A stretch of DNA of 64,000 nucleotides from Diplonema papillatum (Eukaryota > Euglenozoa > Diplonemea > Diplonemida > Diplonemidae): positions 47,052-111,051 of the forward strand of contig JAPJBO010000758.1 of assembly GCA_030068145.1 (NCBI GenBank), written 5' to 3'. The notes below the pieces were generated by a model, which was not told where the DNA came from, did no database searches, and saw nothing but the letters and a program-made list of their open reading frames with translations. Numbering within the stretch: the first letter of the stretch is position 1; the number at the start of each line of letters is the position of its first letter. Positions 1-64,000 of the stretch are shown piece by piece. The position numbers and the translations under genes were made by a program.

Positions 1-72
1 GCGGTGGTGGAAGTGTACAGCCGTCGTCGTGTCAACGACGGAGAAAGGGGAATGCTGGTGATTCGCAGCCTT

Positions 73-752
73 TGGCAGCAGATAGAAGGTGCTATATCCT
101 GAGAGGGCGTTCGGACCTGCTTTAGGTTGCACAACCCTCAAGTCGCGTCTACTATTCGCTGCAGTACTACTGGCAACAGATAGAAGGTGCTATATCCTGA
201 GAGGGCGTTCGGACCTGCTTTAGGTTGCACAACCCTCAAGTCGCGTCTACTATTCGCTGCAGTACTACTGGCAACAGATAGAAGGTGCTATATCCTGAGA
301 GGGCGTTCGGACCTGCTTTAGGTTGCACAACCCTCAAGTCGCGTCTACTATTCGCTGCAGTACTACTGGCAACAGATAGAAGGTGCTATATCCTGAGAGG
401 GCGTTCGGACCTGCTTTAGGTTGCACAACCCTCAAGTCGCGTCTACTATTCGCTGCAGTACTACTGGCAACAGATAGAAGGTGCTATATCCTGAGAGGGC
501 GTTCGGACCTGCTTTAGGTTGCACAACCCTCAAGTCGCGTCTACTATTCGCTGCAGTACTACTGGCAACAGATAGAAGGTGCTATATCCTGAGAGGGCGT
601 TCGGACCTGCTTTAGGTTGCACAACCCTCAAGTCGCGTCTACTATTCGCTGCAGTACTACTGGCAACAGATAGAAGGTGCTATATCCTGAGGGCTTTCGG
701 ACCTGCTTTAGGCTCAAGTCGAGTCAACTATTCGCTGCAGTACTACTATCAG
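73..752. repeat. 98-bp tandem minisatellite, about 7 copies
   Basis: The motif GATAGAAGGTGCTATATCCT recurs every 98 bases, at 81, 179, 277, 375, 473, 571 and 669. The first copies are nearly identical; the last is shortened and diverged. Short open frames crossing it are by-products of the repeat. Confidence 0.95.
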
Positions 753-806
753 CATACTTTCAAAGTAGGATTTCGTTCGTCCATGGCAATACAATTACCG
801 AAAGTT

Positions 807-850
807 GGGAAGGAAGGAAGGAAGGAAGGAAGGAAGGACGGAAGGAAGGA
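807..850. repeat. GGAA microsatellite
   Basis: An almost uninterrupted run of the tetranucleotide GGAA (AGGA phase), with one GGAC interruption near its end. Confidence 0.95.
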
Positions 851-902
851 ACACAGGTCCAGCCAGGGTGTGTCCGAGTCACGCCCGAAAAGCGGAAACG
901 TG

Positions 903-1365
903 CGTGAGTCTTTTTGGAGACATAAACGGGACTACGAACAGGCCGCGTTTTGAATGCCAACAGGTCATGCGAAAGCGTGGGCCCTAACGGGGCTCGCCGA
1001 GAGTCTCCCCGGTGTGAGGCTGTGCTTCATTTGCCGGGGAGAGGTCGACTGCCAGAGGGTCGCGGTACCCTTTGCTGTCGAGCGCCTGGCGCTGCTTGTG
1101 GAGCAGCTCGTGCCGCCTGCACCGCAGTTTGCTGACGGAAAGAGACGTGGCGTACACTGCACCGTGTGCGAGCACTTCGCAGACACAAACGGGACGACAA
1201 TCAGGCCGCGTAAAGGAGTCAGCAGACAGTTCTTTTGGCACCTTTGCCAGTCTAATCGTGCCTGTGCAAACCTGGCGGGTTTGCTGACAGAAAGAAGGCT
1301 GGTGCACGCTTCACCGTGAGTGAGTCTTTTTGGAGACACAAACGGGACTACGAACAGGCCGCGTT
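903..1365. repeat. Pair of about 50-bp direct repeats around the duplicated exon
   Basis: A block starting GTGAGTCTTTTTGGAGACA and ending in an ACAGGCCGCG-type sequence occurs at 903-950 and again at 1318-1365, with a weaker relative near 1180-1210. The copies flank the duplicated 3' exon at 965-1130, so they probably mark the duplicated segment. Confidence 0.7.
965..1130 (-). pseudogene. Duplicated, frameshifted copy of the last coiled-coil exon
   Basis: This segment repeats the 3' end of the exon at 1525-2151, from the HKQRQALDSKGYRDPLAV stretch to the stop codon. Relative to that copy it lacks five bases after the VDL codons. The frame therefore shifts from the SPRQMKHSLTP tail to SPANEAQPHTGETLGEPR and stops early. 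It also lacks the EEDES stretch before HKQRQ. It could be a dead tandem copy or an alternative terminal exon. No acceptor site was identified, so pseudogene is preferred. Confidence 0.65.
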
Positions 1366-1524
1366 TTGAATGCCAGCAGATGTAAATTTGTTGCATTAGT
1401 GTGTGTGGGCCTTTGAAGCGTGGATGATGCCTCTCGCGCTGCTCCCCTTGAGGTTCCTGGCTCATGCCAATTTGTTGCATTAGTGTGATTGTCAGACCCT
1501 GAGCAACGCACTATAACGAACAGA

Positions 1525-2151
1525 TCATCCGAAAGCGTGGGCCCTAACGGGGCTCGCCGAGAGTCTCCCCGGTGTGAGGCTGTGCTTCATTTGCCGGGGA
1601 GAGAACAGGTCGACTGCCAGAGGGTCGCGGTACCCTTTGCTGTCGAGCGCCTGGCGCTGCTTGTGGAGGAGCGACTCGTCCTCCTCCAGCTCGTGCCGCC
1701 GGCGGCGGAGGCGGATCTCCTTCTGCACGACAGGTTCCTCCTCGGCTTCGACCTGCCGCCGCTTGGCCCTCGCTTCGTCGCAGTCCGCTATCATCTGCTC
1801 CAGGACGGCTTCCTGCTCCGCCACCAGGACCTGGGTCGGGGCCCGGCAGGCCCGTCTGTCTTCTTCGGTCTCCTCGAGCTGTTTGACCAGGATCTGGACC
1901 TGCCGCTCGGCCGCGTTGCGCTCCGCGGCGATGTCCTGCAGCTCCCTCGTGCACTGCCGGTGGGCCTGGTCGCAGTCCTGCTCCCGCCGCGCCGCGTGGT
2001 CCAGCTTCTCTTCGACGCCGCGCAGATGCTGCTCGACGCTGCGCGTGTCGCGCACGCAGGTTTCGAAGACGGTCTTCGCCGCGTGGCACGACTGCTCCGA
2101 GATCTGCACCTCGTTCGCTGCCCGCACCGTCCGAGTCCGCTGGCGCTCCAC
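1525..2151 (-). CDS. Last exon of an EF-hand/coiled-coil protein gene
   Basis: This exon encodes about 208 residues of almost continuous heptad-like, charged sequence (VERQRTRTVRAANEVQ through RRRRHELEEDESLLHKQ) and then a short basic, serine/proline tail ending SASPVRAHAFG and a TGA stop. The upstream boundary is a good acceptor (CCTGGCAG before GTGGAG) at 2152-2154, and the exon starts in phase 0. The exon at 2649-2861 ends in phase 0 with AG|GT, so the two join in frame across a 497-bp intron. The content predicts a rod-like structural or scaffolding protein. I do not recognise the family. The terminal part is copied at 965-1130. Confidence 0.7.
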   Translation of the reverse strand: MERQRTRTVRAANEVQISEQSCHAAKTVFETCVRDTRSVEQHLRGVEEKLDHAARREQDCDQAHRQCTRELQDIAAERNAAERQVQILVKQLEETEEDRRACRAPTQVLVAEQEAVLEQMIADCDEARAKRRQVEAEEEPVVQKEIRLRRRRHELEEDESLLHKQRQALDSKGYRDPLAVDLFSPRQMKHSLTPGRLSASPVRAHAFG

Positions 2152-2229
2152 CTGCCAGGGTATGGTAGTGGTAAAAAAAGGTCCGGCGATATAGAGTCTC
2201 CGGATACAGGTTTTCGAGTGTTTTGAGGT

Positions 2230-2425
2230 TAGAAATCGGTGGCTATCCGGGTCTAAGAAGGTATTGAGGTTCAAAGAAATCGGTGGAGGTCTAAGAAGGT
2301 GTTGAGGTTCAAAGAAATCGGTGGCTAAAGGTCCCCGGCTGGCAGGTCTAAGAAGGTATTGAGGTTCAAAGAAATCGGTGGCTAAAGGTCCAGGTCTAAG
2401 AAGGTATTGAGGGTCAAAAGGTCCG
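2230..2425. repeat. Degenerate short tandem repeats in the intron
   Basis: GGTCTAAGAAGGTATTGAGG-type units recur four times with the companion GTTCAAAGAAATCGGTGG. Unit spacing varies from about 38 to 57 bases. It lies in the intron just 5' (minus strand) of the last coiled-coil exon. Confidence 0.75.
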
Positions 2426-2648
2426 GAGACGTTGAAAGGAAACGGAGTTTAGAGTCTTCGGTTGACGAACGGTGGAAAAGGTTCCGGCACTACAGAGTCA
2501 CCGGTTGACCAGTTTAAATAGAGCAGGGGATTAGCTTCTATACCCACATTTCGACTGTCAGTCCAAATTTGGAAAAGCTGGCGGGGAAAAAGAAGAAACA
2601 AAATGGCGCTTCAGCCGGGGGACTGCAGCGGGGGGGGACGGGGCAGAC

Positions 2649-2861
2649 CTCTTGCTGCTGTTCTGCCAGCTGGGCCTGGAGTTCGTTCACGCGATCAACA
2701 GCGGCTTGCTCCTTGGCTTCCTGCGTCTTGTAGTGCTTCGCCGCGGCGTCCCTTCGAGCTTCGACTGCTTGCAGGTCACCTTGCGCTTGCTTCAGGTTAT
2801 GCCTGCTACGGTTGAGCAGCGCGTCTGAGGCGTGCGCGTCACTGTTTACGCTCTGGGCTTG
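2649..2861 (-). CDS. Internal coiled-coil exon of the EF-hand/coiled-coil gene
   Basis: A 213-base, 71-codon exon in phase 0-0. It has an acceptor CAAACAACAG at its 5' side and an AG|GTCTGC donor at its 3' side. It encodes QAQSVNSDAHASDALLNR followed by alternating charged and hydrophobic residues and ends NELQAQLAEQQQE, a typical coiled coil. A (CA)n tract on the minus strand occupies the place of the polypyrimidine tract. Its ends match in phase the exons at 18306-18512 and 1525-2151. Linking it to the upstream exon requires a 15.4-kb intron, so membership in the same gene is inferred. Confidence 0.65.
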
Positions 2862-2874
2862 CTGTTGTTTGCGG

Positions 2875-2900
2875 GTGTGTGTGTGTGTGTGTGTGTGTGT
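2875..2900. repeat. (GT)n microsatellite
   Basis: Thirteen GT units next to the coiled-coil exon acceptor and about 70 bases from the Penelope-like element. Similar tracts occur at 39192-39213, 40290-40326 and 43175-43217. Confidence 0.95.
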
Positions 2901-2970
2901 TATGACTATTGCCAGTGGTAAGAATGAAACAGTAGTCATTCTTACGAGTGAATGAGTCCCCTTTTGTGGG

Positions 2971-3157
2971 AAGAAATGCGTAGTTTTGTTTTATTCTTTT
3001 ACTTGTTTGTTGTCGACAACATATTGTGGTTGAGGTGTCATTCAGATGAAGATCTAAAGCCGCCCACGTCAAATTTTGTTAAGCAGCGGCTGCCAAAACT
3101 TGCCGTGACACCTAGTTGATGCAAGGTAAAGGAGAAAGTTGGAAGTAATTGGGAAGT
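2971..3157 (-). repeat. Downstream pseudo-LTR of the Penelope-like element
   Basis: This 187-bp direct repeat matches 8831-9017. In the element's sense (minus) direction it ends at the complement of AAGAAATGCGTAGTTTTG. That boundary is shared by every truncated copy in the window and so is the 3' terminus. An AATAAA-type signal lies about 20 bases from that end. Confidence 0.9.
3034..3113 (-). ncRNA. Pseudoknot-capable structured RNA element in the pseudo-LTR
   Basis: On the minus strand an outer stem GGTGTCA/TGACACC encloses CGG and then a 9-bp hairpin CAAGTTTTG/CAAAATTTG with one A-C mismatch. The 15-nt loop is GCAGCCGCTGCTTAA. ACGTGG follows, then GCGGCT, which can pair with AGCCGC in the loop to form a pseudoknot. 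An identical copy is at 8894-8973. Diverged versions at 40421-40506 and 61577-61662 keep the layout with different stem sequences. The CTGANGA...GAAA core of a hammerhead ribozyme, known in other Penelope-like elements, is absent. Function is unknown: a ribozyme or a reverse-transcriptase recognition site are possible. Confidence 0.6.
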
Positions 3158-3216
3158 TGATATTTTGTTGGGACCCTCGTAGCTCGCTGGGTCAGGCGCG
3201 CCAGGTAAGTGCTGGG

Positions 3217-6200
3217 TTAGTTCCTGCCTGGGCTCGGACTGTGAAGTCCTCTTGGGTTTCCGTCGCAAGTTCTCTCGTGTATGCTTACACCGAACCAGTT
3301 TGCGAATGGGTTTCCGGACCTTGTTGTCGCTATACCACAGAAGCGACACTTCGGCACGGTGGCTTGTGGGTCAGGAAGTTGTGTTTCTGGGATGTTCGCG
3401 GGAGGGCTTGCCTGCGAATCTTGCGTTTGTGACGGCGTCTGTCGTGGCAGCTCTGGTGTAACAGGTCGAGCTGGTGGCTGTTCCCTTGAGTCCAGTCGAA
3501 CGGAAGGCTGTTCTGGTGACTCTGGTTGAGCGGCCAGATGTTCTGGTTGTTCTTCTGATGGTTGGGGGACAACACGCGGGCACGCCTGTTCCTCTGTACT
3601 TGTCGCTGAAGCAGAAGAGTTGCGGGGAGGGTCTGCGTTTGGGTTGTGGAATCTTGCGAACAGGCTTTCGGAGTACGGTCCCTGTATTGGGATGTAATGC
3701 ACTTGAGCGATATAACCTAGCATTACGGGGGTCCCTGACTCACCTACTGTCTGCGTGTGAAACCTGTTTCTCTCGTCAATGGAAAACAGGTGTATTTTCA
3801 CGTTTTTGAGCTTTGTGTAGGCCACGAGTGAAAGGTAGTCGCCCCAGGTGTAGTTCTCGCGGAGTTTTGCAATGTACTGGGAGAGGTCAAGGTCGGGTAG
3901 GAAGATCCTCAAGTCACTCTTGTGCGATTCCCAGTAGTCTGCTAGCTCGTTGCGGAGGGCCATCTGGTCTCCCTGTTTGTAAGACAAGCTCAGGAACAGG
4001 CAGTTTCCATTTCCAGCTACGGAACGCGGCTGCAATCCTATTGTCCTCAGTCTGGACATGAGTCTCAGCTCTCGTTTGAGAAGCCTGTCACGTGAGTTGA
4101 GGTTGTCACTGTCTTTAGGGGGTTTCGGTGGTTCGGCATTGGGGAAGAAGGTTGGAATGTGGGTTTCTTTAGAGAGTGAGGATACCACTTCGCTTACTTT
4201 CTTTGTTCTCCGACGCCCTACTCTTTTTTGTTCTTCTACGATTGGGAAGCCTGCGTAGTAAGATACAACGCAATTTTGAAACCATTGCTTGAGAGAACGT
4301 TGCGATGCGCCAAGGTTTGGCAGACGTTCTTGCACGCCGTGATGGAAAACGGCTTTCAGCTTCTGAATCCGATGGCCTCTGTTTAGCAACAGATACAGCA
4401 CTAGCTGGATTTCTCTCAGCGCGTCGTGCCAGTTGTTGCACAAATTGAGGCAGCGGATGAGCAGATTCTTAAGGATCGCAGACCCTTGGTGGTCCGGGAT
4501 CGTGGACCACTGGTGAACAAAACGTACTGGTTTGAAGTGCCAGTTTCTTGCTTTGTCATTGACCGAGAGTCTGACGAAACTGTGATGGTCGTCAGTGGAC
4601 TGCTCCAGCCTGATCCGTATTCCTAGATACTCGACGTCTCCTTCTTTTAAAGTCGTTTCTTTGTACGTCATCTTGTAGAATGACGAGGGCGGTGGTTCTA
4701 CTCCCCAAGTGAGGAAGTCGTCCATGTACCGCTTGGAGTCCCGGTGTGCTTTCGCTTTTGCTTCGTCTTGTTTCATGAGTTCGTCCACGTACCGGGACTC
4801 CACATCGTAGCAGTACAAGTTTGCAAGATCAGGCGAGGCGTTGGCACCGAGTGGCAGTCCAAAGATTTGTCTCATGCACACTCCGCCTTGTTCAACGAAG
4901 CAGTTGTCAACGCAGAGAGCGATGAGGGCTTCGATGTCTTGTAATGTGTACGACTTCTCCTTTGAGGTGCCGCCGAAAAGCTTGAACTCGTTGGTCTTCG
5001 CGAAATCGAAAGCCTCCTTCACTGCATTTGAAACACCTTTTTTAAGGTCTTCTTGCGGCAGTTCATTGAACATTGTTTTGAAGTCAAATGTTCTGGGGAG
5101 CTTTCTTCGGAGGAACCTGTAACGCTGTTTGATTTCGGCAGCAACTTCATCCGCGCTCTCGATAATCCAATATCTGGATATTCCTTTTTCGGCCTTAAGG
5201 ATATCGTCCTTAGCTTTGAGGTGTTGCATGACGACTTTCAGGAGCTTTGACAGTAAAGTATTGGCTTCTGTGGTTGCTGCTTTTGGCTTTCCTTTTGCTG
5301 GTTTCGGTTGAGGAGGAGGGGGGGGTGGCGCTGGAAGGGGTTCGTCATCGAAGTCGAGGCCGTTAAGTTCTCTCTCTTGAGGAGGAGGGTTGCGGGATGA
5401 TACGCCAGCTATCCAGCGCATGCCTTTCTTCTCCTTATGCAGTTTCGGGAGGCCGTATAGGTAAGGCAACTTACCTGTGGAGCTAAAACCCAGCGACACA
5501 TTCCTTGCAGCCAAGGTTGCTCGAAGATCGTCGACGTCCTGGACGCTTGCGTAGCAGCTTGAGCGGAGTTGGTTTTGCAGCATGCGATGATAGTGCTTTT
5601 TGCAAATGATACCAACGTCGTGCCTACTTTTGTCTACTTTTGTCAGGACGAAGTGTGTTTTCAGTGTTTTAAGTGCATCAAGCGCTTTCTTCGAGAGGGT
5701 GTCAGGGGTGAGATGTGGGTGTTTGACAAACCTCGCTTTCATTTCTGCAACGATGACTTCTGTTAATTTCTCTTGTTCTGGGGGGGAAACGGCTTTGAAC
5801 GTAGAGGTCACGTAACTAGACACATCGTTTTCCATGTTTTCAAAGACGTGGTCAACATGAGAAGGAAGTCTGTATTTTAGGCCCATGTCAAAAAGGTGAA
5901 GAAGCTCTTCGTCCATTTTTATGTCGTGGGCTGTGCACATGACGTGACCTTCGTGAGTTACGTCGGTTGAGTTTTCCTTGAGAAACTGTGAGCAAGGACA
6001 AGGTTTTGCTAGGTCGTGAAAGTCTCCTTGGGCCGTATTGAGACTCTCTTCGGTCACGTTAAGCAAGAAGCTAGACGTGGGCGGACCTAATTTGTTGCAA
6101 ATCCGTGTTATGCTAAGCAGTTCGGGCGCAGGGCAAGCGTCGATAACTTTTTGGCTGCGAAGAACTTGGCCAAGCTGGATAGCGTCTATCGTTTTGTGCG

Positions 6201-7812
6201 AAAAACTCAGCTTTAGCCACTTCACCGAGTAATCTCTCTTTCTTTGTAACTTCTTTAGGGAAAAGGGTGTCAGCCTTGCAATAAGTTTGCTTTCGAGCAG
6301 TTCTACTTTTTTTGTGAAGTATTCACCAACTAAGAAGCGCCGCATGAAGGACAGGACCCGCGTGACTCGGCGTAGCTGCCAGTTGTCAAGGTCGTATTCT
6401 GCGAGTGCGGTTTCATCTAGTTGGAACAGGATGTTGAGGTGACGCTTTATGCCTTTCCAGCGTCCTTCCTCGATAAGGAGGGGGGTTGTGCCTCGCAATT
6501 CCCTGATTTGTTCTGTCGTCTCGCGACGGCTGGCACGTTTCTGGGAAGAGGCTGCGGCTCTTTCTTTTTTGGGGGGGCGTTTCTTGTTTTTCCTCTTCCG
6601 CTTTCCTACGGCTGTTGAGTACAAACCTTTCTGATTGAGAGGTGGATTCAACGTGTTGATGTAGTGGTATTCGCGAGGGAGAGCCTGCCTGTAAAAGAGG
6701 AACTTGTTTCTCTTTTTCGAGTTTGCCGCTTCTGGGGTGAAGGCTATCTTTTCGAGGACAACCGCTAGAAGCGGTGACTGTCTTCGGATAAGAAATTCCT
6801 CTACCTTTGTGGGCTGTTGTTGTCTCTTCTGTTTGCTGCGTGCGCTTGAGAAGTGGGCCGATATCCTTGTGAAGGCCTTACCACTTGTTTGGCCTACGTA
6901 GAGCAGGTTGCCAGCTTCGTTGGCGAGACCATAGATGACTCCTTCCTGCTCTAGGTCGCTAGTAACATGGGGGACTTTGCACTTGTACTTCTCCCGTACC
7001 GACGGGAGAACTTTGCTGCATGCATCCAAAAAAACAGGCTTGTTGAAACGACCTTCGGCATGGTATGACTTTGTGTCGAGGTGTCGGAACGCCGCCTTGC
7101 TTTTGAGGACTTCGTACCTGTTAAACGAGACAAGAAACGGGTCTGTTTTCACTTCATGGCGGCCGTGCGGAACTCTGGTGGTTGTAGCGCGGGCTGGCCC
7201 TTGTTTCGCTTCTCTTTTCTTTGCGTCGCGAGGTTTTTCCTTTTTAGAAACTTCTTCCAGCAGGACAATTCTAGTGACTGCTAGAGGCGGCTTTAAGCCG
7301 CGACGTAGGACAGTTTCCATTTTCCTGAAAGGGACGTAGACCCCTGGTTTTCTGCTGTAGTGTACGGTGAGCCTATTTCCTTCTTTTGTAGCAGATGAGA
7401 TCAAAAACCTTTTGGATGCGAGCAGGCTTGCTTGCGAAAGGAGTTTGATTGTTAAGCCAGTCAAATTTACAGAGCTTTTATGTGCTGAGGGGGGCCGGCG
7501 TACGTCTTGCGTTGCTCGTGGGTGTGCCTTGAACATACGCGTTTTGGGCAGGTTGGAGTGCAGGCTGGCTTCATAGTTATTCGAATGAGAATGAAAGTTC
7601 GTTTGGCTATCTTTGTTTTTGGTTGCTTTACCTTTTTTGCCTTTGGAGCCTTTACCATGGGACTTGTTGAAGCTTATGCCTGTTCCTTTCTCGTGTGATC
7701 TCCCTTTTGATCCTTTTGCGGAAAAAGATTTCCCTGCTGTTCCTTTCTTGCCTGTTGTTTGTGTTCCCTTGGTATCTGGGATACCATATTTTCCTTCGTT
7801 ATGTGGCCTCAT
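3217..7812 (-). CDS. Penelope-like polyprotein: GIY-YIG, RT, OTU protease, zinc finger
   Basis: A 1,531-residue ORF. Residues 1-115 are basic and rich in Lys/Gly. Residues 290-395 form a GIY-YIG nuclease (GVIY, LLYVGQTSG, Arg316, His320 and the EYHYINTLNPPLN end). Residues 720-1070 are the reverse transcriptase, with YLYGLPKLHKE, motif A FDFKTMF, GLPLGANASPDLAN and the YMDD box at about 1029-1032. A proline-rich insert occupies about 807-850. Residues 1254-1386 match the OTU cysteine protease fold: GNGNCLF with Cys1271, YTWGDYLSL, and His1372 in VHYIPI. A C-x2-C-x19-H-x3-C finger lies at 1489-1516. N-terminal GIY-YIG is known for one Penelope-like clade; OTU is the unusual addition. The ORF is about 1.5-fold longer than usual, and no stop interrupts it. 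Confidence 0.92.
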   Translation of the reverse strand: MRPHNEGKYGIPDTKGTQTTGKKGTAGKSFSAKGSKGRSHEKGTGISFNKSHGKGSKGKKGKATKNKDSQTNFHSHSNNYEASLHSNLPKTRMFKAHPRATQDVRRPPSAHKSSVNLTGLTIKLLSQASLLASKRFLISSATKEGNRLTVHYSRKPGVYVPFRKMETVLRRGLKPPLAVTRIVLLEEVSKKEKPRDAKKREAKQGPARATTTRVPHGRHEVKTDPFLVSFNRYEVLKSKAAFRHLDTKSYHAEGRFNKPVFLDACSKVLPSVREKYKCKVPHVTSDLEQEGVIYGLANEAGNLLYVGQTSGKAFTRISAHFSSARSKQKRQQQPTKVEEFLIRRQSPLLAVVLEKIAFTPEAANSKKRNKFLFYRQALPREYHYINTLNPPLNQKGLYSTAVGKRKRKNKKRPPKKERAAASSQKRASRRETTEQIRELRGTTPLLIEEGRWKGIKRHLNILFQLDETALAEYDLDNWQLRRVTRVLSFMRRFLVGEYFTKKVELLESKLIARLTPFSLKKLQRKRDYSVKWLKLSFSHKTIDAIQLGQVLRSQKVIDACPAPELLSITRICNKLGPPTSSFLLNVTEESLNTAQGDFHDLAKPCPCSQFLKENSTDVTHEGHVMCTAHDIKMDEELLHLFDMGLKYRLPSHVDHVFENMENDVSSYVTSTFKAVSPPEQEKLTEVIVAEMKARFVKHPHLTPDTLSKKALDALKTLKTHFVLTKVDKSRHDVGIICKKHYHRMLQNQLRSSCYASVQDVDDLRATLAARNVSLGFSSTGKLPYLYGLPKLHKEKKGMRWIAGVSSRNPPPQERELNGLDFDDEPLPAPPPPPPQPKPAKGKPKAATTEANTLLSKLLKVVMQHLKAKDDILKAEKGISRYWIIESADEVAAEIKQRYRFLRRKLPRTFDFKTMFNELPQEDLKKGVSNAVKEAFDFAKTNEFKLFGGTSKEKSYTLQDIEALIALCVDNCFVEQGGVCMRQIFGLPLGANASPDLANLYCYDVESRYVDELMKQDEAKAKAHRDSKRYMDDFLTWGVEPPPSSFYKMTYKETTLKEGDVEYLGIRIRLEQSTDDHHSFVRLSVNDKARNWHFKPVRFVHQWSTIPDHQGSAILKNLLIRCLNLCNNWHDALREIQLVLYLLLNRGHRIQKLKAVFHHGVQERLPNLGASQRSLKQWFQNCVVSYYAGFPIVEEQKRVGRRRTKKVSEVVSSLSKETHIPTFFPNAEPPKPPKDSDNLNSRDRLLKRELRLMSRLRTIGLQPRSVAGNGNCLFLSLSYKQGDQMALRNELADYWESHKSDLRIFLPDLDLSQYIAKLRENYTWGDYLSLVAYTKLKNVKIHLFSIDERNRFHTQTVGESGTPVMLGYIAQVHYIPIQGPYSESLFARFHNPNADPPRNSSASATSTEEQACPRVVPQPSEEQPEHLAAQPESPEQPSVRLDSREQPPARPVTPELPRQTPSQTQDSQASPPANIPETQLPDPQATVPKCRFCGIATTRSGNPFANWFGVSIHERTCDGNPRGLHSPSPGRN

Positions 7813-8830
7813 TTGGGATGGGCTGTCCGCTGCAAAAGTTTTTTTAGCAGGTTATGATTTTTATGACTGAGGCCAAGGGGTGCTACCCCCTTGTTGCTTG
7901 GGAAACCTAGCCCAAGCACCCGTCAAACACCGATGAGTGTCCTTTTGGTTTAAGGAGTGCGACCACTCATCACTAGGGGTAAAGACCCCTCACTCCATCA
8001 TTCAACGGCCAGTCGCCCAGGGAGTTTAGGTGTCGTCGACCCCGGTTATCACGCCGTAACTCCGTTGAACTGCTGTTTTAGTTGCCCATGTGGCTTTCGG
8101 CCAGGCCCTGGATACAGCTTCCCAGGTCTACGTTTCGCTACGTTTTTTTGCTTCGACGTCGAGAGTACGAGCGGATGACGTTTTGATTGCTCTGACGTTT
8201 CACGACAGGCGATGAGGACAGCATAGCTATTTTGATGACGTAACGTACTTATTGCTTGATCGGATACGGTGATACGGTCTTTTGTGTCGGGGACAGGCGA
8301 TAAACAGAAGGGTGGTGGAACGTGAGGTTTCGATTTTTCGCAGTTTGAGAGGAGGTTCCGAGTGCCAAGTATGTTGACTTCCAGAAGTCGCCGTCCATTC
8401 CTCTAGGCTCCTTCTCCTTCAGGGCAACCGGCAAAGAGCTCCTGAAGAGCATACAACCTCTGTGACCATGGAGTTTGCGGAGCTGAGTGCAGGTAAGGGC
8501 TGGGTTTTCTTGCTACATACATATTCCACGAGGTGGATTGACGTAATGTAGCATGTTCTGGATGGTCCAACTAATTCGTGGGTTGGGTGGTTCGGCTTTA
8601 CGTTGCAACTATCTTTCGATTGTGTGGAGAGGTCTTCTTTCAGAGAAGATATTTCGATTTGCTGTCAGTTCTCTCACTTCCGCTCGGGGAGATGAGGCAC
8701 GCGGACAGAACTTTCTGTTCCGCTGCGTGGCTTTTTGGGACAAATGATAGCAGTTCCGAAGAGGTGCATCAGTGTTTAGCCAGATCCTCCACTGGTAGCT
8801 CTAGAGAGACCCATGTGGTAGATCGGTAGA
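7813..8830 (-). other. 5' region of the Penelope-like element
   Basis: No ORF is credible here. The part at 7870-8000 has several short inverted repeats (for example GGGGT/ACCCC and CCACTCAT/ATGAGTG), suggesting a structured leader. The last 45 bases before the pseudo-LTR (8786-8825, TCCTCCACTGGTAGCTCTA and following) recur at 62367-62408 beside another pseudo-LTR, which marks them as element sequence. Confidence 0.6.
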
Positions 8831-9017
8831 AAGAAATGCGTAGTTTTGTTTTATTCTTTTACTTGTTTGTTGTCGACAACATATTGTGGTTGAGGTGTCA
8901 TTCAGATGAAGATCTAAAGCCGCCCACGTCAAATTTTGTTAAGCAGCGGCTGCCAAAACTTGCCGTGACACCTAGTTGATGCAAGGTAAAGGAGAAAGTT
9001 GGAAGTAATTGGGAAGT
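8831..9017 (-). repeat. Upstream pseudo-LTR of the Penelope-like element
   Basis: Identical direct repeat of 2971-3157, containing the same structured RNA element at 8894-8973. Beyond it the unit AATTGGGAAG is repeated once more before unrelated sequence starts. Confidence 0.9.
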
Positions 9018-9183
9018 AAAAGTACTAATTGGGAAGAAAAAGTACGCATTGTAAGGGATTCCTTCACAAAATGCAGTAGTCACTAGTAAGAAACAGTAAA
9101 AATCACTAAAATCACTTTAGTAAGAATGACTACTGCGGTAGTCTTTCTTACTACTTCAGCAGTAAGCACTCTTCAGTAGTAAT

Positions 9184-10308
9184 ATGGGTCCTGTTTTATT
9201 TCCATTCACGGAGGTCAGCGGACCGGAGCTACCGGAGAGGGTGTATGTGCGTTGTGTGGTAACCTGCTACGTGTGTGTGTGCGATGATGTGGGTTTGTGT
9301 GGCAGCCTGATACGTGTGCGCTGGCTGTTACACGAGCTTGGTGCTCCGCATGGATGCTTGGTGGTCTTCGAAATCGAACCCCCACTGTCTGCTCAGATGA
9401 AAACTGACGTGTTGGCGTACGTCGAGAGGTTCCGCAAGACGAAGGCTAAGAGGGCCGTGAAGGCTGTGAAGAAAGCTCTCAATCTCACTGAGCAAAGGGG
9501 CTCATATCTGTCCGTTGCGACCAACACGAGCCTAGCAGACCTCCCCGCGCTCCCTCCTCTTTCTGAAACTTTCAAGAAGGTCGTGGAGGCGCAGAAGCAC
9601 GCGGTTGCCGGGGAAGAGACGACCAAAGGTTCGGCTGAGAAGGGTGCTGAGCCCGTAGCGAAAGACGAAGACGTAGCCGACAGCGAGGACGAACCCATCC
9701 CTGGGCCGGGGGCTCGAAAGAGAAGGCGGGACAACGGCGTGGACGAGCCGGAAACCGATGCCGAACAGAGCGACGCCGCCGAGGAGGAAGAGGTTTTTGA
9801 AGAAGTCGAGGAAGAGGAAGAAGAGCCCGAGAGCAGCAGCGCAGGGTCTGACAGCGACGAAAAGCCTCGCAAGAAATCTCGACGGGGCGGGTCCTCTTTT
9901 GGGAGAGGGTCGCCGGGCTCTGTGACGCCTCCTCAGTCGGCGGCTTCACGCGAGGGTGCCGACCGGTCAAAGAAGTCTGGAGATGAGTCCCAGGACGCAG
10001 CTGCGAGCAGCGCCGCTCCACCGTCTCTGGCTGCTATGGGAAGGGGCGCGGCATGGATGGGCCGAAGCTCCGCTGGCTCATCTCCTCGGTCTAAATCTCA
10101 TAACCTCAAGGTGCTGAAGAAGCTCGCGGAAGAAAAGCAGGCCAAGAAAGCTGAGAAGACAAAGGCCAAGGCAGCAGCCGGAGCTGGGAAAGCTGCTCCA
10201 GCCTCGAGCGGCGCCTCTGTTCAATCAGCCCTCGATGAACTTAACAGGCTCAAGAGCGAGGGCCCTAAGCTGGAAAAAGGTGATGAGAAGAGCGGCACGC
10301 AGTCCTGA
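9184..10308 (+). CDS. Acidic/lysine-rich protein of unknown function
   Basis: A 374-codon plus-strand ORF. The N-terminal 90 residues are ordinary (YVRCVVTCYVCVCDDVG, then RWLLHELGAPHGCLVVFEIE). Residues 75-110 are basic (RFRKTKAKRAVKAVKKAL). Residues 145-260 are low complexity, with a KRRR cluster, long Glu runs and Ser/Asp blocks. The C-terminal third is Lys/Ala-rich (LKKLAEEKQAKKAEKTKAK). This composition suggests a nuclear, chromatin- or nucleolus-type protein. No domain is recognised. It lies antisense inside the proposed long intron of the coiled-coil gene, directly beyond the Penelope-like element. The start is the first ATG; an upstream exon is possible. Confidence 0.5.
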   Translation: MGPVLFPFTEVSGPELPERVYVRCVVTCYVCVCDDVGLCGSLIRVRWLLHELGAPHGCLVVFEIEPPLSAQMKTDVLAYVERFRKTKAKRAVKAVKKALNLTEQRGSYLSVATNTSLADLPALPPLSETFKKVVEAQKHAVAGEETTKGSAEKGAEPVAKDEDVADSEDEPIPGPGARKRRRDNGVDEPETDAEQSDAAEEEEVFEEVEEEEEEPESSSAGSDSDEKPRKKSRRGGSSFGRGSPGSVTPPQSAASREGADRSKKSGDESQDAAASSAAPPSLAAMGRGAAWMGRSSAGSSPRSKSHNLKVLKKLAEEKQAKKAEKTKAKAAAGAGKAAPASSGASVQSALDELNRLKSEGPKLEKGDEKSGTQS

Positions 10309-11644
10309 TCAACTCTTGGCCGCAGCGAACTGCTCCGTTCTCTCAGGTATGCCGGTTTTCATTCCCCTTCTGAGCACGCCTCAAAGCGCCTCGGTCGATG
10401 AGGAACCTGTGGCATCGCATCTGCCTGACACTCGAGCCCTGCGCGACTCTCCCAGGCTCGTCACCATTTCCCAACACGCAGGACCTTCTATTCGGAGACT
10501 GTTGGTTTATGGATTCCGTCGATTCGTCAGGCTAGCGAGCTCGAGAGCAAGCTGGCTGGCTCTGAGTTCCCTTTTAGATTTAGTGTTCGGGTCTTCTTTC
10601 GCTAATTACTTCGTCGTTGAATTCTGAGGCTCCGCCTTTTGCCCAATTCAGAGCAAGCCCGGTTTCTCATTCTGTTCAGTGATTGTTGCTCGAAACCTTC
10701 TCTCTTGATTGTTCGGTTTTGGTGTCAGGGTTTGTCGCTCATTATTCGTATGCTAATTGTTCTCTAGACCACAGAGCTAGGCCTTCCTGTCTCCTGGAGA
10801 GCGGTGTTTGTCGTTTCTCCTTCGGGTGTCTCCTTTTGCTAGCTTTCCTCTTAGTTTTGGGTCTCGAAGAGGCGAGCGCCAGGTTTTTCTCCCCAAGCTT
10901 TTGACGTGGGGCGCTTCTGCGTAACCAATGTCCGCTAAGGGTTTCCTCGCATGTTCCCTCAACAAACCTGCCTTGTCTTTCCTTGAATGACGCGCTTGCT
11001 TCTCTGGTCAGCTCTAGCCAGGAGAGGGCATGGCCCATCGAGAATGATCTTGATCCTGGTGAAGGAATCGGGAAACGACTCTGGGCTGCATTGCTCTCAC
11101 AACTCTGCCCACGCGGCACCTTTTGGTGAGGGCTGTCTCAAGGCCACTCAGCGCGGGTTTCTCCCGAGCAATTCGGGGCTGATGATCGGCGTGGTTCAGC
11201 TTTGATAATCCGGTGGTCCCTTTGTGCATGTGTGACCCCCACACAGGATAAGACTGAGGATGGGCAAAGGGAAGGGTGGCTGACGGTGTTGCTTTAGAGA
11301 TATGTTGCGCATGACTTAAAATGGCGCGGGTCGACAAATAACCGACATATCTGGGATCCATTGGAAAGTCTTTGGCCAGAACGTTCGGCTCAGATGGAGA
11401 ATCTCTCCGAACAGCGCTGACTGACAAATGTTGCGGCAACAACTTGGCCGAGATCAACCATCCAAGCGCCAACTGGAGAGCGGCGGCTCCCAAGATTCGA
11501 CACAAGCAGGTGGAGACTCTGAAGAGAGCAGCGGCATCGCGAGGGCTCACATGCCTCTTCGACGAATCATTGCGAAGCGAAGTGACGAAGCTGGCTAGAC
11601 GATCGAAGCAAGTGCTGACAGGGTCCTCGGCTGCAGTGCAGTTC
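10309..11644. other. Unassigned stretch
   Basis: No convincing coding exon, RNA gene or repeat was recognised. Open frames on both strands are short and lack a recognisable composition. Confidence 0.5.
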
Positions 11645-11646
11645 GG

Positions 11647-11693
11647 CGCAGTGCATGCTAATCCATGTGGTTCATGTACTTAAAAGAACTCAA
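11647..11693 (-). repeat. Copy of dispersed short element H
   Basis: About 46 bases that are the reverse complement of a segment at 19585-19632 (TTGAGTTCTTTTAAGTACAT and following). Elsewhere this segment is inserted in pseudo-LTR copies. Here it lies next to the helicase relic. Confidence 0.75.
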
Positions 11694-11699
11694 TGCTTG

Positions 11700-12930
11700 G
11701 TGCCGTGTGCCGTGGGCACCGCCCGCTGCACACGGGGATTTTTTTGCGACAATAAAACCTCGGAGGGAAAAAGACTGCGTGTTTATCCCACTTTTTGGTG
11801 AAAAAGAAAATGAAACCCGATCCAGTAACGAGGATAGAGCCCCTGTGTGCCCCTAAATGTCCCAAATACTCTCCAATCTTGCAAAACAGGTGCAAACTGC
11901 CCAGGACATGCCCATTTTTTGTGTCTTTTTCGTGGGAAATCGAGGCGGCGCGCTTCGCCGCGGCCGAGAGCTTCGCCGCGGGCTTCCTAGCGGGTGCCGA
12001 AGACCGCTTCGGTGCCGCCTTCTTCTGCGGGATCTTCGCATCCGGGGTGGGATACCCGGCAGGACATCGAGCGCGGAGCCACCTAGCGGGAGCCGAAGAC
12101 CGCTTCGGTGCCGCCTTCTTCTGCGGGATCGTCGCATCCGGGGTGGGATACCCGGCAGGACATCGAGCGCGGAGCCACCTAGCGGGAGCCGAAGACCGCT
12201 TCGGTGCCGCCTTCTTCTGCGGGATCTTCGCATTCGGGGTGGGATACCCGGCAGGACATCGAGCGCGGAGCCACGCGATGACGTCCGGCGACGGCGTCTT
12301 CTTCGCCACCCAGTCGAACCCTCGGCGGCAGAAGGTACAGGTTCTCCGGCGACCTGACCCGGGAGACCGCAACGTACAGCGCCTCGAACGTGACTTTGCC
12401 GAGGGCGGGGGGGCGCCGATTGAGGTCAATGACCACGCTCCTCAGCGTGAGCCCCTGGCAACGCCAAAAGGTGAAGGCCCACCCAGGAAGGACCTTGTAG
12501 TTGTGCAGGGCCCCCCTGCGCGGCTGACCCTTCTTGCTCACCGGCTCTTCGCTCCCCCGATTCCGCTCGACGGGAACCTGCTTGCCGTTGACATCGACGA
12601 TGATGTACTTCGGGGCAGGGACCCACCAGCTGGCCCGGGTGCACGTTCTCGAACGCGGACTCCGCCCGCTTCTCGTCGCCGGGGCACTCGTACGACAGGG
12701 CCACCATGTGGCAGCGTGTCCCGTTCACCATCTTCTTCGCCTCCGAAATGTTCCCGGTGCAGACCCCCGGGGCCCCGGGGACGAAGAAAAACAGTTCCTT
12801 CGTCGTCCTTCCGGGCTTCCTCCCCCGGTCCTTCAGAACCGAGAAGCAGGCCACCGGGACCACCTTCTCGAGGGCGAACTTCTGGGCGAGGAAGCTCGTT
12901 GTTCGCAGTTGCGGCTTCGGCATTGCTCGC
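11700..12930 (-). pseudogene. Decayed Pif1/RecD-type helicase, C-terminal part
   Basis: Conserved C-terminal helicase motifs occur in order on the minus strand but in different frames. They are GNISEAKKMVNGTRC (12.75 kb), then GWAFTFWRCQGLTLRSVVID and ALYVAVSRVRSPENLYLL (12.50-12.35 kb). A new frame then gives GFDWVAKKTPSPDVIAWLRA. Pif1-like helicases have a QG-x-T motif and a YVA(L/V)SR motif VI in these positions. At least two frameshifts (near 12540 and 12330) and a missing Walker A region mark it as a relic. Helitrons carry such helicases, but no Rep domain or Helitron end was found. The tail contains three 96-bp repeats. Confidence 0.7.
11989..12276 (-). repeat. Three 96-bp (32-codon) in-frame repeats in the helicase tail
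   Basis: Units starting at 11989, 12085 and 12181 are nearly identical. On the minus strand they encode a basic repeat of the type RARCPAGYPTPDAKIPQKKA. The exact 96-base period keeps the frame open. Confidence 0.9.
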
Positions 12931-12944
12931 GATGAGGAGCGGCT

Positions 12945-15900
12945 TGTGGCCTTTCTTCATCTGGAATTGCATCTTCCCCACAGAGCTGTTCTACTGTAAC
13001 ACTTCTTGGCACACGGGAGTTTCCCATCAAAGCACAGTGTTAGCCTTGTGGGTGCTGATGTGGCCTTTCGACATCTGGAATGGCATCTTCCCCACCTAAA
13101 AACTGTGTCTCCGTAGCACATCTTGGCACACGGGGGTTTCCCATCAAGCACAGTGATAGCCGTGGGTGCTGATGTGGCCTTTCCACATCTGGAATTGCAT
13201 CTTCCCCAACTAAAAGCTGTGTTACCGTAGCACATCTTGGCACACGGGAGTTTCCCATCAAAGCACAGTGATAGCCTTGTGGGTGCTGATGTGGCCTTTC
13301 GACATCTGGAATGGCATCTTCCCCAACTAAAAGCTGTGTTACTGTAGCACATCTTGGCACACGGGAGTTTCCCATCAAAGCACAGTCATAGCCGTGTGGG
13401 TGCTGATGTGGCCATTCTACATCTGGAATCAACTAAAAGCTGTGTTACCGTAGCACATCTTGGCACACGGGAGTTTCCCATCAAAGCACAGTGTGGCCTT
13501 TCTTCATCTGGAATTGCATCTTCCCCGCCTAAAGCCGTGTTCCCGTAACACATCTTGGCACACGGGAGTTTCCCATCAAAGCACAGGGATAGCCTTGTGG
13601 GTGCTGATGTGGCCTTTCGACATCTGGAATTGCATCTTCCCCACCTAAAAACTGTGTCTCCGTAGCACATCTTGGCACACGGGAGTTTCCCATCAAAGCG
13701 CAGTGATAGCCTTGTGGGTGCTGATGTGGCCTTTCCACATCTGGAATGGCATCTTCCCCAACTGAAAGCTGTGTTACCGTAGCACATCTTGGCACACGGG
13801 AGTTTCCCATCAAAGCACAGTGATAGCCTTGTGGGTGCTGATGTGGCCTTTCCACATCTGGAATGGCATCTTCCCCAACTAAAAGCTGTGTTACCGTAGC
13901 ACATCTTGGCACACGGGAGTTTCCCATCAAAGCACAGTGATGGCCGTGTGTGGCCTTTCTTCATCTGGAATTGCATCTTCCCCGCCTAAAGCCGTGTTCC
14001 CGTAACACATCTTGGCACACGGGAGTTTCCCATCAAAGCACAGTGATAGCCTTGTGGGTGCTGATGTGGCCTTTCGACATCTGGAATGGCATCTTCCCCA
14101 ACTAAAAGCTGTGTTACCGTAGCACATCTTGGCACACGGGAGTTTCCCATCAAAGCACAGTGATGGCCGTGTGTGGCCTTTCTTCATCTGGAATTGCATC
14201 TTCCCCGCCTAAAGCCGTGTTCCCGTAACACATCTTGGCACACGGGAGTTTCCCATCAAAGCACAGGGATAGCCTTGTGGGTGCTGATGTGGCCTTTCGA
14301 CATCTGGAATTGCATCTTCCCCACCTAAAAACTGTGTCTCCGTAGCACATCTTGGCACACGGGAGTTTCCCATCAAAGCGCAGTGATAGCCTTGTGGGTG
14401 CTGATGTGGCCTTTCCACATCTGGAATGGCATCTTCCCCAACTGAAAGCTGTGTTACCGTAGCACATCTTGGCACACGGGAGTTTCCCATCAAAGCACAG
14501 TGATAGCCTTGTGGGTGCTGATGTGGCCTTTCCACATCTGGAATGGCATCTTCCCCAACTAAAAGCTGTGTTACCGTAGCACATCTTGGCACACGGGAGT
14601 TTCCCATCAAAGCACAGTGATGGCCGTGTGTGGCCTTTCTTCATCTGGAATTGCATCTTCCCCGCCTAAAGCCGTGTTCCCGTAACACATCTTGGCACAC
14701 GGGAGTTTCCCATCAAAGCACAGTGATAGCCTTGTGGGTGCTGATGTGGCCTTTCGACATCTGGAATGGCATCTTCCCCAACTAAAAGCTGTGTTACCGT
14801 AGCACATCTTGGCACACGGGAGTTTCCCATCAAAGCACAGTGATGGCCGTGTGTGGCCTTTCTTCATCTGGAATTGCATCTTCCCCGCCTAAAGCCGTGT
14901 TCCCGTAACACATCTTGGCACACGGGAGTTTCCCATCAAAGCACAGTGATAGCCTTGTGGGTGCTGATGTGGCCTTTCGACATCTGGAATGGCATCTTCC
15001 CCAACTAAAAGCTGTGTTACCGTAGCACATCTTGGCACACGGGAGTTTCCCATCAAAGCACAGTGATGGCCGTGTGTGGCCTTTCTTCATCTGGAATTGC
15101 ATCTTCCCCGCCTAAAGCCGTGTTCCCGTAACACATCTTGGCACACGGGAGTTTCCCATCAAAGCACAGTGATAGCCTTGTGGGTGCTGATGTGGCCTTT
15201 CGACATCTGGAATTGCAGCTTCCCCAACTAGAAGCTGTGTTACCGTAGCACATCTTGGCACACGGGAGTTTCCCATCAAAGCGCAGTGATAGCCTTGTGG
15301 GTGCTGATGTGGCCTTTCTACATCTGGAATTGCATCTTCCCCACCTAAAAACCGTGTCTCCGTAGCACATCTTGGCACACGGGAGTTTCCCATCAAGCAC
15401 AGTGATAGCCGTGGGTGCTGATGTGGCCTTTCCACATCTGGAATTGCATCTTCCCCAACTAAAAGCTGTGTTACCGTAGCACATCTTGGCACACGGGAGT
15501 TTCCCATCAAAGCACAGTGTTAGCCTTGTGGGTGCTGATGTGGCCATTCTACATCTGGAATCAACTAAAAGCTGTGTTACTGTAGCACATCTTGGCACAC
15601 GGGAGTTTCCCATCAAAGCACAGTGTGGCCTTTCTTCATCTGGAATTGCATCTTCCCCGCCTAAAGCCGTGTTCCCGTAACACATCTTGGCACACGGGAG
15701 TTTCCCATCAAAGCACAGTGATAGCCTTGTGGGTGCTGATGCATCTGGAATGACATCTTCCCCAACTAAAAGCTGTGTTACCGTAGCACATCTTGGCACA
15801 CGGGAGTTTCCCATCAAAGCACAGTGATAGCCTTGTGGGTGCTGATGTGGCCTTTCGACATCTGGAATTGCATCTTCCCCAACTAAAAGCTGTGTTACCG

Positions 15901-16113
15901 TAGCACATCTTGGCACACGGGAGTTTCCCATCAAAGCACAGTGATGGCCGTGTGTGGCCTTTCTTCATCTGGAATTGCATCTTCCCCGCCTAAAGCCGTG
16001 TTCCCGTAACACATCTTGGCACACGGGAGTTTCCCATCAAAGCACAGGGATAGCCTTGTGGGTGCTGATGTGGCCTTTCGACATCTGGAATTGCATCTTC
16101 CCCACCTAGAGCT
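12945..16113. repeat. About 117-bp satellite with higher-order structure
   Basis: Roughly 27 tandem units of about 117 bp (114 and shorter variants), each with CACATCTTGGCACACGGGAG and GCTGATGTGGCC. Larger periods are superimposed: a block near 13541-13980 recurs 680 bases later, and 223-bp dimers repeat at 14607, 14830 and 15053. A 117-base period equals 39 codons, so minus-strand frames stay open (up to 293 codons) and encode a Cys-rich repeat. It abuts the truncated 5' side of the helicase relic. Confidence 0.93.
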
Positions 16114-16194
16114 GAAGTATAGTGGTAGTAGTATAGCTGAAGAACTCAGGGCCCCTCGCCCTGATGTTGTGATATAAAGGAAAACAAAAGGTAG

Positions 16195-16262
16195 TTCGGA
16201 GGGAGAGGAGAGAGGAGAGAGGAGAGAGGAGTGAGGAGAGAGGAGAGAGGAGAGAGGAGAGG
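16195..16262. repeat. GGAGAGA purine tract
   Basis: A low-complexity GAGAGGAGAGAG-type run on the plus strand. Confidence 0.9.
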
Positions 16263-16329
16263 ATCGGAACTAACTGTCACGGGGCACCTGCTTCCACTAC
16301 GTCCTGGTGCCTCCTTCTCAAGGGAGACG

Positions 16330-16765
16330 GTGTATCCGTTCGGGCAGAACACTGCCTCTCATGCGAGATGTTGTACAGAAAAGGGATGCAAACAAGTGAA
16401 AAGGGGGAAAAGGGGAGTGTACGGCTCCCTAAGTGGGGTGTGAAACCTTTAGGGACCAGCCCCTCTAGAGTAATTCGGGGGGGATTGCAAGTACGTGCGG
16501 AATGGGTATGTGCTCAAGACCGCACTGGTCCCGTCTGCGCCGTGTTTCGATACATAAGGCGGACCATCAGCGCGGAATCTGAGTGCCTGCAGACAGGACA
16601 GCGGTGTGAGTCTGGTTTGCCAGGCGGCTGTTCGTAGCTCGTCGCAGCCAGGACCACCCGTGCTACTAGAGCACAGGCGATTCCGTCACAGGGAGAAGGC
16701 CCCTTCAACCGTGTCTGAGCAATCAGTTAAAAAACTCAGGGCACTTGCAACTCGCTAGGCAGCAA
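16330..16765 (+). repeat. Dispersed element: J head plus family C copy
   Basis: The J-type head (CAGAACACTGCCTCTCATGC) at about 16345 is followed at 16480 by a G-run and family C sequence (GATTGCAAGTACGTGC onward). C copies share a GCCACGGACACATAAGGCGG-like core and a CAGGGC/GCCCTG hairpin near the 3' end. This copy lacks three bases (ATC) present in the others and part of the core. The transposition mode of C is unknown. Confidence 0.75.
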
Positions 16766-17029
16766 TTCGGGAGGAAAATCATAGTAGAAAAACTATTGAT
16801 TTATCAGGGGAATTCTACTAGGTAAAACAAACGACCCTTAGGACACCTCGGTACGCACTTGGATCGCGGGGGAAAATTTTCGGCGTGACCTCCGGGGCTA
16901 GCCCGTTCGCTCACTTTCTGCGGCTAGCTCGGGGGGTAAACCCATCGTATGTGACCTCTCGTGTTTTCTCCGTTCATTGCTTGCGTCTCAGGAGTGCGTG
17001 AACGACGGAGAATTCTCGGGGTTTGGCGG

Positions 17030-17205
17030 TATCCATCTTAATCAAGGGGGGTATCCATCTTAAACACGGGGGCACTGTAGACTACAGTGTAGTCACTTTG
17101 CACAGGGGTACCTCACTCCCGTGTTTAAGATGGATTGGCATTCTCGCCCGTTATCCATCTTAATCAAGGGGGTTTGGCTATCCATCTTATGCACGGGGGG
17201 GGCTA
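17030..17205. repeat. Small foldback repeat
   Basis: ATCCATCTTAAACACGGG (about 17046) is matched by the inverted CCCGTGTTTAAGATGGAT (about 17120-17137). Further copies of TATCCATCTTAATCA flank it. Confidence 0.75.
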
Positions 17206-17271
17206 GGTAGTTTTTTTTAATTTTTGGGGGGTAACTTGAAGTTACTAACTTCACCGGGAAGGGGTTCAGGG

Positions 17272-17710
17272 GGGGGATTGCAAGAACGTGCTTGGAATAG
17301 GTATGTGCTCAACACCGCACTGGTCCCGTCTGCCGTGTTTCGGTCCTTTAAGCCACGGACACATAAGGCGGACCATCATCAGCGCGGAACCTGAGTGTCT
17401 GCAGACAGGACTGCGGTGTGAGTCTGGTTTGTCAGACGGCTGGGGAGGGTTCAGGGGGGGATTGCAAGAACGTGCTTGAAATGGATATGTGCTCAACACC
17501 AGCGCGGAACCTGAGTGTCTGCAGACAGGACTGCGGTGTGAGTCTGGTTTGTCCGGCGGCTGTTCGTAGCTCGTCACAGCCAGGACCACCCGTGCTACTA
17601 GAGCACAGGCGAATCCGTCACGGGGAGAAGGCCCCTACAACCGTGTCTGAGAAATCCGTTAAAAAACTCAGGGCACTCGCCCTGATTGTGACTGCGACTT
17701 GCTAGGCAGC
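17272..17710 (+). repeat. Family C, two tandem copies
   Basis: The first copy starts after a G-run at about 17279, the second at about 17460. In the second, the block between CTCAACACC and AGCGCGGAACC is deleted; that block contains the central stem-loop. The second copy retains the CAGGGC/GCCCTG hairpin and the CGCTAGGCAGCACTGAC-type end. Confidence 0.8.
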
Positions 17711-17889
17711 ACTGACCGGGGAGGGGTTCAGGGGGGGGACGTTGCATAATGGTTTAGCTTGAAGGGATTTGGAAAGGTTGGAAAAGGTTTTGGGGGGTCA
17801 CCGTCGGTTTGTGTTTGTTATTTTATTTTTCTTGTTTTATTTTTTTTTTCCTTTTTTGGGGGGTAATTATTTTTTCGGGGGTTTTCAGG

Positions 17890-18295
17890 GGGGGGGAAAA
17901 TCTTAGTTTCGTGTTCAGGCGCTACTTGCCTCTAAGTGTTTGATGCTAGCATCAAGTCTTCTTCGCGGAATGCAGAGTCTTTTTTTTTTCTTCTTTTTTT
18001 CTTTTTTTCCCGTTTTCTGTTTTTTCTGTTCTTTCTTTCGTTGTCGACGGGGGGGGATTGCAAGAACGTGCTTGGAATGGGTATGTGCTCAACACCGCAC
18101 TGGTCCCGTCTGCGCCGTGTTTCGGTCCTTTAAGCCACGGACACATAAGGCGGACCATCATCAGCGCGGAACCTGAGTGTCTGCAGACAGGACTGCGGTG
18201 TGAGTCTGGTTTGTCAGGCGGCTGTTCGTAGCTCGTCACAGCCAGGACCACCCGTGCTACTAGAGCTCAGGCGAATCCGTCACGGACGGGGGGGG
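17890..18295 (+). repeat. J head plus family C copy, ending in a poly-G tract
   Basis: J palindrome TTTGATGCTAGCATCAAG at about 17938, a T-rich stretch, then C from about 18057 to 18287, truncated by a run of about 16 G immediately before the coiled-coil exon donor. The exon at 18306-18512 follows within 20 bases. Confidence 0.8.
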
Positions 18296-18305
18296 GGGGG
18301 GGTAC

Positions 18306-18512
18306 CTCAGCGCTCGCGTCAAGGGCGGAGCGAGCCGCCCGCAGACGGGCTTCGCCGTCGGCGGCAGCCTGCGTCTTCTGCTTGAAGACTTCGCGCTTCT
18401 CGGCCAGCGCCGCAATCGCGATCTCGATGTCGTGCTCCGCCCGCTCGTCGTGCTCCCGCAGCGCTTGCAGCTTCGCCTTCGCCGTTGCCACCGCCTCCAA
18501 TGCCGCCAGCTC
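18306..18512 (-). CDS. Internal coiled-coil exon of the EF-hand/coiled-coil gene
   Basis: A 207-base, 69-codon, phase 0-0 exon with acceptor CCCACGCAG|GAG and donor GAG|GTACC. It encodes ELAALEAVATAKAKLQAL, then a heptad-like charged segment ending ARSALDASAE, a strong coiled coil. The exon at 19891-20141 ends in phase 0 with QMRRRRRQK and reads naturally into this one. The next candidate downstream exon in phase is at 2649-2861. A family C copy and a G-run lie directly against the donor. Its 5' third is copied at 19219-19281. Confidence 0.7.
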
Positions 18513-18569
18513 CTGCGTGGGAGATGGTGCTAAGTAAAGTGTTCGTGGTGGGATGGCATTTTCACTTAC

Positions 18570-18635
18570 CACGCAGGGTCAAAACCTTGTGTCTTTTTAA
18601 AACGCTCCCGCGGAGCCGATGGACCCCATAATATT
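18570..18635. repeat. Solo end of the 63-kb MITE family
   Basis: The sequence GCAGGGTCAAAACCTTGTGT followed by AAAACGCTCCCGCGG matches the terminal inverted repeat and arm of the MITEs at 62010-63832. Only one end is present. Confidence 0.85.
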
Positions 18636-19218
18636 CTCCTCCTTGGTGTGCGTCTCGTGCTGCAATTAGCTCCAGTCTCAGTGCCGCTGCGTAAAAGGGT
18701 AAGTAGAAAACGAACCAACTGTTAATCTTCGTGTGTTTGCCACATTTCCATCGTGGCGCCTCAGGACACGGAAAGCTAGGGGGCGGGATGGTGGGTAAGC
18801 AAGAGCGTGAGCGGTTGTGTGATGGAGCGAGAGGCCCTGTTACACAGTATATCATTAGTCGGTTAATATTAATCTTCTAAGACTAGCGTCTTATACGACA
18901 AAAAAAAATTTTGACCTGTTTGAAACCTGTTTTGTTCATCTAACGGGAGTGAGGATAGTACGCTGCCATCGATCGGTTGTTGTTCTTGGCAAATTGCATT
19001 TTGTTTGTGCGTACGTGTGTAAACCCTGTTTTTAGTGATTTAACACAGCACGCTGCCATCCGACACTCTTTGATATAGGCAAGCACGTACAGTTTGTTGG
19101 TGTGTTACGTGGTGATTGGGTGCATGTGACGCCACGTTGGGTACTGTCTGCCTTTCTGATGCTAGCATCAAGGCGGGGATTGCAGGAACGTGCTTGTCAC
19201 AGATACATGATCTACACC

Positions 19219-19281
19219 GCAGCGCTTGCAGCTTCGCCTTCGTCGTCGCCACCGCCTCCAATGCCGCCAGCTCCTGCGTGG
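19219..19281 (-). pseudogene. Partial copy of the 18306-18512 coiled-coil exon
   Basis: The acceptor-side third of that exon (ELAALEAVAT, with TT for TA, then KAKLQALR) and its CCCACGCAG acceptor are repeated here. The copy ends abruptly in family C-like sequence (AGATACATGATC...). It would break the frame if spliced, so it is a fragment. Confidence 0.7.
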
Positions 19282-19471
19282 GAAGCAAGATGTTGTCGTA
19301 AGCCCCTTCTGATCGGCAGCCTTCCAAAAATCAGCCGGCTGATTGTCAGCCGGTCAGTTTTTCAAGAATTTTTTACCGGCTGAAATCAGCCGCATTTTTC
19401 CTTAGCGCGAACACTGGTCAGCATCAAGTCGCAATAGTTTTGCGGCGGGAGGGCAGGTTTTCCGCTTCTCA

Positions 19472-19830
19472 AAGAAATGCGTAGTTCTGTTTTATTCTTT
19501 TACTTGTTGTTGTCGACAACTTGTTTTGTGTTGAGGTGTCATTCAGATGTAAATCTAAAGCCGCCCACGTCAAATTTTGTTAAGCATTGAGTTCTTTTAA
19601 GTACATGAACCACATGGATTAGCATGCACTGCCTCGACAACCAGGTTATCGGATGACGTCGTCACCTGCCGTTGCGTTGTTAAGCATTGAGTTCTTTTGT
19701 AAGTACATGAACCACATGGTTATGTCATGAACCACATTTGTTAAGCATTGAGTTCTTTTAAGTACATGAACCATGGATTAGCATGCACAAATTTTGTTGA
19801 GCAGCGGCTGCCAAAACTTGCCGTGAAAAA
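19472..19830 (-). repeat. Diverged pseudo-LTR copy interrupted by element H
   Basis: The pseudo-LTR runs from AAGAAATGCGTAGTTCTG to AAATTTTGTTAAGCA. Element H (TTGAGTTCTTTTAAGTACAT and following) appears three times, with deletions. The pseudo-LTR then resumes with AAATTTTGTTGAGCAGCGGC. The repeated AAATTTTGTTRAGCA on both sides looks like a target-site duplication of about 15 bp. Confidence 0.8.
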
Positions 19831-19890
19831 CGACACTTCTCGCTACGAAATTCGCATGTGGACGTGCTCACTGGCAGTGGGCTTGCATAC

Positions 19891-20141
19891 CTTCTGCCTC
19901 CGCCGCCTTCGCATTTGCAGGCACGAAACGAGAGTGGGGTAGCTGGCTTCGAGTGACCGGAACTCCTTGAAGCTCAGAACGCCGTCTCCGTCTGTGTCTG
20001 CCTTCACGAACATGCTTTCGATGAGTTGCGGCTCGAGGTTTAGCTCGCACCTCGTTAGACACGAAGAAAACGCGGTAAGCGAGACGCCTTGCCCGCCAGA
20101 CGCGATCTCGTCGTAGAGGCTGCGCTCCTTCATCGGGGCTG
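19891..20141 (-). CDS. EF-hand exon of the EF-hand/coiled-coil gene
   Basis: The exon has acceptor CACCTCAG|CAGCCCCG and donor CAGAAG|GTATGC. It encodes APMKERSLYDEIASGG and, later, a complete 12-residue EF-hand calcium loop, DTDGDGVLSFKE, flanked by helices (LIESMFVKA before, FRSLEASYP after). Asp, Asp, Asp, Ser and the final Glu occupy the expected ligand positions. Only one canonical loop is visible; the preceding helix-loop region may be a degenerate partner. The exon ends in phase 0 in QMRRRRRQK, which continues as coiled coil at 18512. It needs two bases to complete its first codon, which fits the proposed donor at 20815. Confidence 0.75.
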
Positions 20142-20170
20142 CTGAGGTGAAGTGAAGAGTGTGGAAACGG

Positions 20171-20385
20171 GTATAGTATTCTTGAGATTGAGTCCATGGG
20201 GTTTGGTATGAGAAAACGGGGTAGAGTATTCTTGAGATTGAGTCCATGGGGTTTGGTATGAGAAAACGGGGTAGAGTATTCTTGAGATTGAGTCCATGGG
20301 GTTTGGTATGAGAAAACGGGGTAGAGTATTCTTGAGATTGAGTCCATGGGGTTTGATATGAGAAAACGGGGTAGAGTACTCTCGG
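20171..20385. repeat. 50-bp tandem repeat, 4.3 copies, in the intron
   Basis: Exact 50-base period (GTAGAGTATTCTTGAGATTG at 20171, 20221, 20271, 20321 and a partial at 20371). It lies about 30 bases 5' of the EF-hand exon acceptor on the minus strand. Confidence 0.95.
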
Positions 20386-20394
20386 CAGATCTGT

Positions 20395-20735
20395 AGTGCC
20401 GCACATGCGATATTGTGCGATAATACGCGATAATATGCGATAATCGTCCGATTTCTGCTGAGCCATCAGACCCCCGATTTTCCCCGATTTCCCCGACAAA
20501 TTTGTCGGGGGCTACATGTATGTAGTACGTGCTGATAACGTACTGATTTCAGCACGTGTACACGTACCGATCCAGCATGTGTACAAAAAGAAATGCGTAG
20601 TTTTGTTTTATTCTTGGAAACTGAGAAAATCCCCCTAATCCGTGCCTCGTAACACACGGCTGCGATAATGCGAATGAAAATGCGATAATCGGCGCCAAAA
20701 TCCCAAATGCGATAATATGCGATAATGCGAATCGT
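20395..20735. repeat. Iteron-like ATGCGATAAT clusters at both ends of a 330-bp block
   Basis: Four to five copies of TGCGATA(A/T)T lie at 20403-20450 and again at 20660-20725, all in one orientation. The block between holds a 28-bp Penelope-like 3' end (20588-20615) and a GCTGATAACGTACTGA stretch also found at about 54300. Such direct clusters can be subterminal repeats of a DNA element, but no termini were identified. Confidence 0.6.
20588..20615 (-). mobile_element. Severely truncated Penelope-like 3' end (28 bp)
   Basis: It shares only AAGAAATGCGTAGTTTTG and the following TTTATTCTT with the pseudo-LTR. Sharing of the exact 3' terminus and loss of everything upstream is what 5'-truncated target-primed reverse transcription leaves. 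Confidence 0.65.
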
Positions 20736-20814
20736 TTGACCAGGCTATGTAGGATGGAAACGTTGGAAACGCATGGGGATCTGATTGGAAGCACACCTGA
20801 AGAGCTTCGAGCAC

Positions 20815-21154
20815 CTACGGTTCTGAAGCGGCTTGGGCTGAAGGGCGACTGCCTGCGCGGGCTCCTGTCGGTGGTTGCGGTCAGCGACCGTTCGAGGGCC
20901 AGGCTGACACTTTTCTCTGCCTTGTCGGCGTCCATGCGGGCCAATCGGCGGGTCATGCTCGAGGGCCGGATGGCAGACTTCAGCAGCGGGCTGCCCCTGC
21001 GGAACGGGCTGGCGTGCCGGATGGGGCTGTTGTGCCGGGTTGTCCTCGGCGAGACCGACAGAACGCTGGACGTGGCTTCCCGGTGCCTGTTTTCGAGCGA
21101 CAGCGCGGCGTCCCGGAGTCGGTCCGCCACTGCGGCGAGCCCACGGGATGTCAT
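20815..21154 (-). CDS. Proposed first coding exon of the EF-hand/coiled-coil gene
   Basis: It starts at ATG 21154 with MTSRGLAAVADRLRDAAL, followed by a basic Ser/Pro-rich head. Repeated SP motifs include SVSPRTTRHNSPIRHASP, RRGSP and RSPRRQSPFSPSR. A helical segment (ARMDADKAEKSVSLALERS) lies between them. The AG|GT donor at 20814/20815 leaves one base that completes with two bases of the EF-hand exon. SP-rich heads before coiled coils are common in cytoskeletal proteins and suggest phosphorylation sites, but the family is unknown. Copies of the first 63 codons and upstream sequence are at 21603-21787, 22279-22463 and 22823-23161. The start could equally be in one of those copies if they are spliced. 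Confidence 0.6.
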
Positions 21155-21221
21155 CGGCCCCCCTTCCCACCACTGGAGCCTCCCACCCCCTCCTGAAGCT
21201 CAATTCTTTTATCACCGCATG

Positions 21222-21274
21222 TTTTTTAGAGTTTAAAGTTCGCTTGAAGTTCCGGGATTTTACGGTGGTGACCT
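21222..21274 (-). promoter_or_regulatory. Recurrent upstream motif, candidate core promoter
   Basis: It lies about 70-120 bases before ATG 21154. On the plus strand it reads TTTTTAGAGTTTAAAGTTCG, then CTTGAAGTTCCGGGATTTTA. Related copies are at 21854, 21959, 23228 and 23340 in the duplicated upstream region and at 31418 upstream of the carboxypeptidase. Position and recurrence suggest a promoter element; no transcript evidence is available. Confidence 0.45.
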
Positions 21275-21602
21275 GGTTCTCTTAGAGCAAGGAAGGGCCA
21301 GCGTGTCATTCCGGGGTTTCAGGGTCTCTGTGTGACCGTTCATGATCTCTTAGAGCAAGTAAGGGTCAGCGTGTCACTGGGGACAATCGCCGTGTTTTTA
21401 GTGACAGTTTTTAAGGCCATTTCAGGGTGATTTTCATGTTGTCTTGTGGTGTCCTTTGGGGGGTTAGGTGGTAGTCGGGCCCTTCCTGGTGGCCACGGGT
21501 GATTTGGTCGCGATAGGGTCCTTTTAGGGTCTGAGTCCTTGTGACATGAGGTGGACGTCTTGCCAGGCATGCCTCCTAAATGTCAAGCCAAAGACAGACT
21601 AA

Positions 21603-21787
21603 ATGGCAGACTTCAGCAGCGGGCTGCCCCTGCGGAACGGGCTGGCGTGCCGGATGGGGCTGTTGTGCCGGGTTGTCCTCGGCGAGACCGACAGAACGCT
21701 GGGCGTGGCTTCCCGGTGCCTGTTTTCGAGCGACAGCGCGGCGTCCCGGAGTCGGTCCGCCACTGCGGCGAGCCCACGGGATGTCAT
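21603..21787 (-). pseudogene. Second copy of the gene 5' end (63 codons plus upstream region)
   Basis: Same ATG context (MTSRGLAAVADRL...) and nearly the same sequence as 21154 downwards. The homology stops after LLKSAI, where TTTAGTCTGTC replaces the SP-rich continuation and a stop follows. The copied unit includes the upstream motif and about 430 bases of flank. It could act as an extra promoter or 5' exon, but the ORF is truncated. Confidence 0.7.
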
Positions 21788-22278
21788 CGGCCCCCCTTCC
21801 CACCACTGGAGCCTCCCACCCCCTCCTGAAGCTCAATTCTTTTAACACCGCATGTTTTTTAGAGTTTAAAGTTCGCTTGAAGTTCCGGGAATTTACGGTG
21901 GTGACCTGGTTCTCTTAGAGCAAGTAAGGGCCAGCGTGTCATTGGGGACAATCGTCGTGTTTTTAGAGTTAAAGTTCGCTTGAAATTCCGGGGTTTCAGG
22001 GTCTCTGTGTGACCGTTCGTGATCTCCTAGAGCAAGTAAGGGTCAGCGTGTCACTGGGGACAATCGCCGTGTTTTAGTGACAGTTTTTAAGGCCATTTCA
22101 GGGTGATTTTCATGTTGTCTTATGGTGTCCTTTGGGGGGTTAGGTGGTAGTCGGGCCCTTCCTGGTGGCCACGGGTGATTTGGTCGCGATAGGGTCCTTT
22201 TAGGGTCTGAGTCCTTGTGACATGAGGTGGACGTCTTGCCAGGCATGCCTCCTAAATGTCAAGCCAAAGACAGACTAA

Positions 22279-22463
22279 ATGGCAGACTTCAGCAGCGGGC
22301 TGCCCCTGCGGAACGGGCTGGCGTGCCGGATGGGGCTGTTGTGCCGGGTTGTCCTCGGCGAGACCGACAGAACGCTGGGCGTGGCTTCCCGGTGCCTGTT
22401 TTCGAGCGACAGCGCGGCGTCCCGGAGTCGGTCCGCCACTGCGGCGAGCCCGCGGGATGTCAT
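22279..22463 (-). pseudogene. Third copy of the gene 5' end
   Basis: It lies exactly 676 bases from the copy at 21603-21787 and is almost identical to it, including the truncation after LLKSAI. Upstream on the minus strand the flank diverges (CCTGGTGAACGTCG), so the next unit begins differently. Confidence 0.7.
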
Positions 22464-22822
22464 CGGTCCCCCTTCCCACCACTGGAGCCTCCCACCCCCT
22501 CCTGGTGAACGTCGAATACTAACATCCCATGTTTTTAGAGCGTAAGTTTTTGGGGTCATTTCAGGGTCATTTCATGGTGCCTTTGGCGGCTAGGTTCTAG
22601 TCGGGCCCTTCTTGGTCTTTTGGGCCATCATCGGTGTGTGTTTTTGAGGCAGATTATGGGGGCATTTCAGGGTGGTTTCATGGTGCGTGTGGTGCCCTGT
22701 TTGGGGTTACGTTCTAGTCGGGCTCTTTCTGGTGGCCATGATTATTTGGACTGAGTCCTCGTGACGTGAGGCGGACGTCTTGCCATGCCAAAAGAACCCA
22801 GACCCTAAATGTCAAGCGGCAG

Positions 22823-23161
22823 ACGTCGGCAGCGGGCTGCCCCTGCGGGCTCGTGCCGGATGGGACTGTTGTGCCGGGTTGTCCTCGGCGAGACCGACAC
22901 AACGCTGGACGTGGCTTTCCGGTGCTCAAAGGCAAAAAATACTTGTATGTAGCTGGTGATTTTACTAAATATTGGTAGTTGGCAGCGTACTTCATGAAAC
23001 TTGCAAGTAAAGCGCACACACACAAATCAGGCGCTGAAATCCACCTATCGGACCCGGACGTATCTTTGACGCCGCAGAGCTACGTGATCGCGAATGTGAC
23101 GAGCGACAGCGCGGCGTCCCGGAGTCGGTCCGCCACTGCGGCGAGCCCACGGGATGTCATC
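22823..23161 (-). pseudogene. Fourth, interrupted copy of the gene 5' end
   Basis: The copy is split in two (22823-22935 and 23098-23161) by about 160 unrelated bases. The 3' half has small deletions. It lies beyond the third unit, and the upstream motif follows again at 23228 and 23340. Confidence 0.65.
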
Positions 23162-23851
23162 GGCCCCCCTTCCCACCACCGGAGCCTCCCACCCCCTCCT
23201 GAAGCTCAATTCTTTTAACACCGCATGTTTTTTAGAGTTTAAAGTTCGCTTGAAGTTCCGGGATTTTACGGTGGTGACCTTTGTCAAATCGTTCTCTTAG
23301 AGCAAGTAAGGGGCAGCGTGTCATTGGGGACAATCGTCGTGTTTTTAGAGTTTAAAGTTCGCTTGAAATTCCGGGGTTTCAGGGTCTCTGTGTGACCGTT
23401 CATGATCTCTTAGAGCAACATTTTCATGGTGTCTTATGGTGTCCTTTGGGGGGTTAGGTGGTAGTCGGGCCCTTCCTGGTGGCCACGGTGATGTGGTAGG
23501 GTCCTTTTCGGTCATTTCACGGTCATTGCAGGGTTATTTCACAGTCATTTCGTGGTGCCTGTTGTGGCTAGGTCCTACGGGAGGGCTGGCCGCTGACCCG
23601 CATCAAAGGAGAGCACTGTCGAAAGAAGCGCGGAAGCTGGAATGAAGCTGCCTCAGATGAAAAAACAACGACAGCCGGACGTGAGCGGTCGTCTCTTTTT
23701 GGGGATGTTCATGAAGGAAGCAAGCGGGGAGGAGAAGGAATGGGAGGAGGGCGGTGATCTCGTCATCACAACGGGCACGGCGGAGTCTTCTCTGGGAAGC
23801 AAGAGCTGACTGATCACGATCATGCGAATAAATGGCGGGGGGGGGGGGGTA

Positions 23852-25058
23852 GGGGGGGTCAAAAGGTCTTTTTTTGCGTCAAAATGGTGACATTTTCAGC
23901 CTGTAGACTTAACGGCAGTTTAAGGCTAAAAAAACATGCAACCCGCCTCAGAAATGCCCGGAAACGTGTTTTTGGGGAAAGTTTCATGGAAAATGGCCCA
24001 GGGGGGGGTGTATTAGTTGATGGTTTTAGGGTGGACACCGTTTGGTACCGGCTAGCAGCCTGTGTGTGTGCTTCACTGTTCATACCATGCAAAGATGAGG
24101 CTACAATCACGTGCAGGCAGCCACAAATGGAAGCAACAAAAGGGCAAACGACACCCAGGAGGAAGGCAGCTATGAACGTTGCTCGTCTGGATGGTTAACA
24201 ACGTCCCAAAAGGTTCTCTGGGTCTTGCGCAAGCTGAGGTGTTGTTGACACCGCAGGCAGCAGCTCTTCCCCGAACTGCTGCTGGGGCGATATTCACAAA
24301 GTTCGATGTCTTTCCGAGAAAAACAATGAGATGCTCTCATCCGTAGTGGGATTTTCCAGATCCCAACGTTTTTGTTGAAGGGATGCACGCGACAGTGTCT
24401 TTTATTCAAGTTCGCCTTTCGTACACCACCCCGAAAGGGTCGCATTGCACACGCACGGAAGACAATACTGGTCACCGGGGTGTATCTGGTACCTAACCCC
24501 AACGCACGTTGAGCTTGAACAAAAATAGAAAACTGGACTTGAACGAAAAGGTTCGGCGGTGGATTCATAGGGCTGCCACGACATAGCAGCTCAGGGCAGG
24601 GTATCTGCAGCTTGCGGTAGCACGCTACACGACACAGGCCACTACGAAAGCTGGCGCTGACGTCAAGGACTCGAGGGGGCGGCACGTTACGAAGCCGTAC
24701 CTCATTGAGTCGCTTGTCGATGCCTCCTACGAAGCCCCACCATCCCCAACTCTCAGGAAAGTCTTTTGAGTAAAAATACATAGGTTTGGGCAGTGTTGTT
24801 TTCCTTCTTCGGTTCATGCTGTCACTATTTTTGGGGTTGTCACCTAAAAAGAAGAACACCGGTACCAAACGGTGTCCACCCTGAGTCCAAAAATTGGGCA
24901 CTCGTAAAAAGGCCTTTTCGGGGCACTTCAGCAGCCAAAAAGCATGTTTTAGGCATTTCTATACGGTTCTGGGGCGGTTTACCAAATTTTATTGCCTTTT
25001 AGGAGCCCCTATGTGGTTCCCAAAAAAATGACCTATTTTGACAGCTTTTGACCCCCCC
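23852..25058 (-). mobile_element. Element A, copy 1: TIR element flanked by TA
   Basis: The termini GGGGGGGTCAAAAGG and the inverted CTTTTGACCCCCCC are flanked on both sides by TA. A second copy of about 98% visible identity is at 56505-57714, in the same orientation. The longest ORF (24170-24901, minus, 243 codons) contains KDFPESWGWWGFVGGIDKR and a Cys-rich end; in copy 2 it is split by a frameshift. The GGIDK stretch faintly recalls piggyBac-type transposases, but this is weak, and TA target duplication would fit Tc1/mariner-type insertion instead. Confidence 0.8.
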
Positions 25059-25060
25059 TA

Positions 25061-26357
25061 GGGCTAAGTTGGATGGAAACGCCGTTTCTTTTAGTTTTTT
25101 CGAAATATGGAAACGGAAACGGAAACGGAAACGGAAACGTTTCCGTTTCTTTTAAAAGAAACGCCAGAAGGCTCCTCGTGCTGAGGGGTCCTATAGGATA
25201 CCACTTCGCGGGTCCTTCTGTGTGTCCGTCGGGTGTCCGTTTCCAGCCAAATTTTGGCTTTCCTTTCAGAGGGCGGGATCACCTTCTTCTTTTGATCTAC
25301 CAGCGGGCACTTCTCTTCCTCCGTCTTCTGGCGGGCTCTCTGACTCTTCAGGGCCCTTCCTGGGCTGTTCTTCGACTTGGCTCGGCCCCTTCTTGTGTGT
25401 CGTCGCGGTCTCGTTTGTGCAGAGCAGTCGCTGATGCTCACCGCTTTCTTTCGTCGGCGATCTGAGACGAGCAAATAGGAAACCACAAGCTAATGATGCA
25501 GAATGTCGTTACATGCGGATGCTGAGGTTTTCTGGCACCAGATTCCACTCTTCTGTGCCTACCACTTCGTCCTCTGCTGCTTCCAACCCACGTTCTCATG
25601 TTTACTTGTATCGGCGGCCGTGCCGCGTGGGGCTTTTTGAATCTGCAGTCCTCTTCTGCATTGTCGGTGGTTCTTCCTGCCGTCGCTGTCTATGCTCCGA
25701 CAACACCGCCCGATGGTGCCCCTTCCGGTGACGGTTGCCACCCGTCGTCGTATGCAAGGTGCACTGTGGCAATCGATGTTTAACACACACGTTACTGCGT
25801 GGCCATCGCTTTTCTGGCGGGTTCAACATTGCCCCGGCATACGTGTGCCCTTCTCACCTCCTGATGCTGCTTGCACTCCCTCTTTGTCTTACGCCGCTGA
25901 AAACCCCGGTCTTGTAGCCTGTGGTGCGGCGGTGCTCCCGCTGTCCTGAACGATCGTATCTGTATAGCCTATTATTGGAAGCGGATGTGCTTTCCCGATC
26001 GTCTTCAGCGCGTTGGCCAACGGCCTCGCATAACAGAGCATCGTCGCCACAACAGCCATTGGTATAAAGAGCTGCAGACCTCAAAGTCATCACAACCGGA
26101 TGCGTGTGGTTGCGCGGTCGCAACTCTTATGCTTCTTTCCTCCCTCTTTTTCGGAGCCTCCTTGTCCATGGTTTCCCACTGGATTGCGGGGTCCGCCGTT
26201 CGAACACATTTCCGGTCGGACCTTCAGCCAGTATACTAGTGGCATACCAGCCGTTTCTTTTGAAAAGAAACGGCGTTTCCATCCACCGCCAAAAAGAAGG
26301 AAACGGAAACGGAAACGGAAACGGAAACGTTTCCAACGTTTCCATCCTACATAGCCC
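25061..26357. mobile_element. Element B, copy 1: TIR element sharing a TA with element A
   Basis: It begins GGGCTAAGTTGGATGGAAAC and ends with the inverted GTTTCCATCCTACATAGCCC, with TA on both sides; the left TA is also the right flank of A. Tandem GGAAAC units and short GAAACG foldbacks lie inside each end. A second copy at 57717-58966 is inverted. No ORF is convincing, so it is probably non-autonomous. Confidence 0.85.
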
Positions 26358-26370
26358 TAGGGGGGGGGGG

Positions 26371-26695
26371 GATTGCAAGAAGGTGCTTGGAATGGGTATG
26401 TGCTCAACACCGCACTGGTCCCGTCTGCGCCGTGTTTCGGTCCTTTTAAGCCACGGACTCATAAGGCGGACCATCATCAGCGCGGAACCTGAGTGTCTGC
26501 AGACAGGACAGCGGTGTGAGTCTGGTTTGTCGGCGGCTGTTCGTAGTTCGTCACAGCCAGGACCACCCGTGCTACCAGAGCACAGGCGAATCCGTCACGG
26601 GGAGAAGGCCCCTACAACCGTGTCTGAGCAATCAGTTAAAAACCTCAGGGCACTCGCCCTGAGTGTGACTGCGACTCGCTAGGCAACACTGACTT
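26371..26695 (+). repeat. Family C copy directly after element B
   Basis: It is joined to B through a run of 13 G. It is full-length compared with the copy at 55800, up to CGCTAGGCAACACTGACTTG. Confidence 0.85.
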
Positions 26696-26795
26696 GTCCA
26701 CTGTGCTCTGCGGAGTTTACTTCGCAGATTGCCACCGTAAATAGAAGACAAGTCAGTGCTTCTTTTTACGGTGGCAATCTGTGAAGTAAACTGGA
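26690..26795. repeat. Inverted duplication (foldback) at the C boundary
   Basis: TTTACTTCGCAGATTGCCAC (from 26717) is matched by the inverted GTGGCAATCTGTGAAGTAAA (to 26791), inside outer CACTGACTTGTC/GACAAGTCAGTG arms. The homologous locus at 56120-56165 has a single unit, so one arm was duplicated in inverse here. Confidence 0.8.
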
Positions 26796-26934
26796 CATGG
26801 GGTTGCCGTGTGCAGCACGGGAGGATAGTTGAGTTGCGGCTCTCGACTGAGGAGAAAAAAAAAAAAAAAACGTTCTAGAAAAGAAGAATAGGTGCTCCGA
26901 CCTCTTTGCCGGCACCCAAACTCAACGCTCAACG

Positions 26935-27115
26935 ACTCCACTCGAGGGACTGCCTTGTGCTCATTTCGAAGGAGGCTAGAGAGGAAGAAATGCGTAGTTT
27001 TGTTTTATTATTTTACTTGTTAGTTGTCGACAATCAACAAGTAAACCGAAAACAATACAACTACAGTGGGTCTTTACTGTTGAACGCTTACGCCCGCCAC
27101 TGATTTAATGAATTC
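26935..27115. repeat. Family F repeat containing a 48-bp Penelope-like insertion
   Basis: F sequence ACTCGAGGGACTGCCTTGTG (about 26939) is interrupted at 26985-27033 by a pseudo-LTR 3' end and resumes with AAAACAATACAACTAC. The F copy at 35425 reads straight through this point, giving an empty-site comparison. Confidence 0.8.
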
Positions 27116-27289
27116 AAAACGCTGTCGTCCCTGGACTACTCAGCATCGGAGCGCGCGTAACGCCCGATGCATCCCATCGCAGATGAGCGGTCACAGACCA
27201 GCTTACGCGCCAAGGTGTGGAGTTGACCCCGATAATAAAACACAGTGTTTCGCGTGAGCTCCAGCACATTTACCTCCTTTGAGGTTTCG

Positions 27290-27900
27290 CCACTGCCAGT
27301 CTCCTCAAGTATTTTCCTACAGAGCAGATGCTTATACAACAACAAAATACTCGAGGCTTACGTCGAAGGAGGTTAGAGCGGGGGAAACAGTACAACTACA
27401 AAAGTGGGTCTTTTTTGTTGAACGATGTGGGGTACAGCACATTTACCTCCTTTGATCTTTTGCAGCTGGCAGCCTCCTCAAGTATTTCCTACAAAGCAGA
27501 TGCTTATACAACAACAAAATACTCGAGGCTTACATCGAAGGAGGTTAGAGCGGGGGAAACAGACAACTACAAAAGTGGGTCTTTTTTGTTGAACGATGTG
27601 GGGTACAGCACATTTACCTCCTTTGATCTTTTGCAGCTGGCAGCCTCCTCAAGTATTTTCCTACAAAGCAGATGCTTATACAACAAAAAATACTCGAGGC
27701 TTACATCGAAGGAGGTTAGAGCGGGGGAAACAGTACAACTACAAAAGTGGGTCTTTTTTGTTGAACGATTACGCCCGCCACTGAACCCAGATTCACCTGT
27801 GTTTCGTGTGGGGTACAGCACATTTACCTCCTTTGATCTTTTGCAGCTGGCAGCCTCCTCAAGTATTTCCTGCAAAGCAGGTGCCTATACAACAATAAAA
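27290..27900. repeat. Family F internal tandem units
   Basis: GTGGGGTACAGCACATTTAC recurs at 27428, 27597 and 27806, and TCGAAGGAGGTTAGAGCGGG alternates with it, giving units of about 170-210 bp. Single units occur at 35560-35640 and 37785-37965. Confidence 0.85.
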
Positions 27901-27946
27901 AAAAAAAACAGAAAAGACAAAGAAAAACGTATGTTTTCGCCTCTTT

Positions 27947-28345
27947 CTAAAACTTTTGGTCGTTGAAGAACCGGGTTATGAAGGCGAGGGCGGGGCCTGG
28001 CTGGAAGGTGGGCACCATGTGGCCCGCGAGTCTGATCGTGATGAAGGTGAACGTCTTCCCCGGGACGCCGGTGACGTTGTAGTTGGTCGCATAACCGGCC
28101 GGGATACCGCTGGAGGCGTACCACGGGTGCCACGCCTGCGTCTTGGTCATGTGGCCGTCGGCGGCCATCTTCGTGGTCCATTCCTCGTTGCCCACGTACG
28201 GCACGCAGATGTCCGCGTCTCCGTTGTAAATGAGGACGCGGATCTTCTTGATCAGCGCTGGGTACAGCAGCCTCGAAGCCGGCCCGCTCTGCTGGTAGCG
28301 GAAGCTGCTGTTCCCGGGAACGCCGACGTGCAGCGCCGATTGGAC
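27947..28345 (-). CDS. Last exon of serine carboxypeptidase (peptidase S10)
   Basis: The acceptor CTCAAACAG precedes GTCCAATCG at 28345, in phase 0. It encodes VQSALHVGVPGNSSF, the catalytic-Asp region NGDADICVP (Asp in DICVP) and the catalytic-His region AGHMVPTFQP, ending FFNDQKF with a TAG stop. Family S10 proteins have the order Ser, Asp, His; Ser is in the exon at 30314-31357. Joined to that exon the sequence reads FFNTPQ|VQSALHV, the normal S10 arrangement, for a 480-residue product of typical length. A partial copy lies at 28672-28832 in the intron. Confidence 0.88.
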   Translation of the reverse strand, partial: VQSALHVGVPGNSSFRYQQSGPASRLLYPALIKKIRVLIYNGDADICVPYVGNEEWTTKMAADGHMTKTQAWHPWYASSGIPAGYATNYNVTGVPGKTFTFITIRLAGHMVPTFQPGPALAFITRFFNDQKF

Positions 28346-28671
28346 CTGTTTGAGGGGTGGGAAATACTTTGTTTGCTGTTGGTGCCATCCAATTTTGTCA
28401 CCCATTTTTTTTTTTTTTGCCTTCTTCGAGGGAATCTTGAGGGAATGCAAGAGGTTCGTTTCTTTCATTTACTTGGGTGGGATGACTTTGTTGTTGTTGT
28501 TGTACCTCTGGAGGCCAAGGGTTTTGTTTCGGGGGGGTGTAGTCGGTTTTTTAGTGTTTTCGACAGAATCTTGCCTCTCAAATGCATGGTTGACGCCAGC
28601 ATCAAGTCTTCTTTGAGGGAATGTCGAGTAGTGCAAGAGGTTCGTTTCCTTCAATTATTTCCCCTGGTTGG

Positions 28672-28832
28672 TTGCCCACGTACGGCACGCAGATGTCCGC
28701 GTCTCCGTTGTAGATGAGGACGCGGATCTTCTTGATCAGCGTTGGGTACAGCAGCCGCCTCGAAGCCGGCCCGCTCTGCTGGCAGCGGAAGCTGCTGTTC
28801 CCGGGAACGCCGACGTGCAGCGACGATTGGAC
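28672..28832 (-). pseudogene. Truncated copy of the last carboxypeptidase exon
   Basis: It carries the same acceptor and VQSSLHVGVPGNSSFRCQ, with an extra Arg codon (SRRLLYP). It ends at PYVGNQ, before the region containing the catalytic His. It lies in the intron in the same orientation. If spliced in, it would truncate the enzyme. Confidence 0.8.
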
Positions 28833-29349
28833 CTGTTTGAGGGGTGGGAGAGACTCTGTATAGAGTGACAATACGCTTGGGGTATCCGTGGCTTTCAATA
28901 ATCTCCTGGCGCCCGTCGAAAGGGATCCTATTAGGTGTCGGAATAGCTGCTAAGGGTTGATGCTTTGTCGACGATATGACGTCGTTCTGATGCCTGGCGA
29001 CTTTGTTTCATTTTTTTTGTTTTGCTTGATTGTCTTCCCTTGTGGACCTCTTGAATTTCTCGAACGTTAGCCTTTTTTTGGTTTGATTCGAAGGGCACGT
29101 CTCATGTGTGCTTGGGAGCGTCAAGTCTCCTTCGATGAAGATGATGTTGTACAGACAACGAATGTAAAAATGGGAAAAGGGAGTGTAGGACTGGCTAAGT
29201 AAGTAAGTAGGCATATTTGAAGGGGGAACTTGTACTAGTGATTGGGCAATGTATGTGTCATGCGTCTTCGCTGGGGAAAAGGGGAGTGGGGGGGGTTTTG
29301 CAGGAAACGTGCTTGGAATGGATATAGGGGGTAGAGGGAGCTGGCACAC

Positions 29350-29526
29350 CTGCGGGGTGTTGAACGTGGTCATGGCAGCCTCGCCGCCGCAGGCCTACTC
29401 GTACCCGCCGGCCAGGTCCGCCAGGTACGCCTTGCTCGGGGTGGGGTCGATCTCGCCGCGGAGGTACTTCGCGAGCCACAGCGGCGTCTTGCCAGACCGC
29501 TCGTACCACTCGGCCGCGCCGTTCTT
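29350..29526 (-). pseudogene. Duplicated internal carboxypeptidase exon, copy A
   Basis: It repeats codons for AAEWYERSGKTPLWLAKYLR to TPQ from the 3' end of the first exon, with the same CAG|GTGTGC-type donor. An in-frame AG lies before AAGAACGG, which would make a 59-codon phase 0-0 cassette. It lacks one codon compared with the other copies. It may be an unused duplicate or an alternative exon. Confidence 0.65.
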
Positions 29527-29830
29527 CTCCTCGTATTCTCGCGACATACCAGACCAATCAAAAGTTAGAACTTATCCGTGGAAATCTCAGTAAAACGTTC
29601 AGTTTCAGACAGAACCCTGTCTCTCATGCACTGCTTGGAGCGAAGATGATGTAGGAAAAGAAGTGTAAAAATGGGGGGGGGGGGAACGGAGTGTAGGCAT
29701 ATTTTAGGGGGGGAAACTCGTAGAGCAGTTATCATGCATGTTTGATGTTTCTTCTCTCGGAGAAAGGGAGTCGGGAGTTTGGAGAAAACGTGCTTGGAAT
29801 GGATATAGGGGGTGGAGGAAGCTAGCACAC

Positions 29831-30010
29831 CTGCGGGGTGTTGAAGAACGTGGTCATGGCAGCCTCACCGCCGCAGGCCCACTCGTACCCGCCGGCCAGG
29901 TCCGCCAGGTACGCCTTGCTCGGGGGCGGGTCGATCTCGCCGCGGAGGTACTTCGCGAGCCACAGCGGCGTCTTGCCGGACCGCTCGTACCACTCGGCCG
30001 CGCCGTTCTT
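29831..30010 (-). pseudogene. Duplicated internal carboxypeptidase exon, copy B
   Basis: A 60-codon repeat of the same segment (AAEWYERSGKTPLWLAKYLR, then GEIDPPPSK where the first exon has GEIDPTPSK), 480 bases from copy A and 483 from the original. Both ends are phase 0 if the AG before AAGAACGG is the acceptor. Each repeat unit also carries the same downstream intron sequence. Confidence 0.65.
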
Positions 30011-30313
30011 CTCTTCGTATTCTCGCGACACACCAGATCAATCAAAAGTTAGAACTTATCCGTGGAAATCTCAGTTAAACGTTCAGTTTCAGACAGAACC
30101 CTGTCTCTCATGCACTTCTTCGAAGATGATGTAGGAAAAGAAGTGTAAAAATGGGGGGAAACCCGGAGTGTAGGCTTATTTTAGGGGGGGGGGGGGGAAC
30201 TCGTATAGCAGTAATCATGCATGTTTGATGCTTCCTCTCTCGAAGAAAGGGAGTGGGGAGTTTGGAGAAAACGTGCTTGGAATGGATATAGGGGGAGGAG
30301 GAAGCTAGCACAC

Positions 30314-31357
30314 CTGCGGGGTGTTGAAGAACGTGGTCATGGCAGCCTCGCCGCCGCAGGCCCACTCGTACCCGCCGGCCAGGTCCGCCAGGTACGCCTT
30401 GCTCGGGGTCGGGTCGATCTCGCCGCGGAGGTACTTCGCGAGCCACAGCGGCGTCTTGCCGGACCGCTCGTACCACTCGGCCGCGCCGGGGCAGTTGTCG
30501 TAGACGTCGTACACGTTGTGTGGGCCGACCATCAGCGACATCGACGCCAAGTCCGTCACGCAGGCAGGCGTCGGCAGCCCGCCGGCGAAGCCGCACGACT
30601 CGTAGACCTGGTCCTTGAACTCCCGCGAGAGGAACCCGTGGCCGTAGTAGAAGTCGACCTGGTTGCGCTCCCCGTTTTCGCCGTTGCACATCACCGAGTT
30701 CTCAGTCCCACCCCAGCAGCCGTTGCCGACCGCGATGCCCTTCAGCGGCACGTCGACGTTGTTGTCGAGGATGTAGGTTGCAATGTTCGGAATGTACTGC
30801 CCCGCGTAAGACTCGCCGGTGAGGTACAAATCCCTCGACTTGAGCTCCGGGAAGCTCTCGTAGAAGGCGAGGAGCGTCTTCGCGTAGGCCTCCGCCTGCG
30901 AACGATCGTTCCACTCGCACTCCTTCTGCATCTCGCCGTTTTTGAAGCACGTCGAGAACCCGATGGGATCGTTGGATCCCGCTGGCGACTCGAGGTACAG
31001 CATGTTGGCCACCTTGTTCCACGAGAACTTGTTCACGAAGCTCCCGTTGCTGCTGACCTGGAAGTAGCCCATCTCGGTGTTCGCGCCGATGAAGCTGCTG
31101 CCGCCGGGCCCGCCCTGGTGCCACGTGGCCAGCGGCGTGGCCGCGGTGTCCTCCTGCGCGCATTCGAGCTGGTAGTGGATCTTGAGCATGTCGTAGTCCG
31201 AGAGCGCGAAGGGGCCCTTCACCGTGAGGTACCCGGAGTACAGCCGGAACGGCTGAGGCGCGAAGCCGGGGACCTGCTTCACCTCGTCCGCCGGCACCGC
31301 CGCATGGCACGCGCTCAGCGCGCACAGCAGCACGCCAACAGCTGGCGACGCCCGCAT
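30314..31357 (-). CDS. First exon of serine carboxypeptidase (peptidase S10)
   Basis: A 348-codon exon. Residues 1-20 form a signal peptide (MRASPAVGVLLCALSACHAA). WHQGGPGGSSFIGANTEMG is the oxyanion/substrate region, and GESYAGQYIPN carries the catalytic Ser183. Multiple Cys fit the disulphide-bonded S10 fold. The exon ends TFFNTPQ at a CAG|GTGTGC donor in phase 0. The product should be a secreted or vacuolar serine carboxypeptidase that removes C-terminal residues at acid pH. The start is the first ATG, directly before a signal peptide, and a recurrent upstream motif lies 61-118 bases before it. Confidence 0.92.
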
Positions 31358-31417
31358 GATGTCTTTGCTTTTTTTGTACGTTTTTCTTTGGGCTGATTCG
31401 TGTTTTAAGACTGTTTC

Positions 31418-31475
31418 TTTTAGAGTGAAAGTTCGCTCTCAGGATCCGAGGTTTTAAGGTCTCCGAGTGGCCACC
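31418..31475 (-). promoter_or_regulatory. Recurrent upstream motif before the carboxypeptidase
   Basis: On the plus strand it reads TTTTAGAGTGAAAGTTCGCT, a variable spacer and GGTTTTAAGGTCTCCGAGTG. It matches the motifs at 21222-23400 and, in part, 46170-46215 and 52779-52815; an inverted relative is at about 40090-40146. The distance to the ATG resembles that at 21154. Confidence 0.45.
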
Positions 31476-31479
31476 GTCG

Positions 31480-32080
31480 AAATGTTCCTCTATGGTATGT
31501 GGATCGTATCAGCGGTAGTATCAGTGCGTGTGCGTGTTAGAATTCATGTATGGGTAACCCCTGCTGCATACCGTGATACCACATACTCAGCTGTGCTGTG
31601 TGGGTCCTCAGCAGGGTCCTCAGCTCAGCATCCCTGATACCTAGCAGGTGGATGGGGTATGGCCCAGGCCAGGCCGTAGGCTTCCTCGCGTCATGTTGAC
31701 GCTCCTTCTTGCTGCCTGTAGTGACCACACGTGTTGTCAGGAACTGTAGCCTCGTTTGGCAATGGCTCCCTGCTTCGTGTCTCGTGTGCTGCTGGCTGCA
31801 ACATGTATACCGGGGGGAGGCGCATTCTTGTGCACGATGAGCAGCGCAGCGTCGTGTCTCGCCTGTTCAGCACGTGTTCCGTAGTTACAGCACGTGGGAT
31901 TCCTTTGGTTCTTTGTCTGGCAGCTTCGTCGAGCATTTCCTTCGAAGCTGGCGCTTGTGAAAACGATTCGCAGTACCGCTTCCACTTCGTTTTCGCCCTG
32001 GTTGCCGCTTTTTCACGTCAGGAACTCTGACACTACCACCAACGAACAACGCTGAGCCTGCGTCGTACTTTAGCCGTGGC
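31480..32080. other. Unassigned stretch
   Basis: No gene, RNA or repeat was recognised. Short open frames show no coding signature. Confidence 0.5.
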
Positions 32081-32082
32081 AA

Positions 32083-34545
32083 TACGTGGTCGGGGGCATC
32101 CCGCAGGCATTTGGCTACCGTAAGGGTTGGGGGGCATCCCGCAGGCATTTGGCTACCGTGATGGTCGGGGGCATCCCGCAGGCATTTGGCTACCTTAAGG
32201 GTTGGGGGGCATCCCGCAGGCATTTGGCTACCTTAAGGGTCGGGGGCATCCCGCAGGCATTTGGCTACCTTAAGGGTTGGGGGGCATCCCGCAGGCATTT
32301 GGCTACCTTAAGGGTCGGGGGGCATCCCGCAGGCATTTGGCTACCTTAAGGGTCGGGGGCATCCCGCAGGCATTTGGCTGCCGTGAGGGTCGGGGGCATC
32401 CCGCAGGCATTTGGCTACCGTAAGGGTTGGGGGGCATCCCGCAGGCATTTGGCTACCTTAAGGGTCGGGGGCATCCCGCAGGCATTTGGCTGCGTGAGGG
32501 TCGGGGGCATCCCGCGGGCATTTGGCTACCTTAATCCTTACCGACCAGCGACCTCCACAGGGGTCGTTAAATAGCCCATTTCTAAGATATGCCGGAAAAT
32601 AGGTGTCGAAAACAGCTTTCAATGGCGGGAAAGAAAAGATATGTGGTGTATCTCTTTATTCCCGCCCTTGGACCTCGGAAATTCCGCTCCCCGCAGGCAT
32701 TTGGCTACCTTAAGGGTTGGGGGGCATCCCGCAGGCATTTGGCTACCTTAAGGGTTGGGGGGCATCCCGCAGGCATTTGGCTACCTTAAGGGTCGGGGGG
32801 CATCCCGCAGGCATTTGGCTACCTTAAGGGTCGGGGGCATCCCGCAGGCATTTGGCTGCCGTGAGGGTCGGGGGCATCCCGCAGGCATTTGGCTACCGTA
32901 AGGGTTGGGGGGCATCCCGCAGGCATTTGGCTACCTTAAGGGTCGGGGGCATCCCGCAGGCATTTGGCTGCGTGAGGGTCGGGGGCATCCCGCGGGCATT
33001 TGGCTACCTTAAGGGTTGGGGGGCATCCCGCAGGCATTTGGCTACCTTAAGGCCTTAAGGGTCGGGGGCATCCCGCAGGCATTTGGCTGCCGTGAGGGTC
33101 GGGGGCATCCCGCAGGCATTTGGCTACCTTAAGGGTTGGGGGGCATCCCGCAGGCATTTGGCTACCTTAAGGGTCGGGGGCATCCCGCAGGCATTTGGCT
33201 GCCGTGAGGGTCGGGGGCATCCCGCAGGCATTTGGCTACCTTAAGGGTTGGGGGGCATCCCGCAGGCATTTGGCTACCTTAAGGGTCGGGGGCATCCCGC
33301 AGGCATTTGGCTGCGTGAGGGTCGGGGGCATCCCGCGGGCATTTGGCTACCTTAATCCTTACCGACCAGCGACCTCCACAGGGGTCGTTAAATAGCCCAT
33401 TTCTAAGATATGCCGGAAAATAGGTGTCGAAAACAGCTTTCAATGGCGGGAAAGAAAAGATATGTGGTGTATCTCTTTATTCCCGCCCTTGGACCTCGGA
33501 AATTCCGCTCCCCGCAGGCATTTGGCTACCTTAAGGGTTGGGGGGCATCCCGCAGGCATTTGGCTACCCTAAGAATCGGGGCATCCCGCGGGCATTTGGC
33601 TACCTTAACCCTTGCCGACCAGCGACCTCCACAGGGTCGTTAAATAGCCCATTTCTAAGATATGGCCGGAAAGTTGGATAGGTGTCGAAAACAGCTTTCA
33701 AGGGCGGGAATGAAAAGATATGTGGCGTATCTTTTTACTCCCGCCCTTGAACCTCGGAAATTCCGATCCCCCCTCGAGGAGTCGACAAGGTGCCGACCTG
33801 ACATGACCAGGATTTAGACCCAAACCCTGGAAGAAAGTCGAGGGTGCCCGGTCGGTAAGGGGTTAAAGTAGGACTGGCATCCCGCAGGCATTTGGCTGCC
33901 GTGAGGGTCGGGGGCATCCCGCAGGCATTTGGCTGCGTGAGGGTCGGGGGCATCCCGCAGGCATTTGGCTGCCGTGAGGGTCGGGGGCATCCCGCAGGCA
34001 TTTGGCTACCGTAAGGGTTGGGGGGCATCCCGCAGGCATTTGGCTACCTTGAGGGTCGGGGGCATCCCGCAGGCATTTGGCTGCGTGAGGGTCGGGGGCA
34101 TCCCGTGGGCATTTGGCTACCTTAATCCTTACCGACCAGCGACCTCCACAGGGGTCGTTAAATAGCCCATTTCTAAGATATGCCGGAAAATAGGTGTCGA
34201 AAACAGCTTTCAATGGCGGGAAAGAAAAGATATGTGGTGTATCTCTTTATTCCCGCCCTTGAACCTCGGAAATTCCGCTCCCCGCAGGCATTTGGCTACC
34301 TTAAGGGTTGGGGGGCATCCCGCAGGCATTTGGCTACCCTAAGAATCGGGGCATCCCGCGGGCATTTGGCTACCTTAACCCTTGCCGACCAGCGACCTCC
34401 ACAGGGTCGTTAAATAGCCCATTTCTAAGATATGGCCGGAAAGTTGGATAGGTGTCGAAAACAGCTTTCAAGGGCGGGAATGAAAAGATATGTGGCGTAT
34501 CTTTTTACTCCCGCCCTTGAACCTCGGAAATTCCGATCCCCCAAC
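32083..34545. repeat. 37-38-bp minisatellite with interspersed 160-bp hairpin blocks
   Basis: Dozens of units of GCATCCCGCAGGCATTTGGC plus a TACCTTAAGGGT(T/C)GGGG-type spacer. Five blocks starting near 32531, 33352, 33604, 34123 and 34375 contain a hairpin: GGCGGGAA(A/T)GAAAAGATA pairs with the downstream TATCTCTTTATTCCCGCC or its variant, 16-17 pairs around a 6-7-base loop. Larger periods of 771 and about 821 bases are visible. Confidence 0.93.
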
Positions 34546-34619
34546 GATAAGTCGACAAGGTGCCGACCTGACATGACCAGGATTTAGACCCAAAACCCCG
34601 GAAAAGGTAGAGGGTGCCC

Positions 34620-35380
34620 GGGTTAAGAGAGTCAACCCTTCCTTCAAAAAGAGACGACTGCATCATCCGGGGCCTGTGGGCATGGTCAACAGGATCGTCA
34701 ATGTGTCACCACTTCAGATCTCTGCATCCGGGTTGCGGAATGTTCACGCATTCCCGTTCGGCAATCCTGCACGTCCGAGCAAGCTCGTCAGTGGCAGCTT
34801 TGAGGCGAGCAATCACACCTTGCCTTAGGACCGACTGGCCATGTCCAATTGCTGTTGACACGGAAACCTTACGGTTGTCGGTACTGAAACCCTCTCAGCA
34901 ACGCAAGCAACAACGAAACGCGAAGAAACGCGGTGCGGGGTCGTCGCATGTACGCCGTCAAGAACGAGCGTTTTTGTGTGGAGTTAGGCGGGGGGGGGGG
35001 GGGGGGGCTAGGTACTTCTTGTGATTTCTGATGCCTGGATTGAGAAGCGGACAGGCAGCGCCAGCCACAGTTCGGTCGGGATGCCTTCGGCGCACTCGAC
35101 AAGCCAGCTTGAGCGCCAGCGGCGCAAGTAAAAAACATGTTTCCGAGCGGACTCCGCATATCCCCTCGCCGAAGGCGAGGTTCGTAGTTTGGGTTAAAGG
35201 GGCCCCTTTCTTAGCTCTCCCTTCCAATTTCGGAGTTCTTTGTCGATTCATCGTGGGAATGCTAAGCGCGTAACGAACCACTCACTAGAAAGGTGATGGG
35301 CACCGGATTCCAAAGGAATCGGAATACCAAAAGTGTCGGTACGATCTCCCCCATTCATCTGTTCCCCACGTTTTTTTTCT
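34620..35380. other. Unassigned stretch with a poly-G tract
   Basis: No gene recognised. A run of about 17 G lies at 34990-35008. Confidence 0.5.
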
Positions 35381-35383
35381 CCC

Positions 35384-35975
35384 CGTCGACTTCGGCGGAA
35401 GTTTTTCTTTTTTGGCTCAGTTGCAAAACTACTCGAGGGACTGCCTTGTGCTCATTTCGAAGGAGGCTAGAGGGGGAGAAAACAATACAACTACAAAGTG
35501 GGTCTTTTTTGTGAACGCTTACGCCCGCCACTAAACCCAGATTTACCTGTGTTTCGTGTGGGGGCTACAGCACATTTACCTCCTTTGATCTATCGTAACT
35601 GGCAGTCTCTTCAAGCATTTCCTACAAGCAGGTGCTTATACGAACATTTCCGGAGTTGGGGCTTGCACTGATAAACGAAGCAACGGACGATCAGCATCAA
35701 CTGACCAAAGGTGATGGAAACGATAAGGCAAAAGTTTCTTGTTCTTCGCGTGTACAGGGTATAAACCTCTCTGGGGGGGGGGTTTCCTGTATTAGCACTT
35801 TTTTCGTTGGCTTCGTTTTCTCTTTCATGTGCAACCGTTGTTCCGGAAATGTTCCCGTCAGTACAGATGTACTATTAAAAAAAAAAGACAGTTGGAGGTA
35901 GCGGAACAGAGGAGAACCGAGCTCCGGGAGTGCTTTCGCCATTCAAGCGTAAACAGCGAAGACGGGTGCCGCTTG
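35384..35975. repeat. Family K repeat with a 450-bp F-containing insertion
   Basis: The K left part (GACTTCGGCGGAAGTTTTTC to GCTCAGTTGC) and right part (AGACAGTTGGAGGTAGCGGA onward) are contiguous at 36965-37115 but separated here by 35424-35880. The insert starts in F sequence and ends in a poly-A run, which suggests a retroposed insertion. Confidence 0.75.
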
Positions 35976-36280
35976 CCGGCTGCCTCAGTTTTGCTCGGAT
36001 CGACCAGGATAGGAATGAGTTGAGGAGGTGACCCGCGGCATCGTCAGCGAAGGGTAAGTGTCGGCGTCTTCGGACAACGTCCTTGCTCCCGCTGGCCTGG
36101 CGTGGCTAAACGCTCGCAGGCTCATGTCAGACACAGCGATCTTCTACTACCCGGAAAAGGGGGGGATTCCAGAACAAGACACACTCGCATTTAAGAGCCA
36201 GCTGCCTGCCAGGACACGGCGTCGAGCATAGCCGCCACGGACACTGTCTCCCCCGAAAGCGAAGCCACCGCGGCGCAATG

Positions 36281-36493
36281 CCCCACTCTTTCGAGTGGAG
36301 CCGAACCAGGAGATAACCGTAGGAACCGGCCGTAAGGCTCAAACCCTCGGAACAACAAGGCTCCTCAGTGCGTTACGCCCGCCGGTCCATTCGGACTCGT
36401 ATAGACCCGGTTGGAGACACGGGGTCTGGATGTGAATTTGGAAGCTGCCGTTCGCCGAAGCTAGTCGTGGCCCGATAAATCCGATGTGCCCTG
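36281..36493 (-). repeat. Candidate tRNA-derived SINE, copy 1
   Basis: About 210 bases that are the reverse complement of 47306-47516. On the SINE sense strand, GGGCGTAACGCACTGAGGAG resembles a pol III A box and GGTTTGAGCC a B box. CCGGC/GCCGG can form a partial acceptor-like stem around them. Confidence 0.55.
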
Positions 36494-36964
36494 CATTGCA
36501 GTACATGCTATGGAATGATGGATGTTCTGCACTTCAGTGAGGGAATACGGGCAAGGTTTTCGTAAGTTATAAACCATCATTTCCATTCTTCTTCGTCACC
36601 TTCACAAATAAAAAGGAAGGAGGGACGTGGAGAGGGTGGCTGTTGCTTTGACCTGGTCACCTGGTCAGGTCAACTTTCTTTCCACTACGCGTCGTCAGTT
36701 CCCGCTTTACTACGAGATGTTTTCACGTTCCCCCTTTGACAGTATTTTCCCCGAGAGAAACGCAACGAGAACGAAGGCCTGAATTCCTTCCGGATCGTCG
36801 GACAAATGGCCACGTGGCACAAGCCTCGGGGGGACAAGCGATGAGCACGAGGTTCAGGTTGCGAGTGATCACCTGTCAGCAACTTGGCAGGGAATAGTCA
36901 TGTGGCCACGTGGCACAAGGTGACAGTGGGCAGGCAAGTTAGAGTCGAAGCAGCCACGTCGAGT

Positions 36965-37115
36965 ATTTCCCGTTGACTTCGGCGGAAGTTTTACTTTTTT
37001 GGATCAGTTGCAAAAAAAAAAAAAAAAAAGACAGTTGGAGGTAGCGGAACAGCGGAGAACTGAGCTTCGGGCGTGCTTTCGCCTTTCAAGTAGAAACAGC
37101 GAAGACGTGTTCGTG
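36965..37115. repeat. Family K, uninterrupted copy
   Basis: This is the empty-site counterpart of 35384-35975, with a poly-A of about 17 at the junction point. Confidence 0.75.
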
Positions 37116-37784
37116 GCACGCGGTGCAGGCGAGAAGCGGACACAGAACCAGCCCGGGGCAGTGCACGCGTCTATGCCTTCCGACGCCTCAAGCAGCTACT
37201 AGTATCTGAGACTCGACTGAGGAGGCACTAAAAGGACGCGGGGCAAGCGATGCGTTCACGGTGCTTGCGACTTAGTGCACTTGACCGGCGGCAATGCCTT
37301 GTCACTTGTCACCCACCTCACAGACAATAGTCACTATGGTGGCCATGGGGAGCACGAGGTCCAGGTGGCAAGGGGACTCTTCCAAAGGACCCGTCGCCAG
37401 TTCAGCCCTTACCGCCGTGCTCCATCAGTAAGTGTTCCGGGTCAACCGTTCTTTGCATGGCGCTCTTCGCTTCCTTCTTTTCTGCATTTTGCTTCTTAAT
37501 ACGCTGTGCTTCCTGAGGTGAGTTATGCTTTGTTTAGAGTGGTGTTTCTACGATGTAGCTGACTTGGAAAAAACGTCCGCAGCTTACCGCGTTTCGGTGG
37601 ACTTCAGCCTGATGTCAGCCTGGCTTTAGGCTGGCTGCAGCCTGACTTTGGGCTGACTTTAGCCTGGCTATAGTCGAGCCTGACGTTGGCCTAACTTTGG
37701 CACGACTTTAGTGAACCCGTCTTAAGCCCGTCTTTAGCCTGACGATTGTAGCCTTGACGAGCAAAAATACTCGACGGGCTGCCT

Positions 37785-38200
37785 TGTGCTTACTTCGACG
37801 TTTGCGAACGCTTACGCCCGCCACTAAACCCAGATTTACCTTTGTTTCATGCGGGCTACAGCACATTCACCTTTGTTTCGCGTGGGATACAGCACATTCA
37901 CCTTCTTTGATCTTTCGCAACTAGCAGCCTCCTCAAGTATTTCCTACAAAGCAGGTGCTTCATGCAAAAGAATGCGTAGTTTTGTTTTGTTCTTTTACTT
38001 GTTAGTTGGCGACAACATGTGTTTGTGTTGAGGTGTCATTCAGATGTAAATCTAAAGCCGCCGCGTCGAATTTTGTTAAGCATTGAGTTTTTTTACGTAC
38101 ATGGACCTGGAAGTACATGAACCACATGGATTAGCATGCACTAGAATTTTTGTTAAGCAGCGGCTGTCAAAACTTGCCGTGACACCTGATCAAAGTGATC
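37785..38200 (-). repeat. Family F fragment followed by a pseudo-LTR with element H
   Basis: F sequence runs to about 37965. The pseudo-LTR starts at 37967 and is interrupted after AATTTTGTTAAGCA by element H, then resumes with TTTTTGTTAAGCAGCGGCTG and ends GCCGTGACACC. This is the same H insertion site as at 19472-19830, so both derive from one H-bearing subfamily. Confidence 0.8.
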
Positions 38201-38232
38201 AAAGTAAAGTGGAAAAGAGAATGGAAGGTTGT

Positions 38233-39015
38233 CTAAAAGAGAAAGGGGGGGAATATTTTGTGACCCTCGAATAGAAACAGCCTAGAATACAGAGAAAAAA
38301 CGCAAAGAAATACCGCGGCGAGCAGGTGCGAGTAGCCTTCGGTTCGGTTCTGGGCGACAAGCATTTTGCTGCTGCTGAAGTCCGGGATCCCGTAGGCCAC
38401 AGTCAGGGCGTTGGGCTGGTCAAATGCCCAGTACGAGCGGCCGAAAAACCCGTCGACCTGCCGCGTGTACAGCGACCACCACAAAAGGAACACGAACGAA
38501 CCGATGAGCACCACTCCGTTCGTGAAGCGGTCCCACCAGTAGGCGCAGTAAAGGATAAAGAGGTACAGCGGCCTCGGCGTCTGCACGGCGAAGAGGAACC
38601 AGTAAACGGAGCCGAGGATCACCACCTTCCTCCCCGTGGATGCGTTATGCCTGTCCATGTTGTACGGATCGACCACTTTTTCCCAATGCACCTGGTGTCC
38701 AGTGAGCCCAACTACGCGGTCGACGGCTGCCCTCGCCCAGGTTTCTGACTTCTCCTTCAGGTCAGGCTCGTCGTCCCTGCCGTACACCATGTACGCAGGG
38801 GCCCCGTGCATCACGGCGTCGTACGCTTCGCGGATCCTTTGAAACTCCTCGGCATCGCCACCCTTGTCCGGGTGATGCTCCGCCACCAGCTTCTGGTACG
38901 CGGCCTTGACCTCCTCGGGGGACGCCGTCCGTTCCACGCCCAACACTCCGTGGGGGCTCTTTTTGAACGTCGGCTGCCGCGCCGCTGTGCACAAGAGCAC
39001 GCGAGCGCGCCGCAT
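38233..39015 (-). CDS. Membrane-anchored DnaJ (J-domain) protein
   Basis: A 260-residue protein if started at ATG 39015 (MRRARVLLCTAARQPTF), whose Arg-rich, acid-free start resembles a mitochondrial presequence. An upstream in-frame ATG at 39159 would add 48 residues. The J domain spans about residues 20-75, with the HPD motif at 48-50 (AEHHPDKGG) needed to stimulate Hsp70. The C-terminal half has two or three hydrophobic segments (KVVILGSVYWFLFAV; LYLFILYCAYW; GVVLIGSFVFLLWW), so it is probably an inner-membrane co-chaperone. The last 25 residues (FLCVFSLYSRLFLFEGHKIF) may be read-through past a donor. A Penelope-like pseudo-LTR lies about 30 bases beyond the stop. Confidence 0.82.
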   Translation of the reverse strand: MRRARVLLCTAARQPTFKKSPHGVLGVERTASPEEVKAAYQKLVAEHHPDKGGDAEEFQRIREAYDAVMHGAPAYMVYGRDDEPDLKEKSETWARAAVDRVVGLTGHQVHWEKVVDPYNMDRHNASTGRKVVILGSVYWFLFAVQTPRPLYLFILYCAYWWDRFTNGVVLIGSFVFLLWWSLYTRQVDGFFGRSYWAFDQPNALTVAYGIPDFSSSKMLVAQNRTEGYSHLLAAVFLCVFSLYSRLFLFEGHKIFPPFLF

Positions 39016-39229
39016 GCTCTTTGCTTTTGCCTTGAACGGTGTTTCTTGTGCCTGGAGCAGTGGATCGCTGTGCAGAATTGTGCGCCGAAAGTGAGTTGAA
39101 GCATGGTTAAAGAGTAGTTGAGTGTATTTCTCCAGCCGAGCGAGAAACCCTGGAAACACTGCAAAGTTTTGAATGTCGCTGGATTAGAGATATGCGTGTG
39201 TGTGTGTGTGTGTTTAAGTTCAGGGCTTT

Positions 39230-40090
39230 GAGTGGGTAACGTCCGAATCGAAGTATAGCCCACTTGTCACTTTCACCAGTCGGCTTTGAGTTTCCAACAC
39301 GCTGTCTCTCTCTCCGGTACTCGGCTCAAGACTTCTGTCTTCATCTTGCGGTGTTAGCTGCACGGGGTTTTCGGCCCCGTGCAACACCTGCGTGTCTTCA
39401 CACAGGCGGCACATCTCACCCGAGGGTGCGGCAAGGTCTCTCTGTGCAGTGAGCTTGGCCTCCAAACTCCTGGTGCAAGCACCCGTCATGGCCGGCAGTC
39501 GCCACCTAGGGTTTTGAGTCCTGTTCCGAGACTCGCTCGCACGGGGAAGTGGCGCGAATTACTTGCCGCCAAGCATTCTGCAATGCACCCCTGTGTGTGT
39601 TGTAGACCTGTCTTCACGTGGTGCCTTCCTGTGCGAGAGGCGTCCACGACTCCTTCAGTGTTAAGTAACTGCCGATGCTCCCGCAGGTTGCGAGTAGGGG
39701 TCCGTGTTCAGCTGGGGATGGTGCCTTGAACAGCACCTCGCGATCCCTTCGTTGTCGGCTTCGCACTCGCCGCAGCGCCCCAATCTGTGGACCGAGCAGT
39801 GGTCGGCAGTCACTACCTGGATCAGCGCGAATCACTTGTCGCTAAGCATTCTGCAATGCTGACGACTGCTCCCGAGCAAAAATATGATAATAAGCAGCAC
39901 CACAAATTCACGAAAAGAGACAGACAGTCGCCTACTGCGGCACCATACTGAGGAGGGCCTACCCTAAGTAACGTATGTGGACAATGGCCGAAACCACCAA
40001 TGACCAACAACTAAGGTACCCACCGATCCTCTTACCTCGTGTAACCACTCATACAACACTCAGAGCACAAAGGATATCTTCCCATAACGA
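39230..40090. other. Unassigned stretch
   Basis: Upstream of the DnaJ gene. No coding signature or repeat was recognised beyond the (GT)n tract at 39192-39213. Confidence 0.45.
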
Positions 40091-40146
40091 CGAAGGTCGC
40101 CCGGAGACTTTAACCCCCGGAGTTTCAAGCGAACTTTCATTCTAAA
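40090..40146 (+). promoter_or_regulatory. Inverted copy of the recurrent upstream motif
   Basis: CCCGGAGACTTTAACCCCCG followed by AAGCGAACTTTCATTCTAAA on the plus strand corresponds to the reverse complement of the motifs at 31418 and 21959. If it is a promoter it would drive plus-strand transcription, but no plus-strand gene is recognised downstream. Confidence 0.35.
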
Positions 40147-40286
40147 AAGGGGGCAAACGGTGGGACCTGCGTTTGTCCGTTTGTTGCTTTACCCCTCCAA
40201 TCTCGCTTTTGGCTATGGATATGAGGAGTTCTTTCAGAAACGTAATTATTCCAACTCGACGCGCCGAAGGCGCTCAAGCAAGCTTG

Positions 40287-40329
<43 letters not shown>

Positions 40330-40420
40330 CTGGCGGATCCATTCCAGGGAGTGAGCAGGTAGATTGTGCCACACACGTAGTCGGCATCAAATCTAAAGGA
40401 ACTGGCGACGCAGGTATCAA

Positions 40421-40506
40421 AGGTAGTTGAAGTATGGCTAAAGATAAAGCCACCTGAGGGGGTGATAAGCCGTTAAGCAGCGGCTGCCGGCTTATCCCGT
40501 GACACC
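40421..40506 (-). ncRNA. Solo diverged copy of the pseudoknot-capable RNA element
   Basis: Minus strand: GGTGTCA, CGG, a perfect 9-bp stem GATAAGCCG/CGGCTTATC around the conserved loop GCAGCCGCTGCTTAA, then GTGGCT, which pairs with the loop AGCCGC through one G-U pair. The stem differs completely from the copy at 3034-3113 but pairs better. The outer stem is weak and bulged. No other Penelope-like sequence was recognised next to it. Confidence 0.55.
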
Positions 40507-41230
40507 TTTTATAGGTACGTTCTAGAAAGAGTGGTGTTGGCACTCTTACGGGTTCGTTCGTATCAAACACTGAGTGTCGGCGTTTCCGCCAACAAGATAC
40601 CGCATCCGGGGCAGCTCTCGAACAGATTTGCATTATCTACGCATCAGCTCGTCGGGTAAGGGCTTTAACCAGCCAGGAAGCCAGGTGCGAAATGTTGTTA
40701 TCAACACTTGTTGCGCATCAACTAACACAGTAGAGCTGTGATCGGGACGGCGAGCTGGACCTGGGGCTCACCAGTTTCACAAGCCATGACTGTAGAGAAT
40801 CTGTTTATCCGGCATCCAAGAGATGGATTGCAGTTGTTAATACCAGTATGCATCATTCATTCATTGAGGCCACTAGCGACGAAAGAGCATCGAGTCGAAT
40901 GTAGGTCAGTTCCCCTAAATGCAGATATCCTCCCCGCCCTTGAGCATTGCACGACGAAGGATGGTGGCGGCGTGACGTAGTCCCGGCGGCAGTCACAGCC
41001 TCATGGTCGGTGTTCTTCCCTTTCGTTTGTTTGTAAGTATCCGCTTTGGTGTCGCCCGTTGTTTTGAGATGGAGATGCACGAGCCGACCGGAGGAAGGGG
41101 TCAGCACAAGTGCGAGAGGCAAGAAGGCGCCAGCTCCAATTCCTTAAGACCAGCTCTGGGAAGCGATTTGCACGTCAACATTGCGACCCACCAGGATTTC
41201 CCCCGGGTTCCTCATCCAGGCACAGTTCAC

Positions 41231-41455
41231 CGTCTTTCGGGTCCCAACAAACACACATCACTTCGCGCCCTTTTTAAGCATATCAGAAATGGGCCGCGAA
41301 TCCCCGTCTTTCGGGTCCCAACAAGCACACTTAAATTCACGCCCTTTTGAAGCAAATCAGAAATGGGCCGCGAGTCCCCGTCTTTCGGGTCCCAACAAGC
41401 ACACTTAAATTCACGCCCTTTTGAAGCAAATCAGAAATGGGCCGCGAATCCTGGA
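41231..41455. repeat. About 71-bp tandem repeat, three copies
   Basis: Units with CGTCTTTCGGGTCCCAACAA and AATCAGAAATGGGCCGCGA, downstream of the LRR gene stop. Confidence 0.85.
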
Positions 41456-41537
41456 AGCCCGTAGGTGTGTGCCTCTTCTCCTCCAGACTGAAAGGGTGGT
41501 GCCAATCCCTGCAGGGGACAAAGGGACCCTTTTTTGC

Positions 41538-42338
41538 TCACGAAAAGCCAGCGGTGGGTGACTCGGGTGGGAGTAGATCGTCTCCTGCGGCTTCCTCACT
41601 GCCTTTTTCTGCGTCTTCCTCGTCTTCTCCCTCTGCTTTGACCAGACGTGACTTTATGGTTTCGAGAGTTGACTTCGCAATGTCGTCGTTCCCATCGAGT
41701 CGGATGCTACGCAATGTAGCGTTCCCGGCCAAATGGTCCGCCAGCATCAGCGCACCACGTTGTGTGACTAAGCAGTTGGCGAGCGACAAGGCGGTGAGGG
41801 AAGGGTGAAGGAGTAGGGGAAGCAGTGCCTTGGCACCGTCGTCGCCAATATCGTTCCAGGCGAGGCCCAGGTAAGAGGGGCAGCCGCGGTGCCACGCGTC
41901 GAAGACTGTGGCAATCGAAGCCGCGCCGGCGGCAGTGATTTGGTTGAAGAACAAGTCCACCACGGACAGAGACGCGCACCGCGCGCTTCGAAGCGCCTTC
42001 AACAGGACCAACGTGCCCTCATCCCCCAGGTGGCACCCGCCGACAGCCACTGTGGCCAGCGCATCTAGGCAAACGGAGCCCTGCAAGCGGGAACTCAGCA
42101 CTGTGACAGCAGCCTCCCCCCGCAGGTCCACCCACTGGACGTCCAACTCGAAGGCCCCATTTTCCACCCACTCGGCCAGCTTCTCTTTCAATTCCCCATG
42201 GTTCTCATCTCTCTCGCTGCCCGTCTCGAAAACATGGTCACTGCCGTACCCTGGCGAGCGCAGGAATCCACCAGCCTCTATATCCATATATGCAAGCTTC
42301 AAGTTGAAACTGCCCCACGTGTCCCCTCTCCTTCCCAC
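41538..42338 (-). CDS. Leucine-rich-repeat (ribonuclease-inhibitor type) protein
   Basis: A 266-codon ORF. Residues 90-215 show successive RI-type repeats: LDALATVAVGGCHLGDEGTL, CASLSVVDLFFNQITAAGAA, PSYLGLAWNDIGDDGAKAL, LTALSLANCLVTQRGALML and TLRSIRLDGNDDIAKSTL. The spacing of about 28 residues and the L-x2-L-x-L-x2-N/C-x-(I/L) core are typical. The N-terminal 85 residues and the acidic C-terminal tail (AEGEDEEDAEKGSEE) are unassigned. Such repeats usually form a protein-binding horseshoe. The start is the longest ORF; no splice site was assigned, and upstream exons cannot be excluded. Confidence 0.72.
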   Translation of the reverse strand: MGRRGDTWGSFNLKLAYMDIEAGGFLRSPGYGSDHVFETGSERDENHGELKEKLAEWVENGAFELDVQWVDLRGEAAVTVLSSRLQGSVCLDALATVAVGGCHLGDEGTLVLLKALRSARCASLSVVDLFFNQITAAGAASIATVFDAWHRGCPSYLGLAWNDIGDDGAKALLPLLLHPSLTALSLANCLVTQRGALMLADHLAGNATLRSIRLDGNDDIAKSTLETIKSRLVKAEGEDEEDAEKGSEEAAGDDLLPPESPTAGFS

Positions 42339-42379
42339 ATCGAATTACCCTATGACAACGTTTTATGCATAGAGCCTAA

Positions 42380-43173
42380 CAGAGACTATTCCCTCATCAC
42401 TTTACAAAAAAGAGAGAGACAGAGAAACGAGTTAGAGTGCAGGGGCCATCTCTCCTGGGAGTTTCCGGTCGTGCTGCTACGGCGGGCGTAAGTCACTCCG
42501 GAGGCGCGCTGCAGGTTGCGGCTCTGCTACAGTGAGTGGCGGCGCCGGAGTTGGCGCTGCAGCGGGCGCTCTGGCCGGCGGGTGAGCTCGTCTCGCGGGG
42601 GATCGCCGCCTTGTAACGCTGCGGGCTCTCTTCTTTCTCGCGACTGCGTGGCCTACGGCGGCGGCTTATACCTTGTGGGGAAACTTCAGCTTCCATTGAG
42701 CGAAGGCTACGTCCTGCAGGTACACGGGTTTGGCGTCGTTCCAGCGGTCTTTGGAGCAAACTGATCCAAGCTGCCTGGGGAAACGTTTGCCGAAAAAGGG
42801 TTGCAGATAGGATATCTTGCACGAGCCATCAACGACGTAAGCTTTGCTGACACGGGGGCCTCAGCCTTCCCCGGGAAGTGGCGACAGGGTGTATGCTCTT
42901 TACGCTGCCTCGGCCGGCAATGCCGGGATTCACACACCGTCCACGCTTTGCAGACAAATCCCTCATGCTTGCACTTATTCTTCATCATTTCCGCCCTTTT
43001 GGGCGAGACTCTGATCGATTCCGGGGCCGCCGACCCTCTATAGTCTCATGAACACAGACGTATTGGGCTCAAACTACCCAGAGATGCCTCAGAAGCATGC
43101 AAAAATGGAAAGGATAATAAAATAGAACAGATTAACACGGGAGTCGCACTGCAAGGTTGAGAAGCCTTGTAGT

Positions 43174-43220
<47 letters not shown>

Positions 43221-43400
43221 TTGTGTTTTTTGGACTTGTGTTTTTTTTTTAGACTGTTTTTTTTTTTGTATTCTTTGAACCCGGTCCGTTCCAATATGTG
43301 AGGATTCACCTCACAATTGAAACTGATGCTAACCCTATGAACCCGGAACTCATACAAAGCATTCCGACAGAATCCGCGCAGGTTTTGTTATACTCCGACA
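42380..43400. other. Unassigned stretch with a long (GT)n tract
   Basis: Contains (GT)n at 43175-43217 and T-rich runs. No gene recognised. Confidence 0.5.
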
Positions 43401-43409
43401 GCTCTCATA

Positions 43410-43450
43410 CGGACCCCAGGCGGAATCCGTGTGAGTCCGCCTGGGGTCCG
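43410..43450. repeat. Perfect 15-bp inverted repeat
   Basis: CGGACCCCAGGCGGA (43410-43424) and TCCGCCTGGGGTCCG (43436-43450) around an 11-base loop. Further ATTCCGTGTGAG palindromic pieces lie at 43650-43735. Confidence 0.9.
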
Positions 43451-44675
43451 CGAGACTGCTGGACTTTAGCTTGTTTTCGAGCCCTGTGACCTTCCCTTTG
43501 TACCGCCCCCTCCGGCTCAGTTTTCTTGCCTCCTCTTCTCTTGTCACTGGTCGCTTTAGCCGAGAAGACTCGGAGAAGTAGAAGTGAAGAATACTAAAAA
43601 GTACTCGAAGAATACTAGATACCCTGAGCATTTCTCAGTCGAAAAAAGCCACACACGGAATCACACGGATTCCGTGTGAGTCCGTGCAGGAGTATTTCTA
43701 TTCCGTGTGAGACCGACGGAGTCCGTCGGAATGCAATGTATGGGAATCCTCATAGATGGCCGGTTGATAACGTTATATAACGTTATATAACGTTATAACG
43801 GTGATAACGTTATATAACGTTATATAACGTTATATAACGGTCGAAAACGCAAAATAACGGAAAAAATAACGCAAATAACGGTTTTTAGAAATTTTCCGAT
43901 TTTGGCCATGTTTCCAGATTTTTGTCATTTTTTCCTCATTTTGGTCCATTTCGGCCATTTTTTCCGATTTTGGCCATTTTTGCCAGATTTTGGTCAATCT
44001 TAGCCAATTTTTCCAGACTTTTGCCGATTTTTTCAATCTTTGCCGATTTTTCCAGATTTCGGCAATTTTTGCCGATTTTTCAAGATTTTGGACAATTTTG
44101 AGATTTTGGCCACTCTGGCCGATTTATCCAGATCAGTCAATTTCGGCCATTTTTTCCGATTTTTCCAGATTTCCCGATTTTCCAGATTTTGGTCAATTTC
44201 GGCCATTTTTGCCAATTTTTCCAGACTTTTGCCGATTTTTGGATCCCGGTCACAAAAACTGTTCGGAAACAAACCCTGGTCCGAAAAGAATTCGTAGTAA
44301 CCGGTCCTCAGGGGTCCGTATAGCCCCTCCCCAGAGCTTTTTCTCTTTTACTTATTTTCTTGCGGACTTCCACCCAAGCGCGACAAACGCGATCCTTCCG
44401 GATTCACATGACTCTTTCACTGTGCGATGTTGTTCTTGGGATGTGGATGTCTGCAGTTTTGGGTTTCCGGCGCGTGTCCCTCAGTCGGTGGCCCGTAACG
44501 GTCGTTTGCAGTGTCCTTCGTGAGGCAGCAGATGTCACCAGCATGATCCGGCCACTGGAGTCCAACTTGTCCAAGCTTGTCCACTCGGCAGACCGTTGCG
44601 TACTATGCCAGTCAGACAAGGTCCCAGTACCAAATATGGGTGCATGATGAGCACGAGACATGCAAAGTCGAGCAG

Positions 44676-45026
44676 TCACAGCTGGCGCTTCCCGTAGAAC
44701 CCAGCCAGCCCGGGGTCGGTTTTCTTGATCCGGTCGATGAATCGTTGTTCCGGGCTCTTACTTGGTGGTTTCGTGACAGGGAGAACGCTGGGGCCAGTCA
44801 ATGCCAGGTCGCGGGACAAGGCCTCGACGCGCAGCGTTTCCGCCACCTTCTTCCTTCCGCGTCGCGCCTTTGCAACCGAGGCGCTGCTGCTGCTGCTGTT
44901 GCTATCCGTACTTTCGGCGCGAGGCCGTTTGCGCTGTGTACCTGGGGTCTTCGGCTGAGCTTTCGGCTGAGCTTTAGGTTGAGCCTTCGGCTTCGGCTGG
45001 ACCTTCGGGGAGCTTTTCGCAGGCAT
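44676..45026 (-). CDS. Small basic protein carried inside the long-TIR element
   Basis: A 116-codon ORF starting MPAKSSPKVQPKPKAQPKAQ, with QPKA repeats, then a basic segment (QRKRPRAES), a Ser run, KARRGRKKVAE and the end DPGLAGFYGKRQL. The composition suggests a nuclear or nucleic-acid-binding protein, or a gene fragment captured by the element. It is not recognised. A 38-bp sequence about 65-100 bases upstream of this ATG recurs upstream of the PC-esterase gene (52719-52756), which suggests a shared 5' region. Confidence 0.45.
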   Translation of the reverse strand: MPAKSSPKVQPKPKAQPKAQPKAQPKTPGTQRKRPRAESTDSNSSSSSASVAKARRGRKKVAETLRVEALSRDLALTGPSVLPVTKPPSKSPEQRFIDRIKKTDPGLAGFYGKRQL

Positions 45027-45565
45027 AGTCGATATTCCCTTTGGAAAGACTAGTGTGGCTGAAATCGAAGCGGGTGGGGCGGTACACGTGTTTTTGTGTT
45101 TCCGACGATCCCGAATGGGCGTACAGATTGGTGTCTTTCGACCTTTTTTTTTTTCCGCGCACGGACTGCCTGTTCGAGCTTGTGCGGGTTTAAGAAACTC
45201 AGACAAGAATAGCTCTGGTGAGGGGCAGGGCATAAATGACCAAAACCCTGGAAAAATCGGCAAAAACGGCCAAAATGGGCAAAGTCTGGAAAACATGGCA
45301 AAACTGGCCAAAAATGACCAAAACCTGGAAAAATCGGCAAAAATAGCCAAATTTTTGAAAAACATGGCAAAAATGGCCAATCCTGGCCAAATCGGTAAAA
45401 ACGGCCAAAATGGGCCAAAATCTGGAAAACACGGCAAAACTGGTCAACATTGACCAAAATCTGGAAAAATTGGCAAAAATAACCAAAATTGGCCAAAATC
45501 TGGAAAATGTGGCAAAAATGGCCAAAAATGACCAAAATCTGGAGGACAGTGTGACCTCCCATGGA

Positions 45566-45740
45566 CTGGTAAAAAACCGTTATATAACGTTATATAACGT
45601 TATATAACGTTATATAACGTTATATAACGTTATATAACGTTATATAACGTTATATAACGTTATATAACGTTATTATAACGTTATTATAACGTTATATAAC
45701 GTTATTATACCGTTATTATAACGTTATATAACGTTATAAC
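45566..45740. repeat. 10-bp palindromic tandem array (TATATAACGT)
   Basis: About 15 units inside the right end of the long-TIR element. Shorter arrays lie at 43770-43840 and 45845-45880. Confidence 0.95.
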
Positions 45741-45899
45741 GGTCAAATAACGTTATTTTTCGACCAAAAATGGCAAATAACGGTTTTATAACGGTCAATA
45801 ACGGTTTTTCTGGATTTAGGGGGGGGGTAACAAATAACTCCGGGAATAACGTTATATAACGTTATATAACGTTATATAACGGCCATCTATGTGGGATTG

Positions 45900-47040
45900 T
45901 ATTTTTTTTTTTTTTTTTGAATTTTTTGAATTTTTCGTTTTCTTTATTTTACCCCCGACGACTAGTGCCAGACTAGCCTGCCCGAAGGCAGTTGATTTCT
46001 TCAGGCAGGTTTTACCCTACGAACGGATGTTGTTTTGGTTAGCATTTTTTTACCCGGGCTCATGGTGAGCTAGGGATCCAACTCTGCTTGCAGAATTCTC
46101 TCACTGCACTACAACTACCAGCGCCGGTCATTTGTTTCCCAAACAAGGGCGGCTTTTTCCAGCATTACTTGTGGATTAGAAGGTCGGTATTTTAAGGTCT
46201 CCGGTTGACCGTAGAGCATGGCTTCCGATGCTTTTCGGCTCAAATTTAATTCACATGCGGAATGTGCGGAAAAGATCCAAAAAGGTGAAGAAAAAAACTT
46301 TTTCCGCGTTTCATGCAGCAGGGGTACAAGCTCCAGAAAAGGGTCCAGGGAGTAGTCTGGGGAGAGGCTGCCCCAACTTGCCATATTTTGGTCGCCAAGT
46401 CCACATCAGCGTCATTTTGTGGGCTTCGTGGCTTTGTGTTGCAGTTGGCTTGGTGCCACGGGATCTATCGGCTTGTTGCGGACCTCCTGCAAGAACACGA
46501 AGGAAAAAGTGCGTAACGCATACTGTTTTCCGGTAAGGAGTGAGCAGCACGTTTCAAAGGGGGAAAAGAGGAACAATGCACATGATTGCTTCTTGGAAAA
46601 TAGTAGGTGGGACGTTCTTGAGTAGAGTGAAAGTTCGTAAGTAAGTTACTATCACACTGCTCGATGGTCGCTTCACACTGCCGCACATCAACCTGCTCAT
46701 CCTCCTTGGCTGTCAGCTGAGGCCTCTGCCATTTGCTTCATTGAAGGCGTCCGCGGCCAGGCATATTATTAGTATTCCCTCAGGTTGATTAGCCAAGCCA
46801 AAAGACAAGCTGTGACATATGTTGGTTTGGCGGGACACAGTTCGTGGTCTACAAGACGAAATGAGAGCAAGATTCGTACAAGAACCTCAAGAACGTCCAC
46901 TTTTGCTTGTGTGTGTTGATGCAATCAGTCGACGGATTGCCCGACTCGACCCACCCTTCGGACATCCCGTCCAAGGTCTGGACGGAAATCCCGACTGTGA
47001 CTAACCAATGATAGTAGCTGGTTGACCTTACACACATGTG
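45900..47040. other. Unassigned stretch
   Basis: No gene recognised. The 46170-46215 part resembles the upstream motif (TATTTTAAGGTCTCCGGTTG), and 46622-46640 a fragment of its other half (AGAGTGAAAGTTCG). Confidence 0.45.
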
Positions 47041-47049
47041 AGTGCCAAT

Positions 47050-47170
47050 TTTAATACATGCGGAAACACATGCGGAAAACACGTGCGGAAACACGTACGG
47101 AATTCCGCACGTACGGAAAATCACAATTTTATTCACGTGCGGAATTCCGTACGTATCGCATGCGGAACGC
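47050..47170. repeat. Palindromic cluster of CACGTGCGGAA units
   Basis: Repeated (C)ATGCGGAAA and ACACGTGCGG units are followed by CGTACGGAATTCCGCACGTACGG-like palindromes cut into short pieces, centred near 47100 and 47150. Confidence 0.75.
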
Positions 47171-47305
47171 AAGGCCTGGGTACGTCTTTTTTACAAACTG
47201 GATCCGGTTGTTCGATCGGACAGTGCCGTGATGCTACTACTGGATGGATTATGGCTGAACGCCTCTGAGCCAGAACCCAGTCTAGAGGAATGCGTGAGTT
47301 ACTCA

Positions 47306-47516
47306 GGGCACATCGGATTTATCAGGCCACGACTAGCTTCGGCGAACGGCAACTTCCAATTTCACATCCAGATCCCGTGTCTCCAACCGGGTCTATACGA
47401 GTCCGAATGGACCGGCGGGCGTAACGCACTGAGGAGCCTTGTTGTTCCGAGGGTTTGAGCCTTATGGCCGGTTCCTACGGTTATCTCCTGGTTCGGCTCC
47501 ACTCGAAAGAGTGGGG
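47306..47516 (+). repeat. Candidate tRNA-derived SINE, copy 2
   Basis: Inverted copy of 36281-36493. The putative A box is at about 47418 and B box at about 47449, with an approximately 20-base spacing between boxes. Divergence between copies is low. Confidence 0.55.
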
Positions 47517-47529
47517 TTGGATCAGGAGA

Positions 47530-48470
47530 AACCCGGATGTGAATTTGGAAAAAAGTGATGAATCCACCCAGAGTCTCTCGATGTTGGTCAATTTGAATGG
47601 AATGGAATGAATGGTTGAATCATCATATTTAAGGCAAATCGAAAGACGGATCTCAAGGGAATCTCTCTTGATCTCCGGCCGCACCTTACCAAACCTGCCT
47701 CTTTTTTCTCTCCACGTCGTATGATTCCCTGAGATGTTCGCTTCGGCTTGAGCACTCGGGATGATGACACAGGAGAGGGATAGGGGTCCGGGGAGGTAGG
47801 GTCCCGCCCGAGAATCAAGGGACACAAGCTTTGAGATTTCGTCGCGAGGTGACCCCTCGCCCGCTAAAATGCCCCTCACCCCCTCGCCATTTTTTTTCGC
47901 GTCAAAGTTCCTGTTCTGGCCCTCGGCTCCCTTTGTAAAAAGGTTGAGCTCTGGGCCGGTGCGGGAGCTTCCCGGCGCGGAGAAGATTGGAGATGGAGGT
48001 GTTGTGCTCAGGAGCAAGGGTATCAGGTGGGCGCGTTGTTGCCAGGTGACTCTCGTGCGCTGCTCTCTCTCCTCTCTCTCTCCTCTCTCTCCCTACAGGC
48101 AACTGTAGGGAGGGAGGGAGGGAAGGGGGGGGGGAAAGGGGGGACGCGTGCGCGTCGCCGACCCCCCCAGTTCGGGAAAAGGGGTCATGCCCAATATAGG
48201 AAAGGGTCCTCCCCTCCTGGAAGCTCTTGAGCTCCAGGAGGACGGAAGGATCACTACCTCTCCTGTTGGTAATATGATGGTCAACCACGCATGAAATGAA
48301 AATCAAAGACTGGCAAATGAAAGAGACTGGTATTCATAAGGCAAGAACGCTAATCACTAGAGTGAGTCAATCACATTCTGAATCGGAGCAGCACTCCGCT
48401 CTAGTGACATAGCTAACTACTCTGGCATGACCTCGCCTCGATAATCTCAAATGGCGGTGTTAACATTCCA
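47530..48470. other. Unassigned stretch
   Basis: Contains CT/GA-rich tracts at 48060-48135. No convincing gene. Confidence 0.45.
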
Positions 48471-48472
48471 CG

Positions 48473-48500
48473 GAAAGAATTGCGTAGTTTTGTTTTATAT
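48473..48500 (-). mobile_element. Severely truncated Penelope-like 3' end
   Basis: It retains only AAGAATTGCGTAGTTTTG and TTTTAT of the pseudo-LTR terminus. A sister copy is at 50019-50046. Confidence 0.55.
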
Positions 48501-48659
48501 AGAATCGTTCGCGATTCAAGAAGAGGGATGCCGATTAGAATGAGTATGAAGGCACATACCACATGCTCGAAAGACATGGAGGGAATACGGTAACTATTAT
48601 TATAAATCGTTGATTATTTTTTTCAAGTTTCCCAATATTTATAAATTAGGAGCCAGACG

Positions 48660-49620
48660 GTACTGCATTGGAGCTGAAGTGGAAATGCAAAGCGTGTGAC
48701 AAGACAATTTGTGCACGCGAGGCAGGACACGTCTTAAGGAACATCTAACAAGATTGCCAAGGCTATACAAGAGACTCAGAGTTCGGAACTATCAGACAAT
48801 GAGAAACGACACAGGAGCGCAAGCATGTTGGCACAAGGAGTTCAGACAATACTGGAAGTTGTCGGTCGAATGAACGAAGCCGACTACGAAACGGTCAAAA
48901 AAGCGCTTGCTGAATTTTCTTTGGGTGTAACATCCGATTATCTGTTGTGGAACACCCATTGTTCCTGAAGTTTGTCGAACAGCCTGCCCGCTTGCCACAA
49001 ATGCATGCGTGTTGTAACAGTAGTCGCAAATGCTGAATCTGCAGGCGACAAGGCCAGCAAAGAATTCTGTGCAGAGCACCCGGATGCGGAAGGAGCACTT
49101 GTTTGTGTTCCACACACACTCAATAGACTCGTCAACGACATCATTGGCACTCACACAAAGCAAAAGAAGGAAGCTCCAAATGTGTACCACATTGTGAACA
49201 CTGTGGTATCGCAGGTGGTAAGCTTTATGTAAGTGCCCTCAAGGAGGCCAACTTCCCTGTAAAACTACTCCCGGCCCCGTGTCCAACAAGATGGACTTCG
49301 TGGCGAGCTTCGTTTGCCGAACTATATTGAGGTGCCTCATGGCTCCACGGTATGGCACCTCAACTGCGTTGAGGTGCCATACCGTGGAGCTAAAAAGCAC
49401 TCTGACACAAGGTCTCAAAGAGCTGAAGGTGTCCAAGTTGATATCGCAGATCACACCAGATTTGACACGATTGTTGAGTCTATCGACACACGCAAGAAGC
49501 AGTACGAGGTAGACTGGGTCGCTGCTGCAACCATGCTCTCTCCGTTTGTCCACTGCCCAGGAGAGAAACACAAGGAACTGCTTGAAACCTCACCAGTGGA
49601 AACAACATGACTATGTTGAG
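48660..49620 (+). pseudogene. Degenerate hAT transposase
   Basis: A BED-type finger remnant (KWKCKACDKTICAREAGHVL) is followed after a stop by SSELSDNEKRHRSASMLAQG and, in another frame, by GALVCVPHTLNRLVNDIIG. The latter matches the hAT signature C-x2-H-x-LN. Later comes KLYVSALKEANFPVKLL, PCPTRWTSW (the hAT TRW motif) and FDTIVESIDTRKKQYEVDWV. At least three frame changes or stops occur, and a 49-bp perfect hairpin interrupts the coding sequence at 49342-49390. Termini were not identified. Confidence 0.75.
49342..49390. repeat. Perfect 23-bp hairpin with a 3-base loop
   Basis: GCTCCACGGTATGGCACCTC AAC, loop TGC, then the exact reverse complement ending GGTGCCATACCGTGGAGC. It lies inside the hAT relic, so it arose or was inserted there after the transposase. 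Confidence 0.95.
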
Positions 49621-50018
49621 ATCAGGAACACAGAGGTATCTGAAGTGCAAATACAGTTAGGCTCAAGAACAGCGAAGACCACTTGCAGAGCTTATCGAAT
49701 TTTGAAACAAGAAGCGGCATATTTGACAAGTGGGCGGGTTGTGGGTTGTGGGGTTTGGCTAGCACAAAGCCACCCCCAAGCATGGTGGGGGGCAATCCGA
49801 AGAATGCACTCACCTTTGGCCAAGAAGATGACCATGGTTGTACCACTCCTGCCAGTGTGAAAGAACGGTATCGGGATGGGTTGGATGTCCAGTGGGAAGC
49901 GGTGCCGGCTCAACTCTGACAAAGTACACACAGTTGCGAGTGTGTACTACAACCTCTCAGGAAAGTACAAAAATCAGCACACTGGTTGGTGGGACGCTGA
50001 AGGTGACATTGAGCCGTA

Positions 50019-50046
50019 AGAAATGCGTAGTTTTGTTTTATTCTTA
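50019..50046 (-). mobile_element. Severely truncated Penelope-like 3' end
   Basis: AAGAAATGCGTAGTTTTG and TTTTATTCTT only, in the same orientation as all other copies. Confidence 0.65.
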
Positions 50047-50504
50047 AAGAAAAGCTTAAAGGTGCACGTCAGCCAATAGATTACACTTTAATCATGTAAA
50101 GGCGTGCACCAGTCTTCTGAAAAGCGTTTCGGAATTAACGAAGCCAGCAAAAGTGCAAATACCCTCCCCTTTCTACTTTGATCTTCTTGTTCACTGACTT
50201 CCGCAGTTCAGGCATCATCGAAAAAGTTACTTCACTTTCTCCCTTGACTGACTTGGCAGTGGTTGGAAGAGTCTGCAGAAGTATCAGGAGCTGACTTGTA
50301 GAGCGGTAGCTGGGTAGGCAGGATGTAGAAAGTTGGGCGTTTTTTGGTGGTTTGTAGGTGGAGTGTAGCAAGGTTCGGTTTGGGGTGTGCACCAGTACTT
50401 GGATCCCAGGAGGGCCTTGTTTTTTTTTGTTTTTTTGTGTTTTTTTTGTTTTTTGCTGTTTTTGCTGTTTTTTGCTCCAGGAATTGATTTTTTGCCTTGA
50501 TTGG

Positions 50505-50655
50505 GTCCGGGGGGCTCCGCCCCCCGGCGAACGGTACGGATCATTCAGGGAGGAAATGTGAAAACGGGAAAGTTTGCCGGGGGGCTCCGCCCCCCAGCGA
50601 ACGGTACGGATCATTCGGGGAAGAAATGTGAAAGCGGGAAAGTTTGCACTTCTCA
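50505..50655. repeat. Two direct 73-bp repeats with a GC hairpin
   Basis: GGGGGGCTCCGCCCCCC forms a perfect hairpin in both units, followed by GCGAACGGTACGGATCATTC. The units differ at a few bases. Confidence 0.9.
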
Positions 50656-50759
50656 AACAATGCACATTCCAAAAGTGATTGCTCTGCGACGCAGTAGACC
50701 CAACATGTTGTTCAGGCGGGAGCACTGGCGGCCTTCCAAATTTGGACAGACAGTCCAAA

Positions 50760-50960
50760 TGCGCTCGATGGGGGAAAAACTTAGTTTAATGTTTAGGCAG
50801 GACACTGCCTCTCATGCATGTTTGATGCTAGCATCAAGTCTTCTTCGAAGAGAGTGTAAAATAGAAAAGGGAAAAAGGAAAAGGGTAAAGGGGTCACGGG
50901 GAGTGTAAGACTCCGCAGGTAGGGTATGAAACCTAGAGGGACTAGTCCTCTTTATTCTTT
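50760..50960 (+). repeat. Dispersed family J copy
   Basis: GCAGGACACTGCCTCTCATG, then the TTTGATGCTAGCATCAAG palindrome and CTTCTTCGAAGAGAGTG. Relatives occur at 16330, 17900, 28575, 29620 and 30100. Confidence 0.75.
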
Positions 50961-51417
50961 TTCACCGCGGATGGGGGAGGGGAGGACCGGCTCAAAATGT
51001 GGATGTAGAAGCTAATCCCCTGTTGAATCGACACGGGTGCCGGTTGAATTCGACCGGTGTCCAGCCTTTACCGGTCGAATGTCAATTCGACCGGCCGGTG
51101 ACTGCACTGGGAGAACGGAGGAAGAGAGAGAGAGAGAGAGAGAGAACACGAAACAAAAAAAGAGATTCCGTGCCCATGCGCAAGCAGCCAGTGCAACTGC
51201 CACGCAACGGCGACACAACCCCCATCAGACGCTCCACTGCGGCGCGCGCCGTCAACAACGGGTCCCCTGCCTCCGCCAGCGTCTCTCGGACACGCCTGAC
51301 AGCTCGATCGTCGCGACTGAACCCCGCCGGTTCCGTCCCGAGCCTGTGCTCCTCCGCCCACCCGGTACACAGCAACACCTCCGTCGCCTTCTCCTTCGTC
51401 CACGTAGTCGGCATCCC

Positions 51418-52662
51418 CTATCCCCTTTGTCGGCGTGTGAATTGGCATCCGACGTGTGCCTCTGGTATTTGCTTCCACCGGGCGAGGGCTGCCTCTGGCT
51501 GGCACGTGGTGGGAAGAGGCAGGAGGTCGATTGAGTCGCCGCAGACAGCGTTGGCGAGGATGTCGGACGCGAGTAAGAACTTCGGGGTGTAGTGGATGCC
51601 GTCGTGCGTGAAGGTGGCCGCCAGGGCGGGGCGGGTCATGGGCAGGGTGTCGAGGACGCGGAGGCCGAGACACGCCGCAGCGACTTCCAACGCCTCGCGG
51701 AAGGCGGCTGCCTTCCTCGCACTGTTGCACGCCTTGCACTTCCTGTGGCCCGCGCACACCTTCTCGTGGATGTGGTGCAGCTTGTACACAATCAACTGCG
51801 CGCCGGGTTTTACCAGCGCCCGGAGGGCCGTCAGCCGGTCCAGGGTGGTGTTAAAAAACGATTCTGGGCCTTTCATGAAATGCACCCCCATGTCCCACAT
51901 CCCGCCGCCGTAGACAACGACGTCTGCCCGCGCGATGTCGTCGAGCACCCACTGGTGCTTGAGGCTGCCGTTGTTGTGCTCCGAGGCGCAGTGGTAGAAG
52001 TTGAACGCGGCATTGCGGTCCGCATCCTTCGGTGGGATGAACTGGTCATAGCATCCGCAGAGGCGGATTGGACAAGCCTTGCCTTGGAGCTTGAATAACG
52101 TGCGGTTTTCCAGGAAGCCGGTGCCAAAACGCAGCTTCTTCGCGAGGGAATAGGTCAACGAGTCGCCGATGAAGGCGAACCGTTTCCCGAGCCGGCACGC
52201 CCGGGATCCAGGAATTTCTGCCGTCGTGCGGACGACGCAGTGGCTGGCGGATTTCCAGACTGCCCGTCCCTGTGAGACCGCAAGCTTGCCAGTTTTTAGG
52301 GCGTCCCACGTCTTGCAGAGGCGCGGTTCGTCGTTTGCACCGGTGTTTCCCGCCGCGACGGGCGCTGCCGTTGGCGGGACTGGCGCGGGGGCGTGCCCCG
52401 TGGCAGTGGTGGGGGATGTCTCGTTGCGGGCCGGGGGCGGATCGCTTTCGAGAATCCGCACAAAGTCCGCGAAGTGTTTCTCGAAAGCAACAGAGCCAAA
52501 CGGTGTCTCGTGGGGGGGCGGGTGGGCGTTGGGCTGCATCACGAAGCAGGCGACCGCGATGGCAGCGAGGCTGCCTGCCACGAAGCACCGCCGGGATGCG
52601 GTGCCTTGTTTGGGGTGCATCTTTCCTTTTTTTCCGCGGCGCCGGTGTGCGCTTTTGGGCAA
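51418..52662 (-). CDS. PC-esterase (TBL/SGNH-type) acyltransferase/esterase-like membrane protein
   Basis: A single-exon ORF of 414 residues. A basic N-terminus precedes one membrane segment at about residues 27-42 (FVAGSLAAIAVACFVM), giving type II topology. A Pro/Ala/Thr-rich stem (75-110) follows. The catalytic domain begins near RLCKTWD (114) and has FIGDSLTYSL (Ser168 nucleophile region), a GGGMWDMG block at 252-259 and THDGIHYTP (Asp354, His357), the GDS and D-x2-H signatures of the PC-esterase family. Members act in the Golgi on glycans, often O-acetylating polysaccharides; the substrate here is unknown. ATG 52620 (residue 15) is an alternative start. A fragment of residues about 55-110 is copied at 54638-54815. 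Confidence 0.85.
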   Translation of the reverse strand: MPKSAHRRRGKKGKMHPKQGTASRRCFVAGSLAAIAVACFVMQPNAHPPPHETPFGSVAFEKHFADFVRILESDPPPARNETSPTTATGHAPAPVPPTAAPVAAGNTGANDEPRLCKTWDALKTGKLAVSQGRAVWKSASHCVVRTTAEIPGSRACRLGKRFAFIGDSLTYSLAKKLRFGTGFLENRTLFKLQGKACPIRLCGCYDQFIPPKDADRNAAFNFYHCASEHNNGSLKHQWVLDDIARADVVVYGGGMWDMGVHFMKGPESFFNTTLDRLTALRALVKPGAQLIVYKLHHIHEKVCAGHRKCKACNSARKAAAFREALEVAAACLGLRVLDTLPMTRPALAATFTHDGIHYTPKFLLASDILANAVCGDSIDLLPLPTTCQPEAALARWKQIPEAHVGCQFTRRQRG

Positions 52663-52718
52663 AACCCAGACCTGGTTTGAGTGTCTTGAGTGGAATCGAG
52701 TGCGACGGCAAGCTTGCC

Positions 52719-52756
52719 TTTTGTGTTTCCGACGATCCCGAATTGACGTACAGATT
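52719..52756 (-). promoter_or_regulatory. 38-bp 5' element shared with the ORF at 44676-45026
   Basis: TTTTGTGTTTCCGACGATCC followed by CGAAT(T/G)G(A/G)CGTACAGATT is present here and at 45092-45129 with two or three differences. In both cases it lies about 60-105 bases before the ATG on the minus strand. It may be a shared promoter or 5' UTR element, or a remnant of common ancestry. Confidence 0.5.
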
Positions 52757-52778
52757 TTTTTTTTAGCGTTTATTGTGG

Positions 52779-52815
52779 TTTAGAGGTTCGGTGTTTTAGG
52801 GTCTCCGGTTGACCA
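52779..52815 (-). promoter_or_regulatory. Upstream motif before the PC-esterase gene
   Basis: GGTGTTTTAGGGTCTCCGGT resembles the 3' half of the motif at 31418-31475 and is nearly the same as 46190-46215. It lies about 120-150 bases before the ATG. Confidence 0.4.
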
Positions 52816-53229
52816 TTGAGGCTGTGAGGCGGGTGGTATGAGGGTAGTAGGTATGCTGATACACTTTAACTACGGCTAGCCACGTTTGTAAGTGTTGCGA
52901 CCGTTTTTTTTATGTTAAAGTTCCACTGTTCCAGTCAGGGCACTAGCTTGGTCCCGGTCCATTTCCAAATTTGGACCGCCAACGGCTTTTTGCGTTTTCA
53001 TTGTTTTTTTTTCAGCGGTTTCTGCACTTCGGGGCTCACCTGCTAGTGTTGCACATCTCTGCCTCCTCTCCGGCCTCCACCCCCGGTGTCGCGGCGGTAA
53101 GCAACAGCCAGGATTTGCCGACTGGCAACCCCCAGTACCGCGGCATCTTGTCTCTGAGTACAGTAGAAGAATGGAGTTACGATGATTAGTGGTTGTAACA
53201 TGTGTGGCCCTTTAATGTAGTGTAGTGGT

Positions 53230-54450
53230 CACCTTCACTCAGTGTCTTCAAACACAAATAATCAATTTTTCGGCTCGCGTAGCGAGCCGAAAAAAATACG
53301 GTATGGAACACCAAATTTCCAGGCCCGAAGTAATGGGGTTGTCCATCATGCGCAGACACCCAAGCTAGCTTACTCCCTCCTCCACCGCACCTGTCGCAAG
53401 GGCAGTGCAAACAGAAGTTGCCTCACATCCCATTCGATATATTGTGTCGCCGAATTCTTCGACAAGACCTGCAGCCCAGGAAACGAAGGCTGGGCCCTGA
53501 GAGGCCCTCAGATTGCACATTGGCCACTGCCAGCACGTGTGGCCCTATTTACGCTCTTTTTGGGCAAAGTCCAAGATCCTACTTACGTTTTTTTGCACTT
53601 TTTCCGCCTGTTTTTGCACCCGTTTTGGTTCGTAGCTACACCCAGACCGTACTAACGAGCAAAAAGAATCAAGAAGGCGAACCAAACTCGACCACTTGAA
53701 GATTGATGATCAACACTTGTGCCAAAGAAGATGCAAACCCTTGCTTCATGCCGTGCCGTGGAGTTGCGGCGTACCGCACTGGGAGGGTGAAATATTTCGG
53801 GACAGAGGAATATCGGACTCTTTGCGCTTTTGCATTCTTTCTGTTGCTTGTAAGGAGGTTGTACCAGCACTGCCGCGAAGATCATCACCATCATCACAAT
53901 CGGAAGTTTGTCAGGCGCCCAACAAGAACTCGAATGGTGTTGCGTCTACGCTTGCCAATATAAAGCTAAGACCTTCAGAATCATCGAATTAATGGAGTAT
54001 TTATCATCCCCCAGATATCTAATGCAAACACTTGATTCTTTGGCTCGCGTAGCGAGCCGGAAAAAAAAGGGTATGATACACCCAAATTCCCGGCTCCTGT
54101 AAGCCCGAAGAAACGGGTGTATCTGTCATGAGCAGACATCCAAGCCAGCTTGCTCCCTCCACCACCTGTCACAGTGCAATCAGGAGTTGCCCCAAACCCG
54201 CCGACCCATTTGATGTGTTGTTGTATTCGCCCAGTTCTTCGAAAGACCTGCATGGGCCTGCTTGGGTGGCCTTCGGGTGGTATCTCGGACACAACATGCG
54301 TGCTGATAACGTACTGAATCAGCATGTGTACAAAGAGAAACTAAAATAATTAACGTGCTGAAATCAGTATGTTTAGCATGCTGAACGTTAGGCCTGGCTG
54401 TAGCCTGCAAAAAAAGTGCAAAAAAACGTGTTTGGGCAAAATCTCTATTT
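53230..54450. repeat. Diverged direct duplication (53230-53640 and 54010-54450)
   Basis: Both halves contain GGCTCGCGTAGCGAGCC (a perfect hairpin), then AGACA(C/T)CCAAGC(T/C)AGCTT and a TTCTTCGA(C/A)A(A/G)GACCTGCA-like block. Similarity is imperfect with indels. The spacer at 53640-54010 holds a 98-codon frame without recognised function. Confidence 0.65.
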
Positions 54451-54637
54451 ACATTCACGCTTTAGGGCCACACCTGTGGTAGTGCCATTTTCTTTTTTTT
54501 TTTTTCGGCGGCCTTTCCAAATTTGGACTGACAGTCCAAATCTGGATATAGAGGCTAATCCCCTGGTAAGTTACTAACCTTAGTAAGTTACAGTGTTCGC
54601 TTTAAGACCGGTGGCCCAGTCATGTGCGCGGGTTATC

Positions 54638-54815
54638 GTTTGCGGCGGTGTTTCCCGCCGCGACGGGCGCTGCTGTTGGCGGGACTGGCACAGGGACGTG
54701 CCCCATGGCGCTGGGGGTGCCGGGGGCGGGTCGCTTTCGAGAATCTGCACAAAGTCCGCGAAGTGTTTCTCGAAAGCAACAGAGTCAATCGGTATCTTGG
54801 GGGCCCCACCGCCCA
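54638..54815 (-). pseudogene. Fragment of the PC-esterase gene
   Basis: It corresponds to about 52330-52510: SVAFEKHFADFVQILESDPP and the Pro/Ala-rich stem, with deletions and frame changes. There is no catalytic part. It is in the same orientation as the parent, 2.2 kb upstream. Confidence 0.85.
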
Positions 54816-54827
54816 TTGTGACATTTT

Positions 54828-55345
54828 CCGAGACTAGAGGTATGCCAATAGCTCTGTCGAGCCAACCCCACTTTTTAGGGGGTCCGCGGGCGAAGCCCGG
54901 GGGCACTTTTTTATAGTGTCGTTTCATAAAGGGTCTCCTAAGGAAGTTTTCCCCCCTGGAAATGACAGCGTGATGGCAGAGTGAACGGTGCAAGCTTTCG
55001 TGGCTTGAGGTCCCGGGTTCGAACCCGGCTGAGGACACTTTTTCGGTATCGAAAATGTTTGTCGGTTTTGGGGGTCAAATGTGCCCGAGATTTGCGTTTT
55101 TTGCAGAGGTGGCCGCTTGATCCGAGACTAGAGGTATGCTAATAGCTCTATCGAGCCAACCCCACTTTTTAGGGGGTCGGGGGCGAAGCCCGGGGGCACT
55201 TTTTGTAGTGAGATTTTAGGAAGTAGTCAATTCCCTCGCTCCGGGTTTTTCTCGACCCGTGATTTGAAATGGGCTATTTGCATCAAGATTTCAGGTCTGG
55301 AGGCCCGGGTTCGAACCCGGTCGAGGACACTTTTCCGGTTGAAAA
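54828..55345 (+). repeat. Tandem unit of about 293 bp carrying tRNA-like heads
   Basis: GAGACTAGAGGTATGC(C/T)AAT recurs at 54830 and 55123 with the GAGCCAACCCCACTTTTTAG block. Each unit ends in a GGCCCGGGTTCGAACCCGG-like arm. An inverted CCTCTAGTCTCG lies at 55686-55697, so the whole may be bounded by short inverted repeats. Confidence 0.7.
54965..55041 (+). tRNA. tRNA-like sequence, probably pseudogene or SINE head
   Basis: TGGCAGAGTGAACGG fits an A box and GGTTCGAACCC a B box. CAAGC/GCTTG forms an anticodon stem with loop TTTCGTG (anticodon would be UCG). The T arm lacks one base of the usual 7-base loop, and the acceptor strands do not pair, so a functional tRNA is unlikely. A related B box is at about 55312-55325. 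Confidence 0.45.
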
Positions 55346-55384
55346 TGGTTTTGGAATTTGTTGGTTTTCGGGGTCTTTATGTAC

Positions 55385-55690
55385 CAGAACTCAGCTTCTC
55401 CCGAACTTTGCTTGACCAGAACTTTCCATCACCCGAACTTTGCTTCGCCAGAACTTAGCTTCAGCAGAACTTAGCTTCGCCCGAACTTTGCTTCACCAGA
55501 ACTTTGCTTCGCCGAACTTAGCTTCAGCAGAACTTAACTTTGCTTCGCCAGAGCCTAGCTTCACCAGAACTTTGCTTCGCCAGAACTTAGTATCGCCCAA
55601 ACTGTGCCTTCACCCGAACTTTGCTTTGCTTCTCCCGAACTTAGCTTCGTCCGAACTTTACTGTTTCCCGAACTTTAACTGCTGCCTCTA
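55385..55690. repeat. About 16-bp tandem repeat (AGAACTTTGCTTCGCC)
   Basis: Roughly 18 variable units alternating GAACTTTGCTTC and GAACTTAGCTTC. Confidence 0.9.
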
Positions 55691-55799
55691 GTCTCGCTGG
55701 GCGCCGGTCTTTACCGGCGCAAATGTACTTTTGGCTTAGAAGACCCCCCCTAGACATACCGTCTGGCTCCTAATATATGGTACGATGCCAAAAGGGGGG

Positions 55800-56165
55800 G
55801 GGGTTTGCAAGAACGTGCTTGGAATGGGTATGTGCTCAACACCGCACTGGTCCCGTCTGCGCCGTGTTTCGGTCCTTTAAGCCACGGACACATAAGGCGG
55901 ACCATCATCAGCGTGGAACCTGAGTGTCTGCAGACAGGACTGCGGTGTGAGTCTGGTTTGTCAGGCGGCTGTTCGTAGCTCGTCACAGCCAGGACCACCC
56001 GTGCTACTAGAGGACAGGCGAATCCGTCACCGGGAGAAGGCCCCTACAACCGTGTCTGAGCAATCAGTTAAAAAACTCAGGGCACTCGCCCTGATTGTGA
56101 CTGCGACTCGCTAGGCAGCACTGACTTGTCTTCTTTTTACGGTGGCAATCTGCGAAGTAAACTCC
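55800..56165 (+). repeat. Family C copy, full length
   Basis: It starts after a 10-G run and continues through the CGCTAGGCAGCACTGACTTG end and a flank also found at 26690, here without the inverted duplication. Confidence 0.85.
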
Positions 56166-56294
56166 GCAGAGCACAGTGGACATGGGGTTGCCGTGTGCAG
56201 CACCAATGGTTGAAGTACCAAAAGGAAAAGAGTGCGAGGAAGTAATCCTGCGTGCTGAGGGCAGCAAGTCGCGTTACGCGAAGTACCCTACTGG

Positions 56295-56480
56295 AATGGG
56301 GGGATTGCAAGAACGTGCTTGGAATGGGTATGTGCTCAACACCGCACTGGTCCCGTCTGCGCCGTGTTTCGGTCCTTTAAGCCACGGACACATAAGGCGG
56401 ACCATCATCAGCGTGGAACCTGAGTGTCTGCAGACAGGACTGCGGTGTGAGTCTGGTTTGTCAGGCGGCTGTTCGTAGAA
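56295..56480 (+). repeat. Family C copy truncated by a poly-G tract
   Basis: C sequence stops at GGCGGCTGTTCGTAGAA, followed by about 24 G and the TA flank of element A. Confidence 0.85.
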
Positions 56481-56504
56481 GGGGGGGGGGGGGGGGGGGG
56501 GGTA

Positions 56505-57714
56505 GGGGGGGGGTCAAAAGGTCTTTTTTTGCGTCAAAATGGTGACATTTTCAGCCTGTAGACTTAACGGCAGTTTAAGGCTAAAAAAACATGCAACCCG
56601 CCTCAGAAATGCCCGGAAACGTGTTTTTGGGGGAAGTTTCATGGAAAATGGCCCAGGGGGGGGTGTATTAGTTGATGGTTTTAGGGTGGACACCGTTTGG
56701 TACCGGCTAGCAGCCTGTGGGTGTGCTTCACTGTTCATACCATGCAAAGATGAGACTACAATCACGTACAGGCAGCCACAAATGGAAGCAACAAAAGGGC
56801 GAACGACACCCAGGAGGAAGGCAGCTATGAACGTTGCTCGTCTGGATGGTTAACAACGTCCCAAAAGGTTCTCTGGGTCTTGCGCAAGCTGAGGTGCTGT
56901 TGACACCGCAGGCAGCAGCTCTTCCCCGAACTTCTGCTAGAGCGATATTCACAAAGTTCGATGTCTTTCCGAGAAAAACAATGAGATGCTATCATCCGTA
57001 GTGGGATTTTCCAGATTCCAACGTTTTTGTTGAAGGGATGCACGCGACAGTGTCGTTTATTCAAGTTCGCCTTTCGTACACCACCCGAAAGGGTCGCATT
57101 GCACACGCACGGAAGACAATACTGGTCACCGGGGTGTATCTCTGGTACCTAACCCCAACGCACGTTGAGCTTGAACAAAAATAGAAAACTGGACTTGAAC
57201 GAAAAGGTTCGGCGGTGGATTTATAGGACTGCCACGACATAGCAGCTCAGGGCAGGGTATCTGCAGCTTGCGGTAGCACGCTACACGACACAGGCCACTA
57301 CGAAAGCTGGCGCTGACGTCAAGGACTCGAGGGGGCGGCACGTTACGAAGCCGTACCTCATTGAGTCGCTTGTCGGTGCCTCCTACGAAGCCCCACCATC
57401 CCCAACTCTCAGGAAAGTCTTTTGAGTAAAAACACATAGGTTTGGGCAGTGTTGTTTTCCTTCTTCGGTTCATGCTGTCACTATTTTTGGGGTTGTCACC
57501 TAAAAAGAAGAACACCGGTACCAAACGGTGTCCACCCTGAGTCCAAAAATTGGGCACTCGTAAAAAGGCCTTTTCGGGGCACTTCAGCAGCCAAAAAGCA
57601 TGTTTTAGGCATTTCTATACGGTTCTGGGGTGGTTTACCAAATTGTATTGCCTCTTAGGAGCCCCTATGTGGTTCTCAAAAAAATGACCTATTTTGACAG
57701 CTTTTGACCCCCCC
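56505..57714 (-). mobile_element. Element A, copy 2
   Basis: Same orientation and ends as 23852-25058. The long minus-strand ORF is broken into 56825-57106 and 57126-57557 by small indels (for example near 57080 and 57140). TA flanks are at 56503-56504 and 57715-57716. Confidence 0.85.
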
Positions 57715-57716
57715 TA

Positions 57717-58966
57717 GGGCTATGTAGGATGGAAACGTTGGAAACGTTTCCGTTTCCGTTTCCGTTTCCGTTTCCTTCTTTTTGGCGGTGGATGGAAACG
57801 CCGTTTCTTTTCAAAAGAAACGGCTGGTATGCCACTAGTATACTGGCTGAAGGTCCGACCGGAAATGTGTTCCGAACGGCGGACCCCGCAATCCAGTGGG
57901 AAACCATGGACAAGGAGGCTCCGAAAAGAGGGAGGAAAGAAGCATAAGAGTTGCGACCGCGTGGAGCAGACGCAACCACACGCATCCGGTTGTGATGACT
58001 TTGAGGTCTGCAGCTCTTTACACCAATGGCTGTTGTGGCGACGATGCTCTGTTATGCGAGGCTGTTGGCCAACGCGCTGAAGACGATCGGGAAAGCACAT
58101 CCGCTTCCAATAATAGACTCTACAGATACGATCGTTCAGCGCCACAGGCTACAAGACCGGGGTCTTTCGGCGGTGTAAGACAAAGAGGGAGTGCAATCAG
58201 CATCAGGAGGTGAGAAGGGCACACGTATGCCGGGGCAATGTTGAACCCGCCAGAAAAGCGATGGCCACGCAGTAACGTGTGCGTTAAACATCGCTTGCCA
58301 CAGTGCACCTTGCATACGACGACGGGTGGCAACCGTCACCGGAAGGGGCGGTGTTGTCGGAGCATAGACAACGACGGCAGGAAGAAACCACCAACAATGC
58401 AGAAGAGGACGGCAGATTCAACAAGCCCCACTCACATGAGAACGTGGGTTGGAAGCAGCAGAAGACGAAGTGGTAGGCACAGAAGAGTGGAATCTGGTGT
58501 CAGAAAACATCCACATGTGACGACATTCTGCATCAGTAGCTTGTGGTTACCTATTTGCTCGTGTCAGATCGCCGACGAAAGAAAGCGGTGAGCACCGGCG
58601 ACTGCTCTGCACAAACGAGGCCGCGACGACACACAAGAAGGGGCCGAGCCAAGTCGGAACAGCCCAGGAAGGGCCCTGAAGAGTCAGAGAGCCCGCCAGA
58701 AGACGGAGGAAGAGAAGTGCCCGCTGGTAGATCAAAAGAAGAAGGTGATCCCGCCCTCTGAAAGGAAAGCCAAAATTTGGCTGGAAACGGACACCCGACG
58801 GACACACAGAAGGACCCGTGAAGTGGTATCTTATAGGACCCCTCAGCATGAAGAGCCTTCCGGCGTTTCTTTTAAAAGAAACGGAAACGTTTCCGTTTCC
58901 GTTTCCGTTTCCGTTTCCTTATTTCGAAAAAACTAAAAGAAACGGCGTTTCCATCCAACTTAGCCC
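57717..58966. mobile_element. Element B, copy 2, inverted relative to copy 1
   Basis: It begins GGGCTATGTAGGATGGAAAC directly after the shared TA of element A and ends with CCATCCAACTTAGCCC and TA, followed by a 20-G run. Compared with copy 1 it is reversed with respect to A. Confidence 0.88.
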
Positions 58967-59168
58967 TAGGGGGGGGGGGGGGGGGGGTTTGGGCAGATGT
59001 TTTCTGGCACAGTAAGATACTGGACAAGTGGGGTATAGGACCTACGGCCCCCCAAAAACCATGTTTGCGAGCCGATTTCGAGCTCAAATGCTCTCGGCGA
59101 GCCTTCTTTTGAGCACAAAACGCGGTTTTTCTGGATTTCGAGGCCCCAGGTAGGGTAACGCCTGTACA

Positions 59169-59989
59169 ATGACTTTGATACAGCACCCACCCACCAAAGG
59201 AACTGAACAAAATCTTAAAATGCGCGACTCGGGAATGCGTTTTGTCGAAACATCGGTTGAAGAATTCGCGAGGCAAGACGCGTATACGAAGTACGATAAG
59301 TCATCGGGCACCATGAAGAGACGCTTCAAAGTGACGAGAGCCTTTCTGGAGAAGGTCGCAGGAGCTGACCCGATCGGGTTCGTTGTATCTCTGTGTACAG
59401 AGACTGAGAAGGCCCGAATCTGGCGTGAGTTATCCGGTTCATTTCCTGAAACGTTCAACAGCATCACGCACGAGCTGACACGGCGCAAGATCGTGCAGGG
59501 TTTGGGATGGGTGAGGCAGCGGTACGCGGTAGTGGGCATGAAAGTTGGGGACAAGCTGTGGGCCAACAGACAGAACGGGGAAGAGGTGGCAAGAGGCGGG
59601 CGACCAACAAAGGTGACCCCGGAAATGAGGCAGCAGGCATTCGACGATCACGAGCAGGCATCGACACCAACGTCACGTGTCATCAAAAAGCTTTGCACCG
59701 CAGACGAGACGGTTGTCGCACAGAACGTTCTCGTACCCTTCCAGCTGGTGTACGAAGAAAGCGACCTGAATCAAAAGGTGTCGTACACCACGTACCGCCG
59801 GCTACGTGGAGCCCAGTTCCAGCACCTTTCTAGACGGACCGATGTGTGTGACACCTGTGCAGAAGGGAACATGATTAACAATCGCCTTCGTGAGTACATT
59901 GCCAGTAACAAGAAGTGGCTCACTTCGCAGTACTGGCGATCAGACGCGAGCCCCTTTTTTCTGTTCGGCGCTTTGGACGAACCTACCAT
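59169..59989 (+). pseudogene. DDE-type transposase, N-terminal part
   Basis: It opens with MTLIQHPPTKGTEQNL and has an acidic/basic N-terminal half, then GGRPTKVTPEMRQQAF, KVSYTTYRRLRGAQF and a CDTCAEGN motif. The reading frame is cut at PTIP (59989) by an inserted TIR element and continues at 61031. The arrangement (a SYxTFxxLRP-like line, then C-x2-C before the catalytic part) resembles an uncharacterised transposase family seen in many animals and protists; this is from memory of the pattern, not a search. The host frame would be open if the insertion were absent. Confidence 0.6.
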
Positions 59990-61028
59990 CCCGCTCTTAA
60001 TTTATGAATTTCTAATTTATGAATACGGCCAAAAATAAATAATTATTCATAAATTAGAAATTCACTAAACAGGACCCCACAAATTAAAATCATGGCTTCC
60101 GTCCCTGAGCTCTTCAGGGCTGTTGACGAAAGGGCGCTTGACGACAGCGTTGTCGAACTTGGGAGAAAGCCGGCTACCGAACGAACGGTCCTTTCGGCGG
60201 ATGAAATTCGGAAGCTGACCTGGAGAAAACGGTGGGGTAGCACCATGGGGAAAATTACCCTACAAGCGCCACGTCAAGTACCAGTGCCTTGCTCAAGATA
60301 TTGACCGCCTGAACCGTGGTGTGCACCGAGCACTCGGTCTTCAGCAACCCGTGGACTCAAAAGGAGCCCCCATCACTGTCGTGTTTGACAAGTACAAAGC
60401 CCTCTACGACGAGGAGAAAAACTGGGACAAGGATCTTGTCGAGACTGTTGAGGAGGAAGGCAATTCTGACATCACCTTGCCAATCTCAAGCCAAGAGATG
60501 GCCCCAGCGGCAGTGCCCGCGACACGTTCAACGCAGCCTGCTGCAAAGCCTCCGGGCAAACGCGGACCAGGGCGCCCTCCGTCGAAGGCGAAACCCCCTC
60601 CGAAGAATCAACCAACACTGAACTCTTTCTTCGCGAAGAAACGAACCCTCGAAGCGTGTGCTGAAGGCGAGCCTGAAGCGCAGAGGGTTAAGGACGAGTG
60701 AACTGGCAAGCCTTTCCCCCCTTTTCCCGCTAACGTTATCTCGGCCGTACTCTTCACCAACGGTTTTGCCCTGCAGCTAGCGAGTCTTTCGCCATTTTTC
60801 TTTTACGTTTTCGGCCTGACAACGTACCGTTCTGTCTGTACCGTACCGTCTGTACCGTACCGTGTACTGTACCGTCTGCTGTACCTCAGTTTCAAAATGT
60901 CGGGACGAAATTAATTAATTTCAGCCCAAAATCTTCGGGCCGATGAAAAAATAGTTATTCATAAATTAAAACCCCCGCTAATTAAGAGCGCGCGAATAAA
61001 GAGCCTATAAATTAAGAGCGGGACGGTA
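59984..61028. mobile_element. TIR element nested in the transposase gene
   Basis: The inverted ends CCCGCTCTTAATTTAT (59990-60005) and ATAAATTAAGAGCGGG (61007-61022) match perfectly. With the outer TACC(A/G)T/A(T/C)GGTA the TIR is about 22 bp with one mismatch. AATTTCTAATTTATGAATA palindromes and repeated ATTAAGAGCG lie just inside. The element carries its own ORFs (60092-60701). TACCATCCC and TACTATTCCC on the two sides may be a diverged target duplication. Confidence 0.78.
60092..60701 (+). pseudogene. Nested-element protein with AT-hook and PCNA-binding-like motif
   Basis: Frame 1 starts MASVPELFRAVDERALDD and runs to 60304. A second frame from about 60250 reads PYKRHVKYQCLAQDIDRLNR and continues to the stop at 60701. 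One indel or a small intron between them would join the parts into about 200 residues. The C-terminal part has KRGPGRPPSKAK (AT-hook core GRP) and QPTLNSFF, a perfect Q-x2-L-x2-F-F PIP box. These motifs suggest a DNA-binding protein that contacts PCNA. No catalytic domain is visible. The overall family is unknown. Confidence 0.55.
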
Positions 61029-61030
61029 CT

Positions 61031-61466
61031 ATTCCCCCCCAAGTCAAGAGCAGTTTAGCAGTTATGTTGCACCAGCTCATGGAAGTCCAGCTTCATCAGG
61101 AATCTGCGGCACGACAGAGGGCAGCTTACAATGCTCACCTCAAGAACCCACCACCCGGCTGTGTCGTGGTGACATTCGACTTTAAGCAGAAGGGAAAGTT
61201 GCCGATGCTGCCAGAAGAGCCTGGTCAGCTTTTTTACAACCAGGGGGCCTTCTCTCTCCTTGGGTTTGGCTTGCATTGGACAACTGGTGATTCGACCAAA
61301 CGCCAGCACATTGACATACTGATGCGCACGCACAATCAGTGCTCGTTTGCCACAGTGCGTGCTCTGGAGCGGGCAAAGGAATTCTTTCCGGAAGACAAAA
61401 AGTGTGTTTACTGGTGTGATTCTGGTAGGCATTTCCGAAGCCTCCTCTTCATCAGTCGCCTTCTCG
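61031..61466 (+). pseudogene. DDE-type transposase, catalytic part
   Basis: It continues the 59169-59989 protein after the inserted element: IPPQVKSSLAVMLHQLMEVQ, then GCVVVTFDFKQKG (first catalytic Asp candidate), FYNQGAFSLLGFGLHW, RTHNQCSFATVRALERAKEF and VYWCDSGRHFRSLLFISRLL (second Asp candidate). The frame is open from the insertion to 61466, where a Penelope-like remnant begins; a third acidic residue and the C-terminus are missing. The order of these blocks supports an RNase H-fold transposase. Confidence 0.62.
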
Positions 61467-62441
61467 AAGAAATGGTAATCGTGGTAAACTTTCTTTTTGT
61501 TCCTTTTACGGCTATTCTCTCCTTTTATGCGTCTTTTGCTCTCTATTGCTGGGAATACCGGTATTCCTGGACTTTTGGTGCTGAAGGAAGGGATGAATCC
61601 GTTCACTTCACCCCCCACGTGGCGCTCGTTTAGCAGGGGCTGCCGAGTCGCACCGTGGCACCGTCCTTCTGTGAAGTAAACATAGTAATAAATACTGTTG
61701 TCTTCATTACCCTCGTAGCTCGCCGGGTCAGCATTCCATCGAGATGGAATTGTGTATTGCCTTTTGGAGCGTGCCTACAATCACTGATTTAGCAGTGCTA
61801 TAGGTTGGGCTCGTATTTTGGTAAGAGCTTTCCTGCAGTCATCGTCATACAAGACGATGCTGCAGTCAGGCTCATTTCTATCGTGTGAGAGCTGGCGGCT
61901 GAGGGGATGAGGGTTGGGCTCCTCGCTTTCTTTTCCTCTGTTGTTGTGTTGTTTGCTTCTTTTTCCTTTTTCTGTGGTTCCAACCGGTGTTTTCTTTTAG
62001 TTGCCCTATCATGCAAGGTCAAAACCTTGTGTCTTTTTGGAAATGGCCAAAAAAAAGTTTCCGGAAAAAAAAATGGGTTTTTTGAATTTTAAAAGTTTGG
62101 AACAAACTCCGCAGTAATTTTTGAGGAAGTTGAGCAAATTTTTTTTTTCCAAAATTTTTTTTAGGGCTCCATCGGCCCTGCGGGAGCGTTTTAAAAAGAC
62201 ACAAGGTTTTGACCCTGCATGCTATGATGGTAGTATTGCTACCAGACGCTTTTCATACCCCAAGGCTGAAGGATATGGCGCGCAGTCAGTGTTTTCACCA
62301 CTTCTGCGTGACTTTATTGTGACGTCAGTTGCGTTCCGAAAAAAGCACTGCGCCTTTGCCGAATCCTCCACTGGTAGCTCTGGCGAGACCCATGTGGTAG
62401 ACTGGACGAAGAAATGGTAATCGTGGTAAACTTTCTTTTTT
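61467..62441 (-). mobile_element. Second, internally deleted Penelope-like element
   Basis: The left pseudo-LTR starts AAGAAATGGTAATCGTGG (61467) and contains the structured RNA at 61577-61662. CCCTCGTAGCTCGCCGGGTC at 61711 matches 3173-3193 of the intact element. TCCTCCACTGGTAGCTCTGG (62367) matches its 5' end beside the second pseudo-LTR start at 62409. The whole ORF is missing, and a MITE (62010-62221) sits inside. Orientation equals that of the intact element. The right pseudo-LTR is cut at 62441 by another MITE. Confidence 0.78.
61577..61662 (-). ncRNA. Diverged copy of the pseudoknot-capable RNA element
   Basis: Minus strand: GGTGCC(A) pairs with AGCACC, then CGG, a stem GCG-A-CTCG/CGAGCGC with one bulge, loop GCAGCCCCTGCTAAA, ACGTGG and GGGG, which pairs with CCCC in the loop. 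Relative to 3034-3113 the outer stem changes T-A to C-G, the hairpin changes throughout, and the loop-pairing G-C becomes C-G, all retaining pairing. Confidence 0.6.
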
Positions 62442-63832
62442 ATCATGCAGGGTCAAAACCTTGTGTCTTTTTGAAAATGGCCAAAAAAAAAATTTCGGAA
62501 AAAAAATGGGGTTTTTGAATTTTAAAAGTTTGGAACAAACTCTGCAGCAATTTTTGAGGAAGTTGAGCAAATTTTTTTTTTTTCCAAAATTCTTTTTACG
62601 GCGCCATCGGCCCTGCAGGAGCGTTTTAAAAAGACACCAGATTTTGACCCTGCATGTTATTAAGAGAGATCGCTCAGGTTGTTCCCAGTCGATTTCAGTG
62701 TGTGGGGTCTCAATTTCAGTGAGTTTGCGATTCGTTCGCAACACAAACAGTTCGTCTGCCTAGGAGCACTTGATTTCAGTGTGCGGGAGTCCCAACTTCA
62801 GCGTGTTTGCGATTCGTTTGCAACTATCATGCAGGGTCAAAACCTTGTGTCTTTTTGAAAATGGCAAATAAAAAATTTCCGGAAAAAAATTGGGTTTTTT
62901 GAATTTTAAAAGTTTGGAACAAACTCTGCAGTAATTTTTGAGGAAGTTGAGCAAAAAATTTTTTTTCCAAAATTTTTTTTAGGGCTGAGCAAATTTTTTT
63001 TTTTCCAAAATTTTTTTTAGGGCTCCTCGGCCCCGCGGGGAGCGTTTTAAAAAGACACAAGGTTTTGACCTGCATGCATATATATGACCCTAATGACCCT
63101 ATATCATGCAGGGTCAAAACCTTGTGTCTTTTTAAAACGCTCCCGCGGGCCAATGGACCCAAAAAAAAAATTTGCAAAAAAAAAATTTGCTCAACTTCCG
63201 CAAAAATTACCGCAGAGTTTGTTCCAAAATTTTAAAATTCAAAAACCCATTTTTTTTCCGGAAACAAATTTTTTGGCCATTTCCAAAAAGACACAAGGTT
63301 CTGACCCTGCATGATATGACCCCCATCCATTGCAGGGTCAAAACCTTGTGGTTTTTTAAAACGCTCCTGCGGGGCCGATGGAGCCCTAAAATTTTTTTTG
63401 GAAAAAAAAAAATCTGCTCAACTTCCTCAAAAATTACTGCAGAGTTTGTTTCCAAACTTTTAAAATTCAAAAACCCCAATTTTTTTCCGAATTTTTTTTT
63501 TTGCCATTTTCAAAAAGACACAAGGTTTTGACCGCTGCATGAATGACCCTATATGACCCCCATATGACCCCTATATGACCCCCATATGACCCTATATGAC
63601 CCCCATATGACCCCTATATCATGCAGGGTCAAAACCTTGTGTCTTTTTAAAACGCTCCCGCGGGGCCGATGGAGCCCTAAAAAATCTTTTGGGAAAAAAA
63701 AAATTTGCTCAACTTCCTCAAAAATTACTGCAGAGTTTGTTCCAAACTTTTAAAATTCAAAAAACCCCAATTTTTTTCCGAATTTTTTTTTTTGCCATTT
63801 TCAAAAAGAACACAAGGTTTTGACCCTGCATG
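62010..63832. mobile_element. Cluster of six MITEs of about 212 bp
   Basis: Copies at 62010-62221, 62444-62655, 62828-63075, 63105-63313, 63331-63541 and 63620-63832 have terminal inverted repeats CATGCAGGGTCAAAACCTTG and following TGTCTTTTT. One arm continues AAAACGCTCCCGCGG, the other GGCCAAAAA. The first three face one way and the last three the other. Copy 3 has an internal duplication. GACCC(C)ATAT spacers separate the last copies. No ORF. Confidence 0.9.
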
Positions 63833-63854
63833 ATATGACCCATATGGGGGGCCA

Positions 63855-64000
63855 GCTCTTCGGTTAGAGTCGCACAAGGCATTTCCATTACAAAAAACTT
63901 CGGTTAGAGTCGCAAGCCATTTTCATTGAGAAAAACTTCGGTTAGAGTCGCGTAGAGCATTTTCATTACAAAAAACTTCGGTTAGAGTCGCAAGCCATTT
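63855..64000. repeat. About 40-bp tandem repeat running off the window
   Basis: CTTCGGTTAGAGTCGC recurs at about 63858, 63899, 63937 and 63977, with alternating CATTTTCATT(A/G) spacers; truncated by the window end. Confidence 0.9.

Follow-up and report, generated by a model that had tools for sequence, protein, structure and literature searches.

A conserved hairpin RNA motif in the terminal repeats of a Penelope-like element from Diplonema papillatum

We identified an RNA motif, built on a 9-bp stem under a near-invariant 15-nt loop, in both terminal repeats (pLTRs) of a Penelope-like element (PLE) and at other loci on one Diplonema papillatum contig. Alignment of the copies shows that the letters of the stem have drifted while its pairing has been kept. 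The function that we favor, given how near the motif lies to the 3′ terminus, is that of a conserved, protein-recognized RNA in the 3′ pLTR part of an N-terminal-endonuclease PLE; whether this is correct we regard as an even call. The evidence comes from one contig, of which a 64,000-nt stretch (the window) was analyzed, and from three diverged lineages of the motif. The motif offers a defined target of 50–90 nt for asking what PLEs need their pLTRs for (a handle for the reverse transcriptase [RT], a cleaver, or both), and it bears on template choice by telomerase-related RTs.

The hairpin keeps its pairing while its letters drift

Six copies of the motif lie in the window, all in the same orientation as the open reading frame (ORF) of the PLE:

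3034..3112, minus strand: copy 1 (lineage 1), 79 nt, in the 3′ pLTR
8894..8972, minus strand: motif identical to copy 1, in the 5′ pLTR
40413..40506, minus strand: copy 2 (lineage 2), stem GATAAGCCG/CGGCTTATC
61577..61662, minus strand: copy 3 (lineage 3), stem GCG-A-CTCG/CGAGCGC, loop with CCC
37967..38186, minus strand: copy 4 plus 3′ tail, core at 38139-38186
19472..19826, minus strand: copy 5 and its 3′ tail, containing repeated inserts, core at 19783-19830

Copy 1 comprises an outer stem, CACGG, the 9-bp stem, the 15-nt loop, ACGTGG, a putative pseudoknot partner (GCGGCT), and a possible small hairpin (AGAT/ATCT). An initial annotation had listed copies 1, 2, and 3. All three are real and are minus-strand sequence, but the twin in the 5′ pLTR and copies 4 and 5 had been missed. 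Copy 2 had been bounded at 40421-40506; the copy stands, but its end moves to 40413, since the 3′ arm of its outer stem lies at 40413-40419. The loop GCAGCC(G/C)CTGCT(T/A)AA, the CGG before the stem, and the ACGTGG after it in two copies read as had been described. The loop is nearly invariant over its 15 nt, and the invariant stretch before the stem is CACGG.

The stem forms 9/9, 9/9, and 7/9 pairs in copies 1, 2, and 3, respectively, the last with one bulge; random loci in the window equaled this stem quality in 81, 53, and 1956 of 200,000 draws. The claim that the stem had been rewritten with its pairing retained was borne out: seven of the nine pairs changed on both sides, one changed on one side, and one never varied, in a five-row alignment whose rows represent only three diverged lineages, so that the counts overstate the independent events. 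We also scored a 17-pair structure that combined the 9-bp stem with a CACG/CGTG helix and with an inner GCAG/CTGC pairing. Pair counts were limited to the 48-nt core because MAFFT, given the full motif, misplaced the downstream part. In this structure, 85.7% of cells were paired, and sliding controls reached only 26–49%. None of 500 shuffles matched its paired fraction, its both-sided pairs, its both-sided cells, or its covariation score, and 23 of 500 matched its number of further pair types. The CACG/CGTG helix below the stem is not claimed: every one of its four pairs fails in two of the five rows, and it shows no covariation.

A covariance model, which the initial annotation had proposed, was built from the 48-nt core and run unfiltered over the whole window. 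Its top matches, each at E ≤ 2e-13 and on the minus strand, were the six copies, and the next match had an E value of 0.11 (all E values for these models are rough, as calibration was short). Five of these copies are rows of the model, one of which the sixth duplicates exactly; the honest test is therefore provided by leave-one-out models. The model without lineage 3 recovered the core of lineage 3 at E = 2e-7 (next match, 0.37), and the model without lineage 2 recovered the core of lineage 2 at E = 7e-10 (next match, 0.18), even though in the latter MAFFT shifted the gap of lineage 3 and left one row partly out of register. Further copies that break the stems had been named as grounds for refutation, and the outcome was mixed: no additional copy rose above noise, but in copies 4 and 5 inserts at the stem's 3′ arm enlarge or disturb the 3′ side, with the loop and the 5′ arm kept. 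In copy 4, the insert includes a short duplication and makes the span between the outer-stem arms 76 nt longer than in copy 1. In copy 5, homology to copy 1 breaks off within the 5′ side of the motif. These two copies are probably decaying or derived and make an unclean test of the fold.

The resemblance among copies could in principle be chance or an alignment artifact, a reading that we consider highly improbable. In its favor, matches to the loop plus CACGG do arise in large collections: 6 contigs in GTDB, and 0, 0, and 31 matches for the RNA patterns in IMG/VR, where the 31 come from a looser pattern. The core model, scored on the first 10 contigs fetched, also reached 22.7 bits (E = 7e-4) on its best GTDB contig, which had been preselected for the loop. 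Against it, none of the 37 outside matches forms the 9-bp stem. The longest stems had at most 2 contiguous pairs among the 6 GTDB contigs and at most 7 pairs with one bulge among the 31 from IMG/VR. The held-out lineages, moreover, were recovered far ahead of the next matches in the window. For the hairpin, the chance reading is refuted. Relatives of the motif or the element were not found in the viral, prokaryote, phage, and plasmid collections searched: the element protein and an RT fragment had no relatives in IMG/VR, a DNA pattern for the RT motifs gave 4 contigs, all dissimilar to the element, with a best tblastn E of 2.2, and neither the motif region, searched in phage records, nor an RT piece, searched in plasmid records, had a match.

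Other parts of the fold are less firm. The outer stem is moderately supported by the sequences: it is GGTGTCA/TGACACC (7 bp) in copy 1, GGTGTCA/TGATACC (7 bp with one G-U) in copy 2, and GGTGC/GCACC (5 bp only) in copy 3, where the reported change from T-A to C-G was seen. Random 30-mers equaled it in 50, 420, and 2107 of 20,000 draws for lineages 1–3, statistics that are flattered by the setting of copy ends where the outer stem fits. Pairing of the loop with downstream sequence would be AGCCGC/GCGGCT, AGCCGC/GTGGCT, and GCCCC/GGGGT in the three lineages, with duplex energies of −13.0, −10.8, and −16.3 kcal/mol. The covariation that had been claimed for this pseudoknot holds at one position (G-C to G-U to C-G), but not at the strength implied: random 25-mers equaled the complementarity of copies 1, 2, and 3 in 641, 1703, and 834 of 20,000 draws, and copy 3 pairs best in a different register. 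As we read the geometry, 2 nt would cross the 6-bp helix and 6–10 nt the 9-bp stem, which appears feasible. We regard the pseudoknot as plausible but weak.

Competing folds exist. A mini-hairpin (GCAG/CTGC) inside the loop is conserved and gains 3 kcal/mol over an open loop in every lineage, and in the lowest-energy nested fold of copy 1 the loop pairs with its downstream partner and the 9-bp stem is opened. Relative to shuffles, fold energies on the sense strand had z scores of −2.92, −3.71, and −2.15, compared with −1.77, −1.44, and −1.52 on the antisense strand; raw antisense energies were similar to the sense ones. Covariation by itself cannot separate RNA from extruded or palindromic DNA, and PAc, another PLE, cuts DNA at its own ORF-pLTR junction (PMC11167929). 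A DNA signal is nevertheless very unlikely in our estimation: a site read in double-stranded DNA is expected to keep its letters rather than its pairing, whereas here the stem letters vary and an asymmetric loop is kept.

The host element and its 3′ tails

The minus strand carries a PLE of ∼6 kb with GIY-YIG, CxC, telomerase-like RT motifs, and an OTU domain. Its parts, and the sequences related to its 3′ end, are as follows:

2971..3157, minus strand: 3′ pLTR, 187 bp, 100% identical to 8831-9017 by self-BLAST
8831..9017, minus strand: 5′ pLTR, 187 bp, 100% identical to 2971-3157 by self-BLAST
3217..7851, minus strand: stop-to-stop ORF of the element, 1544 aa, with Pfam domains and motifs read by eye
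2971..2998, minus strand: 28-nt 3′-terminal sequence AAGAATAAAACAAAACTACGCATTTCTT
3173..3195, minus strand: 23-nt block CTGACCC(A/G)GCGAGCTACGAGGGT between stop codon and motif, shared with lineage 3
61709..61731, minus strand: the same 23-nt block, CTGACCC(A/G)GCGAGCTACGAGGGT, upstream of lineage 3

Identical 187-bp direct repeats thus lie on both sides of the ORF, the arrangement of pLTRs in PLEs. Along the ORF protein, the landmarks are GIY-YIG at residues 304-357 (PF01541, 27 bits against a cut-off of 22.6), CPC at 618, LPKLHK at 801, FDFKTMF at 922, GLPLGANASPDLANL at 998, YMDD at 1042, and OTU at 1280-1375. The four motifs LPKLHK, FDFKTMF, GLPLGANASPDLANL, and YMDD, read by eye in this order over residues 801-1045, are what we take to be telomerase-like RT signatures; the protein had no match to Pfam RT profiles, and NCBIfam RT models reached no better than E = 0.046 and 0.068 (residues 968-1048). 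An AlphaFold model of a 686-residue stretch, made without relatives, had a pLDDT of 38.7. The C-terminal domain is an OTU-like cysteine protease (PF02338, 36.2 bits), with OTUD3 as the top PDB sequence match; a PLE combined with an OTU domain was not found in the open-licence literature searched.

PLEs with an N-terminal endonuclease (Chlamys and Naiad) have the endonuclease before the RT and a CxC motif linking the two; N-terminal GIY-YIG PLEs of these types were reportedly described by Craig et al. in 2021. Because GIY-YIG, CPC, and the RT motifs occur in this order here, the sequence would place the element with the N-terminal-endonuclease PLEs. It has the order GIY-YIG, CxC, RT motifs and the pLTRs of Chlamys and Naiad elements, and differs from them in its additional C-terminal OTU domain. 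Chlamys PLEs are noted in Ectocarpus (PMC12477816).

The terminal 18-mer CAAAACTACGCATTTCTT occurs eight times in the window with up to three mismatches, always on the minus strand, for a chance mean of 0.05. The motif ends 63 nt before this 3′ terminus, which is common to eight tails; four of the eight contain only sequence downstream of the motif, and four carry the motif. The motif lies close to the end from which the element is probably copied.

The 23-nt block begins 21 nt after the stop codon and, apart from its two listed sites, occurs nowhere in the window at up to three mismatches. Copy 4 retains part of it (CTA..CGAGGGTC), in an alignment matched by none of 500 shuffles, and lineage 2 lacks it. 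The 5′ flank of lineage 2 is weakly like that of lineage 3 (9 of 300 shuffles were as good) and unlike that of lineage 1 (258 of 300), and likeness between the 3′ flanks of lineages did not exceed that of shuffles (135, 227, and 105 of 300 were as good). In lineages 2 and 3, the A/C-rich tail is unrecognizable, and for lineage 2 no PLE context beyond the motif was found within the window. The setting in PLE terminal repeats, as originally proposed, was shown only for copy 1 and its identical twin; copies 2 and 3 are solitary.

Candidate functions of the motif

The RTs of non-LTR retrotransposons, including R2, recognize structures in the 3′ UTR, and the motif can be likened to these by description, since both are folded RNAs close to the 3′ terminus of an element that uses target priming. 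N-terminal-endonuclease PLEs are said to lack canonical hammerhead ribozymes, and the motif is not known to have a counterpart in Chlamys or Naiad PLEs. The motif would represent a conserved RNA in a position comparable to the hammerhead's within a clade that was reported without canonical hammerheads.

A precedent is PAc, an Anolis PLE studied in vitro. Its reverse transcription starts inside an AC-rich stem-loop 111–118 nt into the ORF, which by subtraction of published positions is 85–92 nt after the hammerhead cut at +26 (PMC11167929). The protein-binding RNA motif proposed by the authors falls in the initial 172 nt of the ORF, beside the hammerhead; the ribozyme cleaves only with the protein present, and the template tolerates trimming as far as +20, beside the cut site at +26 (PMC11167929). 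The position of our motif relative to the A/C-rich tail is comparable to that in PAc.

We propose that the element's own RT/endonuclease protein would bind the element RNA at the loop and CACGG and that the enzyme, so positioned, would begin target-primed reverse transcription within the A/C-rich tail that follows directly downstream. The binding site could be compacted by the outer stem and the loop-to-downstream pseudoknot, and pLTRs arising from partial tandem insertion would leave the motif in both repeats. We favor RT recognition because of the 63-nt distance to the shared terminus, and for the same reason RT binding is better placed than self-cleavage, the other function that the initial annotation had suggested. 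Also consistent with it are the conservation of loop and CACGG alongside a rewritten stem, the upstream block that ties the motif to the 3′ end of the PLE (lineages 1 and 3 and copy 4), the orientation of all six copies with the ORF, and the four of eight tails that lie purely downstream of the motif. Counting against it are the absence of recognizable PLE context around lineage 2 beyond the motif, the unrecognizable tails of lineages 2 and 3, the similar raw antisense energies, and the copy 1 fold that opens the 9-bp stem. Moreover, most of the PAc hammerhead is dispensable in the template, and the pattern of conservation would suit a ribozyme core equally well.

A self-cleaving ribozyme would explain the motif differently. 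We consider it rather unlikely that a new ribozyme has replaced the pLTR hammerhead and cuts tandem transcripts to unit length; that the motif founds a new class of small self-cleaving ribozymes, a pseudoknotted hairpin with a GCAGCCSCUGCUWAA core in the hammerhead's place in the pLTRs of N-terminal-endonuclease PLEs, we hold to be unlikely. The hammerhead core is CTGANGA and GAAA. This core is absent from the motif and from the pLTRs; over 6230 nt of the sense strand, the pattern CTGANGA...GAAA matches three times, twice within the ORF and once upstream of the 5′ repeat. The fold had been called unlike a hammerhead, and this agrees with the missing core. In the Rfam scan suggested earlier, no family, hammerheads and other ribozymes included, matched any of the six copies at gathering score, and at E ≤ 10 the surroundings of copies 1, 2, and 3 gave only weak matches to unrelated families, with none to HDV-like, twister, pistol, or hatchet ribozymes. 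Compared by eye with the topologies and core sequences of these ribozymes, HDV-like, twister, and pistol readings did not fit: the possible pairing of the loop with downstream sequence is a topology like that of twister and pistol, but the core sequences of all three are absent.

The presence of the motif in both pLTRs is in keeping with a ribozyme, and hammerheads do recur in the pLTRs of other PLEs, with a role that is still unclear (PMC7761336). Relative to those hammerheads (minimal type I, as in PAc), the motif is likewise a structured RNA in the pLTR upstream of the tail where reverse transcription starts, but it has a different fold. Its size, its conserved positions, and its possible pseudoknot are features named for candidate ribozymes (PMC10085705). 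Against cleavage, we can point to no conserved site for it, the pseudoknot is weak, and the full element does not start at the motif, its 5′ repeat beginning 45 nt upstream. Only one copy (19472-19826) ends near the 5′ edge of the motif. The idea that copies start exactly at that edge, as a hint of cleavage, was rejected, as copy 4 reaches ∼88 nt further upstream. In PAc, too, the active ribozyme is dispensable for insertion in vitro, cleavage being unneeded (PMC11167929).

A conserved hairpin could instead serve another step in the life of the mRNA, such as 3′-end formation, export, translation, or stability. The motif lies in the 3′ untranslated part, and the 23-nt block, a second conserved block, follows the stop codon closely. 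This reading nonetheless seems quite unlikely to us: the motif also occurs in the 5′ repeat, and a specific factor is not indicated.

Neighboring insertions and other window features

Nine separate PLE-derived insertions were found in the window (at 2971, 19472, 20588, 26983, 37967, 40413, 48473, 50018, and 61577), of which seven have the terminal tail and two are motif lineages 2 and 3. All nine are on the minus strand, for which the two-sided chance, calculated by hand, is 2/512. The insertion at 26983 also holds a short inverted piece: at 26983-27064, a PLE tail is apparently joined to its own inverted copy (TTTACTTGTTG...CAACTAACAAGTAAA), forming a foldback end. A (CA/TG)n microsatellite lies 71 nt past the 3′ end of the full element (2875-2900) and another 87 nt past motif lineage 2 (40291-40326); no such repeat lies within 400 nt on the 3′ side of the remaining seven insertions. 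Directly upstream of copy 4 is an ORF with a DnaJ domain (38233-39183), placing a PLE 3′ end in or beside the DnaJ 3′ UTR.

Elsewhere, positions 47100-47485 match diverged sequence from the 3′ end of eukaryotic LSU rRNA (RF02543, 73 bits), and 47304-47516, which overlaps this match, is repeated in inverted orientation at 36281-36493 with 98% identity; the pair may be a repeat or pseudogene of rRNA origin. A 10-bp unit that is a perfect palindrome (ATAACGTTAT) forms arrays at 43767-43839 and 45578-45881, where palindromes extend up to 92 bp.
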